Source: Magnetococcales bacterium (GTDB taxonomy: Bacteria; Pseudomonadota; Magnetococcia; Magnetococcales; JADFYX01). From it: DNA of 64,000 nt. The translations under genes were made by a program, and so were the position numbers. The notes beneath the pieces were generated by a model. That model was not told the DNA's origin, did no database searches, and saw only the letters and a list, made by a program, of their open reading frames with translations. Numbering within the stretch: the stretch's first letter is position 1; each line of letters starts with the position of its first letter. Location: contig PEAM01000009.1 of the NCBI GenBank assembly GCA_002753565.1, forward strand, positions 1 to 64,000, written 5' to 3'. Positions 1 to 64,000 of the stretch are shown here, piece by piece.

Positions 1-4
1 TAAA

Positions 5-54
5 TGGTGGAGCCAGGCGGGATCGAACCGCCGACCTCTTGCATGCCATGCAAG
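5..54. repeat. Left attachment site (attL), tRNA-Ala 3'-half remnant
   Basis: These 50 bases are identical to 14147-14196, the 3' half of the intact tRNA-Ala gene including the encoded CCA. After base 54 the sequence diverges from the tRNA, so this copy is a displaced 3' fragment and not a functional tRNA. It marks the distal end of the integrated element. Confidence 0.92.
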
Positions 55-154
55 GGCAACCAATTAGCCACAACACAAGACAATATAAAAATCAATGAGA
101 TAGACTGATTGTTGTGTTGTCGTTTATTGCCGAAAATGGGCGTTATTTGACTCC

Positions 155-174
155 GAGTGTGCCATGAGTGTGCC
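155..174 (+). repeat. Paired arm-type sites, left end
   Basis: The nonamer GAGTGTGCC occurs at 155-163 and again at 166-174, an 11-bp period. The same pair with the same spacing occurs at 14077-14096, and a near-identical pair in inverted orientation at 13947-13966. Paired short repeats at both ends of an integrated element are typical of integrase or excisionase arm-type binding sites. The repeats are seen directly; their function is inferred. The rest of 175-487 holds no gene I can support. Confidence 0.6.
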
Positions 175-487
175 ACGGCACAATTGCCGTATTCACTGTT
201 GGGGCTTGGCTTCAGGCGCATTCTCATAGGAAAGTACAGAAATGCCCCTAAATATTTAGGCGATGGGTTGGTATGTGTTCTTTGGCTCTTATGTGTCCTC
301 TCTCCTGGCTTCCAGTTCTATTTTTTACTCTTTTACCTGTACCACTCATCTAATAAATATAAGACGGCTACGGGGGGTCCTGTACCGATTTTGGCTCTAT
401 TCCATGAAGCATAGATTTATAGATGAACCTCTTCTATCATCAAGCACTACACTCCATCAATCACCACGATTCCAGGAATGTTGCCTT

Positions 488-1918
488 ATGCGTTGGATTT
501 CCACCCCTGAGTCAGTGGAGAATGGAGAGCCTACCGTTCTCGCCATAATTGAAACCGTGTTGGCGGTAACTCTCTATTGGTGGTTAGCTTGGGCCTTTGA
601 TACTCACATCCATCTATTGGCCAGCATCATCGTTGCCCCTTTTCTCTTGTTGCGCTCTCCTGAGTCTATCAAAAGAGGATTGGAATGGTTTGTAGGGTAC
701 ATGTATGATGAAAAAGAAATCTCCCCCCTCAGAACTCCCATAACATTTTTTGGAGTAGTTTTATTTGCTTTTTCGATAGCTTATCTATGTACTGAAATGG
801 TGTCGAATAATTTTCTGTCTACCTGGTCAAGTTGGTCTTCATTTGGTCACGACATACTGATAGGTTTTTTTGCCTTGATGGTTGAGTTTATGGTGGCTTT
901 TGCCATTTTAGGGGAAAGAGCCAAAAAGATGCCATTTGTAGTAGCCTTACTGATAGTGGGAATTTTCGGTATTGGAATAGAGGTAGTAGGGGCGTTAGGG
1001 ATACTCGTTGCAATACTGATAATAGGAGGGGCGTTGAATTCAATGGCGGCGGGAGCGATATTTTTACTCCCGATTTTTTCCATTCCAGTTGGTGTGGGAA
1101 TTTGGTTCCGGTCCATATTTGTTAGATTTTTCGCAACAGCCCGTCATCCCATCGCCGGAATAATCAGTTTCGGCAACAATTGGCGACAAATAGTGTGGGC
1201 TGTCGACTCTAAGCACTTTCCTGAAATTGTGCCAGAACTGGGAAGTCAAACAGAGAATCTCTCTCTAAAAAAGTTTCTCCAGTATGTTCAATCAGAGGAT
1301 TGGAACAAACGTTATATCAGCTTGGTGTCATACCCGATTATTTTCATACCAACCATGTTTTACCGGTGGAGCCTCAAATCCACATGCTGGCTTTATCTCC
1401 CTTTGGTCTACTTGATATCCAAGACAAACGGACAATCGGAATTCCTGGTGTCTACACTGCACCGAAGCCGTGGTGAATCAGCCCGTATCTGGTTGGCTCT
1501 GGCCGTGATTCTCAGTACAGTTGTTACCACATTTTCCTACAGCCAGTTCGCCACTCTAAAAGAGGCATACGCCAACATCCCCGTTCCAGTTTATCTGTGG
1601 GCATTCAACTTGGGTGACTTGGCCCCGTGGCAATGGTTTAGCCTGGTTGGAGCCTTCATGACTGGGATAATCTATTTCTACGTTGATCGGGTTGTCATTT
1701 CCTGGAACCTCCTAAAAGAACGGGAAGAGAAAGCCAGACCAAACCCTGTCCAGGCAAATAGGCTCCTATGGTTTGCCCGGCTAAGGAGTATCAGTTCAGT
1801 GCTTGCCATATTTATGGCGTTAGGGTACGCCGGGCTTGTCTTCCTGGAGATTCATACTCAACAACTACCCGGTTGGCTCTCATTTTTGGATTTGATTTAT
1901 GGGCCATATTTGCCATAG
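488..1918 (+). CDS. Multi-pass membrane protein, element cargo
   Basis: This 476-aa protein has roughly eight to ten hydrophobic segments spread over its length and no recognisable enzymatic domain. I chose the ATG at 488 (MRWISTPESV) because the upstream in-frame sequence is not protein-like and an AGGA lies about a dozen bases before it. A central soluble stretch around residues 225-265 contains WRQIVWAVD and FPEIVPELG, followed by YRWSLKST before another helix. From memory these motifs recur in unnamed membrane proteins on proteobacterial genomic islands. It is the outermost cargo gene, next to attL, and points inward. Function is unknown; a cell-envelope or defence role is only a guess from position. 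Confidence 0.75.
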   Translation: MRWISTPESVENGEPTVLAIIETVLAVTLYWWLAWAFDTHIHLLASIIVAPFLLLRSPESIKRGLEWFVGYMYDEKEISPLRTPITFFGVVLFAFSIAYLCTEMVSNNFLSTWSSWSSFGHDILIGFFALMVEFMVAFAILGERAKKMPFVVALLIVGIFGIGIEVVGALGILVAILIIGGALNSMAAGAIFLLPIFSIPVGVGIWFRSIFVRFFATARHPIAGIISFGNNWRQIVWAVDSKHFPEIVPELGSQTENLSLKKFLQYVQSEDWNKRYISLVSYPIIFIPTMFYRWSLKSTCWLYLPLVYLISKTNGQSEFLVSTLHRSRGESARIWLALAVILSTVVTTFSYSQFATLKEAYANIPVPVYLWAFNLGDLAPWQWFSLVGAFMTGIIYFYVDRVVISWNLLKEREEKARPNPVQANRLLWFARLRSISSVLAIFMALGYAGLVFLEIHTQQLPGWLSFLDLIYGPYLP

Positions 1919-1931
1919 ACTCTAGCCAATA

Positions 1932-2378
1932 TCACACCTCCCCTTTTGCCTGAAGGCTCAACAAGTGGGCCAGTTGTTGGAGAACAGACCGGTTCCCCTG
2001 GCCGGTTTGGTTCAGTACCGCTCTGGCAATCTCCAACCGCTTTGGTGATACTTCCGCTGTTTTCTGGCCGGACAGGTTGACCCGGCGGCGATAATGTAGA
2101 ATGGCCTGTTCGTACCGTTGCCGGTTCTGGGTTCTCCATATACCAAGTGCCCACCGGGCCACTTTTCGAGACACTTCAACGGGGGTTGGCCGGTAGTGCT
2201 CCCGGATCTCCTGCCATAATTTGAAATTCCATGGGAGAGGCAACCGGTCATCGGTCGGGAAGAGAAACGGGAAATCCTCTTGGAGTTGCTTTTGCAGAGC
2301 CTTAACCCTGGCCATGGTGGACAAGCCAGGGGTGAGACTACCCGTTGCTACCTCTGTAGCTGAAAAAGATTTGATCAT
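1932..2378 (-). CDS. ProQ/FinO-domain RNA chaperone
   Basis: This is a 148-aa protein. Residues about 25-105 fit the ProQ/FinO fold: a FPFLFP segment, PLPWNFKLW, a helical middle and YEQAILHYRRRVNLSG near the end of the domain. ProQ/FinO proteins bind structured RNAs and act as RNA chaperones; plasmid members (FinO) control conjugation genes through antisense RNA. The start at 2378 is preceded by GGGAGG seven bases upstream. The stop of the preceding 86-aa gene (TGA at 2381-2383) lies within this ribosome-binding region, so the two are probably translationally coupled. On a mobile element it may regulate element RNAs or host mRNAs. Family assignment is good; the targets are unknown. Confidence 0.82.
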   Translation of the reverse strand: MIKSFSATEVATGSLTPGLSTMARVKALQKQLQEDFPFLFPTDDRLPLPWNFKLWQEIREHYRPTPVEVSRKVARWALGIWRTQNRQRYEQAILHYRRRVNLSGQKTAEVSPKRLEIARAVLNQTGQGNRSVLQQLAHLLSLQAKGEV

Positions 2379-2380
2379 GG

Positions 2381-2641
2381 TCACACCTCCCGGCCAGCCA
2401 GAATGACCCCAAGGGCGGTCAAGCCGTTTTGAAGGTTGTCAGATGCCATGGTGAGTTCATCGGCCATGGGGTGGTCTTTGGCCTTCTCCCGGATGGTCTC
2501 CAGTTGGTTGGTGGCCTGGACAAGATAGTGAATCGTGGTGTTGGTCAGGTTATGATTTCGGGGTGATGGGGTGCGGCGTTTGGCTTGGCTGAGAGTGAAT
2601 GGGCGGTGTGGCAGTTGATGGACGGTAGCAAGACTGTTCAT
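2381..2641 (-). CDS. Small hypothetical protein upstream of proQ-like gene
   Basis: This 86-aa protein begins MNSLATVHQL. It has a basic, proline-rich N-terminus followed by a predicted helical region (residues about 35-80) rich in charged residues. The ATG at 2641 has AGGAG about eleven bases upstream. It is directly followed by the ProQ/FinO gene, with two bases between its stop codon and that start, so they form one transcription unit. I do not recognise the family. A partner or regulator of the RNA chaperone is possible from the coupling alone. Confidence 0.6.
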   Translation of the reverse strand: MNSLATVHQLPHRPFTLSQAKRRTPSPRNHNLTNTTIHYLVQATNQLETIREKAKDHPMADELTMASDNLQNGLTALGVILAGREV

Positions 2642-2667
2642 GGTGTTGTGGCTCCTGTAATATGTCC

Positions 2668-2870
2668 TGTTCAAGGGACTGGAAAAAAAGCCGGGTGCTT
2701 GAACACCGTTACAGGAACGGCCCCATGGACTTTCCACAAGGGTATTGTATGGACCACGAGACACCCGGCCACAATCATAGGATGGAAGAGCCATGCCAGA
2801 AATTGGGCACAAAAATACCGCTGGCCTGTCGGGTGCGGTGTCCGCCTGTAAATAGGGGTGTTCAAGCCCC
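2668..2870. promoter_or_regulatory. Three TGTTCAAG sites in a divergent intergenic region
   Basis: The 499-bp gap 2642-3140 separates divergent transcription units. It holds TGTTCAAG at 2668-2675, its reverse complement CTTGAACA at 2698-2705 inside a near-palindrome (2694-2707), and TGTTCAAG again at 2859-2866 inside GGGGTGTTCAAGCCCC. The 12-mer GCTTGAACACCG at 2697-2708 recurs at 11679-11690, just inside the start of the primase-helicase gene. These may be operators of an element-encoded regulator. The repeats are visible; the role is inferred. Confidence 0.4.
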
Positions 2871-3140
2871 GTTAACGCAAACCATCACATGGTCAGAGAC
2901 CAACTCGCAAGTAGAAAAAATGTATTGCAGTAATTTTTTCCAAGTCTATGGAAGTGAGGGGGTATTTGTGGCTTCAACCCATGGGGCTAGTCCCAATACT
3001 GGAAAATGAGTTAGGACGGAATAAATAACAACAATAGGTAGTTTTTATCTCCACAGGAAAAATATAGATGTTTGACCGTGTATGCATGAATGTGATTCAC
3101 TGGCTGAAACACAACATTGATTTTTAGGGAGGGAGAGGTT

Positions 3141-4040
3141 ATGGCCAGGAAAAGAGGATTTGAGGTATCCATTCTTAATATTGCGCTGAGTGGTCATCAT
3201 GAGCCGGAAGAGTATGTCAGTTTGTTTGATGCTGCGATAAAAAAAGATAGAAAATACAACTATTACGGCAAGCAAACAGCCATTTTCTGGGAGATCCGCA
3301 AGGGCGAAGATCCAACCGAAGGGATTTCGGGAACACTGTATAAATTTTATGACCTTGATCGTGTCAATGTCTGGCTGGATAGGAAATCAGGAAAACCAGC
3401 TTTGAGCGAAGATCTAGGCCAACTTTCAGCGGTTGACAATTTATCCCCTGATTTTGCTTCAACCTATTTTAGATTTTTTCCAAAAAAGCACCGTTTTTAC
3501 TTCCAGTCAAAGACCGCATACAAAAGCACAAAAATTTTACCAAAATTCTTCTCCCCCAATGTCATGAGAGATTTTATTGACCGGCTTATGAATTCTAGTG
3601 AGGTTGTCAGCGAGTTTGGGTCAGTTGGTGTAACAGTCATTCCAACAAAACAAAGTTTGCAGAAAATTTGGAGTATCAATAAGATTAAACATCTCTTTAT
3701 TGAAGTGACACCGCCCAACCCCGATCATGACACTTTTGCTCTCAATTTTGAAAGGTCATTGAGAGAGCTAAACGCAAAGAAAGAGTCCAGGGTTCTTATT
3801 AGTCGCACGGGTGGTGGACTGGAATTAAATGATGAATATAAACAGCTTTGCAGATTGGCTGCTGAAAATGGTTATGTTACAGGGAAAGGAAAAGACGAAC
3901 AGGGGATCAACGTTTCAGAATCGACAAAAGATCATCCTCTAAAATTAGAAGGGAAGTTTGATCCAGATCTTGAAACAGATCAAGACGCTTTTATTCACAT
4001 GGCTAACCGAGTACACAATACCGCCTTTGATGAGGGGTGA
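3141..4040 (+). CDS. DUF4747 family protein
   Basis: This 299-aa protein starts MARKRGFEVSILNIAL. It matches the DUF4747 family along its length: the N-terminal beta-strand motif, GISGTLYKFYDLD, the FFPKKHRFYF motif, EFGSVGVTVIP, and a C-terminal segment with ENGYVTGKGKDEQG and STKDHP. The start at 3141 has GGGAGAGG just upstream. The family has no firmly assigned biochemical function that I know of and is typically found on mobile elements and islands, often beside a small membrane protein, as here. The next gene starts four bases after its stop, which implies a two-gene module. A defence or toxin-like function is a hypothesis from context only. Confidence 0.85.
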   Translation: MARKRGFEVSILNIALSGHHEPEEYVSLFDAAIKKDRKYNYYGKQTAIFWEIRKGEDPTEGISGTLYKFYDLDRVNVWLDRKSGKPALSEDLGQLSAVDNLSPDFASTYFRFFPKKHRFYFQSKTAYKSTKILPKFFSPNVMRDFIDRLMNSSEVVSEFGSVGVTVIPTKQSLQKIWSINKIKHLFIEVTPPNPDHDTFALNFERSLRELNAKKESRVLISRTGGGLELNDEYKQLCRLAAENGYVTGKGKDEQGINVSESTKDHPLKLEGKFDPDLETDQDAFIHMANRVHNTAFDEG

Positions 4041-4044
4041 TTAG

Positions 4045-4680
4045 TTGAAACAGACAGGGCAAAAATTGAAGGAGAAATTCTGCTCTACTCAGTGGTGGGG
4101 GTTGTTTTGCGTCATTCGTAAAATTGTAACCATTCATCTACCTGAAAAATGGGATTTTTTACGTTCTCCATATTTGCTCATTTCTTTTTTAGTGTTATGC
4201 CTGAGTTGGCCAACTTGGACTTGTACTGGGTGGACTTCTAAAGTATTCGCCATAATCCCATCTTTGCTTAGTTTTTCTGCTGCTGGATACGCCATCTGGT
4301 TTACTTTTGGAACTACTTCTTTTGGAGAGCAACTCTCAGAAATTGGAAAAAAAGGAGAGGCATCCTACAGAAAATTGGACTCCTTTTTTATGGAGATGAA
4401 CGCTGCTTTTGTCTTTTTTATTGGCACACAGCTTTTGTCTTTACTTTTGGCACTGATTGCAGACCCATGGCTCCCTGAAAAAGGACCATTGACCGGGTTT
4501 ATACTGGTTGTTTCAGCATTTTCATATTGGTTTTTTCTATACGCTGTCTGCTTAATTTTTGCTATTGCTCTCAAAATTTTTCAATCTGCAATTTCTTTGG
4601 AAATTTACCATGATAATCAGCGGAAAATAAAAAAAACTGAGAATAACGAAGAAGAACCGAAAGACGATACAATTCAGTAA
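4045..4680 (+). CDS. Four-helix membrane protein paired with DUF4747 protein
   Basis: This 211-aa protein appears to start at TTG (4045), with GAGGGG eight bases upstream inside the end of the DUF4747 gene. It has hydrophobic helices at about residues 40-60, 68-90, 118-138 and 150-178, and a charged, acidic and lysine-rich cytoplasmic-type tail (residues about 190-211). Between helices two and three is a soluble loop with FGEQLSEIGKKGEASYRKL. I do not recognise a named family. The tight spacing means co-translation with the DUF4747 gene, so the two probably act together as a soluble plus membrane pair. Confidence 0.72.
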   Translation: MKQTGQKLKEKFCSTQWWGLFCVIRKIVTIHLPEKWDFLRSPYLLISFLVLCLSWPTWTCTGWTSKVFAIIPSLLSFSAAGYAIWFTFGTTSFGEQLSEIGKKGEASYRKLDSFFMEMNAAFVFFIGTQLLSLLLALIADPWLPEKGPLTGFILVVSAFSYWFFLYAVCLIFAIALKIFQSAISLEIYHDNQRKIKKTENNEEEPKDDTIQ

Positions 4681-4741
4681 TACACTTCCCAACGAACCCA
4701 TAAATCCGGCCAGTGTTGGTACAGTGGGTAACTACCAAGAG

Positions 4742-4975
4742 CTACTCAGAATCATTCCCCAGAGAAAAACCGAGAGCGGCACCAAGAACAAATGACCAAA
4801 ATGCCGATTCTTTTGGTGGCGGCTCCACAAATGGTCTCGGTGCTATTTCAACCGTAACCGTGACATGGACAGGCACATAATCTGAAACATCGTCAACCGG
4901 ATCAACCGGTAACGGCTCCCAATTACCAACCCGAGTTGGATTGTCGGCATGGCGGGACAAGGTTCTGTATGACAT
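4742..4975 (-). CDS. Small protein with C-terminal hydrophobic helix
   Basis: This is a 77-aa protein starting MSYRTLSRHA at 4975. A strong GGAGGAGG ribosome-binding sequence lies about ten bases upstream, which decides the start. The middle is acidic and proline-rich (around DPVDDVSDYVPV). The last 20 residues form one hydrophobic helix containing GAALGFSLG, suggesting membrane anchoring. It lies at the end of the element core operon direction, 118 bases after the 251-aa DNA-binding protein gene. I do not recognise the family. Confidence 0.55.
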   Translation of the reverse strand: MSYRTLSRHADNPTRVGNWEPLPVDPVDDVSDYVPVHVTVTVEIAPRPFVEPPPKESAFWSFVLGAALGFSLGNDSE

Positions 4976-5093
4976 AGCTTTGTACCTCCTCCATGTGAAG
5001 TGTCGTACCACAATAGTACCAGATTGCCAGCGACCGACCAAATGGAATCCACATCTACTATGAGAAATGTGTTTTTCCGGCTCTGGGTGGCTC

Positions 5094-5849
5094 TTAGCCG
5101 TCTTTTTGCCGCTTCTGACTGTCTGAGGAAGTGAATACCTCCCAATATCTTTTCCAGCCCATCTTTTTTCGTTCCAGGCTATCAGCCGTATATAGAGGAC
5201 CACTGATTGCTGGTATTCTACTTAGCTGCTCAAGCGTAGTGATACCCCTCCTCAGTCTGTCATATATCGTTTGCCTTGAAACCCCCCATTCAACAGACCA
5301 CTTACGCACTGTTTTAGATTTACCATTGAAAGATAAGATTATCGGCTTTTTTGTAAAAGTATCACGACTGAATATTTGTTCTTCACTCATTTTCGATTTG
5401 AGTCGGCTTTTAAAAGTGCCAAGATTCAAACCTAAATGATGTGCCCATCCTGTTATTGAAAAAGTTTTCCCATTGTAGGTGATGTATTTTGCTTTTGGGT
5501 TCCCACGGCATGGACAACGTGCTGTTTTTTTCAATATAGTATCTGCATTTCTCACAAACTCTTTTCCACACAGGTTGCATTTCACCAACCATCTTTGCCC
5601 CCAATATTTGTGTTTTGGTTGATGTACTTTCAGAACCTGAATAAACGGGAAGGTTTCTTTTGTTAAATCACGACGTCTTAGCTTCGGATCAAATTTAGGA
5701 ATACTTAGTGCATCTTCAGGGTTTAACCCATTCCGAATACGTTCATGTATACTGCTTCTAGTTATCCCTAATTTAGCAGCAGCTTCTTTAACCTGCTTGG
5801 TAAGTTCTAGATCTATTTTTTGTTTGTGCATATTTGTAGGAGTCTGCAT
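5094..5849 (-). CDS. DNA-binding protein with repeated HTH units and a Cys cluster
   Basis: This 251-aa basic protein contains three similar helix-turn-helix-like segments: residues about 14-45 (AAAKLGITRSSIHERIRNGL), about 127-165 (NGKTFSITGWAHHLGLNL) and about 175-210 (VRKWSVEWGVSRQTIYDRLR). Each ends with a short tail naming a threshold-like 'EEQI/LEQL' helix. A Cys cluster (CNLC ... CPC, residues about 91-114) probably binds zinc. The repeat style resembles NUMOD-type DNA-contact modules of phage HNH nucleases, but no HNH catalytic motif is visible. It is likely a sequence-specific DNA-binding protein of the element. Confidence 0.65.
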   Translation of the reverse strand: MQTPTNMHKQKIDLELTKQVKEAAAKLGITRSSIHERIRNGLNPEDALSIPKFDPKLRRRDLTKETFPFIQVLKVHQPKHKYWGQRWLVKCNLCGKEFVRNADTILKKTARCPCRGNPKAKYITYNGKTFSITGWAHHLGLNLGTFKSRLKSKMSEEQIFSRDTFTKKPIILSFNGKSKTVRKWSVEWGVSRQTIYDRLRRGITTLEQLSRIPAISGPLYTADSLERKKMGWKRYWEVFTSSDSQKRQKDG

Positions 5850-5927
5850 AGCTCACACCCTTTTTTGTGTTCCACACCACGGGTGTACATCGGGTGCTAC
5901 CACATTGTCCCCAAATCTAAGGAGTAA

Positions 5928-6404
5928 TCAAACCAGACCGGCATCATCGGCCAACATAGCCAGCCAAACCGTTTTTGGCATTTTCTTCTTGCCGGTCCTG
6001 TATTCTTCAACTTTGCGTGAGCTAATCCCGATCCGTTTTCCTATCATGGTGAAGGCTTTATCTGTATCGGTCACAATATGCGGCCAATTCTTGTCCACCC
6101 ATGCGGCGAAACGTGCAACTCTCATCACCCCTTTTTTGGAAAATTTCATCCTGGCATAATCCTGTAATGTATCTGCACCGATATCAATATTACTACCCGG
6201 CCATTCAACCCCCCAGCCCTCGCCCGATATCTTCGCTTTGGAAAAAATCCTTGGCGGGATGGGTTTATATCTTGGGAATGCGGCGTCGATGATACTGTAA
6301 TCCAAAACATCTTTTTTTCCATCCATCCAGATCATGGTCAGGGTATAGGATTCTGGATTGGCTTTGATCTTTTTCAACCTGGATGATTTGGTGCTTTTTG
6401 CCAT
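5928..6404 (-). CDS. DUF2442-like protein with C-terminal HTH-like region
   Basis: This 158-aa protein starts at MAKSTKSSRL (AGGA eight bases upstream); an ATG at 6422 would add six residues. Residues about 20-85 have the DUF2442 pattern: a hydrophobic strand, DYSIIDAAFPRYKPI, and GWGVEWPGSNIDIGADTLQDYA. The C-terminal part (about 110-158) contains IGKRIGISSRKVEEYRTGKK, a helix-turn-helix-like stretch, then MPKTVWLAMLADDAGLV. Short DUF2442-HTH proteins are often small regulators or antitoxin-like partners, but no toxin gene is adjacent. Its upstream region contains the 14-base homopolymer at 6444-6457. Confidence 0.65.
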   Translation of the reverse strand: MAKSTKSSRLKKIKANPESYTLTMIWMDGKKDVLDYSIIDAAFPRYKPIPPRIFSKAKISGEGWGVEWPGSNIDIGADTLQDYARMKFSKKGVMRVARFAAWVDKNWPHIVTDTDKAFTMIGKRIGISSRKVEEYRTGKKKMPKTVWLAMLADDAGLV

Positions 6405-6443
6405 TCGAGTAATCCTGTTCATGGTTCATGAGGAGAGCCACAA

Positions 6444-6457
6444 GGGGGGGGGGGGGG
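6444..6457. repeat. Homopolymer of 14 G (C on the minus strand)
   Basis: Fourteen consecutive G residues lie about 40 bases upstream of the DUF2442-like gene start on the opposite strand. Tracts this long can slip during replication and act as on/off or expression-tuning switches, especially between promoter elements and a start codon. They are also sites of sequencing error. No known promoter pair can be placed across it with certainty. Confidence 0.7.
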
Positions 6458-6494
6458 CGACTTCCCAACCACCCTACTACGATTTTGAGAATAA

Positions 6495-6749
6495 ACGATA
6501 TCTACCCACAAACCAACTCCCGTTATTGGACGATTCAACCCTGAAAATGAAATCGAGATTGCCTACGACCACAAGACTGGGGAGATATTTGACTGGCCAG
6601 CCCACGCCACAGCATTCTGGGACGTGGTTACATCTGAGTGGGTGCGGAAGATTATGCCAAAGGAGTTACAGAAGGTTTTACCTGAGGAGATTGTTTCTAC
6701 GATTACCCCCATATTAAATATAGAGGTAAACCAGATTCACAAAATTTGA
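6495..6749 (+). pseudogene. Open frame without start codon, possible gene remnant
   Basis: This frame is open for 84 codons to the TGA at 6747-6749 and reads like a real hydrophilic protein (VIGRFNPENEIEIAYDHKTG, then FDWPAHATAFWDVV and an acidic helical tail ending NQIHKI). The codon before it is TAA (6492-6494) and there is no ATG, GTG or TTG at a plausible N-terminus. It may be the 3' end of a decayed or frameshifted gene. I do not recognise the family. Apart from this and the poly-G tract I see nothing else in 6405-6807. Confidence 0.35.
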
Positions 6750-6807
6750 AAAATTATTTTTCAGAAATGGTCTGTAACGGAAATCGTTACGGTGGTGGTT
6801 GTCAGGA

Positions 6808-7239
6808 TTATTTTTGAAGATGGTCAGACAGCCCCTTACTGAAAATCTCAAATTCCCGAAATACGAGATTACGGATTTCAGCTTGATCCATCGTCCCGGA
6901 CACCTGACCGGCGATTCTCTCACTGAGACCAACCAACCCGGATGAAACGGTGGCCCATGTCGTTAACGCTCCAGCTTTTCCAACGGAGAGGGTCGCCGGG
7001 GTTCTCTTCTTGGGAGGTTTGCCGGGGTTTCGGCTTGGCTTCTCAATCGTCGCCGTTGGTGTCCAGGTGGGAAGAGCACACATGCTCAACACCTTGTCGG
7101 TGGTTTCCGGGTCGATCAAGTTATTCACCAGCGATATCCGGCCTACCTTCACCATCCGGCCAATATACTGTTTGCTTTTCCCAACCCGTCTGGCGTATTC
7201 CGCCCGTGTCAGTAATTCTGCCACAACATTCAACCCCAT
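6808..7239 (-). CDS. HTH DNA-binding protein, small-terminase (Nu1)-like N-terminus
   Basis: This is a 143-aa protein. Residues about 10-50 form a helix-turn-helix of the type in phage terminase small subunits: LLTRAEYARRVGKSKQYIGR, then a short wing and NLIDPETTDKVL. The remainder is a basic linker (KPSRNPGKPPKKR) and a helical C-terminus that could mediate oligomerisation. The ATG at 7239 has AAGG upstream. Nu1-like proteins recognise pac or cos DNA. With no large terminase here it could redirect a helper phage's packaging, as some satellites do, or simply be a regulator. The family resemblance is moderate and the role is inferred. Confidence 0.55.
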   Translation of the reverse strand: MGLNVVAELLTRAEYARRVGKSKQYIGRMVKVGRISLVNNLIDPETTDKVLSMCALPTWTPTATIEKPSRNPGKPPKKRTPATLSVGKAGALTTWATVSSGLVGLSERIAGQVSGTMDQAEIRNLVFREFEIFSKGLSDHLQK

Positions 7240-7343
7240 AAAAAGTAAACCTTATTGTCAACCAAACAATTCTTAAATTTCAAAACGTTGTTCTTTGTCT
7301 GTGCCTGTCCTGGTGGCTTGTTTCGATTCAAGAGTAAACTTGT

Positions 7344-7358
7344 TTTGCAAAATGCAAA
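7344..7358. promoter_or_regulatory. Inverted repeat in gap 7240-7578
   Basis: TTTGC and GCAAA flank AAAAT, giving a 15-bp inverted repeat, a possible operator upstream of the Nu1-like gene. The rest of this 339-base gap shows no convincing gene; the short open frames there lack ribosome-binding sites and protein-like composition. Confidence 0.3.
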
Positions 7359-7578
7359 TACCCTCTTTTTGTGCGGCTGTCGGAACCCGCAGGGTTACCC
7401 CCCTCCTGAGGACCCGAAACACTTCACAGGAACATGTATACCAACCCCTCAGACGCTCTCTACCGGCGGTTCCCTGCCTATCTAACCAACGAGATATCGA
7501 GAAGCAAGAGAGCCGGTCTACGCCGTGTCAGTCAAGCAGTGGACAGGATAGACTGTGGTTGCTCCTATCTGTTCTGAG

Positions 7579-8034
7579 CTATGCTGTACCTGACCAAACA
7601 ACAGGGATTACTGTTGAATGTGACAACTCAACCAATTCTGTGAAGTAGTCAGCTACCGCACCAACAACAGGTATTCCATTTACTGTGGTCCGGCTATTCA
7701 CAACACCGCCGCTCTTCTCCCATAGATCCTTGATCCAATGGTTATTATTTCGGAAGATTTCCCCCGCTTCGTTCTCATCGGTAGCGATTCCCAACACACC
7801 GGGTACGTTGCCCAACAACACCAGACGGTCACCTGTTTGAATCAATAGGCGGTCTCCTTCTTCTGTCTCCCAATTTGACGCCCCTTGAAGAATAAAAACG
7901 GGAGTATCGATAATCTCACCACCCCCGATGTGGATTAAGGCCACCCCCGCCGCTTGAGATAATTTATCGCCTGGTCTTCTGGCCGGACATTTTAAATTCT
8001 GGTAGTTGGTGCTCTTGGTAATTTTTAATTTCAT
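7579..8034 (-). CDS. Hypothetical element protein
   Basis: This is a 151-aa protein with GAGGAT about ten bases before the ATG at 8034. It looks mostly beta-stranded: a repeated hydrophobic/glycine pattern (GVALIHIGGGEIIDTPVFIL, then GDRLLIQTGDRLVLLG) and a helical C-terminal third. There are no cysteines beyond one, no transmembrane segment and no catalytic motif that I recognise. It lies between the primase-helicase gene, 65 bases upstream, and the Nu1-like gene, all in the same direction, so it may belong to the replication or packaging module. Confidence 0.6.
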   Translation of the reverse strand: MKLKITKSTNYQNLKCPARRPGDKLSQAAGVALIHIGGGEIIDTPVFILQGASNWETEEGDRLLIQTGDRLVLLGNVPGVLGIATDENEAGEIFRNNNHWIKDLWEKSGGVVNSRTTVNGIPVVGAVADYFTELVELSHSTVIPVVWSGTA

Positions 8035-8098
8035 GGCTTGATATCCTCATTGATATTTATTGATGTCGTCACGATCAAACCCCCAACACCCCCGGTAT

Positions 8099-11000
8099 CT
8101 AATCAACGGTGTCAGGTTCATTTATAAAACCGTGGTCAGGGTTTGGTTGTAGAAAATCTTGTTGGTATTTTTGTGTTGGTGATAACCTGTACTCAACACG
8201 TAAAAATGCCCTTGTGATTCCAGCGGGGGTGTCTTCTTTCGGTGGGGTCTGGGTGTGGCACTTCCTATCTTTTAGGTATAACCCTATATACGGAAGTGCC
8301 ACACTTTTTGATATTTCCTTGTCTGTTTCGCCGTTGTCGCCAAGCCCGTTAAAATCCTCTTCCGGCGTTGAAGATTCAAATTCAACTCCTCTTGTCGCCT
8401 CCTCTTCTTCCAAAGAGAAAAAGTGTTCAGGGTTTCTGAGTTGAGCATACCGGCGGATTATCTCCAAGCGTTCAATATTCAGTTCATACTCTCGAATTAT
8501 TTTCCTACCGCTACGCCGCTTGTTGGGGTCTGCCTTCAACCCAATCATTTTCAATACCCTGCCTACGAACTTAACCGGGTCTTTTGGTCGAGCATGAGTA
8601 ACTGAGTGCGGTACCACCCCCAAAAATGAAAATAGATGGGGTCTCCGCATAATCATATCCAGCGCAACGGCGGCATCCTTCGCAGTGTATCGGCCACACC
8701 CCAGTTCCAGACCGATAGGCAGTTTTGAGAATATCGAGCGGTACGCCCTTTGTCTGAGTCGTTCATATCGGCGTTGGCTTGCGGTTTTATCGGCGGCATC
8801 TTCCCGCCCTTGGACAAAACAAGCGGCCAACTCATAACGGCGTAGCTGTGTCATACCACGCCCACTATCGTAGAACTGGATATCATCAACGCTGATTGTG
8901 GGGAATCTGTTGCCGGTCTGCCCGGACTCACCACGCCCCCAACCGGTCAGAGCTTTTCGGATAAAGAATTTTTCCAAAGCCATCTGGTCAGAATAGGAAC
9001 GGGGGTTTTCCTGGCTCAATTGATCGGCTTCAATCTGGTTGATATCCGCTGCAATGAGAATATCCTCAATGGATTGAGCCGCCACTTCTGTTTTTATCTC
9101 CACCACTGCATCAAGATAGTCACCATTTAGACTCACTCTCTCCACCCGGTAGCCGCCTCCCTCAAGAAGTGCAATGGTGTTTGCAGCAAAACCATTTACC
9201 CCCTTTGCAATCCATGTTGAAAAGCGGTTTTCAAGTATGTCAAAAGAGACAATTTCCACCCCTTCCAGTTTGGCCGCTTGCTTCAACCCTTTTGCTCTAG
9301 CTTTGGCGTTGTCCTGGGTCCTGGCTATTTTCATATCAAAGGCCAGGGTCCAACTGGTCAACCGCCTTGCACGTCGAATCATTTGGATTGCATCGGATGG
9401 GGGAATACTGCCAAAAAACAGCCCGAAACCATGGTCAAAATGTTCAACCTGGATGGAAACACCACTGGAGATAGTCGGGGAGTAAATCACCAAATCATAT
9501 TTAACGCTCTCCCCTTCAGGGTCTTTTAAAAAGGCCAGTTGCTCCGTATCTCCAGCGTTTTGGGCGGTGATGGCCAGCACGTTTTTATCCGGCAACTCCG
9601 TCTTAACCAGTTTGGCAACCTCTTTCGGTTTTTTTCTGGAGTCGGTGGCCACAATGAGTTTTTGACCATCAACCAGACGTGCCAGAATATCCCCGCAAGC
9701 ATTTGGATAAATATTCTCTCCAGCACTCCAAAACACCGAAAGGTGGGATTCATCCGGTTGAGACTCAAATATTTTTATTTTCTCACCTGGACGGCATTTT
9801 TCTAGAAAGTAAATTACATCGTCGTTCAGATCTGCATCGGCCACAATCACCGCTTCCGCATCCCGGATCATATTTTTTAGCTGGTCAAGAACCTTGTTCC
9901 CATCCCGGCAAGCCCGACCGACGATATGGCGCAAAACTTGGGAAACCTCATCAATGAAAAGATACTGTACCTCTGAACAAAACTGCTTCAAATCTGCTCT
10001 AATTATGGAGTTGACGCACACTCCCAGCCCGTTGGACTCCATCTCCTGTTGGGTGGGGTCATCCTGGTAATTCATCAATTCCAGCCGGGAGGAAAGTTCA
10101 TGGGTCAGGCTCACCCGGTGGCACACTGCAACGACTTTATTACCTATCAACTGCCCCAAATCGGCAAACGGTTTTCCAATCGACTGCGTTTTACCAACGC
10201 CATGGGGAGCTTTGACAGCCGTTATCCCTCCCCGGATGGCCTGTCGAACAACCCCGTTCAATTCCGAAGCACCGATATTCCGGTAATGATGTTTCCGCCG
10301 GACTGCTCGGGTGATGGCCGTTAAACTCCTGGCCTCTTCGTCTCGCTTTGAAGTAATCCACTCCAACCGGTTTGTGAGGCTCTGCAACTCGGGTGCGGAT
10401 AGTTCCGGTGCGGACTCTGACACCCCCTTGATAAACTCCTCAGTGGATTTTGAGACCGGCACCATACCCGAATATCGGTTAGTTATCGACAATGCCGCTG
10501 GGAGCTTCTCAGAGGCTCCACAGCTTTCCAGAAATAACATTGAATCCCGATAACCCATCACACCTAAATCAGCGGGTTCAACGGCCTGTAAATCAACCTC
10601 ATCTTCCGGGACCCATCCACCCATCCTGGCATAATAGAAGAGGGTTTTGATTGTAATATCCCCTTCAACGGCGAATGTCTCCCATTTTCCGTCCAACTCT
10701 TCAGGGTCATAACCGTCTGTCCGTTCAGAGAGTTCATGGGCCAGTTGTAAACTCTCCTCCCACCCCAAGGCTTTAACCGCCATGATACAATCCATCCATG
10801 GGCGATATGGCGAAATCTCATCCGGGGGTATTGCGTCGATGGCGGATCGAATATTTCTCAACTCTGCCGGTGGTGCTGGTGCCAATTCTGTTGAGCCATT
10901 TTTATGTTGGGTTTTTCTTTTTTCCCGCTGGGGGTTCTCTTGCTCCTGGATGATTCTATCAGGAACGGTTACCTCATCAGCTTCACCAGTCAGTAGGCCA

Positions 11001-11719
11001 GATCGGATCGGGAGGGGATCTCCCATATTCTTGAAAATTGGACTGGCGGTATAATGGGGGTGGATATCCCCGAATAAGGAGCCATCAACCTTGATCGGGA
11101 ATTTCTCTATCCAATTTTTCCAGGTTTCGCCGTCCAATGGGTGAGAGAGCCAAAACCACAGGTGAACCCGGATCTCTTTTGGTGGATCTTCTCCAATCTT
11201 TTTTGGGATATTCTGGGAGGATGAGAATTGCCAATGGGTGGTAACCCCGTGGAACTCTTCCGGCAACCGGGAACGGATATACCGGATAACATCCTCTGGA
11301 TTTCTTGCCGGGTCCATACCTTCAGGTAACGGGATGGAATCAAAGTCGAGCAACGCCCAATGTCGAGTACCCCCCTGGAAGGTGGCTGGGGCTACAGTGC
11401 CATCATTACCCGTTCTATCATTCAGGAGGCGTCTATTTGGTTTGGATAGGTCAAGGTCTGGCTTAGGGGTGCCACGGATAACAAAGCGGTTAGACTGCCT
11501 TTCCAGGGCTGATAATGTGGATGATAACTCCGTGATACCAGAAACGGAGAGTTCCTCAATATAGAAAAGAAACTCGTTTGAATATGGGGTCTTTACGATC
11601 TCCCCATTCTTACGTGCTCTGATTAGTTTGGTGGCGTATTGCTTATTGGCGCATTTAAGCACCGTTAAGGTGTCTTTTGCTTGAACACCGCCACTACTTT
11701 TGATATTATCAGTCGTCAT
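8099..11719 (-). CDS. Primase-helicase replication protein (CyRepA1/ori-binding-like)
   Basis: This 1206-aa protein has three parts. Residues about 115-250 look like an archaeo-eukaryotic-type primase: LLDFDSIP (about 123-130) and a histidine strand RVHLWFWL (about 184-191). Residues about 288-350 match a PriCT-2 primase C-terminal domain (IRSAIDAIPPDE ... WMDCIMAVKALG ... KWETF). From about 500 there is a DEAD-like helicase core with Walker A APHGVGKT (504-511) and Walker B YLFIDE (586-591), of the herpes-origin-binding-protein/CyRepA1 plasmid replication type. Such fusions start and drive replication of plasmids and integrative elements. It is the element's largest gene and suggests autonomous replication after excision. 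Confidence 0.85.
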   Translation of the reverse strand: MTTDNIKSSGGVQAKDTLTVLKCANKQYATKLIRARKNGEIVKTPYSNEFLFYIEELSVSGITELSSTLSALERQSNRFVIRGTPKPDLDLSKPNRRLLNDRTGNDGTVAPATFQGGTRHWALLDFDSIPLPEGMDPARNPEDVIRYIRSRLPEEFHGVTTHWQFSSSQNIPKKIGEDPPKEIRVHLWFWLSHPLDGETWKNWIEKFPIKVDGSLFGDIHPHYTASPIFKNMGDPLPIRSGLLTGEADEVTVPDRIIQEQENPQREKRKTQHKNGSTELAPAPPAELRNIRSAIDAIPPDEISPYRPWMDCIMAVKALGWEESLQLAHELSERTDGYDPEELDGKWETFAVEGDITIKTLFYYARMGGWVPEDEVDLQAVEPADLGVMGYRDSMLFLESCGASEKLPAALSITNRYSGMVPVSKSTEEFIKGVSESAPELSAPELQSLTNRLEWITSKRDEEARSLTAITRAVRRKHHYRNIGASELNGVVRQAIRGGITAVKAPHGVGKTQSIGKPFADLGQLIGNKVVAVCHRVSLTHELSSRLELMNYQDDPTQQEMESNGLGVCVNSIIRADLKQFCSEVQYLFIDEVSQVLRHIVGRACRDGNKVLDQLKNMIRDAEAVIVADADLNDDVIYFLEKCRPGEKIKIFESQPDESHLSVFWSAGENIYPNACGDILARLVDGQKLIVATDSRKKPKEVAKLVKTELPDKNVLAITAQNAGDTEQLAFLKDPEGESVKYDLVIYSPTISSGVSIQVEHFDHGFGLFFGSIPPSDAIQMIRRARRLTSWTLAFDMKIARTQDNAKARAKGLKQAAKLEGVEIVSFDILENRFSTWIAKGVNGFAANTIALLEGGGYRVERVSLNGDYLDAVVEIKTEVAAQSIEDILIAADINQIEADQLSQENPRSYSDQMALEKFFIRKALTGWGRGESGQTGNRFPTISVDDIQFYDSGRGMTQLRRYELAACFVQGREDAADKTASQRRYERLRQRAYRSIFSKLPIGLELGCGRYTAKDAAVALDMIMRRPHLFSFLGVVPHSVTHARPKDPVKFVGRVLKMIGLKADPNKRRSGRKIIREYELNIERLEIIRRYAQLRNPEHFFSLEEEEATRGVEFESSTPEEDFNGLGDNGETDKEISKSVALPYIGLYLKDRKCHTQTPPKEDTPAGITRAFLRVEYRLSPTQKYQQDFLQPNPDHGFINEPDTVD

Positions 11720-11780
11720 TTTCGAGTAGAAAACAAAGCCGCTGGATTAGCCCCCTGGCGGTTTTGTCATGTCTACGTCC

Positions 11781-12128
11781 CTATTTTGTGGTCGGTTTTT
11801 GTTTCGGGAAAAAAGATATCCGACAACATCCATGGTTGTGTGATGCGCCCCCGGTAATCACGAAATCCAAATCATGTCTTTCACAAAATTCCTGGATTAG
11901 TTCAATATCTCTGCTTCCAATACTGTAGGGTTCAGACACAAAAACATTCTCCCGCTGGGGAGTGCTCTTGATGGTCCCCCAGTGGTCCAACCACGGGTGT
12001 TTGGTAAATGGATCGTTTTGCAATAACCACGGACCGGATCTAATCCCGTCATTTTGACAATTTTTCTTAACAAGACGGCGGTAGAGCCATCCCGGTACTT
12101 TGTGTACCTGGACCGTGATTCCTGCCAT
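11781..12128 (-). CDS. Hypothetical protein beside replication gene
   Basis: This is a 115-aa protein. The ATG at 12128 has AAAGGA seven bases upstream and is preferred over an upstream in-frame ATG. Visible features are an N-terminal basic segment (PGWLYRRLVKK), LDHWGTI, FVSEPYSIG and a C-terminal helix-strand unit (DIELIQEFCERHDLDFVI). From memory, proteins with the pattern 'DHWG ... EPY ... DI ... HGL' are often encoded beside primase genes in phages and plasmids of proteobacteria. No catalytic residues are recognised. Confidence 0.6.
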   Translation of the reverse strand: MAGITVQVHKVPGWLYRRLVKKNCQNDGIRSGPWLLQNDPFTKHPWLDHWGTIKSTPQRENVFVSEPYSIGSRDIELIQEFCERHDLDFVITGGASHNHGCCRISFFPKQKPTTK

Positions 12129-12353
12129 AGCATTTCCTTTCTTCACCTGGCCAGCGTTTGGCCCCACAGGGGTGCTCACCTTTCGGGCTGGGTTCGCCGC
12201 AACACTTTTTATAGTGAATTTCTTCTTGTGGGATTCTCAGAGGTGGGTAGGTATTCTGTAATTCTCTAACCCGCCGTTAGACACCCTGAGACCCCGCCAC
12301 CATTCCCCGGTGAGCGGGGTTTCACTTTTTGGGTTCATGGTGGTATGTCCCAC

Positions 12354-12596
12354 CTAAACTGTTACGCCGGTAGCCTGGAAAAATCTCTCTTCGTGAATCA
12401 AGACTTTCCGACCCACCCGGATAATGGCTTTTGCTTCTTCCAGCCCGTTGCTTTTCTCATGGAAAATTAACCAGCGAAGGGAGCCAATGGTAAAAGCTGG
12501 GTGTCTTACACAGAACTGTTTAGCGGTGTAAACTGGGGTGTTCTCAGCGGGGTTAATCGGCTTCAGTTGGTCTGGTGTTTCTTGAACTGTTGACAT
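12354..12596 (-). CDS. AlpA/excisionase-like HTH protein
   Basis: This 80-aa protein starts MSTVQETP at 12596, with GGAG eight bases upstream. Residues about 20-75 fit a MerR-type winged helix used by AlpA and phage excisionases: VYTAKQFCVRHPAFTIGSLR, then a turn and AIIRVGRKVLIHEERF. Position between the integrase and replication genes is typical for a directionality factor or replication regulator. The 147-base gap to the integrase and the 225-base gap on its other side hold no gene; a CCCCG/CGGGG hairpin is visible at 12305-12319. Confidence 0.72.
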   Translation of the reverse strand: MSTVQETPDQLKPINPAENTPVYTAKQFCVRHPAFTIGSLRWLIFHEKSNGLEEAKAIIRVGRKVLIHEERFFQATGVTV

Positions 12597-12743
12597 AGCA
12601 AGTCTCCACAACGTTTTTGTTAGAATTTGACAGAACACACCTTTTTTTTAGATGCGTTGCTGTCTGTTGTGGGAACTATAGGAGGTTGAACAGCGTAATT
12701 TTATGCGTGCCGCTTCAGCACAACAAATTTAAAGGGCCAAACC

Positions 12744-13802
12744 TTAACCAAATATTTTCTGATTCATCCTTTCAACCACCCCCGCTGTATGGGCTTCTGA
12801 AAGGTGGGCGTACCTTCGAACCATGGAAAGGGTTTTATGTCCAAGAACCTCGGCAATTTCGGCCAGGGATGCGCCGGACATAGCCAGATATGAAGCGCAT
12901 GAGTGACGCAAATCATGGAAGTGGAAATTCTCGACTTCTGCCAGTTTGATAGCGGCCTCCCATGCCTTTCGGATATCAAGAGGTTTTTTCCCATCTGTCC
13001 TTGGAAAACAAAAATCAGAGTCTATTCGCCGAACCTTTGAAAGCCGTTTCATTTCTTCCTGTGCCGGACCCACCAAGGGAACAACACGGATTTCGCCGTT
13101 CTTCGTTTCCAGTAATGTAATACGGCCTTTTTCAATATCCACGTCACCCCATCGTAAATTCATAATTTCCGTCTTGCGGCAACCGGAAGATAGAGCCACC
13201 AGCACCACAGGAAGTAAGAAAGGTGTCCAGCTTACTCGGCAAGCCTTCAATAGCCTGGAACGTTCCTCTTCATCCAGATACCGGACACGGCCTCTTGGCT
13301 CCTTCTGCTTGGCTACCTTCCGCATTGGGGAATCATCCAGCCATTGCCATTCATTCGTCGCCGTGGTGAATGCGGTTGAGAGTGCACCGAGATAACGATT
13401 GACGGTTGCCGGTCCTCTTGGCTTCCCATATTGGGTAACACCACTGGCCAGTTTATCCCGGTATTCTGATATAAGAGGAGGGGTGATATCTGCAAGAACT
13501 CTGTCGCCAAGTTCGTTTTTCCACCAGTTCAGGAAAATGGTGTAGTTGTACGAACTCTTCGGCTTGCTGGGTAAAACTTCTTGGATGTACCGGTCCACCA
13601 TATCGGCCAGGGTGTGTCGCTTGGCTTCTGTGGTTTTGAAATGTCTACCTTCCCGAATTGCCGCCTCTGTCTGAGTGGCCCACTTTTTGGCATCAGTTTT
13701 TCTCTCAAAGGTTGCACGTTGGACCGGAAACCCTTTTAAGCGAACCTGGACCCGGTAGGAAACTTTCCCCTCTTTCGTTTCACGTCTCTGGATGCTTGCC
13801 AT
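12744..13802 (-). CDS. int: Tyrosine-family integrase
   Basis: This 352-aa tyrosine recombinase would integrate and excise the element at tRNA-Ala. The start at 13802 (MASIQRRETK) has GAGGGG six bases upstream. It shows an N-terminal arm-binding strand region, a SAM-like core-binding domain (about 65-150) and the catalytic domain with R209 (SSGCRKTEI), K234 in the beta-hairpin, H296-x-x-R299 (HDLRH), H322 (LGHK) and Y331 (RRYAHLS). All catalytic residues are present, so it should be active. It lies 345 bases from the tRNA and next to attR, as is usual for such elements. Confidence 0.95.
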   Translation of the reverse strand: MASIQRRETKEGKVSYRVQVRLKGFPVQRATFERKTDAKKWATQTEAAIREGRHFKTTEAKRHTLADMVDRYIQEVLPSKPKSSYNYTIFLNWWKNELGDRVLADITPPLISEYRDKLASGVTQYGKPRGPATVNRYLGALSTAFTTATNEWQWLDDSPMRKVAKQKEPRGRVRYLDEEERSRLLKACRVSWTPFLLPVVLVALSSGCRKTEIMNLRWGDVDIEKGRITLLETKNGEIRVVPLVGPAQEEMKRLSKVRRIDSDFCFPRTDGKKPLDIRKAWEAAIKLAEVENFHFHDLRHSCASYLAMSGASLAEIAEVLGHKTLSMVRRYAHLSEAHTAGVVERMNQKIFG

Positions 13803-13946
13803 GATATCCCCTCTGGTGGATGGTCTAAAACTCACCTTCAGGCTACCAAAACAGACAATAATTGACAACGCTTAATATGTAAACAAGTGTCCTTGCCAGT
13901 TAATATCGACAAATTACAACAAGATAAAGTCAGGAAAAATTTTCAA

Positions 13947-13966
13947 GGCACACTTACGGCACACTT
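13947..13966 (-). repeat. Paired arm-type sites, inverted copy near attR
   Basis: GGCACACTT occurs at 13947-13955 and 13958-13966, the same 11-bp period as the pairs at 155-174 and 14077-14096 but in the opposite orientation. It lies between the integrase start and attR, consistent with arm-type sites or an autoregulatory integrase promoter. Confidence 0.55.
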
Positions 13967-14076
13967 CAGATGCGTTTTTGTGAAAATCTGCCTTTCTCAA
14001 CCCTTCAGACTGCTTGGGTAGCGGGCAGTGATTATGTGTTGTTATTTGGTGTGCTTTATTGGGGGAATTTGCGTCA

Positions 14077-14096
14077 GAGTGTGCCGTGAGTGTGCC
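14077..14096 (+). repeat. Paired arm-type sites, right end
   Basis: GAGTGTGCC occurs at 14077-14085 and 14088-14096, matching the left-end pair in sequence, orientation and spacing. The pair lies 50 bases inside the attR repeat. Confidence 0.6.
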
Positions 14097-14103
14097 ATGG
14101 CAT

Positions 14104-14137
14104 AAAAAAAGACTTAGCAATTTCTCGCTAAGTCTTT
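14104..14137 (-). terminator. Rho-independent terminator after tRNA-Ala
   Basis: AAAGACTTAGC (14108-14118) pairs with GCTAAGTCTTT (14127-14137) across an eight-base loop, and the minus-strand transcript continues into a run of U (14104-14110). It lies ten bases downstream of the tRNA and inside the element, so the element supplies a terminator to the reconstituted tRNA gene. Confidence 0.88.
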
Positions 14138-14146
14138 GATTTTATT

Positions 14147-14222
<76 letters not shown>

Positions 14223-14414
14223 TTTTGCTTTCGACTAGGCGGGTGAAGGTATCAACCTCTTCCATCACAGTCAAGAACCTTTTTTAAAAAAGATGGTCGT
14301 TTTTTTAAGCTGTCGCTGGTTTGTGTTTACCTTGAACTGTTCTTTGTTACAAAAGAATAGTGGGGAAATGGATTTTGGTGTTGAAAATCGGGTGTTTTCT
14401 TGTTGGTTTTGTTG

Positions 14415-16478
14415 CTATATTTTTTTGATCGAGTATTTCTTTGCGTCTATAAAGCGTAGAAGTACATTCTGTAGTTCTACTTTTTCAATTGGCTTGGTCA
14501 GAAAATCATCAAATCCTACAGAGAGGCAACGCTCTTTTTCTCCCTGCATGGCGTTGGCGGTCACAGCAATTATGGGGGTTCTTTTTTTGCTATCGTCTTG
14601 GGCTTCCTCTTTTCGAAAGGCTTGGGTTGCAGCAAATCCATCCATTTCGGGCATGTGGCAATCCATCATGACCATATCGTACTCTCCTTTTTTTAACATC
14701 GAGAGCGCTTCTACCCCATTATTGGCCACCTCCACTTTGATCCCTAAGTTTTTGAGAGTTATTTGGAAAAGTCGTTGATTGACGATGTTATCTTCGACAA
14801 CCAATACTTGCGTTTTTTTAGAAAAAGAGACCTTGTCCAGTTTTACCGTCGGGGCAGGGAGAGGTTCTGATTTGGTTGGGGTCATGGGTAGCTCTATGGT
14901 AAAGCAGCTGCCTTTTCCCAGTTCACTGCTAATAGAAATCTTTCCGTTCATGAGGGAGGTTAATTTTTTGCAAATGGTCAATCCCAAGCCACTGCCACCA
15001 AACTTTCGGGTTGTCGAGGTGTCGGCCTGGGTAAAGGGCTGGAAAAGAGCCTCTTGAACCTCTTTTCTGATGCCAATCCCGGTATCTTCAACTTTAAAAA
15101 TAATCCAGGTCTGCCCCTCTCTGGCCGCAGCCTCTATTTTTAGAGAGATCTCTCCTTGCTCGGTAAATTTCATGGCGTTACTGAGTAGGTTGATCAGGAT
15201 TTGGTGGATTCTGTGTTGGTCGCCAATGATATATTTGGGTACCGTTTGTGAGATTCTGGTTCGAAAACGGATACCTTTTTTGACCGCCAGTTCACCAAAT
15301 AAATCCCGTAGTTCCAGTCGGGTATCGCGAAGATCAAAAGTGATCTCTTCAAAGTCGATCTCTCCTGCTTCAATTTTAGAGAGATCGAGTACATCATTGA
15401 TAACTCGAAGCAGAGACTGGCCGGATTTTTTAATCATTTCGACATAAAACTGTTTTTTACTGGAGAGGTGCTTCTCCATCAGAAGTTCGGTCATGCCGAT
15501 AATGCCGTTGAGGGGGGTGCGGATTTCGTGGCTGATGGTGGCTAGAAAGTCGGACTTGGCCTGGTTGGCTATCTCTGCCGCTTCTTTGGCGGCTTTTAAA
15601 TCTTGCTCACCCAACTTGCGGGTGATCACTCCTGCCAGGGTATTGGAGATGGCTTGTAAGAACTCTTTCTCTTCTTGTATCTCTGGATGTCCGGCCGGAA
15701 CATAGACGTTGAGCACACCTAAGAGTTTATCATCGAAAATGATGGGAATACAGTAGTGACCATGATTGGCCAGACCGGGAAACTGTATGGCGTGGTCGTG
15801 ATCGATCTGGCTTTTGAAGATGATTTGACGTTTCTTGGCGGCCATGCCGCAGAGACAATGGCCGACAACCACTTGTGAACAGAGGGCGAGAATCTGATCT
15901 TGCAGACCGTTGTTTGCTCTGAGAATGAGACGGTTACTCTCTTCATCCAGCAGAAAAATGGCCCCTTTGGATTCGGTTGAGAGCCAGGGAACAAAGAGGA
16001 TGGTTCCCAGGGCCTCCTGTAGTAGTTCGGAGAGGGAGAGGGGTTTCATGGAGGTTTTTAGCAGTTTGGTGATGGCAATTTGGGATTGCAAAATTCGCTC
16101 ATTTCTCTCTTCTATGGCAGTTCGTTTAGAGATATCCCGAACGACTGTAGAGAAAAAAAGCTTGCCGCCATCCTGCCAGGAGGAGAGGGTGGCTTCGATG
16201 GTCAGGTGGTGCCCCTCTTTATGGAGCCCGCAAAACTCGACACTCTGCCCTTGCCGGAGAGGGCGGGTGGTATGCAGGGTGGGAGAGAGGGCGTGGAGGA
16301 ATTTTTCTTTGTCGCTCTCTAGAATGACGAGAGAGACGCCACGGTTGATGACCTCATATTCCTGATAGCCGAAAATTTTTTCGGCACCCCGATTCCACAA
16401 CAAGATGCGTCCATCTTCGTCCAAGGCGATAATGGCATCTTCTGCCATTTCAATAATTTTTGTATGAAGAATGTCCAC
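14415..16478 (-). CDS. Hybrid sensor histidine kinase/response regulator
   Basis: This is a 687-aa soluble hybrid kinase. PAS domain about 1-120, GAF domain about 145-290, short coiled-coil, HisKA about 308-375 with phosphoacceptor H317 ([13 protein letters not shown]), HATPase about 420-532 with N-box LLSNAMKF and G-boxes EDTGIGI and GGSGLGL, and a receiver domain about 555-685 with D606 (MDCHMP) and K662. It starts at GTG (16478) with AGGA seven bases upstream. There are no transmembrane helices, so it senses a cytoplasmic signal. No cognate output regulator gene is adjacent; phosphate probably passes to a phosphotransfer protein elsewhere. The 192-base gap to the tRNA holds no gene. Confidence 0.95.
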
Positions 16479-16732
16479 GTTTCGTCCTTAACCTGTCAGG
16501 AAACTATTGGGAGGAAAGTATAGCCTGATTAGTGTTAAACGGCTATTGTACCTCTCCTGAATGATGAAGGCCAATTTCCTTGGAGGCTCTGGACGCATAT
16601 CTCTTTTCATGCAGGGCTTTTAGAGTGGGAAGGTTGAAAGTAAAGCATTGACTTTAAATTATATTTTTTTGTTTTGACGTATAGAAAAAAAGGCTGTTCA
16701 AATCTTTTTTTTGAAGGATAAGGGGAGAATGG

Positions 16733-17677
16733 ATGGTTCAGATGGATGGCTTGCCGCTGGCTTTTGTGATGGTTTTTGCCTTGATTGTAGATCGATATCT
16801 GGGAGAGATAGGCCATTTTCACCCTTTGGTCGGTATGGGTAACGTGGCCCATTGGCTGGAAGGGAAGCTAAATGTTGCATATGATGATAAAAAGCTTTAT
16901 ACTACCACAAGAATATTTGGAATAATATCTTTAGTGATTATCGTCATGCCGGTTTTCTTGCTTACTCTCTGGTTAAGCCGCTTGGAAACCGAGGGGATGA
17001 TGGTTCAGCTTTTGGCGTTATACTTTGTGTTGGGCGCCAAAAGTCTTTCGGAGCATGGGCTTAATGTCAGCAGGGCGATGGGGGAAGAGGGGGTCGAGGC
17101 GGCTCGCAAAGCGGTGGGGAGGATGGTGAGTCGAGAGACCCAGAGCATGGATGAAGAGGCTATTGCCTGTGCAACCATCGAATCAGTGTTGGAAAATGGT
17201 TGTGATGCGGTATTTGGCGCTCTGTTTTGGTTTGTACTCTTGGGGGCGCCGGGGGCGGTCTGTTATCGGGTTGTCAACACCTTGGATGCCATGTGGGGTT
17301 ATCGAACGGTCCGTTTCAACGCTTTTGGTTGGGCGGCGGCCCGAATGGATGATCTGCTCAACTATGTTCCGGCCCGCTTGACTGCTTTGACCTATCTTAT
17401 TGTCGGAAAAAGCGTCCCAGCCATGAAAGCCTGGCATGGATGTCGTGTTCGGAAAAGCCCCAATGCAACCCTGGTTATGGCGGTTGGGGCGGGGGCATTG
17501 GCCCTCTCTTTGGGGGGGAAGGCTGTCTATCAAGGGGTAGAGCGTCAAAACCCGATGATGGGAGGGGGGGCAGCGCCTGAAATATCGGATATCCCCCGTG
17601 CTGTTGCTCTGGTTGACAGAGGGATTGTTCTTTGGTCTGTGGTTGTATTGATGATGGGAGTGTTAACCTTTGCTTAA
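16733..17677 (+). CDS. cbiB: Adenosylcobinamide-phosphate synthase
   Basis: This 314-aa multi-pass inner-membrane protein condenses adenosylcobyric acid with aminopropanol (or its phosphate) to make adenosylcobinamide (phosphate). Family marks include DRYLGEIGHFHPLVGMGN near the N-terminus, ESVLENGCDAVFGALFW and YRVVNTLDAMWGYR in the middle, and GRAPE-like FGWAAARMDD. The length is usual. The start at 16733 is preceded by GGGGAG. It overlaps cobD by eight bases and heads the cobalamin nucleotide-loop cluster. The 254-base region upstream has no B12-box that I can recognise, so no cobalamin riboswitch is called. Confidence 0.95.
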   Translation: MVQMDGLPLAFVMVFALIVDRYLGEIGHFHPLVGMGNVAHWLEGKLNVAYDDKKLYTTTRIFGIISLVIIVMPVFLLTLWLSRLETEGMMVQLLALYFVLGAKSLSEHGLNVSRAMGEEGVEAARKAVGRMVSRETQSMDEEAIACATIESVLENGCDAVFGALFWFVLLGAPGAVCYRVVNTLDAMWGYRTVRFNAFGWAAARMDDLLNYVPARLTALTYLIVGKSVPAMKAWHGCRVRKSPNATLVMAVGAGALALSLGGKAVYQGVERQNPMMGGGAAPEISDIPRAVALVDRGIVLWSVVVLMMGVLTFA

Positions 17678-18746
17678 TCATGGTGGCGGCATACGACAGG
17701 CAGCAATCAATTCTGGACTGCCTCCAGACTCCTGGCTGGATGTTTCAACTGGAATCAATCCCCATGGTTGGCGTGTTCCGGCTGTTCCTGGATCGTCTTG
17801 GTTGCGTCTGCCGGAGGAGGGGGATGGGTTGGAGGCATCGGCCAAAATCTACTACAAAAGCGACCATTTGCTGCCTGTGGCAGGCTCTCAAGCGGCTATT
17901 CAGGCTCTCTCTCGTTTAACGGAAAACTTTCGGGTGGCGGTCTTGTCGCCGACCTATGCTGAACATGCCCATGCCTGGGGAATGCGAGATAATCATCAGG
18001 CAAGGCTGCTCTTCGCCCCAACACCTAAACATCGAGTTGATCAGCTCTCTCTCTCCAAATTGGAGGATACCCTGGAGCTCTATAATGTGGTTGTTGTGGT
18101 TAACCCCAACAACCCGACTGGTCGAGTGCTCTCCAAAGAGAAGCTACGCCGCTGGCACCTCCGGATGATGACATCTGGTCGGGCTTTGGGAGAGCCAAGA
18201 TGGTTGATTGTGGATGAGGCTTTTATGGATTCGACCCCGGAAGGGAGCGTGATCTCGGATGTAGGAGAGCCGGGATTGATCGTCTTGCGTTCGTTGGGCA
18301 AGTTTTTTGGCCTGGCTGGAGCACGGGTTGGTTTTATTTTTGCTTGGCCAGAGCTGCTGCAGAGCATTCAGGAGCTGTTGGGGCCCTGGCCCATAGCCGG
18401 TCCTTCCCGTTGGGTTGCTCGCCTTGCCCTGGACGATGTGGGGTGGCAAAAGAGTACCCGGAGCCAACTGCTACAACAGCGGGACCGTCTCCGGGCACTC
18501 CTCAGCCAGTATGGGCTGGACCCCACGGGTGGCACGACGCTGTTCCAGTGGGTTGAACGGTCCCGGAGCCAAGAGATGGCGGATCTCTTTCAGGACAGAG
18601 GGGTTCTGATCAGACATTTCAAGACCTTGGGCGGTATCCGTTTTGGGCTGCCGGGTGAGGAGTCTGAGTGGGTGCGTCTGGAGGCCTCTCTCTCTAAAAT
18701 TCAATCCCTCGTCCAGCTGGAATCCCCTGCTCAAAAGCGTGTTTGA
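17670..18746 (+). CDS. cobD: L-threonine-O-3-phosphate decarboxylase
   Basis: This 358-aa PLP enzyme of aminotransferase fold type I makes (R)-1-amino-2-propanol phosphate for the cobalamin arm (also called CobC in the aerobic-pathway naming). It starts at TTG (17670) with the typical N-terminus MLNHGG; GGGAG lies nine to ten bases upstream. Key motifs are STGINPHGW, NPNNPTGRV, IVDEAFMD, and the PLP lysine in SLGKFFGLAG. It overlaps cbiB by eight bases. Its 3' end overlaps the convergent cobO by 53 bases. Confidence 0.93.
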   Translation: MLNHGGGIRQAAINSGLPPDSWLDVSTGINPHGWRVPAVPGSSWLRLPEEGDGLEASAKIYYKSDHLLPVAGSQAAIQALSRLTENFRVAVLSPTYAEHAHAWGMRDNHQARLLFAPTPKHRVDQLSLSKLEDTLELYNVVVVVNPNNPTGRVLSKEKLRRWHLRMMTSGRALGEPRWLIVDEAFMDSTPEGSVISDVGEPGLIVLRSLGKFFGLAGARVGFIFAWPELLQSIQELLGPWPIAGPSRWVARLALDDVGWQKSTRSQLLQQRDRLRALLSQYGLDPTGGTTLFQWVERSRSQEMADLFQDRGVLIRHFKTLGGIRFGLPGEESEWVRLEASLSKIQSLVQLESPAQKRV

Positions 18747-19257
18747 CCACCCCCATCTCGGTCACGGTATCGGCTACGTCTATGACCTCTGGCAGGGCAT
18801 CCCGCCCGGTTAAGATCAGGTGGGTGCGGGTTGGCTTCTCTTTTTGAATAAAGGTGGCAATCTCCTCGCCGCTGATCCAGCCATAGCTGGCGGCATAGTT
18901 GATCTCATCCAACACCACCAGATCAAATTGGTCGGAGCGGATTTTTTCTTGGCTGAAAGCCCAGATTTTCTGGTTGTTGCTTTTATCTTTTTCCGGGTCT
19001 TTGGTTACCCAGGTAAAGCCATCTCCCAAACAGTGCCATTCAACGCCAGGCAATGTTTCGGCTGCCATCTGTTCCCCCGTTTTTCGGGACTCTTTCTTAA
19101 TAAATTGGATCACACATACCCGGTAGTTCCATCCGGCTGCCCGAAGGACCATGCCAAAGGCGCTGGAGGACTTTCCTTTGCCGGGCCCGGTTAATACCAC
19201 CACCCGTCCTGGACGTTGAGACTGTTTGGTCTGCTGGTTTTTTGTGCGCTCTTCCAT
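18694..19257 (-). CDS. cobO: Cob(I)alamin adenosyltransferase, BtuR/CobO type
   Basis: This is a 187-aa cytoplasmic enzyme that adenosylates cob(I)alamin or cobinamide with ATP. The Walker-like P-loop TGPGKGKSSSAFGM is near residue 25, followed by VIQFIKK, WVTKDPEKD, LVVLDEINYA and LILTGRDAL, the standard BtuR motifs. I chose the ATG at 19257 (MEERTKNQQT), which has GAAGG ten bases upstream and gives a normal length. It is transcribed against the rest of the cluster: convergent with cobD (53-base overlap) and divergent from cobU across a 95-base promoter region. Confidence 0.95.
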   Translation of the reverse strand: MEERTKNQQTKQSQRPGRVVVLTGPGKGKSSSAFGMVLRAAGWNYRVCVIQFIKKESRKTGEQMAAETLPGVEWHCLGDGFTWVTKDPEKDKSNNQKIWAFSQEKIRSDQFDLVVLDEINYAASYGWISGEEIATFIQKEKPTRTHLILTGRDALPEVIDVADTVTEMGVVKHAFEQGIPAGRGIEF

Positions 19258-19352
19258 AGTGAAGGAACCTTCAAGGGGTTGTAGGTTGGTTGGGAGCATG
19301 GTATCTGAATAAAGAGTGTGGATGAAAATACAAGGAAGGGTGGGATCAATCA

Positions 19353-19874
19353 ATGGTGTTGGAACTCATTTTAGGCGGCGCCCGGTCGGGAAAGAGCCGT
19401 CTGGCGGAAGAGAAGGCTCGCCTGTCGGCGCTGGAGGTTACCTATGTCGCAACGGGTCAGGCCAGGGATGAGGAAATGGCGCAACGGATTGCTCTGCATA
19501 AAAAAAACCGGCCTGGCCATTGGGGCTTGGTCGAAGAGCCGCTCTTTTTGGCCGATGCGCTCAAGCATAACCAGCAGGAGGGCCGGTTGCTTCTGGTGGA
19601 TTGTCTGACTTTGTGGTTGAGCAACCATCTGTTGGATGGGTCGGGTTATCAACGTTGGCAACAAGAGAAAAGAGCGCTGCTGGATTTTTTACCCCATGGG
19701 ATCTCTCCGACTATTCTTGTCAGCAACGAAACAGGGTTGGGGGTGGTGCCCATGGGGGAGTTGAATCGGTTATTTGTTGATGAGGCGGGTTGGCTGCATC
19801 AGGATCTGGCCAGCTTATCCGATCGGGTTACCCTGACAGTGGCAGGATTACCTTTAGTATTAAAAGGAGAATAG
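19353..19874 (+). CDS. cobU: Adenosylcobinamide kinase/guanylyltransferase
   Basis: This 173-aa bifunctional enzyme (CobU/CobP) phosphorylates adenosylcobinamide and transfers GMP to give adenosyl-GDP-cobinamide. Visible are the P-loop GGARSGKS (residues about 8-15), YVATGQARDEEM, the catalytic-histidine region RIALHKKNRPGHW, VDCLTLWLSN and VSNETGLGVVPM. The length is normal. It is one base from cobT and probably co-transcribed with cobT, cobC and cobS. Confidence 0.95.
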   Translation: MVLELILGGARSGKSRLAEEKARLSALEVTYVATGQARDEEMAQRIALHKKNRPGHWGLVEEPLFLADALKHNQQEGRLLLVDCLTLWLSNHLLDGSGYQRWQQEKRALLDFLPHGISPTILVSNETGLGVVPMGELNRLFVDEAGWLHQDLASLSDRVTLTVAGLPLVLKGE

Positions 19875-19875
19875 T

Positions 19876-20925
19876 ATGGGAATAGACTGGCTGAACGGGC
19901 CTCTGGCCAAACCTTCATCTCTGCACCGGGAGGAAGCTCTGGTCCGGCAGGGTCAATTGACCAAGCCTCCTGGCTCTTTGGGTGCACTGGAAAATATTGC
20001 GGTGTCGTTCTGTGGTTGGCAGGCTAGCGCAACACCGGAGGTAGATCCGGTTCATATTGTGGTATTTGCTGCCGATCATGGTGTGGTGTCGGCGGGAGTT
20101 TCGGCTTTTCCCCAGTCGGTGACGGTGGAGATGGTTAAAAATTTTTCCAATGGTGGGGCGGCAATCAGCGTCTTGGCTGACCATCTTCAGGCTCGACTGG
20201 AGGTGGTGGATGTGGGTTGTGTTACCGATCCGGGACCTCTGGCGGCTGTTGTCTCTGCTCGGGTCTCCAACGGCACGGCAGACATGAGTCGTGGAGCGGC
20301 CATGGATGATGACCAGTTGGCTGCGGCATTAACGGTTGGGCGAAAGGCGGCGTTGCGTGGGGTGGAGTCCGGGGCAAAACTGATGATTGGGGGCGAGATG
20401 GGCATTGGCAATACGACAGCCGCTGCGGCGGTGGGCTCTGTCTTGACCGGTCTAACCCCCACATTGATGGCTGGGCCGGGCACCGGTTTAAATGCGGCGG
20501 GGGTCTCCCATAAGGCTACCATTATTCAACAGGCGTTGGTGATGAACAGACCGGAGAGAGAGAACCCTCTGGATGTTCTGAAAAAAGTCGGTGGGTTCGA
20601 GCTGGCTGCTTTGGTTGGCTTCTACATCACCTCGGCTCAGCAGGGCATACCCCTTCTTGTCGATGGTTTTATTGCTACCAGTGCGGCGTTGGCGGCGGTG
20701 CGATTGCGACCCGAATTGATCGACTGGATGCTCTTTGCCCACCTTTCAGAAGAGCCGGGGCATGCGGCCTTGTTGGCTGCAATGGATGCACAAGCTCTGA
20801 TCGATCTGGAGATGCGGCTTGGTGAGGGGAGTGGGGGGGCCATTGCGGTGCCTCTCTTACGGATGGCCTGCACCCTCCACAGTCAAATGGCAACGTTTTC
20901 CCAAGCGGGTGTTTCTGAAGGATGA
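19876..20925 (+). CDS. cobT: Nicotinate-nucleotide:dimethylbenzimidazole phosphoribosyltransferase
   Basis: This is a 349-aa enzyme that makes alpha-ribazole phosphate from nicotinate mononucleotide and the lower-ligand base. Motifs include LTKPPGSLGALE near the N-terminus, VFAADHGVVSAGVSAFP, NFSNGGAAI, GEMGIGNTTAAAA, PGTGL, and the C-terminal catalytic glutamate in RLGEGSGGAIA. The length fits the family. It lies between cobU (one-base gap) and cobC (ATGA overlap). Confidence 0.96.
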   Translation: MGIDWLNGPLAKPSSLHREEALVRQGQLTKPPGSLGALENIAVSFCGWQASATPEVDPVHIVVFAADHGVVSAGVSAFPQSVTVEMVKNFSNGGAAISVLADHLQARLEVVDVGCVTDPGPLAAVVSARVSNGTADMSRGAAMDDDQLAAALTVGRKAALRGVESGAKLMIGGEMGIGNTTAAAAVGSVLTGLTPTLMAGPGTGLNAAGVSHKATIIQQALVMNRPERENPLDVLKKVGGFELAALVGFYITSAQQGIPLLVDGFIATSAALAAVRLRPELIDWMLFAHLSEEPGHAALLAAMDAQALIDLEMRLGEGSGGAIAVPLLRMACTLHSQMATFSQAGVSEG

Positions 20926-21560
20926 CGCTTCCGGATGCCTCTCTCAACCCCTTGGTGGGGGTGGTGGATCTGTTGCGACATGGAAAGGTGCAGGGGGGGG
21001 CCTGTTTTCGAGGGTCAACCGATGACCCACTCACCGTTGAAGGGTGGCAAACCATGGAGCGAGCTGCCAACGCCCTGTCTCCGCCTTGGCAGCAGATCAC
21101 CTCTTCCCCTTTGTTGCGCTGTCGGTTGCTAGCCGAGACCCTCTCTAGGAAACACGCCACTGCCCTACAGGTGGAAGCCGGTTTTAGAGAGATCTGTTTT
21201 GGTGAGTGGGAGGGGCGGCGGGCCGATGAAATTCTTGCCTCTGATGGCAAACGTCTGACACAGTTTTGGCAAGATCCCGAACGCTACTCTCCCCCAGGGG
21301 GAGAAACCATGGCTGACTTTAAAAAAAGGGTGCTCAGAGCATGGTACACCTTGATTGACGGTGTGGATGGCACCCATCAACTGCTTATTACCCATGGGGG
21401 GGTTGTTCGGGTGATTTTGGCCGATCTGTTGGGTCTATCCATGATGGCAACCTTTGCTCTCGAACTGCCTTGGGCCTCAGTTACCCGCATCCATCTTGTG
21501 CGATCGTTGCACGACCCCTTGTTAACACCACAGCTGGCCTTTCTTGGGGAGGTGGGGTGA
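20922..21560 (+). CDS. cobC: Histidine phosphatase, probable alpha-ribazole phosphatase
   Basis: This is a 212-aa histidine-acid phosphatase superfamily protein. The catalytic motif LLRHGK is near residue 18, the ICFGEWEGR motif near 90, and the second catalytic histidine in ITHGGVVR near 155. Members inside cob clusters remove phosphate from alpha-ribazole-5'-phosphate or adenosylcobalamin-5'-phosphate. The ATGA overlap with cobT and GTGA overlap with cobS support that role over a phosphoglycerate mutase function. Confidence 0.88.
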   Translation: MTLPDASLNPLVGVVDLLRHGKVQGGACFRGSTDDPLTVEGWQTMERAANALSPPWQQITSSPLLRCRLLAETLSRKHATALQVEAGFREICFGEWEGRRADEILASDGKRLTQFWQDPERYSPPGGETMADFKKRVLRAWYTLIDGVDGTHQLLITHGGVVRVILADLLGLSMMATFALELPWASVTRIHLVRSLHDPLLTPQLAFLGEVG

Positions 21561-22300
21561 TCACTCCCCTTGTTTTGGCCTTTAGTCTGTTGACCAAAAT
21601 TCCCATGCCCATGGTTGCCAACCCCCCTGCCAGAGAGGTGGGTATTTCCACCCTCTACTATCCGCTGGTCGGCGTGGTGATTGGTCTGGTGTTGAGTGGT
21701 ATGGCCTGGGGTATGGATGGTCTCTCCCTCCCTTTGCACTCTGTCTTGGTTTTAATTTTTTGGGTCTGGTTGACGGGGGGGCTGCATCTGGATGGTCTGG
21801 CTGATTCGGCCGATGGCTGGATTGGTGGCATGGGGAGTCGGGAGAAAACCCTTGCCATTATGAAAGATCCCCAAAGCGGACCAGGGGCTGTGGTGGTGGT
21901 TGTTCTTCTGCTTTTGCTTAAGGTAGCCGCCCTTCATGCTCTACTGGCGCAGGGAAGAGGAGGGGAGTTGCTGTGGTTGGTTCCGCTGTTTGGTCGCTTC
22001 TCCATGGTTTTTCTGCTCTTGACCCTTCCCTATGTGCGTCAGCAGGGGATGGGGGCCGTAGTGGCAGCCCACCTTCCTGCAAGGGGCGGGTGGATGGTGC
22101 TGACTTTCTGGGCCGCCCTCTCCATCTGGTGGTGGCCGGGTGGTGTGGTGGCGTGGGGGTTGGGTCTTGGTTTTCTTCTGCACTTCAGGAAAAAGGTAAA
22201 ACAGCGTTTGGGTGGTATCACAGGTGACCTGCTTGGTGCAGGGTGTGAACTATCCGAAGCTGTTTTTTTACTGTTTCTCTGTTTTTTCAATACACCATAG
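21557..22300 (+). CDS. cobS: Adenosylcobinamide-GDP ribazoletransferase
   Basis: This 247-aa multi-pass membrane enzyme joins adenosyl-GDP-cobinamide and alpha-ribazole (phosphate) to finish cobalamin. The signature GGLHLDGLADSADGWIGG lies near residues 65-85, with KDPQSGPGAV after it. The start is GTG at 21557, overlapping the cobC stop as GTGA with GGGGAGG upstream. It ends 17 bases from the convergent ctaB; a short inverted repeat (GTCTGA/TCAGAC) around 22306-22323 may serve both genes. Confidence 0.94.
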   Translation: MITPLVLAFSLLTKIPMPMVANPPAREVGISTLYYPLVGVVIGLVLSGMAWGMDGLSLPLHSVLVLIFWVWLTGGLHLDGLADSADGWIGGMGSREKTLAIMKDPQSGPGAVVVVVLLLLLKVAALHALLAQGRGGELLWLVPLFGRFSMVFLLLTLPYVRQQGMGAVVAAHLPARGGWMVLTFWAALSIWWWPGGVVAWGLGLGFLLHFRKKVKQRLGGITGDLLGAGCELSEAVFLLFLCFFNTP

Positions 22301-22317
22301 GGTTGGTCTGAAATAAG

Positions 22318-23184
22318 TCAGACAAAGAAAAGACCATCCACCGAGGCTCCGACGACCAAGAGTCCCAGTTGCACCAACGAGGCGTAGAAGCTCCCCATGG
22401 CGTTGGTTGGCAGGGGGTTTCGGAGTAGCAGAATGCTGCGGTAGAGGAAAAAAAGCCCCCCAGCCATGGCCCCAAGCAGATAGACCCAACCCAACCCAAA
22501 GAAAGCCGGAAGCATAGAGGCCAGCACCAGCAAGAGTGTGTTGGCAACGACCGCTTGGGCCGCCCGCTCTTTACCGGCAACAACCGGCAACATGGGGATG
22601 CCAACAGCCAGGTATTCATCTCGGATGGCAATGGCGAGGCTCCAGAAATGGGGAGGTGTCCAGAGAAAAAGAATGAAAGCCAACGACAGTGCCAAGGGGT
22701 TTAAGGTTGGCTCAACCGCAGCGGTTCCTGCCAAAACAGCAAAGCTGCCAGCCAAGCCGCCAATCACAATATTCATCCAGGTCCGTCGCTTGAGCCAGAC
22801 GGTATAAACAACTCCATAGAAAAAGGCCCCCAAAAAGACAAAAAGAGCCGACAAAGGGTTGACGACCACCCCAACAACAAGGCAGGGAATAATCAAGAGT
22901 GTGGCAAAAAAAAGCAGCCACCAAGGAGAGTGGGGGAGCGTGCCCAGAACAAAGGGGCGATTTTTGGTGCGCTCCATGCGGGCGTCGATATCATAATCGA
23001 AGTAGTGGTTCAGGCCACCAGCAGCACCGGCAGCCAGAAGGACGGCAACCAGAAGAAGGGTCAGCGACTCCATATCAAGGGAGGGGCCAGGGGTGGCTGC
23101 TACTCCCATGGCGGTAGTCACCATCATGGCGACGCCGATACGAAGTTTGAAGAGCACCAAAAGCTGTTTTAACACACTAAACAT
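22318..23184 (-). CDS. ctaB: Heme O synthase (protoheme IX farnesyltransferase)
   Basis: This 288-aa UbiA-type prenyltransferase with about nine helices adds a farnesyl group to heme B to make heme O, the precursor of heme A for aa3 oxidase. The active-site motif NHYFDYDIDARMERTKNRP (first Asp-rich region) and the YTVWLKRRTWMNIVIGG segment are diagnostic. The ATG at 23184 has AGGAG about ten bases upstream. It is on the same strand as the aa3 operon but separated from it by 1.1 kb. The upstream gap 23185-23549 holds no gene; AT-rich stretches there may be its promoter. Confidence 0.95.
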   Translation of the reverse strand: MFSVLKQLLVLFKLRIGVAMMVTTAMGVAATPGPSLDMESLTLLLVAVLLAAGAAGGLNHYFDYDIDARMERTKNRPFVLGTLPHSPWWLLFFATLLIIPCLVVGVVVNPLSALFVFLGAFFYGVVYTVWLKRRTWMNIVIGGLAGSFAVLAGTAAVEPTLNPLALSLAFILFLWTPPHFWSLAIAIRDEYLAVGIPMLPVVAGKERAAQAVVANTLLLVLASMLPAFFGLGWVYLLGAMAGGLFFLYRSILLLRNPLPTNAMGSFYASLVQLGLLVVGASVDGLFFV

Positions 23185-23536
23185 GTGGTTGAACGACTCC
23201 TGAAAAGGTCAGACAAAAAAGTGTGTTGGAAAAAGTTACTTGGGTGCATGGAAAAGCAGCATGGAGACCGGCTTCTCACTGGTATGATTTACAAGAGAAA
23301 AAAGTAAAAGGAAGCCCTCTTCTGCTCTCTGTCCCTTATTAAAAGGTTGCAATTTGAGTGACCAGCCAAAGAAAACCATACTGAGCTTTCAAGAAGAAGT
23401 AAATTACAATTTTTTTCTACAATAATCAAGGTGAACTCTCCGTTAAATCACTCCTTTTTGCTGGTTTTCCGGCCCACTCCTCTGTCCCTTTAGCCTGGGA
23501 GCGGCCGTTGGTCGTCACGGCATGATTTAAGTGATT

Positions 23537-23556
23537 GGTTTGACAGGTGTCAAACC
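23537..23556. promoter_or_regulatory. Perfect 20-bp palindrome
   Basis: GGTTTGACA and TGTCAAACC are separated by GG. It overlaps the stop codon of the 101-codon frame at 23550-23855. There is no T-run after it, so it is more operator-like than terminator-like. It lies upstream of ctaB. Confidence 0.5.
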
Positions 23557-23855
23557 CTGTTTTCTGAGTCGTCCGACAGTATCGTAGGTTTCACACCTTT
23601 TTTTCGAGAATACCCCCATGTTTCTCCTTTTATGATACAGGGGGAAAAACCTTCCGGGGCGCCATTTTTTTCAGCAACCAGTCGTGCAAAATAGCCATGC
23701 TGCCCCACCACCACATCCCAAACAATCCACATCCCCACCTTTCCCAGAATAAACTGACGAGTGCCCTGATGGATTGTCAGATAGGGTTTGTCCACCTCAG
23801 AAGGTGTCGCAACATACACGTTGATCTTCTTGGGTCTACTCTTTGAATCATTCAC
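23550..23855 (-). CDS. Hypothetical small protein
   Basis: This frame of 101 aa starts at GTG (23855), with GGGAG seven bases upstream. Composition is protein-like in the first 80 residues (KINVYVATPSEVDKPYL, then WIVWDVVVGQHGYFARLV); the last 20 are basic and less convincing. The start overlaps the stop of an upstream frame at 23848-24048. I do not recognise a family. It may be one half of a decayed or frameshifted gene. Confidence 0.4.
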   Translation of the reverse strand: MNDSKSRPKKINVYVATPSEVDKPYLTIHQGTRQFILGKVGMWIVWDVVVGQHGYFARLVAEKNGAPEGFSPCIIKGETWGYSRKKGVKPTILSDDSENRV

Positions 23856-24048
23856 AAGCCAACTCCCGTTTAGGGTGAATCACTCCAGCACAAACGGGAG
23901 AATAGAGGGTGTTCGGGGTGGAACACAGATGCAGGAGTTCCCATGTTACATGGCTGATTGATGATTCTATCAGAAGGGTGAATGGCTCTTTATCCACATC
24001 AGCATAAAAGAATAAGAGGGATCGTGAACCTGGCCGAGAGGCGGACAC
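23848..24048 (-). CDS. Short frame upstream of hypothetical gene
   Basis: These 66 codons from GTG (24048) read as a plausible protein (LLFFYADVDKEPFTLLIESS, later LHLCSTPNTLYSPVC). The reading frame stays open for about 30 more codons upstream to near 24150 but has no better start, and no ribosome-binding site precedes the GTG. Its end overlaps the GTG of the next frame, which suggests coupling or a single broken gene. Low confidence. Confidence 0.28.
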   Translation of the reverse strand: MSASRPGSRSLLFFYADVDKEPFTLLIESSISHVTWELLHLCSTPNTLYSPVCAGVIHPKRELACE

Positions 24049-24094
24049 CCAGTCGCAGATAAGATTCCCCGAGCAGGTGGGTCGTTGGTCCCAT

Positions 24095-24133
24095 AAAAAC
24101 GGCCCGGCAGGAAAGTTTACACCTGTCGGGCCG
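24095..24133 (-). terminator. Terminator after the aa3 oxidase operon
   Basis: CGGCCCG pairs with CGGGCCG (24100-24106 with 24127-24133), extended by CAGG/CCTG across a small bulge. The minus-strand transcript then reads a U-run (complement of the A-run at 24095-24099). On the plus strand the hairpin is followed by GTTTTTA, so it may work both ways. Confidence 0.8.
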
Positions 24134-24166
24134 ATCTGTTTTTACGGTAGGTTATTCAGCTATTGA

Positions 24167-24280
24167 TCAAGGTCCATATTTGCTTACTTTGTAATAGATG
24201 GAAAGGTTGATGAGCAGAGCGAACAAAAACAGCAGCCCTCCTGCTATCCAGAGTTTCTTTTTGGGAACTTTATTTTCCAT
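24167..24280 (-). CDS. 37-aa membrane protein overlapping the ctaD 3' end
   Basis: ATG at 24280 opens a 37-codon frame (MENKVPKKKLWIAGG ... YYKVSKYGP) that ends at TGA 24167-24169, just before the operon terminator. It has a lysine-rich N-terminus, one hydrophobic helix (residues about 10-28) and a short polar tail. It overlaps the last 11 bases of ctaD in another frame, so it is probably translated by coupling. Size, single helix and position resemble the short oxidase-associated or assembly proteins found beside cytochrome c oxidase genes. The frame is seen directly; the role is inferred. Confidence 0.62.
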   Translation of the reverse strand: MENKVPKKKLWIAGGLLFLFALLINLSIYYKVSKYGP

Positions 24281-25874
24281 AGTCATAAGGGGTCCAATCT
24301 GAGGAGACCTCAACATCTTTCAGAAAATTACCAGGGCCAGGGGGATTGACCGTATGGGTCCACTCCAAGGATTTGGAACGCCAGGGATTATCGATAGAAA
24401 TTTCACCCTTCCAAGCGCTGTAAACCCAGTTGAAAATGGTCAAGCTCATTCCCGAGAGAATAAACAGCGCCCCAAACAGCGCCACCATGTGCCATATTTC
24501 GAACTGTGGAAACATCTCATAGTTCCAGTAGCGGCGAGGCATCCCTTCCACACCAATTTTAAAGAGCGGAATAAAGGTAAGGTTGACCCCAATAAAGTTA
24601 AGCCAGAAACCGATGGTGCCCAATTTTTCGTCGTACATTTTTCCTGTCATCTTCGGGAACCAATAATAGACACCGGCAAACACCGAGAAGGCAGCAAAAA
24701 TACCCATGATGTAATGGAAGTGGGCATGGACAAAAGAGGTTTCAGACAGATGCAGGGTCAAAGCCGTCAGTGCCAGGGGAATGCCGGTCAACCCACCCAC
24801 CAGAAAGAGAAAGAGACAGGAGATGGCATACTTCATGGGTAACTCAAAAGTAATGGCGCCCCGGTAGAGGGTTCCAAACAGGGAGACCGCCAGCAGACCA
24901 ACCGGAAGGGAGATCAGCAGTGTGCTGATCATCTGGCCGATACGAATCCAGTTGGGCATACCCGACACATAAAGATGGTGGACCCACACTTCACCCGAAA
25001 TAAGGACCACACCCCACATGCCACCGTATACAGCCGCTTTGTAGTTGAAAATGGGGTTTTTACTAAAGGTGGCGACAATCTCATATAGGATACCCAAAGC
25101 CGGCAGCAGGATAACGTAGACAGCCGGGTGAGAATAGAACCAGAACAGATTTTGATAGAGCAGTACATCACCACCCGCCGAGGGGTCGAAAAAGTGGGTG
25201 CCCAGATACTTATCAAACAGAAGCATGGTAACCGCAGCAGCCAAAACGGGTACAAACACAAGCTGGATGACAAACGCCGTGACAGTAGACCAGACAAACA
25301 TGCTAAGTTGGTTCCAGCCCATGCCCGGTGCCCGCATGTAGATGACGGTGACCAGAAAGTTGACCGCACCAAGAATAGAGGCAAAACCCAACAGATGAAC
25401 GGTAAAAACATAAAAAGCGGTATTCCCTCCGGTCAACAGAGAGTAGGGGGGGTAACCGGTCCACATGATATCCGGTGCATCTGGAATGACAAAGCCCAGC
25501 AGGGCAACAAAAATTCCGCTCAAAAAGAGCCAGACACTCAGGGCATTAATGCGGGGAAAAGCGACATCTCTTGCCCCGATCATAAGGGGTAGAAAATAGT
25601 TGGCCGCAAAGCCGGTCAGCCCCGGAATGAGAAAACCGAGAATCATGGCAGCCCCATGAAAATAGAGCCATTGGTTATACTGGTCACCTGCGGTAATGGC
25701 ATCGGACGCCAAAGTAGGGCCCAGGCTGGACTGTTCGATACGAATGAGAATGGCCATCAAGCCTGCCACACAGAAAGCAGCAATGGAGCCGATGAGATAC
25801 ATGATACCGATCCGTTTATGGTCGGTGGTAAATATCCATTCGCTTAATTTGAATTTTTCAGGGTGTGCGCTCAT
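24270..25874 (-). CDS. ctaD: Cytochrome c oxidase subunit I (aa3-type, A2 class)
   Basis: This 534-aa catalytic subunit has twelve helices and carries heme a, heme a3 and CuB. Visible ligands are the helix II histidine (LYFHGAAMI), the CuB histidine in FYSHPAVYV, the HH pair in EVWVHHLYV, and HAHFHY for heme a3 and heme a. Helix VI has YSHPAV in place of GHPEV: the proton-channel glutamate is missing and Tyr-Ser is present, the mark of the A2 class of heme-copper oxidases. It overlaps ctaC by four bases (ATGA). Confidence 0.97.
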   Translation of the reverse strand: MSAHPEKFKLSEWIFTTDHKRIGIMYLIGSIAAFCVAGLMAILIRIEQSSLGPTLASDAITAGDQYNQWLYFHGAAMILGFLIPGLTGFAANYFLPLMIGARDVAFPRINALSVWLFLSGIFVALLGFVIPDAPDIMWTGYPPYSLLTGGNTAFYVFTVHLLGFASILGAVNFLVTVIYMRAPGMGWNQLSMFVWSTVTAFVIQLVFVPVLAAAVTMLLFDKYLGTHFFDPSAGGDVLLYQNLFWFYSHPAVYVILLPALGILYEIVATFSKNPIFNYKAAVYGGMWGVVLISGEVWVHHLYVSGMPNWIRIGQMISTLLISLPVGLLAVSLFGTLYRGAITFELPMKYAISCLFLFLVGGLTGIPLALTALTLHLSETSFVHAHFHYIMGIFAAFSVFAGVYYWFPKMTGKMYDEKLGTIGFWLNFIGVNLTFIPLFKIGVEGMPRRYWNYEMFPQFEIWHMVALFGALFILSGMSLTIFNWVYSAWKGEISIDNPWRSKSLEWTHTVNPPGPGNFLKDVEVSSDWTPYDYGK

Positions 25875-26614
25875 TCTTCAGCCTCCTCCTTTGCTCGTTT
25901 AACCAACCACTCTTCAAATTTTTCAGAGGGAATAGCTTTAACCGGTGCGAACATTCTGGAGTGGTTGACGCCACAAAATTCAACACAGGTCACATAGGAT
26001 TCAGCCTCTTCTTTGGGGAGAAACCAGATATAGGTTATCCGCCCCGGCATGAGATCCTCTTTCACACGGTATTTGGCCAGACCAAAGGAGTGGAGAACAT
26101 CGTTGGAGGTCATGCGTAGAACAACCGGTGTTCCAACCGGTACCACCAGACCGTCTCCCTCTTTAGAGTCGACATCAAAACCAGAGGTGGTTCCGTCCTC
26201 GTACTCAAACTCCCAATACCACATGTTGCCGGTAACCTTCACCTCCATGGCATTTTCGGGAACGGTCCGGTAGACATTCCAGGCGGTCCAACCTTTCGCT
26301 GCCAGATAGAGATCGTCAGCCAGGAAGATAAACAAGGGAACCAGCGCCCAAGACCAAGCCTGCGCTCGGGTTAGTTTGGGAGCATCACCCACAGCATCCG
26401 GGCTCTTGGCCTGGTACTTAAATAACCAGTAAATAGCCAGTGCGCCAAAAATACCGCCCATGATGTAGAGGTCAATCAACACTTCGGTCCAGAGGTGTTC
26501 CCAGCTATCAACTGGATCTTTAATTCCGTCAGCAGATTCGGTAGCCCATGCGATGGCGGACGACAGCACCAGTCCCATTCCGGTCAAGGCCGTAAGCATC
26601 CTTTTCATTATCAT
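25871..26614 (-). CDS. ctaC: Cytochrome c oxidase subunit II
   Basis: This 247-aa subunit carries the CuA electron-entry centre. It has a signal peptide (residues 1-24), two transmembrane helices and a periplasmic cupredoxin domain. CuA ligands are visible: the first histidine in VLHSFGL, then CVEFCGVNHSRM (two Cys, Glu, His, Met). The docking-region aromatic motif is WYWEFEY. There is no fused cytochrome c domain. The start at 26614 overlaps the sco stop as ATGA with GGAGG upstream; an ATG two codons later is possible. Confidence 0.96.
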   Translation of the reverse strand: MIMKRMLTALTGMGLVLSSAIAWATESADGIKDPVDSWEHLWTEVLIDLYIMGGIFGALAIYWLFKYQAKSPDAVGDAPKLTRAQAWSWALVPLFIFLADDLYLAAKGWTAWNVYRTVPENAMEVKVTGNMWYWEFEYEDGTTSGFDVDSKEGDGLVVPVGTPVVLRMTSNDVLHSFGLAKYRVKEDLMPGRITYIWFLPKEEAESYVTCVEFCGVNHSRMFAPVKAIPSEKFEEWLVKRAKEEAEE

Positions 26615-27456
26615 GTTCCCTCCTTGTTAAATTTCTTCTTTCTAAATAGCAAAACGGAGCCAAGCAACATGGAAAGCCCGATAAAAAGCGCGCCCAGTCC
26701 AACAAACAGTGGGATATTGTACGTGTACCGCCCCTCTTCATAGTTGTAGCTGTAGCAGAGGCCAATAGCGAAATCGATCACTTCGTTGAGTTTAAAGTCC
26801 CCCTGTCGGGCCTCTAAAATAGCCAGCCCGACATCCTTATCCGTATTGGTCAGCGCATAGAGAAAGCGTGAAACCCGCCCGTCTGGGGTAAGAAGAATAA
26901 AGACATTGGTATGGTAGAAGGTCTTATCCTGGGGTGCCCAAAAATATTTAAAACCCACTCTGGCTGTCAGCCTGTCTATCTGCTCAGGTTTTTGTAGCAG
27001 GGCAAAGGTCCAGTTTTTTTCCCACTCAGGGGGAAGATCCAGATAGGTTCGAAAAGCCTTTAAACTCTCCAGCGTGTCATTTTTATCAAACGAGAGGGTA
27101 AGAACCTGATAATCTTCTCCCAGGGTTTGATTTTTGACCGACTCTAAAAGGGTTTTAAGTTCAATGTTGACCGCAGAGCAGCTTCCGTCACAGGTATAAT
27201 AGGACCAGACGAGGATGGTCGGCTTCCCTTCAAAATCTTTGAGGGTGCGGGCCGCCCCATCCTGGTCAATCAAGGCGACGTCCCGGCCAACCCTGACCCC
27301 CATGAAATCCTGCTCTTTAATACGGAAAACATTGGGATCAATATCAGACTCTTTCTGCCGGAAATAGCTGGCCTCACCGGGTTGAACGGCAAGAAACAGC
27401 ACACAAACAGCCAAGATGAATGGAGCCAAACGGCCCCTGTTGTCTTTATCCGACAC
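26611..27456 (-). CDS. SCO1/SenC-type copper chaperone
   Basis: This 281-aa thioredoxin-fold protein delivers copper to the CuA site of subunit II. It has an N-terminal signal anchor (residues about 10-30), the metal-binding CDGSC (CxxxC) motif near residue 99, and the distal histidine in TFYHTNVF. It also has a second hydrophobic helix at the C-terminus (PLFVGLGALFIGLSMLLGSV), which ordinary Sco proteins lack. It lies between subunit III and subunit II genes with a four-base overlap with ctaC. No CtaG/Cox11 gene is in this window. Confidence 0.9.
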   Translation of the reverse strand: MSDKDNRGRLAPFILAVCVLFLAVQPGEASYFRQKESDIDPNVFRIKEQDFMGVRVGRDVALIDQDGAARTLKDFEGKPTILVWSYYTCDGSCSAVNIELKTLLESVKNQTLGEDYQVLTLSFDKNDTLESLKAFRTYLDLPPEWEKNWTFALLQKPEQIDRLTARVGFKYFWAPQDKTFYHTNVFILLTPDGRVSRFLYALTNTDKDVGLAILEARQGDFKLNEVIDFAIGLCYSYNYEEGRYTYNIPLFVGLGALFIGLSMLLGSVLLFRKKKFNKEGT

Positions 27457-27471
27457 TCAATAATCCCCGCA

Positions 27472-28236
27472 CTACCAGTAGTAGACCTGAGAGGCAACAA
27501 AGAACCAGATCACATCAACAAAGTGCCAGTAGACACCACCACAAAAAACCAGATATTTATTGGTTTTTCCTCTGAAGGCAGGAATCAAAATGGCAATAAA
27601 AACCCCCAGTCCGATGATCACATGGGAGGCATGAAAGCCGGTAATGGTATAGAAAATGGTGCTGAAGGCGTTGGATGAAGGGACAAAACCCAGGTGCATC
27701 AAATGGTTGTATTCATAGAAGGTGCAGCCCAAAAACAGCGTACCCAGACCGATGGTGATCATCAACCATTTGCGAAACTCACTCAGGTCACCCTTTTCAT
27801 ATTTTTCTTCGGCAATGTGGTAGGTCCAACTGGATGAGACCAGAATAACCGTCATCACTACCGGTAACAACAGGTTGAGGGCTGGAGTCCCCTCTGGGGG
27901 CCAGGCATCCCCGGCCGAGAGGCGCATGGTCCAGTAGGTGACAAAAAATCCCAGAAAGATAAAAACCTCCGAGATGATGAAATAGGGTAGACCGGAGGGT
28001 GAGACCCCTTCCAGCAGTGGCTTCTGCGTGATCCCTTCATCAACCCATTTGGCGATACCTGCCAATGTCAACGGTGTGCCTATACCGGCAAAAATTGTCG
28101 TAAGCAGAGGATCGTCATAGACAAAATGGGCAGAAAAGGTGAAGGGCAACAAGAACAGAATTCCGATGGTAACCACCATGGGAGCCCAACTGACTTCCCA
28201 GTGATGGGCATGCTCGGTTGTAGAGGAGTCTGACAT
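27472..28236 (-). CDS. ctaE: Cytochrome c oxidase subunit III
   Basis: This 254-aa subunit has about seven helices. Motifs include PYFIISEVFIFLGFFVTYWT, FYEYNHL, FHASHVIIG and the C-terminal YWHFVDVIWFFVAS, all typical of subunit III, which stabilises subunit I and its proton supply. It is the first gene of the aa3 operon ctaE-sco-ctaC-ctaD-small ORF. Placing subunit III first is unlike the common II-I-(assembly)-III order. Confidence 0.95.
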   Translation of the reverse strand: MSDSSTTEHAHHWEVSWAPMVVTIGILFLLPFTFSAHFVYDDPLLTTIFAGIGTPLTLAGIAKWVDEGITQKPLLEGVSPSGLPYFIISEVFIFLGFFVTYWTMRLSAGDAWPPEGTPALNLLLPVVMTVILVSSSWTYHIAEEKYEKGDLSEFRKWLMITIGLGTLFLGCTFYEYNHLMHLGFVPSSNAFSTIFYTITGFHASHVIIGLGVFIAILIPAFRGKTNKYLVFCGGVYWHFVDVIWFFVASQVYYW

Positions 28237-28434
28237 GTTTTTATCTCCGCAACGGATAATGTTACTTTGAATGGCGTAAATCTACAAAAAAATCCGGGTA
28301 AATGGAGGTGGGCAAGCAACTTTTCTGGTAGATTTTGATGGGGAATCTATTTTGTTGCCTCACCAACACAATCAATAAGACACCACGGATTGTTTTCTTG
28401 TCAACTAAAAAGATTACATTTTTTTAGCTTTGTG

Positions 28435-28480
28435 AAAACAACAATAAATTGTTGTTTTTTTAAATGTAATAACAATTACA
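28435..28480. promoter_or_regulatory. AT-rich inverted repeats upstream of the aa3 operon
   Basis: AAAACAACAA (28435-28444) pairs with TTGTTGTTTT (28449-28458) around TAAA and runs into further T. Then TGTAA and TTACA (28465-28480) flank TAACAA. Both lie in the 508-base gap 28237-28744 between ctaE and ccoQ, which otherwise holds no gene. The first could end a plus-strand transcript or bind a regulator; the second looks like an operator. Function is not established. Confidence 0.35.
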
Positions 28481-28744
28481 CTCAAAAATAAATCTATACC
28501 AAAATAGAAATGGCTTATTAATCAAGGGAAAACATCAGGAGGCAACAGGCTTGACCAAGGTCAAGAAGAGTGGTCTCTGAGACGGTATCCTCACCAATCG
28601 ACCCGCTCTTTGACGAGGAGGTCAGGGTGAACACTGCAGGAGGAGGTTGGAAAAGGGGGAGGTTTTGGTTGAAGGGGTGGGGCAGAGGGGGACACTTTTT
28701 CACCCCTCTGCCCGTTGGATCGTTCGACAGAGTGTTCTGATGAG

Positions 28745-28978
28745 TTAGCTTTTTTTGCTGTTTTTGTCGTCGTTCTCTTCAGAAGAAACTGACCGTTCAG
28801 AGGTCTGCTTGGCGCTGAGTTCGTGAAGAGGGTCCTCATCCAACACTCTCTGACCCGCATCTTCAAAGCCTTTTTTATGGCTCGGCAGGTAGGCCCAGGC
28901 GACCACCCCGATAAAAATCAGGAAAAACCAGACAAGAGAAAACTCCTTGGAAAAACGGAGCATGGTATCAAAATCCAT
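28745..28978 (-). CDS. ccoQ: cbb3 oxidase subunit CcoQ
   Basis: This is a 77-aa membrane protein with one helix (residues about 12-31) followed by the CcoQ/FixQ signature YLPSHKKGFEDAGQRVLDED. CcoQ stabilises the cbb3 complex. It is the last gene of ccoG-ccoH-ccoQ, 27 bases after ccoH. In most genomes it lies between ccoO and ccoP. The C-terminal tail here is unusually long and rich in Ser, Glu and Lys. Confidence 0.85.
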   Translation of the reverse strand: MDFDTMLRFSKEFSLVWFFLIFIGVVAWAYLPSHKKGFEDAGQRVLDEDPLHELSAKQTSERSVSSEENDDKNSKKS

Positions 28979-29005
28979 CGTTAAAACTCCTTGCTATTTC
29001 ATAGC

Positions 29006-29527
29006 CTATTGATCGGCAACAGTGATGCGTTCCACATATCTAAAGTCCGCCTTGGCGGTTTTTTTTGCGCTGATTTTGACATCCCAGGCGCCCGGTTTGG
29101 AGGGCGTAATGGTGGTTGCATAGTGCCCCGGCTCTGTTTCCAACAGCAAAAATGTGATGTCGGAGCCCTCCCCAAGGGGGCGGAAGAGCACCCCTTCAAC
29201 CTGCGCCCCTTTAACGGGCTCTCCCTCTCTATCCAGTAGAAGAAGGGAGAGAAGCCCAGTCTGGTTGGCTTGCAGGTTGTTGGCGTGAAGCTGAACCTGC
29301 CATCCCATCTTATCCTGGGCTTTCTGTGCGTTGATGACCTGATTGTAAGCCAGACCTTGTTCATAGTGGTTATTTGAAACCAGACCGGGCCAGGAGTCAA
29401 TACCCAGAATGACCATAACCGCATTGGCGGCAAAAACCACCAAAAAAAACAGGACGATGGCTGTCGGCCATGGCTCAAAACGTCTTTTGGGGTGTTGTTG
29501 CTCGTTCTCTTCTGGAATAGAACTCAT
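29006..29527 (-). CDS. ccoH: cbb3 oxidase assembly protein CcoH/FixH
   Basis: This is a 173-aa protein with an N-terminal helix (residues about 22-44) and a periplasmic beta domain. The motif NHYEQGLAYNQVINAQKAQDKMGW is the FixH signature (given here in part), and PGAWDVKISA is near the end. CcoH stays with the cbb3 complex during assembly. It overlaps ccoG by one base. Confidence 0.9.
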   Translation of the reverse strand: MSSIPEENEQQHPKRRFEPWPTAIVLFFLVVFAANAVMVILGIDSWPGLVSNNHYEQGLAYNQVINAQKAQDKMGWQVQLHANNLQANQTGLLSLLLLDREGEPVKGAQVEGVLFRPLGEGSDITFLLLETEPGHYATTITPSKPGAWDVKISAKKTAKADFRYVERITVADQ

Positions 29528-30936
29528 CAGGGCCTCATGAATACACTGTTATAGGTGTCAAAATGTTCTGCATTATCCAAAGCTCTAAGTTGAAATCTGA
29601 TCTCCTGAGCGCCGGATTGGAGATGATTCTTCGCCTGCTTGACATAAACCGTAAAAGGCATGACGTCACCTGGACTGACTGTCAGCAGAGGTCGGTTTTT
29701 TTCGTCGACTTTTTTAATAGCCCCCACCGTAAGGGAGGAACCCTTCAGATTCTCTACTTCAATGGAAAAGGTTCTGGGGTTGGGGCTCATGTTGAGGACG
29801 CGGATGGTAAAGTTGTTTTGGATGCCGCCATCGGACTGCATGATGTAGATGGGCTGACGATGGCGAATGACATTCAGTTCGACCGGGGAACGAAAGGCAA
29901 AAAAAGCGGAAATTCCCCCCAAAAAGAGGGTCAGCAGACCGCCATAGATCAAGATTCGTGGACGGAACCATTGGGTTTCCCCCCCTTTCATCTCTCGCAT
30001 GGAGGTATAGCGGATCAGCTCATTTTTCAGATGGAGACGATCTTTAACGGTGTTACAGGCATCGATACAGGCGCCACACGTGATGCACTCATATTGTTGT
30101 CCATCACGGATATCAATTCCGGTAGGACAGACCGTCACACAGGCGTTGCAGTCGATACAGAGTCCTATAGACCCCTTTTTTGCCTCTCTTATCCGCCGGT
30201 TGGACTCTCTAGGCTCTCCCAACTCAGGGTGGTAGGAGATGATGATGGTATCTTCATCAAACATGGCGCCTTGGAAACGGGCATAGGGGCACATGTAAAT
30301 ACAGACCTGCTCTCTGGCAATACCAGCCATCACATAGGTGGTGCCGGTAAAAAACAGTAAGGTAAACCACGCCGGAGCAGGGGCGGAACCATCCAAAAAT
30401 TGCCTGAAGAGAGTAGGAGCATCGGCAAAATAGAAAACAAAGGCCCCGCCCGTCGCCACACCGATGAGTAGCCAGACACCATGTTTGCCCAGTTTAAGAA
30501 TCAGTTTTCGAAATGTCCACCCCGAGGTGTCCAGTTTGATTCTCTGTTTGCGGTTGCCTTCAAAAATTTTTTCAATGTAGAGGAAAAGGTCTGTCCAGAC
30601 GGTCTGAAAACACATGTAACCACAAAACACCCGACCGGCCAGTGCCGTAATGAAAAACAGACCCAGGGCTGCGGCAATCAGGAGTATGGCCAGCAGGAAA
30701 ATCTCTTGAGGCCAGACGACCAGGTCGAAAAGATAAAATTTTCGTCCAGGCAGGTCAAACAGGACCGCCTGGTCTGGCAGACCCGCTTCTCGTTGCCACC
30801 TCAAAAAGGGGAGTAGGTAATAAATTCCAAGGAAAAGAACAACAAGCGACCAACGTAGCGTTCTAAAAAAACCTGTTTGATAGCGGGGATAGATCTTTTT
30901 CCAGTCCGCATAAAGTGAGACATTTTCCTCTGTCAT
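29527..30936 (-). CDS. ccoG: cbb3 maturation ferredoxin-like protein CcoG/FixG
   Basis: This is a 469-aa membrane protein with about five helices and a cytoplasmic-type ferredoxin domain. Two 4Fe-4S motifs are visible: CIDCNACVTVCP and CITCGACIDAC. CGYMCFQTVWTDLF and CIYMCPYARFQ in the membrane part carry the conserved CxxxC-type cysteines. A C-terminal Ig-like FixG domain follows. CcoG reduces Cu(II) for delivery to cbb3 oxidase. It is the first gene of ccoGHQ and divergent from ccoNOP. Confidence 0.94.
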   Translation of the reverse strand: MTEENVSLYADWKKIYPRYQTGFFRTLRWSLVVLFLGIYYLLPFLRWQREAGLPDQAVLFDLPGRKFYLFDLVVWPQEIFLLAILLIAAALGLFFITALAGRVFCGYMCFQTVWTDLFLYIEKIFEGNRKQRIKLDTSGWTFRKLILKLGKHGVWLLIGVATGGAFVFYFADAPTLFRQFLDGSAPAPAWFTLLFFTGTTYVMAGIAREQVCIYMCPYARFQGAMFDEDTIIISYHPELGEPRESNRRIREAKKGSIGLCIDCNACVTVCPTGIDIRDGQQYECITCGACIDACNTVKDRLHLKNELIRYTSMREMKGGETQWFRPRILIYGGLLTLFLGGISAFFAFRSPVELNVIRHRQPIYIMQSDGGIQNNFTIRVLNMSPNPRTFSIEVENLKGSSLTVGAIKKVDEKNRPLLTVSPGDVMPFTVYVKQAKNHLQSGAQEIRFQLRALDNAEHFDTYNSVFMRP

Positions 30937-30981
30937 TACAAAACATTCCTTGCCTGTTTTTTATTGCTTGATTAGCGAGTG

Positions 30982-31009
30982 ATTATATTCTAGATTTGAC
31001 ATTAATCAA
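30982..31009 (-). promoter_or_regulatory. FNR-like box overlapping a promoter for ccoG
   Basis: TTGAC-ATTA-ATCAA at 30996-31009 differs from the FNR/FixK consensus TTGAT-N4-ATCAA at one base. On the minus strand TTGATT (-35) and TATAAT (30982-30987, -10) are 16 bases apart and the box covers the -35 element. On the plus strand the same box contains TTGACA. Placement between the two cbb3 operons suggests oxygen control. The box is seen; binding is inferred. Confidence 0.6.
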
Positions 31010-31114
31010 TTAGGAAAAAAAATTTTGGAACAATAAAAATAAATGGAACATATTCTAAAAAAATCCCTCTAAAGCCAGGTTGCATGCGAACCAATGCGAC
31101 CGAAAAAGTGAATT

Positions 31115-31128
31115 TGTCTGTATAGACA
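31115..31128. promoter_or_regulatory. 14-bp palindrome upstream of ccoN
   Basis: TGTCT and AGACA flank GTAT, a perfect inverted repeat in the ccoG-ccoN divergent region, 117 bases before the ccoN start. It is a possible operator. Confidence 0.3.
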
Positions 31129-31189
31129 CCAGAATAGTGCTCCCTGGTTTCCAGAGTGCTTTGAGTTGGAAATAGTTCCGTTTTGTCTG

Positions 31190-31211
31190 TTAAATAATCA
31201 ATATTATTTAA
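31190..31211. promoter_or_regulatory. Perfect 22-bp AT palindrome before ccoN
   Basis: TTAAATAAT (31190-31198) and ATTATTTAA (31203-31211) flank CAAT. It ends 33 bases before the ccoN start codon, so it would lie in the 5' leader or at the promoter. It is a candidate regulator site or leader hairpin for ccoNOP. Confidence 0.5.
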
Positions 31212-31244
31212 TGTATCATTGTTTTTGTTAATAAGGAGGAGATT

Positions 31245-32660
31245 GTGGGTCGAGAATCAGAATCGATAGAAACCTATGACTATGGCGTGGTGAAGATGTT
31301 CTCCGTCATGGCTGTGGTTTACGCCGTCGTCGGTTTTCTGGTGGGTTTAATACTTGCCTTGGAACTGACATTTCCCGAGCTTAATGCCGGGATCCCTTAC
31401 ATTTCGTTTGGTCGATTGAGACCATTACACACATCGGCGGTTATTTTTGCCTTTGGGGGATCCGTACTTTTTGCGACCACCTACTATGTGGTTCAGCGAA
31501 CTTGCCGGGTGAGACTCTTTTCAGACTTTCTCTCAAAATTCACGTTTTGGGGGTGGAATCTGATTGTGGTTTCGGTCGTCGTCACCTACCCGCTAGGGAT
31601 GACCCAGGGGCAAGAATACGCTGAGATGATCTGGCCTATCGACCTGTTGATTACAGTCGTATGGGTGGCCTATTTCATCAACTTTGTCGGCACCTTGGTG
31701 AGGCGGAAAGATCCGCACATTTTTGTGGCCAACTGGTTTTTCCTCTCCTTCATCATTACCGTTGCCTTGCTGCACATTGTCAACAACCTGGCGGTTCCTG
31801 TCACAGCGACCGGGTCCTATTCTGTCTGGTCAGGTGTTCAAAGTGCCATGATTCAATGGTGGTATGGCCATAATGCGGTGGGTTTCTTCCTGACAGCGGC
31901 TTTCTTGGGCTTGATGTACTATTTTGTTCCCAAGCAGGCGGAGCGTCCCATCTACTCCTATCGACTCTCCATTGTCCACTTCTGGTCTTTGGTCTTTCTT
32001 TACATCTGGGCCGGGCCACACCATCTTCACTATACGGCTCTTCCAGACTGGGCGAGCACATTGGGGGCTACCTTCTCCATTATGCTGCTTCTCCCCTCTT
32101 GGGGTGGCATGATCAACGGCATCATGACTCTGTCCGGTGCCTGGCATAAGTTGCGTACAGATCCTATTTTGCGCTTTTTCATCATCTCCCTCTCTTTTTA
32201 CGGCATGTCCACCTTTGAAGGTCCTATGATGGCCATCAAAGAGGTTAATGCACTCTCCCACTACACAGATTGGACGGTCGGTCATGTTCACTCTGGTGCG
32301 TTGGGCTGGGTTGCCATGGTCTCTTTTGCCGCTCTGTACCACATGATTCCACGTTTGTGGGGCACAACGATTCACTCCGTCAAGTTGATCAATGTTCACT
32401 TTTGGCTCGCAACTGTTGGTGTTGTCATCTATATCGTGGCCATGTGGATCTCAGGTATCATGCAGGGCTTGATGTGGCGGGCCTATGATGAGTTTGGTAA
32501 CCTGACTTACTCCTTTGCAGAATCCGTTGCAGCCATGCATCCCTATTATCTGATTCGAGCAATCGGTGGTTTTGTCTTTCTCTTGGGGGCCTTGGTCATG
32601 GTCTATAATGTCTACATGACCATTGCCAACGCGAAAGATCGTCCCTCAGCTACGGCCTGA
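31245..32660 (+). CDS. ccoN: cbb3 cytochrome c oxidase subunit I
   Basis: This 471-aa catalytic subunit has twelve helices. Heme and CuB ligands are visible: [23 protein letters not shown], the HH pair in GPHHLHYT and [14 protein letters not shown]. It starts at GTG (31245) with AAGGAGGAG just upstream, giving a strong ribosome-binding site. cbb3 oxidases work at very low oxygen. It heads ccoNOP, 37 bases before ccoO. Confidence 0.97.
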
Positions 32661-32697
32661 GAGTCGCAACAGAGAAATTGAGCAAGGAGAAACAACG

Positions 32698-33414
32698 GTG
32701 AAACACGAGACCATTGAAAAAAGCGTTCCTCTCATGGCGGTCCTTACCTTTGTAGTGGTACTGATTGGAGGAGTGGTGGAAATTGTCCCCCTATTCTTCA
32801 TTGAATCCACCATCGAGAAGGTAGAGGGGATGCGCCCTTTTACTCCATTGGAGTTGAGAGGTCAGGATATCTACATTCGGGAGGGTTGCTATAACTGTCA
32901 CTCCCAGATGATTCGTCCTTTCCGGGATGAACAAGAGCGTTATGGTCACTACTCTCTCGCGGCTGAGAGCATGTATGACCACCCCTTCCAGTGGGGTTCC
33001 AAACGGACCGGACCAGATTTGGCGCGGGTTGGTGGAAAATATTCCAACTTGTGGCATCAAGCCCACATGAAAAACCCTCGGGATGTGGTGCCTGAATCTG
33101 TTATGCCTGCCTATCCCTGGTTGGCTGAAAACGAGCTGGACTACAGCAACATTTCCAAACGGCTGGAAGTTCTCAAACTGGTTGGCGTACCCTACAGTGC
33201 TGAGCATATTGCCAATGCGGCAAACGATCTGAAAGCTCAGGCTATTCCAGACAGTGATACGGACGGGTTGAACGCCCGTTATGGAGAAAAAGTTCCCTTG
33301 GAAAATTTTGATGGAGATGCCAAGAGAATTACGGAATTGGATGCCATGGTGGCCTATTTGCAGGTGTTGGGCACGTTGGTCGATTTTTCTTCCTACCAGG
33401 CCCAAGCCCGCTGA
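32698..33414 (+). CDS. ccoO: cbb3 oxidase mono-heme cytochrome c subunit
   Basis: This is a 238-aa protein with one N-terminal anchor helix (residues about 12-35) and a single c-type heme site CYNCH near residue 65, followed by [14 protein letters not shown]; axial methionine candidates are in the usual positions (VMPAYPWL). The start is GTG at 32698, with AAGGAG eight bases upstream, downstream of the longer open frame. It passes electrons to CcoN. Confidence 0.95.
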
Positions 33415-33458
33415 TTCCGGTTTTCCGGATGATGTGAATTGATTGAAGGAGACACATT

Positions 33459-34373
33459 ATGGCTGAAGAAAAACAGGTCGAAACTACCGGCCACCAGTGG
33501 GATACCGAAGAGGGGTATCCTCTTCAAGAGTATAACAACCCACTGCCAAAATGGTGGCTATATTCCTACTATGCGACGGTTATCTATGCAGTAATCTATT
33601 GGGTCCTCTATCCCGCCTGGCCTATACCGGGTGGGTTTACCAAAGGGATTTTGGGGTGGTCTCAGTATAACCAGCTGGCAGATGAAACAGCCTCAGCCAT
33701 GAAGGCCAAAGAGGTGTTTAATACTAAACTTGCTGCGCTCTCATCAGAAGAGATCATCAAAGATTCTCAACTTCTCCAGTACGCTGTTTCAGGTGGCAAG
33801 GCCATTTTTGGTGACAACTGCGCTCCCTGCCACGGTAGTGGTGGTGTCGGCTCCAAAGCGGGTGGATTTCCTGCTCTGGTTGACGATGATTGGCTTTACG
33901 GTGGTTCCTTGGCTGCCATCGAAGAGACCATCAAAGGGGGACGTGCCGGTCAAATGCCAGCCCATCTGGAGGCATCTGGTGGTAGCTTTAGTTCTACACA
34001 GGTAAACGATCTTACTCAGTACACCCTGTCACTCACAGGCCGCTCTACGGATTCCGCAGCTGCTGCTCGGGGTGATGAGCTGTTCCATGGCGATGCAGGC
34101 TGTAACTTCTGTCATGGTGATGCGGGTAACGGTTCGGTCAAGGGTAGTTCTGGCGGCGAAAAGTTGGATGCTTCTATTGGCGCCCCGGATCTTTCCGATG
34201 CCATCTGGCTTTATGGTAGCGATACCGCCACCATTCAGGCCACCATTGCCAATGGTCGTTCCGGTAAAATGCCAGCGTGGGAGGTTGATTCAGAAGGGAC
34301 CAACCGTAAGTTGGATGAATTGGCTATCAAGCAGGTTGCCATCTATGTTCATAGTCTTGGCGGTGGTCAGTAA
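33459..34373 (+). CDS. ccoP: cbb3 oxidase di-heme cytochrome c subunit
   Basis: This is a 304-aa protein. An N-terminal helix (WWLYSYYATVIYAVIYWVLY) anchors two cytochrome c domains with CAPCHG near residue 125 and CNFCHG near residue 212, each followed by its methionine ligand region (GQMPAH and GKMPAW). The start has GGAGACAC upstream. It is the electron-entry subunit and last gene of ccoNOP; only 44 bases separate it from ccoO, so no ccoQ lies between. Confidence 0.96.
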   Translation: MAEEKQVETTGHQWDTEEGYPLQEYNNPLPKWWLYSYYATVIYAVIYWVLYPAWPIPGGFTKGILGWSQYNQLADETASAMKAKEVFNTKLAALSSEEIIKDSQLLQYAVSGGKAIFGDNCAPCHGSGGVGSKAGGFPALVDDDWLYGGSLAAIEETIKGGRAGQMPAHLEASGGSFSSTQVNDLTQYTLSLTGRSTDSAAAARGDELFHGDAGCNFCHGDAGNGSVKGSSGGEKLDASIGAPDLSDAIWLYGSDTATIQATIANGRSGKMPAWEVDSEGTNRKLDELAIKQVAIYVHSLGGGQ

Positions 34374-34415
34374 GGTTTTCTTCCCCTGAGGAGAGGGGGG
34401 TAGAACTGGCTTAGT

Positions 34416-34454
34416 AAAAAGGCTCTTTCTCTGGTTGAGAAAGAGCCTTTTTTT
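34416..34454 (+). terminator. Terminator after ccoNOP
   Basis: AAAAAGGCTCTTTCTC pairs with GAGAAAGAGCCTTTTT across the loop TGGTT, giving a 16-bp uninterrupted stem ending in a T-run. The A-run on the other side makes it potentially bidirectional. The 169 bases that follow to ccoS hold nothing I can identify. Confidence 0.92.
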
Positions 34455-34623
34455 ATCTGCCAACCCCCTTCGTTTTTAACCTATAGAGCTTCCAAAGCAA
34501 CCATGTACAAAACGATTGCGGATGGGTCAGCGTGGGGGCCTGCAAGGCCTCCCAAGGTGTTGACTTTGCCTTTAACCGTTGTCCAAATTTGGTTCTATTG
34601 TCTATAGAAACAGCAGGATCATT

Positions 34624-34881
34624 CTAGGATGGCTGTTTGGTGTCCAAGCCATCTTCAGGGGGGAGATCCTCTTGGTTTTCTTCTTCTTCTTCTTCCTGCT
34701 CCTTTGGGGCTTTCTGGTTCTGGTGGGTTGGGATCATATCTTTATCGTCATCAAATAGAATCCGATAACTTGGCCCTTCCATATCATCAAATTGCCCACT
34801 TTTAACCGACCAGATCATCAAAGCCAAGCCGATGAGACCGAGAAGAAGGGCGGCAGGTAATAAAATATAGATGGCATCCAT
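34624..34881 (-). CDS. ccoS: cbb3 oxidase maturation protein CcoS
   Basis: This 85-aa protein has one helix (residues about 5-26) and the CcoS signature WSVKSGQFDDMEGPSYRILFDDD. CcoS is needed for heme or copper insertion into CcoN. The C-terminal half is an acidic run (EQEEEEEEN) not typical of the core family. It lies 20 bases after ccoI and is co-transcribed with it. Confidence 0.93.
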   Translation of the reverse strand: MDAIYILLPAALLLGLIGLALMIWSVKSGQFDDMEGPSYRILFDDDKDMIPTHQNQKAPKEQEEEEEENQEDLPPEDGLDTKQPS

Positions 34882-34901
34882 TAGTATCGGTTCTCTCAGA
34901 G

Positions 34902-37418
34902 TTATTTTGGATCTGGTTTGGTTGCGGTTTTATCCGGGATAGATAAGAGGATTGGAGGTGTTTTTCGCAGACGCATGGCATTTCCAATCACCACCAAGCT
35001 GGATAGGGGCATGGCAATGGCTGCAACAATGGGGGCCACATGGCCGGTAACAGCCAAAGGGATGGCCAGGGCGTTATAGGCAAAGGAGAAAAGAAAATTT
35101 TGCCGGATGATTGTCATGGTTCTGCGGGCCAGGGCAAAGGTCAAGGCCACATTGCTCAACTCTCTGTTTAAAAGGATGACATCTGCTGCGGCTACGGTAA
35201 CATCCGTGGCATTTTCAACTGCCAGCGCCACATCCGAACGGGCCAGGGCAGGGGCATCGTTAATACCATCTCCCACCATGGCAATAATGAGACCCTGTTC
35301 CTGAAGACGTTGAATGGACTGCTCCTTTTCTGCGGGAAGTACCTCGCTTTCCATCTGTTCAATCCCCATCTCCCTGGCGACCAACGCTACCACAGAGTGT
35401 TGATCCCCTGAAAGCAGACGAACCGGAAGCCCCATGGCTTTGAGGATATTGATGGATACTTTGGCGTCGGGTTTGGGGCGATCACTCAGGCCAATCCAGC
35501 CAAGGACCCTATCTCCCTCAGAACATAAAGCCCAAGTGGCCGGGTTTCCCTCATCATCAGGGTAGGATAGCGGCGGGGTCGTCAAGCCCGTGCTGGCAAA
35601 AGCCAGCCGGCCTACCCGAATGGTTTTTTCTCCGTGTTGGGCTGACATCCCCATGCCTGGGGTGTTGATGGGGTTTTTTATGTCAGATAGGAGAGGCCAG
35701 CCTCTCTCTTTCAAGGCTCGAACAATTGCCAGGCCGACAGGATGTTCGGAAAACTGCTCAACAGCTGCCGCCTGGGTTAACAGGGTCTGCTCAGTGAGGC
35801 CGGGAGCAGGAATCAGACGGTCCACTTGGGGAAGCCCTTGGGTTATGGTGCCGGTTTTATCGAGAACCACCTGGTTGACCCGCTCCAACCTCTCCAGGGT
35901 TTCACCATTTTTAATGAGGATGCCCCGTTTGGCCGCCGCTCCGGTTGCCACCACAATAGCCGCCGGGGTGGCTAGACCTAACGCACAAGGGCAGGTAATA
36001 ATGAGTAGAGCAACGGTGTTTTCCAACGCCTGGCTGGGATCGTACCACATCCAGTAGGCCAATGTCGCACTGGCCAATAGCAGGATGGCTCCGACAAACC
36101 AGGCGGCAATGGTGTCGGCCAGACCTTGAATGGGTGGGCGTTGGGCTTGAGCAGACTCTACCCGTTGAATAATTTTGGCCAGGGTTGTCTCTTCTCCTAC
36201 TCGGATGGCTTGGAGGGTGATGCCGCCATCGACATTCAACGAACCACCTGCCACCATCTCTCCGATATTTTTGGTGACAGGCAGGCTTTCACCGGTCAAC
36301 ATGGATTCGTCGACACTGGTCTTGCCCAGAAGGAGTGTGCCATCAACAGGAATCCGCTCTCCCGGCTTAACCAGAAGATGATCCCCAACGCGAACCTCTC
36401 GAACCGGTACCGTTACCGGTTCACCGTCTCGGAGCAGGGTAGCGGTTTTGGGTTCCAGGTTAAGCAAGCTTTCGGTAGCACTGGCCGCCTTGCGTCTTGC
36501 GGCGGATTCGAGATAACGTCCCGTCAGCAAAATAAAGAGAAACAGGGTGACCGAGTCAAAATAGACCTCTCCTTGGTTGGTAAAGGTGAGGGTGACACTA
36601 TAGCCGTAGGTGGCCAGAGCACCCAGGGTAATGGGCAGGTCCATACTCAGATGGCCAACTTGCAGGCTTCTCCAGGCTCCGATAAAAAAGAGCCACCCGC
36701 TATAAAAAACCACCGGGGTGGCCAGGGCAAAGGAGACCCAGTGAAAAAAAACCTTGTATTCTGCCTCAATGCCTTGAAAATACCCGGCATACAGGGCGAT
36801 GGAAAGAAACATGACATTAGCCGCCCCAAAACCGGCTACCCCCAGCCTGGAGAGCAGGTCCCGGTCTCTTTTTTGGTGGAGGGCCTCACCTTTGGAGGGG
36901 TCGTAGGGTTCGGCTTGATAACCAATTTTGCGGATGGTAAGAATAAGGGTGGAGAGGGTGGTTAAGGTAGGGTTCCAGCGAACCTTGGCTCGTTGGGTAG
37001 AAAAATTAACCTGAACCTCACTCACACCGGGGAGTTTGCGCAATACCTGCTCATTGAGCCACACACAAGCCGCGCAGTGGATGCCGGAGAGGATCAGATT
37101 GATCTCTCTCTCTTCTCCCATTTGCCGAACCAGATCTTTTTGGTAGTCGGGATCATCAAAAGCCAGCAGACCGGCATCATCCAGATTGTCTGGTTGAGAG
37201 GTGCTGCTATCGGCTTCTCGGAATTGGTAGTAGGCCTCTAGTCCCATGCCCTGAATCATCTGGTAGGCGCCCAGGCAGCCGGTACAGCAGAAGGCTTTGA
37301 TCTCCTGGTCAGTAGACCGGCTTGATTCAGCCGATTGTTGGGCGACAATCGGATTGTCTGGTGGCACATCCAGCCCACAGTGGTAACAGGGCTTGGCGGG
37401 GAAGGGGGTGGTTGTCAT
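34902..37418 (-). CDS. ccoI: Copper-translocating P1B-type ATPase CcoI/FixI
   Basis: This is an 838-aa copper pump supplying CuB of cbb3 oxidase. Domains in order: a Cys-rich N-terminal cluster ([10 protein letters not shown] and CCTGC), a heavy-metal-associated domain with GIHCAACV, eight helices with the metal-site CPC ([11 protein letters not shown]), the actuator TGES, the phosphorylation site DKTGTITQG and hinge [11 protein letters not shown] chose the ATG at 37418; a TTG three codons upstream is also possible and neither has a strong ribosome-binding site. Confidence 0.95.
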
Positions 37419-37540
37419 GGGAGGCAATTTCTAGTTTTGTTGATATGTGGAAACCACCATTCTATCTATTTTTGGAACCGGTAGCCAGTTACGGTTCATA
37501 TTAAATTTGACCACTGACTTCAGTCAGGTATTCTCCTCTC

Positions 37541-38209
37541 ATGATCCCATCGCTCCTTGATCTATGGCTCACCTTTCTCACTGCTCTGCTGGCCAGCGGG
37601 CACTGTATCGGCATGTGTGGCGGTTTGGTTGCGGCCTACTCGCTGAAACTACCCAGAAAGGCTGGCTTTTCCCTTTTTGTTCCCCACCTGCTTTATGGGG
37701 CGGGCCGTCTCTCTACTTATATGTTGCTGGGCGCGGTCTCTGGTTGGGTCGGCTCTTTAAGCTTGACCTTTGACCGTCCCCAGTCTCTACAGGGGGTTCC
37801 CTATCTGTTGGCTGGCGGGATTATGGTTTGGATGGGGTTGGGAACGGCTGGATTGAATCCTCTGTCTGGTTTGAAAGAGGGGGGCAAGGAGGGGGGATTC
37901 CTCATCCGGTTGACCCAACGGGTGATGGCGTATCATGGCCGAGGGCGAACTTTTTTCTTGGGGATTATGACCGGTCTGCTACCCTGTACGCTGCACTGGG
38001 CGTTTCAGGCCAAGGCCATGGCGGTGGGGTCCATTGGAGGAGGGGCGGCTATTTTGCTGGCTTTTGGTCTGGGAACCCTGCCTGCTCTCTGGGGGTTTGG
38101 TCTCATCTCTACCTGGTTGAGCCAACACGCCCGACAACGATTGCTGCAAGGGGCTGGCTTGGTTATCGTTCTGATGGGATTGATGACCATTAAACAGGGG
38201 CTGTCTTAG
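37541..38209 (+). CDS. SafE/DsbD-like membrane protein near cbb3 maturation genes
   Basis: This 222-aa protein has about six helices, with the paired cysteine motifs GHCIGMCGG (residues about 21-29) and GLLPCTL (near residue 145), as in the DsbD-2/sulfite-exporter TauE/SafE-type family. Members encoded beside ccoGHIS genes are thought to help copper handling or redox supply for cbb3 assembly. It diverges from ccoI across 122 bases. The transported species is not known. Confidence 0.8.
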   Translation: MIPSLLDLWLTFLTALLASGHCIGMCGGLVAAYSLKLPRKAGFSLFVPHLLYGAGRLSTYMLLGAVSGWVGSLSLTFDRPQSLQGVPYLLAGGIMVWMGLGTAGLNPLSGLKEGGKEGGFLIRLTQRVMAYHGRGRTFFLGIMTGLLPCTLHWAFQAKAMAVGSIGGGAAILLAFGLGTLPALWGFGLISTWLSQHARQRLLQGAGLVIVLMGLMTIKQGLS

Positions 38210-38330
38210 GGGGATGTATCATGGTTGAATGGGGGGAAGAGTGGATGCCAGGATCTGTTACAAATCGAAAGGTAGGAAAACCAGGTTGTCTGCAAAGCTG
38301 CTCACGCTCTGATATAGAGGTACTCTTGAG

Positions 38331-41327
38331 ATGAGAGGACTCTTGAATCGACTGCTGCGCCGTCCCCTGTTGGGGGGTCAGATTCTGCTCTCATCCTTTA
38401 TTATCAACCTGTTGGGTTTAGCCTCCTCGGTCTATGTTATCCAGATCTTCAACCGTTATGTGGGCCATGGTATTGATGGGACCCTCTATACCTTGGGTGG
38501 AGGCATGGTCTTGGCCTTGGTGTTGGAGTTGGCTTTTCGCCATGTCCGGCAGCGGTTGGCAGAGGGTACGGTGGTTCTCCCAGACCATAGAATGGGTGAG
38601 CGGCTGGTTAAGTCGTTGACTCTGGCCAAATCTGCCGCGCTGGATTCGGTCCCGGTCGGTTTTCGGCGGGAGGCTTTGAAAGCGCTCTCCACCATCCAAA
38701 GTGCTTACTCTCCTGCCAATCTTCTTACCCTGGTGGACCTGCCTTTTGCCTTGATGTTCTTGGGGGCTGTCTATCTGCTGGCGCCTTCGTTGGGTATGGT
38801 GGCGCTGGTGGTGTTGTCTCTTTCGGTATTGGTTGCTCTATTGGGCAGCCGATTGGTGCAAAAGGCTCAACAATCATTAATTGGTGCCCAGGCCAGTCAG
38901 GGAACGGTCTCGGCCTCTCTGGAGCGAGGAGACTCGATCCGGGCCTTCAACATGAAACATTTCCTGCTCTCCCAATGGCGGGAAAAAAGCCTTAAAACCC
39001 ACCTTTTGCGAGGGAGAAGTGGGAGTCGACAGGCTTTTATTCAGTCTCTGTTACAGAGTGCCGGCGGCATCATGACCTTATTGGTTATCGGTGTGGGAGC
39101 CAAATTGGCTACCTTGGGTCAGTTGGAAATGGGCACCTTGATTGGTGCCAATATCCTGGCTGCTCGGGGCTTGATGATGGTCTCTCGCTTTGCCCAGATG
39201 ACCCCTGTTTTGGTTCAGGCCCGACAATCGGCAACCCTTTTGGCTCGGATGATGAAGCTGCCCAAGGAGTCGGAGGAGGGGACCCGTCTGGCCCACTTTT
39301 CAGGACGGCTGGCCTTCAAAGATATGGCGTTTCGCCATCCTGGCTCCTCGGCTCCTCTCTTTGAGTCTCTCTCCCTTGTGATTGAGCCGGGAGAGGTGTT
39401 GGTTGTCAGTGGTAACAATGGGTCGGGAAAAACCACCCTGGCCCGGCTGTTGGTTGGGTTGATTGAGCTGGATCGAGGGGCTATTTTGGTGGACGGTGTC
39501 GACCTTCGTCAGATCGACCCGGTATGGTGGCGACAGCAGATAGTCTATCTACCACAAGATCCCAGCCTGATCCACGCTACCCTCCGGGAAAATCTGGCGG
39601 TATTAAACCCCGATGTGGGAGATGAGAGCCTGAAGCAGATGCTGCGCCGGGTGGGGTTGGGGCCGTTTCTAGATGAAAATCCACAAGGTCTGGACCGGAT
39701 GATGGAGGGTGGCTCTCCCCATCTTTCACGAGGTATTCTTCGCCGTATGGCTCTGGTCAGAGCCATGGTTTCCCAAGGGGGAATCGTTCTGATGGATGAG
39801 CCGACCGATGGCCTGGACCGGGATGGTGTTGGGATGATAGCGGAGTTGATTACCCAACTTAATGAGCAGGGTCGTACACTTATCGTCTTCTCCAGCCAGC
39901 CGGATATTCTCCAGTCCCGCGGCTTGGTTTTGGATATCAACAACAAGCCGACCCCTTTACTAAGACAAAAGCAGGGGGCCGCAGCTCCTACCAAAAGAGC
40001 TGTCTATAAAAGAGAGTCTACCCAGCTGCCAACTCCCCCGGCTCCTCTGGATGAGTCGCTGGCTGATGTGGGGGTAACATGGCGTGTGTCCGGTTTGGGG
40101 TTTATGCTTATCACTCTGTTTGTCTCTTTGGCTCTTTGGGCCAACATCAGACACCTGGATGTGATGAGTCTGGCTGAGGGAGAGATTGTCACCGCCAGCA
40201 AGGTTCAGCAGGTTCAGCATCTGGAGGGGGGGATTGTTCGGGAAATATTGGTCCAGGAGGGGGATACGGTTGAGAAGGGGCAGCCCCTGATTGTTCTGGA
40301 CTCTATTGCCAGTGCGGCGGATGTGGAGGCCATTCAATTAAATATCCGCTCTTTAAAGGTGGATCTTATCCGGCTTCAGGCAGAAGTTGCTGACGAGGAG
40401 ACGCTCACGTTTGGCCCAGAATGGCAAGATCAGACGCTGCTCTCCCAGGCGCGGAACCTCTTCCAGGCTCGACGTCGCTCCTTGATGTCGGAGCTTGACA
40501 GCCAAAGAGACCTGATTGTTCAACGCCAGGAGGAGATTGCCGAGGTTCAGGCCCGTCAATCCAGACAGAAAAAACTGATGGTCATCCTGCGGGAACAGAT
40601 TGCCATCAGTCGGACCATGGTCTCTGAAGCTCTCTCCAGCCGCTATGAACATTTAAACCACCTGAAAGAGCAGAATCAGTTGGAGAGCCGTATTGAGGAG
40701 GATGGAGCGGCCTTGAAACGGACAGCCGCCGCTCTGCGTCAGGCAGAAGAGACTCTGTTGGGTATTCAACATCAACATAAAGAGGCCTTGCGACAAGAGC
40801 TGGAAGAGACCCAACGCAACCTGAACGAGCTGGTGTTGCGTCTGGAAAAATTTGAAGATAGCATGCAACGCAAGGTGTTGAGAGCCCCTGTCAACGGTAT
40901 TATCAAAACCCTGTTTGTGGTCAGCAAGGGAGGGGTTGTCCCTCCGGGTGGCACAGTTCTTGAAGTAGTACCGGGAGAGGATCGTCTGCTGGTTGAGGCT
41001 CGGCTTCCTGTTCAGGATGTGGGACATGTCAAGATAGGCCAGCGTGTTATCATCCGCTTGGCTTCAGTAGATGCAAGTAAATTTGGCAAGTTAGAGGGAA
41101 GTGTGGTACATATCAGCCCTGATTCGGTTGTCTCTCAAGAGGGGTTTCCCTATTATGTGGTGAGAATTTCGACCAAGCAAAGTTATTTTTTAAATGGTCA
41201 GGACCGTTACGACCTGGTTCCGGGTGTTGTCGTGACAGCGGGAATATTGACAGGAGAGCGAACAGTTTTAGAGTATATCATGGGGCCTTTTGCTCAGGGG
41301 ATCGACTTTGCGCTGAGTGAACGGTAA
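38331..41327 (+). CDS. Fused type I secretion ABC transporter and HlyD-type membrane fusion protein
   Basis: This single 998-aa protein joins two parts that are normally separate. Residues 1-300 are an ABC exporter membrane domain (about six helices). Residues about 325-535 are the nucleotide-binding domain: Walker A GNNGSGKTT (361-369), Q-loop Q409, signature LSRGI (465-469) and Walker B VLMDE (486-490). The H-loop position reads VFSSQPD, so the usual histidine is absent. After a proline-rich linker, a helix (about 588-606) leads into a HlyD part with a lipoyl-like HLEGGIVREILVQEGD motif (630-645), a long coiled coil (about 660-845) and a beta-barrel domain. There is no frameshift. It is followed by a TolC homologue. 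Confidence 0.93.
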   Translation: MRGLLNRLLRRPLLGGQILLSSFIINLLGLASSVYVIQIFNRYVGHGIDGTLYTLGGGMVLALVLELAFRHVRQRLAEGTVVLPDHRMGERLVKSLTLAKSAALDSVPVGFRREALKALSTIQSAYSPANLLTLVDLPFALMFLGAVYLLAPSLGMVALVVLSLSVLVALLGSRLVQKAQQSLIGAQASQGTVSASLERGDSIRAFNMKHFLLSQWREKSLKTHLLRGRSGSRQAFIQSLLQSAGGIMTLLVIGVGAKLATLGQLEMGTLIGANILAARGLMMVSRFAQMTPVLVQARQSATLLARMMKLPKESEEGTRLAHFSGRLAFKDMAFRHPGSSAPLFESLSLVIEPGEVLVVSGNNGSGKTTLARLLVGLIELDRGAILVDGVDLRQIDPVWWRQQIVYLPQDPSLIHATLRENLAVLNPDVGDESLKQMLRRVGLGPFLDENPQGLDRMMEGGSPHLSRGILRRMALVRAMVSQGGIVLMDEPTDGLDRDGVGMIAELITQLNEQGRTLIVFSSQPDILQSRGLVLDINNKPTPLLRQKQGAAAPTKRAVYKRESTQLPTPPAPLDESLADVGVTWRVSGLGFMLITLFVSLALWANIRHLDVMSLAEGEIVTASKVQQVQHLEGGIVREILVQEGDTVEKGQPLIVLDSIASAADVEAIQLNIRSLKVDLIRLQAEVADEETLTFGPEWQDQTLLSQARNLFQARRRSLMSELDSQRDLIVQRQEEIAEVQARQSRQKKLMVILREQIAISRTMVSEALSSRYEHLNHLKEQNQLESRIEEDGAALKRTAAALRQAEETLLGIQHQHKEALRQELEETQRNLNELVLRLEKFEDSMQRKVLRAPVNGIIKTLFVVSKGGVVPPGGTVLEVVPGEDRLLVEARLPVQDVGHVKIGQRVIIRLASVDASKFGKLEGSVVHISPDSVVSQEGFPYYVVRISTKQSYFLNGQDRYDLVPGVVVTAGILTGERTVLEYIMGPFAQGIDFALSER

Positions 41328-41337
41328 TAGGTGGGGT

Positions 41338-42666
41338 ATGAAATATTTGTCTGGTATAATGGGAAAAAAAATAGTTTATGTTGCGGTGCTCTCTCTTGTC
41401 TTGATGCCCGTACCGCAGGCTTTTTCACAAACCTTGAACGAACTGGTTAAAGAGACACTCCAGACCAATCCCGAGGTACAGGCGGCCCAAAGCAATATGG
41501 CTGCCATCAAACAGATGGTCCGCCAGGCCAAGGCCGGGTATCTGCCCACCGTCGATTTTGCCGCAGGATACGGTACCGAATACAGTGATAACAGCACCAC
41601 CCGAGCCATCACCAACTATCATCATGAAACCATGGGAAGAGGGGAGTCCAGCCTCAGCGTCAATCAGATGCTCTTTGATGGTTTTCGGACCAAACATGAC
41701 AAGGCCCGAGTTGAAGCCCTCTATCTTGCTGCAAAAAACAACCTGAACCAGACCTCAGAATCGGTTGCGGGGAACACCCTTTCAGCCTTTCTGGAGGTGA
41801 TCAAACGGCATGAACTGCTCGAGTTGATCAAAGATAACGTCCTTCTTCATCAGCGTTCCCTGAAAAAAATCAAACGCAAAGTGGAGGTGGGGGGTGGTAA
41901 TCAGGTTGATGTTCAACAGACAGAAAGTCGACTGGCTCTGGCCTCCTCCAGCCATGCAATGGGTGAGATCGCCTTAAAGAACAGCAAGGCTCGATTCTTT
42001 CGAATTACCGGTCAGACGGTAACCGAATTGACCCGCCCTGATCCCGTCATGGATCTGATTCCCAACTCTCTGGAAAAAGCCTGGGAGATTGCCCTGGTCA
42101 ACCATCCGGGTCTGCAGGCCTCCCAGGCCAATCTGCTTGCGGCCAGAGCCGAGAAAGAGGGGGCGCGGTCAGCCCTGTTTCCCAAAGTCAACCTGGAACT
42201 CAACTACACCAATAACGGCAATATTTCCGGTGCAGCCGGTCACAGCCACTCAGCCAGTGCCATGGTTCGTTTAAGATACAACCTTTTTAGTGGCTGGGCC
42301 GATGAGGCCAAAGGGGATGAGCTGATGGAGAGGATTAATCAGCGACAAGAGCTTCTTGAGCAGGCCCGTCGAACCATCCGTGAGCAGGTTGAAACCACTT
42401 GGGAGACCCTCCAGGGGACCATAAGCCGCATTGCTCATCTGGAAAAGCACCAGAAGATCAGTCAAGAGGTGACCCTCTCCTACCACAATCAGTTTAAGCT
42501 GGGAAAACGGACCTTCCTGGATGTTTTGAACTCCGAAACAGAACTTTTCAACGCCAAAAGTACCCTGGTAAGTGCCCAGATAGAGTATTTGAAAATGGTC
42601 TATCAACTCTTATCCCAGATGGGTCTGGTGCGGCAATCTTTGGGTATTGAACGGTCAGAAGGGTAG
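41338..42666 (+). CDS. TolC-family outer membrane protein
   Basis: This is a 442-aa outer-membrane channel subunit for type I secretion. The start at 41338 has AGGTGGGG before it. A signal peptide covers residues about 1-29 (cleavage after QAFSQ). Two internally repeated outer-membrane-efflux halves begin with LNELVKETLQTNPEVQAAQS and WEIALVNHPGLQASQANLLA, each followed by long helices. The conserved FLDVLNSETELFNAKSTLV motif is near the end. It lies ten bases after the fused ABC-HlyD gene, so the pair encodes the whole three-part exporter. Confidence 0.94.
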   Translation: MKYLSGIMGKKIVYVAVLSLVLMPVPQAFSQTLNELVKETLQTNPEVQAAQSNMAAIKQMVRQAKAGYLPTVDFAAGYGTEYSDNSTTRAITNYHHETMGRGESSLSVNQMLFDGFRTKHDKARVEALYLAAKNNLNQTSESVAGNTLSAFLEVIKRHELLELIKDNVLLHQRSLKKIKRKVEVGGGNQVDVQQTESRLALASSSHAMGEIALKNSKARFFRITGQTVTELTRPDPVMDLIPNSLEKAWEIALVNHPGLQASQANLLAARAEKEGARSALFPKVNLELNYTNNGNISGAAGHSHSASAMVRLRYNLFSGWADEAKGDELMERINQRQELLEQARRTIREQVETTWETLQGTISRIAHLEKHQKISQEVTLSYHNQFKLGKRTFLDVLNSETELFNAKSTLVSAQIEYLKMVYQLLSQMGLVRQSLGIERSEG

Positions 42667-42736
42667 ACTCAGCCCTTTTTATCCCCGATTCGTGCTGCCT
42701 TGTTATCAATGTTGAATCGATTACCAAGGGCTCGGG

Positions 42737-44476
42737 CTATTCAGCTATCAACTGTTCAATCTCTGTAATTCTAGGGTCACCGGGAAACATTTTTCTGGCT
42801 CTCTCCAGATAGAGTTTGGCATTACCGGTTCTATCCCAGATGGCCAACTCCAGAAACCGCTCAAAAACGGTGTTTTCCAACTCCTTGATGAGGGGATTCT
42901 CTGGGGACAACGCTTTAATCTTTTCAATCTTCCTCATGGCATTATCATTCCAGGGACGGGTAAGGCGGGATTCGGTAATATTCCGTTTGACGCCATCAAC
43001 CAATACCGCTATCTGACCTTCAACTCCGGCTGGTATTTCTGTTGCCGCCTCTTTATGAGCAGGAGGGGTGGTCTCCTCTTCGCCGGGAGGGGTCGAGCGT
43101 TCCATGGGTTCAGGAGCGGTTCCTGAATAGTGTTCCATATTTACCTGGCCTTGCTCGTCAGCCGACCCCTCTTGAGATGGTTTTTGAGAGGTTGGTTCCG
43201 GTTGAGGAGCTGCTTGTGGAGCAGGAGGAGGAGCCAGGGGAGGATATTCGGGTTGTTGAATGGCAGAGTCGGTCTCGCCTATTGCGGCTTCATCGGGGAG
43301 CAGTCCATGGGTTTCATCAGGTGGCTCGATTGGGGTGGAAAGGTTGATTGCCGCAGAGGAGTTAAGGGTGGAGTTCTCTTGGGGTTTGCTGTCCGTCATC
43401 ACCTCAGCACCCTGCTCGGACAAAGATTTCTCCCCCAAAAAAGTGGTATGAGAAGAGTCGGTTGTCTCTGCTTGTTGAGTCTCCTGTTCCTCTGTTGGTT
43501 CTGGCAGAGAAAGGGGCGTGGCCTCTTGTTGTTGCGTGGGCCGGTTGGCAAAATCCGACTGTTCTGAAACGGCTGGGGTTGGTTTGGGGTAGCTGGTTAC
43601 ATAGTTGGCGATAACACCGGTCACAAGGGCCAGGCCTACCCATGCGATGGCAACGGGCAGTTTGATGGGGCTCTTCTTCGCCTCTTCTTGTGGGATCGAT
43701 TTTTGGGGCAAGATACGGTGGGCTGTCTCTGGTTGGGTTTTGGGTTGATCTTGTCGATTGGCCCGATTGCTCAGATGTTTAAAGTTGTGTCGGGCAGAGA
43801 CCAGAGCATAGATGTTGGCGAGCATGCCCTGTTGGCGTAGCTCCAGAAAATAGTCATCAGGCAGATCGTTGAGTTTGGCTGGGTCTAGAAGAAAAAAATT
43901 ATGGGTCTGTACTGGCAGGGATTCACCCGGAACAAGATCAGCCAGATGTTTGCTGTGAAAAAGATTCTGTTCGTAGAGTTTATAGACAACCCAGTCTGTT
44001 TGCCCTAATGCCTTCTGATATTTAACCAGCTTTTTGCGGATGCTCTTTAAAAGGTCGGTAGCCTCACCCGAGGGGCTGAAAAGGGGCTGTCCCTCTTCAG
44101 GGGAGAGGTTGACATCAAAATGGGGGGCATTCCTATCGATGAGCAGGGTCATTTTCCCTCTTTCATCGATAGGGCCAGGGTAGAAGGGGTAACAGGCCAG
44201 GCTGGCAGGAATCAGGTGGTTTTCCTGCCACTCACCTTGGCTGGTAAGAAACAGGTTTCCCCGGGTCGTCTCCAACCCCAGCAGCGCCATGGGAACCAGC
44301 CTTTCATCGCCTTCACTCAACGAAAAGAGGATGGGATAGGATCGAGAAGCCTGGATAAACTCGGAAAAGAGCAGAGGAGCCATCACTCTCTTGGCTGTAT
44401 TGAGATAGCTGTTTTGCGGTCTATAGACAAGATTTTTATGGTCTATGGGGTTCAATACTTCAAGTTTAAGGTTCAT
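42737..44476 (-). CDS. SapC-domain protein with membrane anchor and long linker
   Basis: This is a 579-aa protein. Residues about 30-235 match the SapC family (YPILFSLSEGDERLVPMALL, GNLFLTSQGEWQ, IPASLACYPFY, FFLLDPAKLNDLPDD). A basic stretch and one transmembrane helix (about 274-293) follow. Then comes a Pro/Glu/Gln-rich linker (about 300-480) and a helical C-terminal domain (485-579). The start at 44476 is preceded by AGAGAAG. SapC proteins are linked to S-layer or RTX protein secretion, and this gene converges on the type I exporter. The C-terminal extension is not part of the usual family. Whether it is an exporter partner is inferred. Confidence 0.78.
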   Translation of the reverse strand: MNLKLEVLNPIDHKNLVYRPQNSYLNTAKRVMAPLLFSEFIQASRSYPILFSLSEGDERLVPMALLGLETTRGNLFLTSQGEWQENHLIPASLACYPFYPGPIDERGKMTLLIDRNAPHFDVNLSPEEGQPLFSPSGEATDLLKSIRKKLVKYQKALGQTDWVVYKLYEQNLFHSKHLADLVPGESLPVQTHNFFLLDPAKLNDLPDDYFLELRQQGMLANIYALVSARHNFKHLSNRANRQDQPKTQPETAHRILPQKSIPQEEAKKSPIKLPVAIAWVGLALVTGVIANYVTSYPKPTPAVSEQSDFANRPTQQQEATPLSLPEPTEEQETQQAETTDSSHTTFLGEKSLSEQGAEVMTDSKPQENSTLNSSAAINLSTPIEPPDETHGLLPDEAAIGETDSAIQQPEYPPLAPPPAPQAAPQPEPTSQKPSQEGSADEQGQVNMEHYSGTAPEPMERSTPPGEEETTPPAHKEAATEIPAGVEGQIAVLVDGVKRNITESRLTRPWNDNAMRKIEKIKALSPENPLIKELENTVFERFLELAIWDRTGNAKLYLERARKMFPGDPRITEIEQLIAE

Positions 44477-44608
44477 CCTCTCTTCTCTTTTCTGCTCTTT
44501 CCAGTGTAGTGGTTGGGCCCAAGGAAGGGAGCGTCGTTGAGGCTCGGTTGATCGGCTACTATAGTAGTTCTTTCGCTCGAATGCCAACTCTCCCTACCGG
44601 GGATGAAA

Positions 44609-44875
44609 TCAGCTGACAAAGCCGCTCCCTCCACAGGTGGCGCATGTTCGGTAGCAGCACCCTTGACCACAGCAGCGGTCGTGAGGTTCATGGAACCTCT
44701 CCCTGCTTCCTCGACAATCGGGACAGACTCTCTCTGCGCCAATTTTTTTTGCCTTTGCCTGGACACCCGGCACTTTCAGCCCCAGAAGTTCGATGGTCTT
44801 CTGACAAGAGGGACAGATACCCTCTTTATGAAGAGCGGGCAGGGCGCGGTGGCATCGGGAACAGGTAGTATCCAT
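44609..44875 (-). CDS. Small zinc-ribbon protein
   Basis: This 88-aa protein starts at ATG 44875 (MDTTCSRCHR); a GTG at 44905 would add ten residues. It has CSRC and CPSC in the first third and CPDCRGSRE and CATCGGSG in the second, so two four-cysteine zinc sites, the latter like a DnaJ zinc repeat. A CCGQGCCYRTC segment adds further cysteines. No catalytic domain is present. It lies 132 bases upstream of the SapC-domain gene on the same strand. Role unknown; protein or nucleic-acid binding is likely. Confidence 0.65.
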   Translation of the reverse strand: MDTTCSRCHRALPALHKEGICPSCQKTIELLGLKVPGVQAKAKKIGAERVCPDCRGSRERFHEPHDRCCGQGCCYRTCATCGGSGFVS

Positions 44876-45192
44876 CGTTTTGAATGATCCATTTAAAATT
44901 GTCACCTTTTTATGTCAGCTACCCAGACAATTGTTGGCAGTGAGGTGAAAAATAAACAATGGGGTTTAGTATAAGGGAGTGGGGGTGTGCAGGCTATATT
45001 TTTTCTTCCATCAGGGTGTCACCTTTTTGATTAAGGGGGTAAAAAATGCCAGGGGTTCGACGGAGATAAAAGGGGGGGTAAGAGAGGAGTGCCTGTTAAC
45101 TTACTGAAATATCTTTTACTATTCTTAAATTACAGCAATACTAAAATTTTGGCCTGCTGTTTGCATAAAATAAAAGCAGTGTGCAGGCGGTA

Positions 45193-45330
45193 GCCCGGTT
45201 CTGCTTTTTCCGGGAAACCAACATAAAAAGTCACCTTACTTGAATGTCCAGGATCATAACGGACTCGGTTATTGGCCATGCACTTCCTCATTGTCCAAGA
45301 TGGTCGGGGGGTTCCTCCCCTCGGCCATCT
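45193..45330. ncRNA. Possible structured RNA region, tatD 3' side
   Basis: The 497-base gap 44876-45372 holds no gene. At 45298-45330 a 14-bp stem (AGATGG to CCATCT, GC-rich, two wobble pairs) closes the loop TTCCT. At 45193-45213 CCCGG pairs with CCGGG, extended by GGT/ACC across a purine internal loop. Neither hairpin is followed by a T-run. These could belong to a small RNA or an untranslated region; I could not match them to a known RNA family. Confidence 0.3.
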
Positions 45331-45372
45331 GGAGATGAACTCCTACACGATAACACTTCTCCTCTCTCCCCG

Positions 45373-45537
45373 CTAAAGCCCCAATCGACGCATCACCAGG
45401 CGAATCAACTGTTGAAACAGCCGTACAACCACCAGCTTTCCTAATGGTGAGAGGGTAATCTTGATCTGTTTTTTTTTCAGAATCCACGAAACCACCGCAA
45501 ACAGAATAACCAACAGAATGAGCAGTCGAACAGACAT
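45373..45537 (-). CDS. 54-aa membrane protein after tatD
   Basis: This 54-aa protein starts MSVRLLILLVILFAVVSWIL at 45537, with a strong GGAGG seven bases upstream. One hydrophobic helix (residues about 4-20) is followed by a basic, hydrophobic C-terminal part (KKKQIKITLSPLGKLVVVRL). It begins 38 bases after tatD and is probably co-transcribed. No family recognised. Confidence 0.68.
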   Translation of the reverse strand: MSVRLLILLVILFAVVSWILKKKQIKITLSPLGKLVVVRLFQQLIRLVMRRLGL

Positions 45538-45575
45538 GCTGTTTCCTCCGTAGGACAATAAAAAAAACCTGCCTC

Positions 45576-46349
45576 TCAGCGTGGAAAAGAGACCCCATAA
45601 AGCTGGCAACTGTTCTCGTGTAGCTGTTCTACCACCTCTTGTTCTGGCACCCCTTTCATTTGCGCGATCAGGGGAACAGAGCGGGCAATGTTGGCCGGTT
45701 CGTTGCGCAGACCAGGATCTGGGCCCAAAACCGGGCTGTCGCTCTCTAGAAGAAGTTGATCAAGAGGGAGCTTTTTAACCAGATTCCGAATCTGTTCTGA
45801 TCGAACAATGGAGGTGGGCACGGAAAGGTAGTATCCGGCTTCTATCGCTTTGAGGGCAGTTTTATGGTCTCCATGGTAGGCATGCAGCTGCACCCGTTTG
45901 GCCCCAGAGTCAAGCAAGGTTGCAACGGTCTCTTGGGCCGCAGAGCGGGAGTGGACATTGAGGGGGAGATCCAGTTGTAAAGAGAGTTGGATAAACGTAC
46001 TGAACACTTGGCGCTGGACCGCTCGTTGCGGTTCCTCCTTCGCCAACAAAAAATCCAGCCCAACCTCACCAATAGCCAGCAACTGTTGGTGGTACTGGTG
46101 AATATAGGCGACCATCTCCTCGGCTTTTTTTTGTTCGGCCTGACCCGGATAAAGCCCTGCAGCAAGGTACAGACGGGGAAATTGCCGGGCAAGAACTCCA
46201 TTCAATCGGGCGTCTGCCAAGGTTTCACTCACCAGAACAATCCCCACTACCCCCGCTTGGCAGGCCCGCTCAAGAACCGCCTCACGGTCTTCATCAAAGC
46301 GATCGTCACAAAGGTGGGCGTGCGTGTCAATGAATCCGGGTCTGCTCAT
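45576..46349 (-). CDS. tatD: TatD-family metal-dependent hydrolase (DNase)
   Basis: This is a 257-aa TIM-barrel hydrolase. Metal ligands are visible: DTHAH (residues about 8-12), the glutamate in IGEVGLDF, the histidine in NVHSRSA, the histidine in LHAYHG and the aspartate in LLESDSP. TatD proteins are 3'-5' exonucleases on DNA linked to repair and quality control. Length and motifs are normal. The 182 bases upstream hold nothing else identified. Confidence 0.93.
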   Translation of the reverse strand: MSRPGFIDTHAHLCDDRFDEDREAVLERACQAGVVGIVLVSETLADARLNGVLARQFPRLYLAAGLYPGQAEQKKAEEMVAYIHQYHQQLLAIGEVGLDFLLAKEEPQRAVQRQVFSTFIQLSLQLDLPLNVHSRSAAQETVATLLDSGAKRVQLHAYHGDHKTALKAIEAGYYLSVPTSIVRSEQIRNLVKKLPLDQLLLESDSPVLGPDPGLRNEPANIARSVPLIAQMKGVPEQEVVEQLHENSCQLYGVSFPR

Positions 46350-46531
46350 GGAATAGCCTGAGGCATTCTCTCGTTTGGGGGATAAAGGGGTAATCCAGCC
46401 AAATAGTAGAATAAGAGGCGCAGTAAATCTACCCTCCTCTTGTTGGAGGAGGTTGGACCGGTCACATCATGAGAGGTGGGGTATTACCCTTTGAATAACT
46501 CAAGTGGGCATCATCCAAAGGGTTGAGGAGA

Positions 46532-46723
46532 TCAGTGAATGGTTTTCGAAACCTTTATGCCGTACTGCCAGAGGTCTTGAATATTGTTTTTGTTGAGCAG
46601 TGAATAGTGCCGTTCATCCTTCTGCTGTTCCTGGGGCAGCATGACCTGGGGTTCAGGAGGAACCTTTTGAGGCCGTGAAGAGAGGCCGTACATCCAGAGT
46701 TTGTTTTGGTTGGGGCTAAACAT
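46532..46723 (-). CDS. Small hypothetical protein
   Basis: This 63-aa hydrophilic frame starts at ATG 46723 with AGGA eight bases upstream. Sequence composition (KLWMYGLSSRPQKVPPEPQV, then DERHYSLLNKNNIQDLWQYG) looks coding rather than random. It has no cysteines, signal peptide or helix of membrane type. It stands alone between tatD and the divergent chrA. Confidence 0.45.
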   Translation of the reverse strand: MFSPNQNKLWMYGLSSRPQKVPPEPQVMLPQEQQKDERHYSLLNKNNIQDLWQYGIKVSKTIH

Positions 46724-46881
46724 GGTCTTAATCCTAATGGGGTTTGGTTGATAAATATGACGACTGTTGATAGAAAGAACCGCAAGTTGAATGCCAGTTT
46801 AAAGAGATCTGGACACTAAATTTTATTCTTTATTTTATAGCAGGTTATGGTGCCTGATAAAAAAATGGTTTCAGGTGGGAA

Positions 46882-46959
46882 TCCCAGAGTGGGACACTCT
46901 GTCACGCGACAGAGTGTCCCATGAAACACTCTGTAACAACAAAAAAAAATTGTTGTTAC
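46882..46959. repeat. Three adjacent inverted repeats upstream of chrA
   Basis: TCCCA/TGGGA (46882-46894) overlaps a perfect 13-bp stem GGGACACTCTGTC with loop ACGC (46891-46920). Next comes GTAACAACAA/TTGTTGTTAC (46933-46959) around an A-run. ACACTCTGT occurs three times (46894-46902, inverted at 46909-46917, and 46926-46934). They occupy the 359-base gap between the 63-aa gene and chrA. They may be terminators, operators or a small dispersed element. Confidence 0.6.
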
Positions 46960-46975
46960 TAGGAGGGCTACCCTT

Positions 46976-46997
46976 GGCAATCAGATTGCCGGCTTTT
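46976..46997 (+). terminator. Weak terminator-like hairpin
   Basis: GGCAA (46976-46980) pairs with TTGCC (46986-46990) and is followed by GGCTTTTTT. It lies before chrA, so it would stop transcription entering from the left or attenuate chrA. Confidence 0.4.
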
Positions 46998-47082
46998 TTA
47001 CTTTTGATTCTAAACAGGTTTTAACTTAACCTCGTGGTGTTTCAGTCAACTTGGCCCGTCAACCCCAAAAAGAGAGGGCATC

Positions 47083-48273
47083 ATGAGAGATAAGCAGGGT
47101 AGTGTGGTTGAGGTGCTCATCGTCTTCTTCAAACTGGGTTTGACCTCCTTCGGTGGTCCTGTGGCCCATCTGGGCTATTTCCGCGAGGCATTTGTAACCC
47201 AGCGCCACTGGCTGGATGAAAAATCCTATGCCGATCTGGTCGCCATGTGTCAATTTCTGCCCGGACCGGCAAGCAGCCAGGTGGGTATGGGGCTGGGTAT
47301 GATGCGTGCCGGTCTTCCCGGTGCGGTGGCAGCCTGGATCGGTTTTACCCTGCCATCTGCCCTGGCCATGATTCTCTTTGCCTACGGGGTCGCCGAACTT
47401 GATATGGCAACCCAAGGGGGGTGGCTGCATGGTCTTAAGGTGGTGGCCGTGGCGGTGGTGGCCCAGGCGGTGTGGGGTATGGCCAGAACGCTCTGCCCAG
47501 ACCGTAATCGTGCTACCTTGGCTATTGTAACCGCCATACTGGTGATCATCTGGCCCACAGCCCTGGGCCAAATGGCTGCCATCTTTGTGGGAGGGGTGTT
47601 TGGCTGGTATTTTTTACGTATACCGGGTGAACAGCCCGAAGAGAGAGCCGCTACGACACTTTCCCGACCCCTTGGCATGCTCTTTCTGGCCCTGTTTGGC
47701 GGATTGCTGCTGCTCCTGCCTTTTTTGGCTGTGGAGGGTGCCTCTTCCTGGCTTCAGATAATGGATAGCTTTTATCGTTCCGGCTCGTTGGTTTTTGGGG
47801 GAGGGCATGTGGTTCTCCCACTGTTACAGGCCGAGGTGGTCCCTTCGGGGTGGTTGAGTAATGAGCTGTTCCTGGCGGGTTATGGGGCGGCCCAGGCGGT
47901 GCCTGGTCCTCTGTTTACCTTTGCCGCCTATCTGGGCGCCGCCATGGGTTTTGGCCCTTCAGGTTGGATGGGGGGGCTGCTGGCGCTGCTGGCGGTTTTT
48001 CTGCCCTCCTTTTTACTGGTGGCGGGCATGTTGCCGTTCTGGGACAGCTTTAGAAAGAGACCGGTGGCTCAGTCCCTTTTGCGCGGCGTCAATGCGGCGG
48101 TCGTGGGCCTGCTATTGGCAGCACTCTACCATCCGGTCTGGACCAACGGTATTCTCTCATCCACCGATTTTATTCTCGCCCTGGCCGCCTTTGGTCTGCT
48201 GCAGTTCTGGAGAGTACCGCCTTGGCTGGTGGTGACTCTTGCTGGGGTGTTTACCGGCTTTGTGATCAGTTGA
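47083..48273 (+). CDS. chrA: Chromate transporter ChrA
   Basis: This is a 396-aa long-chain CHR-family protein made of two homologous halves. The first has FFKLGLTSFGGPVAHLGYFR and FLPGPASSQVGMGLG; the second has GSLVFGGGHVVLPLL and AVPGPLFTFAAYLGAAMG. About ten to twelve helices are present. The family exports chromate from the cytoplasm by a proton-driven mechanism. The ATG at 47083 has GAGAGG six bases upstream. No chrB-type regulator is adjacent. Confidence 0.93.
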   Translation: MRDKQGSVVEVLIVFFKLGLTSFGGPVAHLGYFREAFVTQRHWLDEKSYADLVAMCQFLPGPASSQVGMGLGMMRAGLPGAVAAWIGFTLPSALAMILFAYGVAELDMATQGGWLHGLKVVAVAVVAQAVWGMARTLCPDRNRATLAIVTAILVIIWPTALGQMAAIFVGGVFGWYFLRIPGEQPEERAATTLSRPLGMLFLALFGGLLLLLPFLAVEGASSWLQIMDSFYRSGSLVFGGGHVVLPLLQAEVVPSGWLSNELFLAGYGAAQAVPGPLFTFAAYLGAAMGFGPSGWMGGLLALLAVFLPSFLLVAGMLPFWDSFRKRPVAQSLLRGVNAAVVGLLLAALYHPVWTNGILSSTDFILALAAFGLLQFWRVPPWLVVTLAGVFTGFVIS

Positions 48274-48305
48274 TGGATCGGTGGCTCTTTCTGGTGACTC
48301 GTTAT

Positions 48306-49322
48306 TCAATCCGGCTCGGTGATAAAATAGGTTTTGGAAATCTCCGCACAGAGCTCTCCCAGGCCAATTTGCAAGGTATCCAATAAAACAGGGAGACGCT
48401 TCTCCTGCAACACCCGATCTAACTCGGTATTTTCCAATGTGGCTAAAAGAGCCTTGAGGGCAGCCTTGGGGGCGTCATGGTTCTGTAGCTGGCTGAGGCT
48501 GCCGGAGGCGTTTTTAAGACAGCAACAAAAAGCCCTGGGAAGCTGTTCGTCTTTGAGAAGAAAATAGATAATCCGATCCCAGCTAATTCGGGGATGAACA
48601 TGGTGGCGATACATCTGTTCGGCTGAAAGGGCACGAAGAATATTTAGCCATAGGGTGTTGATAAAAGGGAGTTGGGAGGGGTCATCCACCTGTTGCATTT
48701 CCGAGGCGCCCATGTCGAGAATTCGCGTGGTCATATCCGCTCTCTCCAGGATCTGCCCAAGACGGAAAAATTCAAAGGCCCTGTCCCGGCTCATGGTGCT
48801 AAACAGCAGTCCGGTGATTTTCTGGCTGTCTTGAATGACCTGATCCAGGGTTTTGTAAAATTTTCCTTCATTATCGATGCCGCTTGCTGTCCGCGTCTTG
48901 AAGCCAAGATACATGGCGTTAACATACTCCATGGCCTTTCGTGGAAAGGCATCTCTTGTGGTGCGCAGGTTTTCGCGGGCAAACGATAGGGAGGAGATGA
49001 TCGAGTTGGGATTATCACGGTCACAGGCCATGAACATCATGACCGATTTCTCACCAGGGAGTGGATTGGTACGATAAAACAGCTCCTGGCTACCGGAGAT
49101 GTTGATCAAGGTGGACCAGTCGGTACCCTGACCAGAGAGAGCCTGATACTGGGATTGAGATTGGGATTCTGTACCGCTGTCTGAGGTCTGGCTACTGGAG
49201 ACGGGGCTACGTGGGGCATCCAGAAGGGCATGGTTGGTGGCAACCAACAGGCGAGCGGTGTTTTCTGCTCGCTCCAGGTATCTTGCCAGCCAATAGATAT
49301 TTTCTGCAACACGACTCAGCAT
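48306..49322 (-). CDS. Alpha-E domain protein
   Basis: This 338-aa all-helical alpha-E (DUF403) protein starts MLSRVAENIYWLARYLERAENTA (given in part), the usual N-terminal signature of the family. Other conserved points are ARENLRTTRDAFP, FFRLGQILERADMTTRILD and a central low-complexity Ser/Gln insert (residues about 38-70). Alpha-E proteins occur with circularly permuted ATP-grasp and transglutaminase genes and are predicted to take part in peptide synthesis or tagging. It is the last gene of the five-gene operon, two bases after the ATP-grasp gene. Confidence 0.9.
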   Translation of the reverse strand: MLSRVAENIYWLARYLERAENTARLLVATNHALLDAPRSPVSSSQTSDSGTESQSQSQYQALSGQGTDWSTLINISGSQELFYRTNPLPGEKSVMMFMACDRDNPNSIISSLSFARENLRTTRDAFPRKAMEYVNAMYLGFKTRTASGIDNEGKFYKTLDQVIQDSQKITGLLFSTMSRDRAFEFFRLGQILERADMTTRILDMGASEMQQVDDPSQLPFINTLWLNILRALSAEQMYRHHVHPRISWDRIIYFLLKDEQLPRAFCCCLKNASGSLSQLQNHDAPKAALKALLATLENTELDRVLQEKRLPVLLDTLQIGLGELCAEISKTYFITEPD

Positions 49323-49324
49323 GG

Positions 49325-50776
49325 TTATTTTCCTCCCTGATCAACAATCCAAGTATCTTTACTGCCGCCGCCCTGGGACGAGTTAACCACCAGAGACCCT
49401 TTCCGAAGGGCAACACGGGTCAGACCTCCTGCTGTCACATGATGGTTTTCACCCTGTAGGATAAAAGGTCTTAAATCCACATGTCGAGGCTCTACCTTGT
49501 TGCCTACCACCGTCGGAACGGTCGACATGGTGAGGGTGGGCTGAGCTATGTAGTTGCGGGGGTTCTCCTGGATCAGGTGACGAAACTTCTTCTGCTCTTC
49601 CGTGGTGCTGTGGGGGCCGATCAGCATGCCGTAACCGCCCGACTCATTAGCCGGCTTGACCACCAACTTGTTAAGATGTTCCAGAACATAAGCCCGATCT
49701 GTGTCGATCATGCACTTATAGGTGGGTACGTTGGGTAGAATAGGCTCCTGATCCAAATAGTAGCGAATAATCTCCGGTACAAACGCATAGACCACCTTGT
49801 CATCTGCCACCCCGGAGCCAGGGGCGTTGGCGATGGCTACCGTGCCTTTACGCCAAGCCCGCATGATGCCAGATGCTCCCAACGTTGAGTCGGGGTTGAA
49901 GGCCTCGGGATCGATAAACTTATCATCCACCCGCCGGTAGATGACATCTACCCGTTTCAGCCCGTCGATGGTCCGCATGTAGAGACACTCATCCTCTCCA
50001 ACCACCAGATCTCTTCCCTCAACCAGCTCCACCCCCATCTGTTGCGCCAGATAGGCATGTTCAAAATAGGCAGAGTTGTAGATACCCGGTGTCAACACCA
50101 CAACTTGGGGATCGTCACCAGGGCGGGGGCTGAGGCTGGCCAGGGTTTCAAACAGGTTGGCCGGATAGTCGTCAACCGACAGGGGTGCCAGGCTGCGCAG
50201 CAGCTCGGGAAAGACCCGTTTGGTGATCAGACGGTTTTCCAACATGTAGGAGACCCCTGAAGGAACCCGCAGGTTATCCTCCAGAACAAACAGGGTTCCG
50301 TCCTGATCACGCAGCAGATCTGAACCACATACGTGGGCCCAGACGCCATGTTTGGGGCGAATACCGATACATTGAGGGAGAAAATTTTGTGACTTGTCCA
50401 GAACCTCTTGGGGAAAGATGCCATCGGCAATAATCTTCTGATCATTGTAGAGATCATCGATAAAGAGATTTAAGGCGGTCAACCGTTGGGTCAGCCCTTT
50501 TTCAGTGTGCCGCCACTCGGCCAGATCGATAATCCGCGGTACGATGTCAAAAGGCCAGGCCCGATCGATGTTACCGGCCTCTGAATAGACGGTAAACGTA
50601 ATGCCCAGGTTGACCACCGCCAACTCAGAGGCAGCCTGCCGTCTCTTTAATCCTTTGCGGCTCAGACCGGCCAGATGGTTGCACATCTGTTGCGCCTGGG
50701 GCCGTGGTACTCCCTGCTTGTCAACAAGCTCGTCGTAAAAATTTCCTCTGGGATATTTTGCCCAATCAATACTCAT
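49325..50776 (-). CDS. Circularly permuted ATP-grasp protein (type 2)
   Basis: This 483-aa protein matches the circularly permuted ATP-grasp family (DUF404/DUF407). Visible are FDIVPRII, EDNLRVPSGVSYMLENR, VVLTPGIYNSAYFEHAYLAQ, VDVIYRRVDD, APGSGVADDKVVYAFVP and LVVKPANESGGYGMLIGP near the ATP site. ATP-grasp enzymes join a carboxylate to an amine or thiol with ATP. Substrates for this family are not established. It lies 57 bases after the large transglutaminase gene and just upstream of the alpha-E gene. Confidence 0.92.
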   Translation of the reverse strand: MSIDWAKYPRGNFYDELVDKQGVPRPQAQQMCNHLAGLSRKGLKRRQAASELAVVNLGITFTVYSEAGNIDRAWPFDIVPRIIDLAEWRHTEKGLTQRLTALNLFIDDLYNDQKIIADGIFPQEVLDKSQNFLPQCIGIRPKHGVWAHVCGSDLLRDQDGTLFVLEDNLRVPSGVSYMLENRLITKRVFPELLRSLAPLSVDDYPANLFETLASLSPRPGDDPQVVVLTPGIYNSAYFEHAYLAQQMGVELVEGRDLVVGEDECLYMRTIDGLKRVDVIYRRVDDKFIDPEAFNPDSTLGASGIMRAWRKGTVAIANAPGSGVADDKVVYAFVPEIIRYYLDQEPILPNVPTYKCMIDTDRAYVLEHLNKLVVKPANESGGYGMLIGPHSTTEEQKKFRHLIQENPRNYIAQPTLTMSTVPTVVGNKVEPRHVDLRPFILQGENHHVTAGGLTRVALRKGSLVVNSSQGGGSKDTWIVDQGGK

Positions 50777-50832
50777 TTAGCAGAAACTCCTGTCTATCCT
50801 GATGGCGGATAACCGCAGCTTTTTTCATTCTA

Positions 50833-53800
50833 TTATGGGATATCCCAGCCCGGACGACGGCGCAGGTCCAGGGTTCTGGGGTACTCGGGGTTTTCCTCTT
50901 CAAAGAGGGGTTTTTTCGGTGGGTCGATGCTCCCCTCAGGTGAAAATTTCCCCAGTCCGGCATGGATGGGATGGTGTTCCAAGGGACCGGCGGTATGGCC
51001 CATATCCCAGAAGCGAGCAAAACGGCGGGATTCTGCTTCATTGGCATTAACCGGAAAGGTCTCGTGGTTACGGCCACCAGGATGGGAAACATGATAGGTA
51101 CATCCTCCCAGAATACGACCATTCCAACTGTCCAACAGATCAAACACCAATGGTGTATGGACCTTGATGGTTGGATGCAGGGCAGAAGCCGGATGCCATG
51201 CCCGGTAGCGTACCCCGGCCACATGGGTGCCGTGGGTGTCGGTCGCACGCAGGGGAAGACGACGGCCGTTGCACAACAGCACATGGCGTCCAGCTGTCAT
51301 CCCTTTCACGGTGACCTCCAGACGTTCCATGGAGGAGTCCACATAGCGAGAGACACCCGAACGGGAGACCTCCTCACCCAGCACGTGCCACGGCTCCAAA
51401 GCCATGCGTAAGGTCATGTGGATATCGTCGAGAATAAGAGAGCCATACCGGGGAAAGCGAAACTCCATGAAGGGGTCCAGCCATTCGGACATGAAGGGCA
51501 GACCGGCCTGCTGGAGGTCTCGACAGACGTCGTTGATGTCGGAGTGGATAAAGTGGGGGAGCATGAAGCGGTCGTGGAGTTCGGTTCCCCAACGGATAAG
51601 CGGTTTTTGGTAGGGGGTCTTCCAGAACCAGGTGATCAGAGCGCGCAGCAGAAGATTCTGCGTCAAGCTCATGCGGGAATGCGGGGGCATCTCGAAGGCT
51701 CTTAACTCTACCAGCCCCAAACGACCTGTGGGGCCGTCGGGTGAGTAGAGTTTGTCGATGCAGAACTCCGCCCGGTGGGTGTTGCCGGTCACATCGACCA
51801 GCAGATTGCGCAGCAGGCGGTCTACCAGCCAGGGTGAGGGGGTCTCGCCTTCTCGGGCATCGGGCATCTCTCGAAAGGCAATCTCCAGTTCATAGAGGGC
51901 CTCGTTGCGCCCTTCATCCACCCGAGGTGCCTGACTGGTGGGGCCGATGAACATGCCGCTAAAGAGGTATGACAGCCCAGGATGATGCTGCCAATAGGTA
52001 ATCAGACTACGAAGCAAATCCGGCCGCCTCAGCATGGGGCTGTCGGCCGGGGTGGGGCCGCCGAGGGTTATGTGATTACCGCCGCTGGTACCGGTATGGC
52101 GCCCATCCAGCATGAATTTTTCTGTCCCCAACCGAGCCAGACGGGCCTCAGCATAGAGGGTTTCGGTAATCTCCACCTGCTCTTTCCAGGAGGAGGCCGG
52201 GTGGACATTGACCTCGATGACGCCAGGATCGGGGGTTACCAAGAGTTTTTTCAGGCGTGGATCGTGTGGGGGTTCGTACCCTTCCAGCACAACAGGCATG
52301 TTCAATTCGGCTGCGGTGGCCTCAATGGCGGCCAGCAGCGCCAAGGCCTCTTCCAGACGGGTGAGGGGGGGGAGAAAAAGGTGCAGACGTCCCTTGCGCG
52401 GTTCGATACAGAGGCAGGTGTGGATGACCTTTTTGGCCTCTGGGGGCTCTTTGGTTGGCTCTTGAGGAGGTGTCGAGGGATCTTCCGCTTCGCCATCGAA
52501 TACCGGCAGGGGGGCTGTCTCCTTCATGGTGTCTTCAGCAAACGGCTCCTCACGCTCTTCGGGAACCACCCACGGCAAGCTGTCCAGAGGCAGTCTGAAG
52601 CCCATGGAAGAGTCCCCGGGGAGCAGAAAAAGATGAGGTCGACGCAGGGGCCATGAGCTGGAGCGCCAACCACCCTTTTCTGCGGCTGCCAGAGGAAGTG
52701 CCAGACCGGTAGGGGTGTTCAAACCTCTGCTCAACAGAGCCGCCAGCCGACGCCGTTCAGCGGGATCTTTGAGGTCGGCTTTCAGGGGGTCGAGATTATC
52801 CGGCAGGTTGATCTCCTGCCAGATGGCATGAAAAGGGTCTTCGTAGGCGGGCAGGATAAAGTCGGCGGATAGGTTCAGCCGCTTGACCAGAGCGGCAAAG
52901 AAGCTCTCGGCCTCTTTGATGGTATGTTTGTAATCCTGGCTCTCCTCTGCCAACAAGGAGGGATCTTTCCAAACCGGCTCTCCATCGGTTCGCCAAAAAC
53001 AGCCCAACGCCCAGCGTGGCAGGGGTTCGCCGGGGTACCATTTTCCCTGTCCGTAGTGGAGGACCCCATCGGGGGCAAAGGCTTTGCGAATACGTCGGAT
53101 CAGATTGCCCGCCAGCAGTCGCTTGTTCTCTCCCAGCGCCGCGATGGTCCACTCGGCTCCATCCATATCGTCAATAGAGACAAAGGTTGGCTCTCCCCCC
53201 ATGGTCAGGCGGATATCCATCTCCTTCATCAGGGTGTCGGTTTTCTCTCCCAGGGCGTTGATCAACTGCCACTGGTCATCGCTGTAGGGTTTGGTCACCC
53301 TGGGGTCTTCATGGATGCGTTCTACCCGGTTTTCGTACTCAAAAGTTACCTCGCACTGGTCCATCTTGCCGGTAACCGGGGCAGCGCTGACCGGGTCTGG
53401 GGCACAGGCCAGGGGAATGTGGCCCTCTCCGGCAAACAGCCCCGAGGTGGGGTCCAGACCCAACCAGCCGGCTCCGGGAACATAGACCTCAGCCCAGGCA
53501 TGAAGATCGGTAAAATCGGTCTCGGGACCGGAGGGGCCGTCCAGGCTTTTTTCATCGGAGGAGAGCTGGACCAGATAGCCCGAAACAAAACGGGCCGCCA
53601 AACCCATGTGACGCAGGGCTTGGACCAGCATCCAGGCGCTATCTCGGCATGAGCCGGATTTTTTCTTGAGGGTCTCTTCACAGCTTTGTACACCCGGCTC
53701 CATGCGCACGGTATAGTCGACGGTTTTACAGGCCAGCTCGTTGATGGCCACCAAAAAATAGACAATGTGACGTTTTTTCTGATCAACACATTTTAAAAAT

Positions 53801-54186
53801 TCTTGTAGAAGCGGGCCGTTGTCGGTGATATGAAGATAGGGCGCCAGCTCTTTTTTCAGCTGAACATCGTAGGAGAAGGGAAAATCTTCTGCATACTCTT
53901 CGACAAAAAAGTCGAAAGGGTTGATAACCGATAAATCGGCCACCAGTTCGACATCAATTTCAAAGATGTCGGTCGATTCTGGAAAGACCAACCGGGCCAG
54001 ATAGTTGCCAAAAGGGTCCTGTTGCCAGTTGATGAAATGGTTCTCTGGCTTAATCTTCAAGGAGTAGGAGAGGACGGGGGTCCGAGAGTGGGCTGCCGGT
54101 CTTAACCGTAAAACATGAGGGGAGAGGGTGATGGATCGGTCATAACGATAAAGGGTGCGGTGATGTAGAGCAACGCGAATAGTCAT
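50833..54186 (-). CDS. Transglutaminase-like protein with DUF2126 C-terminus
   Basis: This is a 1117-aa protein. Residues about 1-85 are a transglutaminase N-terminal beta domain. The papain-like core has the triad Cys in SGSCRDSAWMLVQALRHMG, His in DLHAWAEVY and Asp in LGLDPTSG. From about residue 300 a large DUF2126 region follows, with MGGEPTFVSIDDMDGAEW, GRHTGTSGGNHITLGG, FSGMFIGPTSQAPR and LVELRAFEMPPH. The domain resembles glutamine-synthetase/GCS-like amide ligases. It probably hydrolyses or forms isopeptide bonds within the operon's pathway. It overlaps the preceding transglutaminase gene by four bases. Confidence 0.9.
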   Translation of the reverse strand: MTIRVALHHRTLYRYDRSITLSPHVLRLRPAAHSRTPVLSYSLKIKPENHFINWQQDPFGNYLARLVFPESTDIFEIDVELVADLSVINPFDFFVEEYAEDFPFSYDVQLKKELAPYLHITDNGPLLQEFLKCVDQKKRHIVYFLVAINELACKTVDYTVRMEPGVQSCEETLKKKSGSCRDSAWMLVQALRHMGLAARFVSGYLVQLSSDEKSLDGPSGPETDFTDLHAWAEVYVPGAGWLGLDPTSGLFAGEGHIPLACAPDPVSAAPVTGKMDQCEVTFEYENRVERIHEDPRVTKPYSDDQWQLINALGEKTDTLMKEMDIRLTMGGEPTFVSIDDMDGAEWTIAALGENKRLLAGNLIRRIRKAFAPDGVLHYGQGKWYPGEPLPRWALGCFWRTDGEPVWKDPSLLAEESQDYKHTIKEAESFFAALVKRLNLSADFILPAYEDPFHAIWQEINLPDNLDPLKADLKDPAERRRLAALLSRGLNTPTGLALPLAAAEKGGWRSSSWPLRRPHLFLLPGDSSMGFRLPLDSLPWVVPEEREEPFAEDTMKETAPLPVFDGEAEDPSTPPQEPTKEPPEAKKVIHTCLCIEPRKGRLHLFLPPLTRLEEALALLAAIEATAAELNMPVVLEGYEPPHDPRLKKLLVTPDPGVIEVNVHPASSWKEQVEITETLYAEARLARLGTEKFMLDGRHTGTSGGNHITLGGPTPADSPMLRRPDLLRSLITYWQHHPGLSYLFSGMFIGPTSQAPRVDEGRNEALYELEIAFREMPDAREGETPSPWLVDRLLRNLLVDVTGNTHRAEFCIDKLYSPDGPTGRLGLVELRAFEMPPHSRMSLTQNLLLRALITWFWKTPYQKPLIRWGTELHDRFMLPHFIHSDINDVCRDLQQAGLPFMSEWLDPFMEFRFPRYGSLILDDIHMTLRMALEPWHVLGEEVSRSGVSRYVDSSMERLEVTVKGMTAGRHVLLCNGRRLPLRATDTHGTHVAGVRYRAWHPASALHPTIKVHTPLVFDLLDSWNGRILGGCTYHVSHPGGRNHETFPVNANEAESRRFARFWDMGHTAGPLEHHPIHAGLGKFSPEGSIDPPKKPLFEEENPEYPRTLDLRRRPGWDIP

Positions 54187-55124
54187 ATTGGTTGATAGTC
54201 TCTGAATTCAGGTTGAGAAGTGTGTTGGCTGTTGCCAGAAAGCTGATTTTTCTCTATTGGTCTTACATCCACAGACACCTCAAGTTGATGTTGCGATCCA
54301 CCAATGATCACGCCACTTATGGGAGCCACATCGCTGTAGTCTCGCCCCCATCCTACCATAATATGGCGCTCTCCGGCAATCATGTTGTTGGTTGGGTCCA
54401 GGGGTATCCAGCCGAGATCGGGTATTTTAATGGCCAGCCAGGCATGGGAGGCGTCGACGCCAACCAATCGAGCTTTTCCGGGGGGGGGTTGGGTCTCCAG
54501 ATAGCCGCTGACATAGCGGGCCGGGAGGCCCAAAGCACGCAGGCAGGCAATTTGCAAATGGGCAAAATCCTGACAAACACCCTGACGGGTGGACATGACT
54601 TCAGTGAGGGGCGTGGTTATATTGGTGCTGCCAGGGGTATAGCTGAACTCCCGGTTGATACGGGCCGTCAAATCCAGAGCCGCCGCCACGATGGGTCGGC
54701 CGGGAGGAAAGGATTCCCGAGCAAAGGCTTCGATGGATCGGGTGTGCTTGATCATGGGGGAGTCCAGGAGAAACAGCCGGTCCAGGCGGGCATCACTATC
54801 CCTGTCCTCTCTGATCCTCTGTATCGCCACATCCCACGGCAGGCTGTTTTCAGGCTGGATAAGGGGAGATTGGCGGGTTGTTACATCGCTTGTTGCCGTA
54901 ATGGTTAATATTTTGTGGGGCTTGTGAATCTCAAAATAGTGTCCGGCATTACCAAAGCGGTCCACTCTCTCCTCCAACAGGCTCGCTTGAGGGGAAATCC
55001 GAACCTGAAAGTTGCTGCAACTCTGAAACAGGGTGTTTCGGGGCGAGAGCAACAGCAGGTTGTAGGAGAGAGAGACCGGCTCATCATACCGGTATCGGGT
55101 TCGGTGGGTGATACGATAATCCAT
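54183..55124 (-). CDS. Transglutaminase-like cysteine peptidase family protein
   Basis: This is a 313-aa protein with an N-terminal beta domain (MDYRITHRTRYRYDEPVSLS) and a catalytic core with Cys in TRQGVCQDFAHLQIACLRALG, His in ASHAWLAIKIP and Asp in IPLDPTNN. All three catalytic residues are present. Cytoplasmic; no signal peptide. It lies 11 bases after the ATP-grasp/alpha-E fusion gene and overlaps the 1117-aa gene by four bases. Predicted to act as an amidase or peptidase partner of the ATP-grasp proteins. Confidence 0.92.
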   Translation of the reverse strand: MDYRITHRTRYRYDEPVSLSYNLLLLSPRNTLFQSCSNFQVRISPQASLLEERVDRFGNAGHYFEIHKPHKILTITATSDVTTRQSPLIQPENSLPWDVAIQRIREDRDSDARLDRLFLLDSPMIKHTRSIEAFARESFPPGRPIVAAALDLTARINREFSYTPGSTNITTPLTEVMSTRQGVCQDFAHLQIACLRALGLPARYVSGYLETQPPPGKARLVGVDASHAWLAIKIPDLGWIPLDPTNNMIAGERHIMVGWGRDYSDVAPISGVIIGGSQHQLEVSVDVRPIEKNQLSGNSQHTSQPEFRDYQPI

Positions 55125-55135
55125 GGTTACCCGGC

Positions 55136-57700
55136 TCAGAAGATGGCTGCCAGCCGCTTGCGCAGCTGGGTATGTTGGAAAAAACTATTCGATAAGGTGA
55201 CCGAATAGAGCGGTAACAGGGTGCTGATATGGCTTAATAAATGGGCCAGATTGGGTCTGTAGGCCTCTTCCCGTGACAAGCTGGCAAGCTGCTCTGGTAC
55301 GGCAAGCCGCAGGGCCGATAGTGCCTCCAGGGTCAACCTGCCCTCTGGGGAACGATGAGAGGGGAGGTGGCGTGCCCGGGGAAGGTGGGCGGTGTGATCG
55401 TCCAGAGCCTGGATCTGGAAGGCCAGAGAGCGTGGGTTTGTCTCGTCCAGCAAGATCAGGTCGAGTACGGGTCGGGCCTCCAGGCGAGAGCGATAGCGTC
55501 GGCGGAAGGTGATCAGGCTCTCGGTGATGGAGAGCAGACACTCAAAAATGGCGCTCTCATGTTGGGTGTGAATCTCCTTGGCCAAGGTACCTTCCACCAA
55601 GCCAATGGTAAAGATGGCTCGCTCCAACCGTCGGCCAGAGTTAATGAAACGCCACCCCTGTCCCTGGGTCATGCTCTCGATGGTTTGGCCAGAGAAGACC
55701 ATGAGCAGGGTGATGATGGCGTCGATCTCCCGGCGCATGTTTTTAAGTTTTAAATGGGGAGAGGGTTGCAACCCTTCCAGCCTCTTGATGATCTCCTGGA
55801 TAACCTGCCAGGTGTCGACGCTGAAACGTTCTCGAACTGTCTGAGCCGAGTAGACTAAAGATTCCAGGGTGTTACTGAGGGAGTTGTTGCGCTTGTTATC
55901 GACAATAGCTGCCAGCAACTCCTTTTCGGGGTCGGCCAGAAACGCCTCCTTCTCTTTACCCAAAAATCCAGGTGCGGCTCCAGTAATCTGCGCAAAGGCC
56001 ACCAACAGGCTCCGCAGGCAGTGAAGACGCTGATCATCGGGCAGGCCGCTCTCTTCGTTCCAAAGCAGGAGGATAACCCGGATAATACGGATGGAATACT
56101 CGGCCCGTTCCGCATATCGACCGATCCAAAACAGGTTTTCGGCCACCCGACTGGGCAGCTCTCCTACCAGGGGGGCCTCTTCGATGGGGCGCAGGGAACG
56201 TACCCGTGGTTTGAGAGGCGCCGGTTCATCCGATAACACCCACACCCCTTTGCTGATGTTGCGCCCCTCTTTCAACGCCCCTTCACGAGAGGAGAGCCTG
56301 ACCAACCCACCCGGCAACACCTCCATGTTTTCACTATTGGCGGTGATAAAGGTTCGTATCACCATGGCTTCTGGTTTGATGCGGTCGGAGCTGAGTATGG
56401 GGGTGGTTCCAGAGAGAAACCTCTGCTGCCCGACATACTGGGCCGGATTGCGTCGAATCCGTTCGAGAAGCTGCTCCCGTTGGGTTTTGTCGAGCTGTGC
56501 CCCAGACACAGCTGGTTCTCTGGCCAGGGGGCGCAGAGGTTTGATGACCAACTGGTCAAAGTTATCCTTCACATATTGGTACTGCAATCGGTCGCCACAC
56601 CACCAGGTGGGGGTGGAGGGCAGCAGGAGCTCTTCCCCCAGAAGGGTGCGACATAGGTTGGGCAGGAAAGGGATTAAACCAAGGTTTTCCATCATCCCGG
56701 TACCCAGAGGATTGGCCATGGCCAGACTACCCCGACGTAGCGCATGAATCAGGCCGGCCACCCCTTGCCGGCACTCTCCAAACAGCTCTAAAGGGTCACA
56801 CTCCATATCCGCCACCCGACGCAAAATGACATCCACCGGGCGAAGACCATCCAGGGTCTTCAGGGTCAGGCGTCCATTGCGTATGGTCAGGTCATCACTC
56901 TGGGCCAGGGTCAACCCAAGATAGTTGGCAAGAAACACCTGTTCAAAGTGTGTCTCCTGGGCTTTGGCATCTGCCATCAGGATAATATGGGGGTCTTCTT
57001 GGTTGTTGGGGGACAACAGCTCCAGATTGCTGCGCAGGGAGCTGAAGAAAGGGAGAAGTCGGCGCACATTGAGTTTTTTGAAAAAACCGGGAACAACCCG
57101 AGAGAGGATCATGCGGTTTTCTAGAACAAACCCCAGCCCTGAGGGGGTGTCCAAATGGTCAGACTGGACAAAAAACCTGCCATCACCTCCTCTGACAAGG
57201 TCGATGGCGCAAAAGGTCAGGGGGGCCGTTTTCGGCTCGGGTGGATGGGCCCCTTTCCAGGTTGGATGCCAGGCGGGATGGGAGAAAAAAAGCTCTGCCG
57301 GCAGGGTGCCATCCTTCAGCAGCTTTTCGGGTCCGGTCAGATCTGTCAAAATCCTGCCCAACAACCGTACCCTCTGCTGTAAGCCCCGCTCCAGTTGCAG
57401 CCACTCCTGGTTGTCGATGGGGTAGGGAAGCAGATCCAGCTCCCAGAGCCGTTTGGTGCTGTTGCCACTGCCATAAAGGTTATGGGTTAGGCCCGACTCG
57501 CGTAGCAGCCGTTGACACTCAACATGATGCTGACCAACCTGTTCCAGTCCCATCTGTTCCAGCTGCTCCAAAATCTCCTGCCAGACGGGTCGCACCATTC
57601 CGTCGGATGAGAACATCTCATCCCACCCCCCAGACAGGTTATAATCTTTCAACAGTTGTTCCAGGGAAGAGCCGGCAAGCATGTCAGGTTTTAAAATCAT
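55136..57700 (-). CDS. Circularly permuted ATP-grasp and alpha-E fusion protein
   Basis: This 854-aa protein opens the operon. Residues about 60-500 are a circularly permuted ATP-grasp unit (FCAIDLVRGGDGRFFVQSD, DTPSGLGFVLENRMI, VDVILRRVADMECDPLE, LVIKPLRPLAREPAVSG). The ATP-binding loop is divergent from the 483-aa paralogue. Residues about 525-840 are an alpha-E domain (RVAENLFWIGRYAERAEYSI, FINSGRRLERAIFTI). Fusion of the two domains supports direct physical cooperation of the separate genes 48306-50776. The 182-base gap before tamB holds its promoter region and no gene. Confidence 0.9.
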   Translation of the reverse strand: MILKPDMLAGSSLEQLLKDYNLSGGWDEMFSSDGMVRPVWQEILEQLEQMGLEQVGQHHVECQRLLRESGLTHNLYGSGNSTKRLWELDLLPYPIDNQEWLQLERGLQQRVRLLGRILTDLTGPEKLLKDGTLPAELFFSHPAWHPTWKGAHPPEPKTAPLTFCAIDLVRGGDGRFFVQSDHLDTPSGLGFVLENRMILSRVVPGFFKKLNVRRLLPFFSSLRSNLELLSPNNQEDPHIILMADAKAQETHFEQVFLANYLGLTLAQSDDLTIRNGRLTLKTLDGLRPVDVILRRVADMECDPLELFGECRQGVAGLIHALRRGSLAMANPLGTGMMENLGLIPFLPNLCRTLLGEELLLPSTPTWWCGDRLQYQYVKDNFDQLVIKPLRPLAREPAVSGAQLDKTQREQLLERIRRNPAQYVGQQRFLSGTTPILSSDRIKPEAMVIRTFITANSENMEVLPGGLVRLSSREGALKEGRNISKGVWVLSDEPAPLKPRVRSLRPIEEAPLVGELPSRVAENLFWIGRYAERAEYSIRIIRVILLLWNEESGLPDDQRLHCLRSLLVAFAQITGAAPGFLGKEKEAFLADPEKELLAAIVDNKRNNSLSNTLESLVYSAQTVRERFSVDTWQVIQEIIKRLEGLQPSPHLKLKNMRREIDAIITLLMVFSGQTIESMTQGQGWRFINSGRRLERAIFTIGLVEGTLAKEIHTQHESAIFECLLSITESLITFRRRYRSRLEARPVLDLILLDETNPRSLAFQIQALDDHTAHLPRARHLPSHRSPEGRLTLEALSALRLAVPEQLASLSREEAYRPNLAHLLSHISTLLPLYSVTLSNSFFQHTQLRKRLAAIF

Positions 57701-57882
57701 GGGTCAGTATCTTCAGTGCCATTCATCATAGACGAGGGATCAATCAGAAAAGGGGGACAGTATAGTATGGTCAAACAGATACGCAATAGAAAAATAACGT
57801 GTTTACTAATATTTACTGGGCCTGTCCGGGGTAATATCCCGACGTGAAACCGGCCCCTTTTGGCCAGGGGGTATTGGGGGGG

Positions 57883-60800
57883 CTAATACTCTTTTTTCCA
57901 CTGAATACCGAGGCTTCCCGCCTTGTTCTCCCCGGCCTCGGTTTCTATCACGACGTTGGGGCGAATTTCATACTCCATGGACACCTTGCCGCTTGCCTGT
58001 GCCGAGCCCTTTTCTACGCTCAGATAGCTTTTTTTGCCGATATATTTACCTGCTTTAACAGAAGGCTGGCCTTTTTCATCTTGTTTAAAATCCAACCTGT
58101 CCACCCCAATGGCCTGGTTGATACGATCCATAATCCCCGGTCCACCATCTCGTAGTGACTGGATGGTTGCCAGGAGTTGCACCGCTTGAAGGGATGAGAT
58201 TTGATCGCTTTTTTTATCAAAAAGCAGTCGGGATAGAATCTCCTCTTTGGGTAGGGCTGGCTGGCTGGAGAGTTCCATCTGCAGGGAGTCCGGCTGTCCC
58301 TTCAAGTTGATGCGTGCCGTCATATCCTTTTTACTGAGTACCCCCTGGATATCCAGCAGGGGTGATATCGGCACAGCTCCATCGAAGCGAATGGTACTGT
58401 TTGTCACATTAAATTGGCGACCCACCGCCTGGAAATGGCCCTGCTTAACCAACAAGGTGCCGATGACGACAGGTGAATGGGCCTGCCCGGTGATATCCAG
58501 GTGGCCCTGCCACTCTGAATCAAGCCCTTTGCCACGAACAAAAACCTGTCCAGGTAAGTTGACAGCCAGTCTAAGGTGGGTACGAAAAGGTTTTTTTTGG
58601 GGGGGGAGGGGGGTATCGGACTCCTCCTCGGTTTGCAACTCTCGCACATCCAGACGATCAAAACTTGTGCCGAGACTTTCGGGTAGAAAATAGGTGATTT
58701 TGCGGCTGGTTAGTTGCCCGGAGATGTCGGCGCTGTTTTTATTCCCTTTAGCCGATACGTTACCACTCAGTCTGGCGTACAGGTCATCGCGACGTAGAAT
58801 TACAGCCTTTTGAATGTTCAGATCCAGATGCCAGGGGAAGCCAACTTCAGGCCGTATCTCCAGCTGCCCCGACCCTCTTAATTTACCTTGTTCACCATCA
58901 CCAACCTCCAGGCGGACCAGTTTCAACAGAGTTCCCATGGCCTGGACCTCCAACACGCCCCGGTCAAAAACAGAGCCAGAGAGACCGTTTTCGTAGCGTA
59001 GATCGGTCACCTTGAGAACACCACGCATCTCTGGGGAGGCGAGGGTGCCGGACCAGAGCACGTCCGCCTTGGCATGCCCCTTGATAATCTGTTGGTCCAT
59101 CGGGAACATCTCTCCCAGTCGTTCCAGACGGGCAACCAGATGAAGCTCGGCTTGCAGCGCCCTGTTTTCTGGAAAGTCCAAAGCAAAGGGTTGCAGGCTG
59201 AGAGCGGCGGGCAGGTGAGCAGAAAAATGGACAGGCTCTTTGACCAGACCTGTCAAGGAGCCGTCTGCTGTCAGGCTGCCATGCTTCAAGGTGGCTTGGG
59301 CTTTGAGTTCACCAGAGGGGATGGTTGCCCCCGACAGGTCATTCAACTTGAGGTCAGAGAGTTTGAGTGTCGAGTGGATGCGTGGCTCTTTTGTGGTTCC
59401 ATCCAGTTGAGAGGTGAGCAGAATCTGACCCTGCCAGGGGGCGTGAGGATCTCCTGCCAGAGACAGAACCTGTGCCACGGGGATCGAAAGTAAAAGGTTT
59501 CCCGCTACCTGTTTGGCATCCAGTTTGGCCTGGACCTTGAGTGTACCCTGACCCCACTGCAGGTTCATGGGTGTCAAGGTCAGTTTTTTTGGCTCCATGA
59601 TGAGTTGGACCGCCCCGGCAAGCTGAAGGGGTTGTTGGTTGAGCGTGCCGCTCATCTCCTTCAAGGTTATCTGCAGAGGGTCGCCAAGCTGTTGAATCTC
59701 TGCCACAGCGTGAAGCATAAAGGGGGTGAGGCTCTCCCCTTGGGCCTGGATGGCAACCGTCAGGGGGGCTGTCAGTGGACCCTTGACTTCGATACTGCCC
59801 ATACGGGAGTCAACACCGCCAGCCGAGGCTCCCGTCCAGTGTGTCTGCAGAGTGAGTTGGGGGGGTCGGGTTAGCTCGGCTATCTCTCCTTCCAGGGTTA
59901 AAGACCGAACAGACGCCCCGCTGTAGTGTAGGTTTGTGGCTTTTGCGGTGGCTTTTACCCCCTGGGACCCTGTAGCTTTGTCGGCTGTCAGATGCAGTTT
60001 CAGATCGGCTTCTCCTGCCATGGGCAGGTTGATCAGTCGCCCCAGAGATGCCAGACTTCCAGCTCTTCCGTCCAATCTCCCCCAAACCAGACCGGAGGAG
60101 GGGTGTAGGGTAAGGGTTCCCGCCAGTTTGCCATCGGGAAAGGTCAGAGTCGCATCGTTAAAGAGTATCTCTCTCGAAGGCATTTGTCTGAAGGGTGCTA
60201 CAAGCTGGATGGTCTCTTTGTCCTGGGTCAAATTCAGTTGCAACACCCCTTCAGGATGGGTAGCCGTTTGGGCCAGGTTTACCACGGCTGCCAGCCGTTC
60301 AGACCGATGGTTCGCCAAGCTGGGGTCTGCCACCGACAGGGTCATCTCTATTTTTGGGTCATCCAACGCCCCGGTCAGGGTGGTTCGTGCGGTTAACTTT
60401 CCGGCTATTGGGGTGCCAAGAGGTTGGGATAGAACGGCGAGGTCGGCAATGGTGAGGGTTGTCTCCAGCCGGGTGGTGTGGGCGTTTAGATCGATGTACC
60501 CATTGCCATCCATCACCATTTTTGCCCCTTGCAGATGCAGGGCGTGGAGCTGGATCGCCTTACCCTCTTCAACGGTATCCAACCGGGCAGACCAGCGGTG
60601 TGTTTCACCCAGCAAAACCGCCAAGGCTGGGTCCACCCCTTTAAAGTGGGCGAGGGGAGCCACTGTGGCCGCTATCTTCATCGAGCCAACAAGGTTGTTC
60701 AAGTTCCACTCCCCTGACCCTTCCAGGGCAAGGCTGGAGCTGGTTGCCTTGAGATGATGGAGGATCAGAGTGTCAGCCTTTGGCATAAAAGCCTTCAGTT

Positions 60801-62160
60801 CAAGATCCATCTCCCGGTCGGGCCAGGCCGGCTGGTCACGCCAACGCAAGCCACCAAGATGGCCACCACCCCGGATGGCAAGTTCGTGCATGCCTTCAGA
60901 GAGGGGCTGATCCTGATCTATTGTCATCTGCCAATCCCCTTTCTCTACCTGAAACCCCGGCAGGGTAATCTGGTCGAGATGAGCTTTAACAGCTAACCCC
61001 GACGAGTGGCTGTCGCCGTAGAGATTGACCGACACAACAGCCGCTCCCGTCAGAGGCATGCCCAACAGGTGGGAAACCGCTTCCAATCGGGGCAGATCCA
61101 CCTGCCACTGCCCCTGCAGCAGGTTCTGACCATGCTGATCTTCCAGGGTGCCAACCAAGGTTGGTCCTTGGGGAATGTTCAGAGCATGTTCAAGGCTAAA
61201 GCCTCCGCTGGCCAGGGTTCGATAGCGGGCTGTAAACGGGGTCTCTTCGCGAAGAAGGGGTTGGATCTCTTTGGGTAGCAGCGTGGCCTCGGGCAGTACG
61301 GAGCCGGCTAAATCAGCTGAGATCGACGCCAGAGAGCCGCTCAGAAGAAGGGTGGTTTTCAGGGTGCCAAGCTCAGAGGTTTGGGCGGTTAATTGGCCCT
61401 GCCAGAGATCGGTACGACCCTGGCCATTCACATCCAGCACAACGGTGCCAAAAGAATGCTGGAGTAGAGCGTCGAGCAGGCCAGAACTGTCTTGTGCCTG
61501 CATTTTTAACGTCAACGAGAGAGGCGCATGCTGTGGAATGCTGGCATCCAGCTTTAAAAAGGTCCCTTTTTGGTCCCTGCGTTGAGCATCGATTTGAACG
61601 TGAAGCTGTTGTTCTCTGCCCACTGTCTCAGTACGCAGGAATCCATCCAGAGAGAAGGTTGCACCTCCAGGAAGAATCTCCTCTCCCAGTTGCAGACTTT
61701 TGACCTTGACGTGGTGGAGTTGCAAAAAGCTGGGAATAACCGGAGCAAAGGCGCCCTGCTCAGGGGTAGAGTGTGACGGGGTGGATGGTGAATCGGCAGG
61801 TTGGCGCAAAAACACCATGCTGTCAGCCTGCAGATTTTTGAAGAGAACCTCTCCGCCAAAAAGCCCTTGGGGCGAAAGGGACCACTGCAGGTGGTTCAGT
61901 GTCAGCCAGGGGCCGGTCGGGTCGGAGAGGGTCAGGGTATCCAGTTGGATATCAAAGGGGATCACCCCCTGTAGCTGACCGATTTTAACTGTCTGCTCCT
62001 CCCCCGAAAGATGGCTGCTTAACGTCTGGGCAAGGTGTTGCCGACCCTGTTCGGTTTGCAGTAAACCAAACAGGGTTCCCGTCAACACAACCAGCAGCCA
62101 AACCCCATGGAACAGCCAGACAAGAGGCCGCCAGAGAAAGTGTTTCCATTGAATCGTCAT
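57883..62160 (-). CDS. tamB: TamB, translocation and assembly module protein
   Basis: This is a 1425-aa periplasm-spanning protein with an N-terminal anchor helix (residues about 10-32), a very long beta-rich body of AsmA/TamB-type repeats and the C-terminal TamB (DUF490) domain (HFQAVGRQFNVTNSTIRFDG, SRLLFDKKSDQISSLQAVQL, and GKYIGKKSYLSVEKGSA). TamB works with TamA in outer-membrane protein assembly and in moving phospholipid to the outer membrane. It starts three bases after the tamA stop, so they are one operon. Confidence 0.95.
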   Translation of the reverse strand: MTIQWKHFLWRPLVWLFHGVWLLVVLTGTLFGLLQTEQGRQHLAQTLSSHLSGEEQTVKIGQLQGVIPFDIQLDTLTLSDPTGPWLTLNHLQWSLSPQGLFGGEVLFKNLQADSMVFLRQPADSPSTPSHSTPEQGAFAPVIPSFLQLHHVKVKSLQLGEEILPGGATFSLDGFLRTETVGREQQLHVQIDAQRRDQKGTFLKLDASIPQHAPLSLTLKMQAQDSSGLLDALLQHSFGTVVLDVNGQGRTDLWQGQLTAQTSELGTLKTTLLLSGSLASISADLAGSVLPEATLLPKEIQPLLREETPFTARYRTLASGGFSLEHALNIPQGPTLVGTLEDQHGQNLLQGQWQVDLPRLEAVSHLLGMPLTGAAVVSVNLYGDSHSSGLAVKAHLDQITLPGFQVEKGDWQMTIDQDQPLSEGMHELAIRGGGHLGGLRWRDQPAWPDREMDLELKAFMPKADTLILHHLKATSSSLALEGSGEWNLNNLVGSMKIAATVAPLAHFKGVDPALAVLLGETHRWSARLDTVEEGKAIQLHALHLQGAKMVMDGNGYIDLNAHTTRLETTLTIADLAVLSQPLGTPIAGKLTARTTLTGALDDPKIEMTLSVADPSLANHRSERLAAVVNLAQTATHPEGVLQLNLTQDKETIQLVAPFRQMPSREILFNDATLTFPDGKLAGTLTLHPSSGLVWGRLDGRAGSLASLGRLINLPMAGEADLKLHLTADKATGSQGVKATAKATNLHYSGASVRSLTLEGEIAELTRPPQLTLQTHWTGASAGGVDSRMGSIEVKGPLTAPLTVAIQAQGESLTPFMLHAVAEIQQLGDPLQITLKEMSGTLNQQPLQLAGAVQLIMEPKKLTLTPMNLQWGQGTLKVQAKLDAKQVAGNLLLSIPVAQVLSLAGDPHAPWQGQILLTSQLDGTTKEPRIHSTLKLSDLKLNDLSGATIPSGELKAQATLKHGSLTADGSLTGLVKEPVHFSAHLPAALSLQPFALDFPENRALQAELHLVARLERLGEMFPMDQQIIKGHAKADVLWSGTLASPEMRGVLKVTDLRYENGLSGSVFDRGVLEVQAMGTLLKLVRLEVGDGEQGKLRGSGQLEIRPEVGFPWHLDLNIQKAVILRRDDLYARLSGNVSAKGNKNSADISGQLTSRKITYFLPESLGTSFDRLDVRELQTEEESDTPLPPQKKPFRTHLRLAVNLPGQVFVRGKGLDSEWQGHLDITGQAHSPVVIGTLLVKQGHFQAVGRQFNVTNSTIRFDGAVPISPLLDIQGVLSKKDMTARINLKGQPDSLQMELSSQPALPKEEILSRLLFDKKSDQISSLQAVQLLATIQSLRDGGPGIMDRINQAIGVDRLDFKQDEKGQPSVKAGKYIGKKSYLSVEKGSAQASGKVSMEYEIRPNVVIETEAGENKAGSLGIQWKKEY

Positions 62161-62163
62161 CGT

Positions 62164-64000
62164 CTAAAAAGCCTGACCAATACTAAGAAGAACCTGCACG
62201 GCATCATCGACACCGTCCCGTCTGTTCAAAGGAACCCCTACATCCAGCCGCAAAGGCCCCAAGGGGGTGCCATAACGAAGACCGACACCAGCACTGACAA
62301 AAAGAGCGTCGCCATTCAGGTTGGGTACTCTCTCTTTAAAGGCACCGCCAGCATCGACAAAAAAGACTGACTGAATCTGTTCGGTCAGGTCAAGGCGGAC
62401 CTCCCCGGCCATCTCCAGAGTGGAGAGGCCACCCGCAGGATGTCGATCTTCATCCAGGGGGCTGGCCAGTTGATAGCCATAGCCACGAATGGAGCCACCA
62501 CCACCAGAAAAAAACCGTTCATCCGGCAAAACCCTTTCCAGAGCCGGACCGGCAATGATCCCTGCCCCAAAACGTCCCGCCAACACCATGCGGGGGGATT
62601 GTGTCAGTAAATGGTAGCCGGTCAACTGGCCGTGCATTTTAACAAAAGAGGCACTCTCACCAAAAAGAACCAGGGTTGGGTCGGCCTGAAGGTTTGCCCG
62701 CCACCCCTGGGAGGGGTTGAACAGGTCGTCGCTGCGATCTGTCAGCCAACGGATGGGGGTGGAAAAGAGCCCTTCAAAATCGTGGTCATTCGTGCCACGA
62801 TCCTGAAGATAGACCGATCGAAAACGCCCCCCCACAGAGAGGGTACCGCCCGATGGCAGCACTCTTCCCAAGGAAACCCCCCAAGTTGTCGATGCCTTTT
62901 CGTAGGCGGGGGCGTGTTCCAGGTCCAGGCCGGACTCCAAGGAGAGGGTTTGATTGGGCAGGAGAAAATGGGGTTTGGTCAACACCGCCAAAGCGTGGGC
63001 ATCGGTGGTGGAGATCGATCCAGTCAGCGCCAGCTTTTCAGCGCGTCCCAGAATGTTCCGATGCTCCCATCCTGCGGTAAAACGGGGGCCTCGGTCGGTG
63101 TGATAGGCAACACCAGCCTTGATGGTCCGGCTTAAACTCTCCGTTACAACAACCTCTACAGGCCAGAGCCCGTCTGCCGTTTCCGAAGAGGCCAGAGCCA
63201 GACGTACCGTCGAAAAAAGGCCCGTATCCAATAGCTGGCGCTGAGCGGTTTGGAGTAATTCCGGCTTGTACAGATCTCCCGGTTGCCAAGGTATTCGCTC
63301 CAGGGCAAAAGCCCGGTCGGTCTCCACCAATCCGGTAACTGTCGAGTGTCCCAGTTTAACCAAGGGGCCAGGTTCTACGGTCAGGGTTAGGTCGAGGCTG
63401 CGGCGCTGATGGATCACCACAGCGTCCCGGCCTGTTAGGGCAGCAAAAGCCCTGCCTTGCTCTTTCAGGCGAGAGAGTACTCTTTTTTCTATATCCAAAA
63501 CCACCGCTGTCTGGGCTGGGCTGCCGGTTGTCCAGCCCAGGCCATCCGGGGAAGGGAGGGGAAGTTCGGCATCAGAATCGTTGACTGTTTGAATGTCAAT
63601 CCGTCCCAACTGGTACATCGGTCCGGTCTCAATACGAAACAAAACCGAACGCTGGCCATTTTTCTCCTGGGTTCTGCCATCAACCCGGCTGGCATAGTAC
63701 CCCTGAGAGCGCAACGCTTCCAAAAAGGTTTTTCGGTCGCTATCAACCCGGTTTTCTAATGTGAGTAAACTTAAAGGGGGGTTGTTGCGGCGATCGATGG
63801 TGACAGAGTTGCTCTCCAACAACGTCAGAAGGTCTTTATCCTGAATCCCTTCAATCTGGACATCGTAGGCGTAGCTTTTATCCCTGTTACCCTCCCCCAG
63901 GGCCAAACCCACTCTCCCCATCACCACGAGAACCACCATTAGCACCATCAACGGGATGGCACTTGCCCAGCCTGTTCGGATAGGCCTGCAACCATTTTGA
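62164..64000 (-). CDS. tamA: TamA, Omp85-family outer membrane protein (5' end beyond window)
   Basis: At least 595 aa are visible from the internal TTG at 63951. The frame has no stop up to base 64000 and reads through a basic then hydrophobic stretch (CRPIRTGWASAIPLMVLMVV) that looks like a signal peptide, so the real start is probably outside the window. Three POTRA domains (about 28-260) are followed by a 16-strand surface-antigen barrel with the RGYGYQLASPLDEDRHPAGG motif of Omp85 proteins and a C-terminal GQAF ending in phenylalanine. Confidence 0.93.
   Translation of the reverse strand, partial: QNGCRPIRTGWASAIPLMVLMVVLVVMGRVGLALGEGNRDKSYAYDVQIEGIQDKDLLTLLESNSVTIDRRNNPPLSLLTLENRVDSDRKTFLEALRSQGYYASRVDGRTQEKNGQRSVLFRIETGPMYQLGRIDIQTVNDSDAELPLPSPDGLGWTTGSPAQTAVVLDIEKRVLSRLKEQGRAFAALTGRDAVVIHQRRSLDLTLTVEPGPLVKLGHSTVTGLVETDRAFALERIPWQPGDLYKPELLQTAQRQLLDTGLFSTVRLALASSETADGLWPVEVVVTESLSRTIKAGVAYHTDRGPRFTAGWEHRNILGRAEKLALTGSISTTDAHALAVLTKPHFLLPNQTLSLESGLDLEHAPAYEKASTTWGVSLGRVLPSGGTLSVGGRFRSVYLQDRGTNDHDFEGLFSTPIRWLTDRSDDLFNPSQGWRANLQADPTLVLFGESASFVKMHGQLTGYHLLTQSPRMVLAGRFGAGIIAGPALERVLPDERFFSGGGGSIRGYGYQLASPLDEDRHPAGGLSTLEMAGEVRLDLTEQIQSVFFVDAGGAFKERVPNLNGDALFVSAGVGLRYGTPLGPLRLDVGVPLNRRDGVDDAVQVLLSIGQAF

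Follow-up and report, generated by a model that had tools for sequence, protein, structure and literature searches.

The window analysed here is a stretch of 64,000 nucleotides from a Magnetococcales bacterium (positions 1 to 64,000 of contig PEAM01000009.1, assembly GCA_002753565.1). On its forward strand, a single open frame runs from an ATG at 38331 to a stop codon ending at 41327 and encodes a protein of 998 amino acids, which combines a half-size ABC exporter (residues ~1-535) and a HlyD-type adaptor (residues ~584-998) in one chain. An ABC exporter ATPase and its HlyD adaptor are usually separate proteins. The exporter half consists of a transmembrane domain (residues 1-326; 38331..39308), recognized by the Pfam model ABC_membrane over residues 18-278 and seen as long transmembrane helices in an AlphaFold2 (AF2) model, and a nucleotide-binding domain (NBD; residues 327-535; 39309..39935), recognized by ABC_tran over residues 345-492 and carrying Walker A, Q-loop and Walker B (DEP) motifs together with LSRGI at 465 and a serine, S522. 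An N-terminal C39 or C39-like domain is absent. The halves are connected by a proline-rich linker (residues 536-583; 39936..40079), delimited by AF2 confidence, a linker scan and length comparisons and predicted to be disordered. It leads into a transmembrane helix (residues 584-606 in the model, with a hydropathy peak at 586-604; 40080..40148) and a periplasmic adaptor (residues 607-998; 40149..41324) with barrel domains and a long helical hairpin (model helices 701-765 and 771-845), where HlyD_3 matched residues 849-950.

The HlyD half matched the NCBIfam model TIGR01843 over residues 592-998 with 359 bits (curated cut-off 208.65), identifying it as a type I secretion system (T1SS) adaptor. 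For the ABC half, residues 16-528 resembled the type I secretion permease/ATPases of TIGR03375 and TIGR01842, with scores below the curated NCBIfam cut-offs for these and for TIGR01846 (334 of 693, 237 of 510 and 207 of 726 bits, respectively). Judged by its sequence, this half is thus a relative of the LssB/PrtD/HlyB subfamilies that lies outside those modelled. Downstream on the same strand follows a gene for a TolC-family outer-membrane channel (41338..42666), which matched TIGR01844 with 299 bits (cut-off 225) as well as OEP. Its possible starts are an ATG at 41338, 10 bases past the stop of the fused gene, and a GTG at 41317, where the listed open reading frame begins. ABC exporter, adaptor and TolC-type channel, the gene set of a T1SS, are therefore all found in one locus (38331-42666). 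The initial annotation, which had described one uninterrupted 998-residue frame over both domains with TolC next, was correct in coordinates, length, junction and downstream gene.

It had also proposed that the fusion was natural, called for a survey of homologues, and named a sequencing error hiding a stop, or relatives with two separate genes and a conserved stop, as observations that would speak against it. A survey of 48 genomes of the same order found the same fusion in G020 and G039, complete, uninterrupted by a stop and with 50-51% identity to the 998-residue protein. In G032, the junction was also open; this copy is cut off by the end of contig 358, and the beginning of contig 101 matches the C-terminal portion that it lacks. 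Trees were built separately for the ABC halves and the HlyD halves (39 rows each, 4 fused and 35 unfused), and the four fused proteins formed a single clade in both, with support of 97/93 (ABC) and 99/97 (HlyD). Because the same open junction recurs in G020, G039 and G032, independent genomes whose copies are ~50% identical, and the fused genes form one clade, a sequencing or assembly artefact concealing a stop is excluded for practical purposes and retains a negligible probability, even though unfused relatives do carry one in-frame stop at this position. Two-gene relatives with a stop thus exist, and in the same frame, as had been anticipated, yet the fused genes form a clade of their own in which the stop was probably lost once. 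For the G020-G039 pair, dN/dS was 0.27 over the whole gene (ABC, 0.33; linker, 0.62; HlyD, 0.19), which indicates purifying selection on both halves. The fusion is real, has a single origin and is common to a small group of related bacteria in two families.

The nearest unfused relatives suggest how it arose. Their ABC and HlyD genes lie in tandem, and in G043, G037, G022 and G031, as well as in G749 from outside the order, the two genes share one reading frame that a single stop interrupts; at three junctions (L011-L013), only 1 to 5 codons separate the stop from the HlyD start. Between the conserved end of the NBD and the HlyD motif QHLEGG, the fused proteins have 95, 94, 94 and 92 residues, and the summed tails of the unfused pairs over the same interval amount to 77-87 residues in five of six pairs and 116 in the remaining one. 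Since the unfused relatives are tandem, often in the same frame and separated by one stop, and since the length of the linker fits the retention of both tails, comparison of the sequences suggests that the fusion arose by loss of the stop codon between same-frame tandem genes, with both tails kept.

Beyond the order, no ABC-HlyD fusion was found in ~700 further genomes sampled from the phylum; in part of this sample, scoring was confined to the two best candidates of each genome, and two of the draws were nearly the same. One apparent full-length match (G278 contig 135, L066) was rejected as a fusion, as its ABC and HlyD frames differ; the HlyD frame there itself shifts at a short duplicated stretch, pointing to a broken gene or an assembly error. 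Plasmid relatives were likewise rejected, the annotated ones among the matches listed being two genes. No paper naming an ABC-HlyD fusion was found among open-licence PMC articles, nor did the accessible portions of a 2021 Chem. Rev. review yield such a fusion under the terms tried, while automatically annotated members may already exist in UniProt/InterPro. We conclude that the fusion is a genuine new variant of type I secretion.

The exporter and TolC genes are flanked on the left by a gene for a SafE-like membrane protein, named by inspection (37541..38209, forward strand), and on the right by a gene for a 616-residue SapC-domain protein (42737..44587, reverse strand; PF07277, 153 bits), an assignment also backed by synteny. 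In the latter, the SapC domain occupies residues 45-272, and beyond it lie a hydrophobic stretch and an extended region of low complexity. In G001, G002 and G004, all three from the genus of the window's organism, the SafE-like and SapC-domain genes are convergent and ~10-25 bases apart, with no exporter or other gene between them. Because the flanking genes adjoin directly there, the gene order indicates that the exporter-TolC cassette either entered this site in the lineage of the window or was lost in the others.

With regard to cargo, a large exoprotein-type gene lies directly upstream of the fused gene in both G020 and G039, and the one in G020 encodes 2689 residues and gives a weak match of cadherin-like type. 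Beside the copy in the window, no such gene was seen. The closest homologue of the N-terminus of the G020 exoprotein in the window's genome is a 1513-residue FecR/Ig-domain protein on contig 92, whose N-terminus is 51% identical, and this protein may be regarded as the best, though weakly assigned, candidate cargo. At its locus (L073, 5929-13123), the giant gene is followed by a TPR-sulfotransferase gene, an arrangement resembling an orphan cargo-type locus, and no exporter was found near it among the genes in the stretch read.

Since the exporter's NBD ends on the cytoplasmic side of the membrane and HlyD starts there too, joining them preserves the topology of both. An AF2 prediction (single chain, 17 sequences) gave two folded halves and a disordered linker, with pLDDT below 50 at residues 548-587, a mean pLDDT of 78.9 and a pTM of 0.46. 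In the PDB, this model was matched best by HlyB chains from the HlyB/D complex (8dck and 7sgr). In the initial annotation it was argued that a fixed 1:1 ratio conflicts with two ABC subunits and six adaptors, so that either the geometry must differ or the protein must be processed. That premise is outdated: the HlyB/HlyD complex consists of three HlyB dimers with six HlyD (PMC11026475, PMC10386944), and 8dck contains six HlyB and six HlyD chains. As the known complex is already 1:1, the argument for an altered geometry fails, neither alternative is needed, and three ABC dimers with six adaptors would be compatible with a 1:1 fusion.

We favour a reading in which a single polypeptide would serve a T1SS as ABC engine and periplasmic adaptor alike, with TolC providing the outer-membrane channel. 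The former cytoplasmic tails would have become a flexible tether of ~50 residues from the end of the NBD to the membrane helix of the adaptor, and six chains would place three ABC dimers beneath one six-membered adaptor ring, as in HlyB/HlyD. Such a tether would guarantee 1:1 supply and local assembly, and the cargo would be a giant surface protein like those whose genes precede the fused gene in G020 and G039. To this explanation as a whole, including stop loss, six-chain assembly and giant surface cargo, we assign a probability of roughly 0.72.

The linker is where two other readings would have to act. Internal starts within it could also yield free HlyD, so that adaptors could outnumber engines, and GTG and TTG codons do occur in and near it. 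However, a scan of the linkers of the fused genes for a Shine-Dalgarno sequence plus start returned none, and none of these codons inside the linker itself comes with a sequence resembling a Shine-Dalgarno element, while the unfused HlyD genes of L011-L012 have both elements. The linker of the window gene also lacks an ATG, and start codons occupy no shared positions across the fused genes, making this reading highly improbable. The fused chain could instead be a precursor that is cut in the linker to give ordinary, separate ABC and HlyD subunits, as a disordered, proline-rich segment that is the fastest-changing part of the protein might allow. Against this, the interval from NBD to QHLEGG is kept at 92-95 residues while the linker sequence diverges, and the known 1:1 complex requires no cleavage; we regard processing as quite unlikely.

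A further reading concerns the engine itself. The fused ABC half keeps the Walker A lysine (GNNGSGKTT, 361-369), the Q-loop glutamine (YLPQDP), the Walker B Asp-Glu pair (LMDEP) and the D-loop aspartate, and the first three of these mark it as an ABC ATPase. In place of the LSGGQ signature stands LSRGI, and the subfamily as a whole shows variants such as LAxGI. Where the H-loop should have a histidine, all four fused proteins have a serine (residue 522 here). In HlyB, the H662A substitution left under 0.1% of ATPase activity (PMC6222333). Because the histidine is missing and the signature is degenerate, ATP hydrolysis may be slow or unusual. The fused ABC half could then be weak or dead, working only with an intact ABC partner, such as the unfused contig 25 paralogue, or serving mainly as a scaffold, and unfused paralogues are indeed present in the same genomes. 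The retained motifs argue against this, as does the lack of the histidine in unfused relatives, G014 and the Methylococcaceae among them, and in 7 of the 35 unfused rows, and the contig 25 paralogue has a HlyD gene of its own; we consider a weak or dead engine unlikely. Loss of the histidine as a consequence of fusion was rejected as a general link: the residue is kept in L059 (G025), which is the unfused sister, and in L021 (G003), the next neighbour, and its state requires five changes on the tree, where fusion is one event. As read from the alignment, the loss has happened repeatedly within the subfamily, on one occasion together with fusion. A bolder version of the favoured reading, which we hold only tentatively and think rather unlikely, is that the inner-membrane complex consists of six copies of one self-contained chain and that its ATPase cycle dispenses with the H-loop histidine, with coupling or pacing of the engine aided by the tethered adaptor.

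Other aberrant ABC genes were noted along the way. An unfused member of the same subfamily, L034 (G017 contig 87), has lost both Walker A (GERKAKSL) and the H-loop histidine, with its HlyD gene still following it. The window's genome has two further T1SS-like loci, outside the window, at contig 23:90317-95894 and contig 3:6041-12579, each with two close ABC genes, one per pair having an aberrant H-loop (SAR, SQR); these look like heterodimeric exporters.

A natural tether between engine and adaptor provides independent evolutionary support for a 1:1 ratio of ABC to adaptor in type I secretion, and the fused chain would give structural studies a simpler system with locked stoichiometry. The absence of the catalytic histidine from a conserved exporter also makes it testable whether secretion needs hydrolysis at the canonical rate.

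Among known systems, the E. coli hemolysin system HlyB/HlyD/TolC (PDB 7sgr, 8dck) shares the ABC exporter, the HlyD adaptor and TolC. HlyB is the best match of the model's ABC half among solved structures, and the solved complex has the 1:1 ratio that the fusion would impose. There, however, ABC and adaptor are separate proteins, and HlyB has an N-terminal C39-like domain that the fused protein lacks, whereas the fused protein is without the H-loop histidine and a canonical LSGGQ. The PrtD/LssB-type ABC proteins (TIGR01842, TIGR03375; PDB 5l22) are closer in layout, the fused half-transporter of ~535 residues being without C39 as in PrtD, but its scores of 237 and 334 bits are far under 510 and 693, and its C-loop and H-loop are degenerate. 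Unfused relatives from the same order and from Azospirillum (e.g., sp. B510, AZL_RS21905/21900/21895, near a VCBS-domain giant protein) have an ABC protein of the same subfamily in tandem with HlyD and TolC, but there ABC and HlyD are two genes that a stop separates or that overlap. Finally, C39 peptidase-ABC exporters, as described in PMC8277102, are likewise natural fusions in which a domain has joined an ABC exporter of the type I secretion kind; there a cytoplasmic peptidase is added at the N-terminus, whereas here a periplasmic adaptor is added at the C-terminus.
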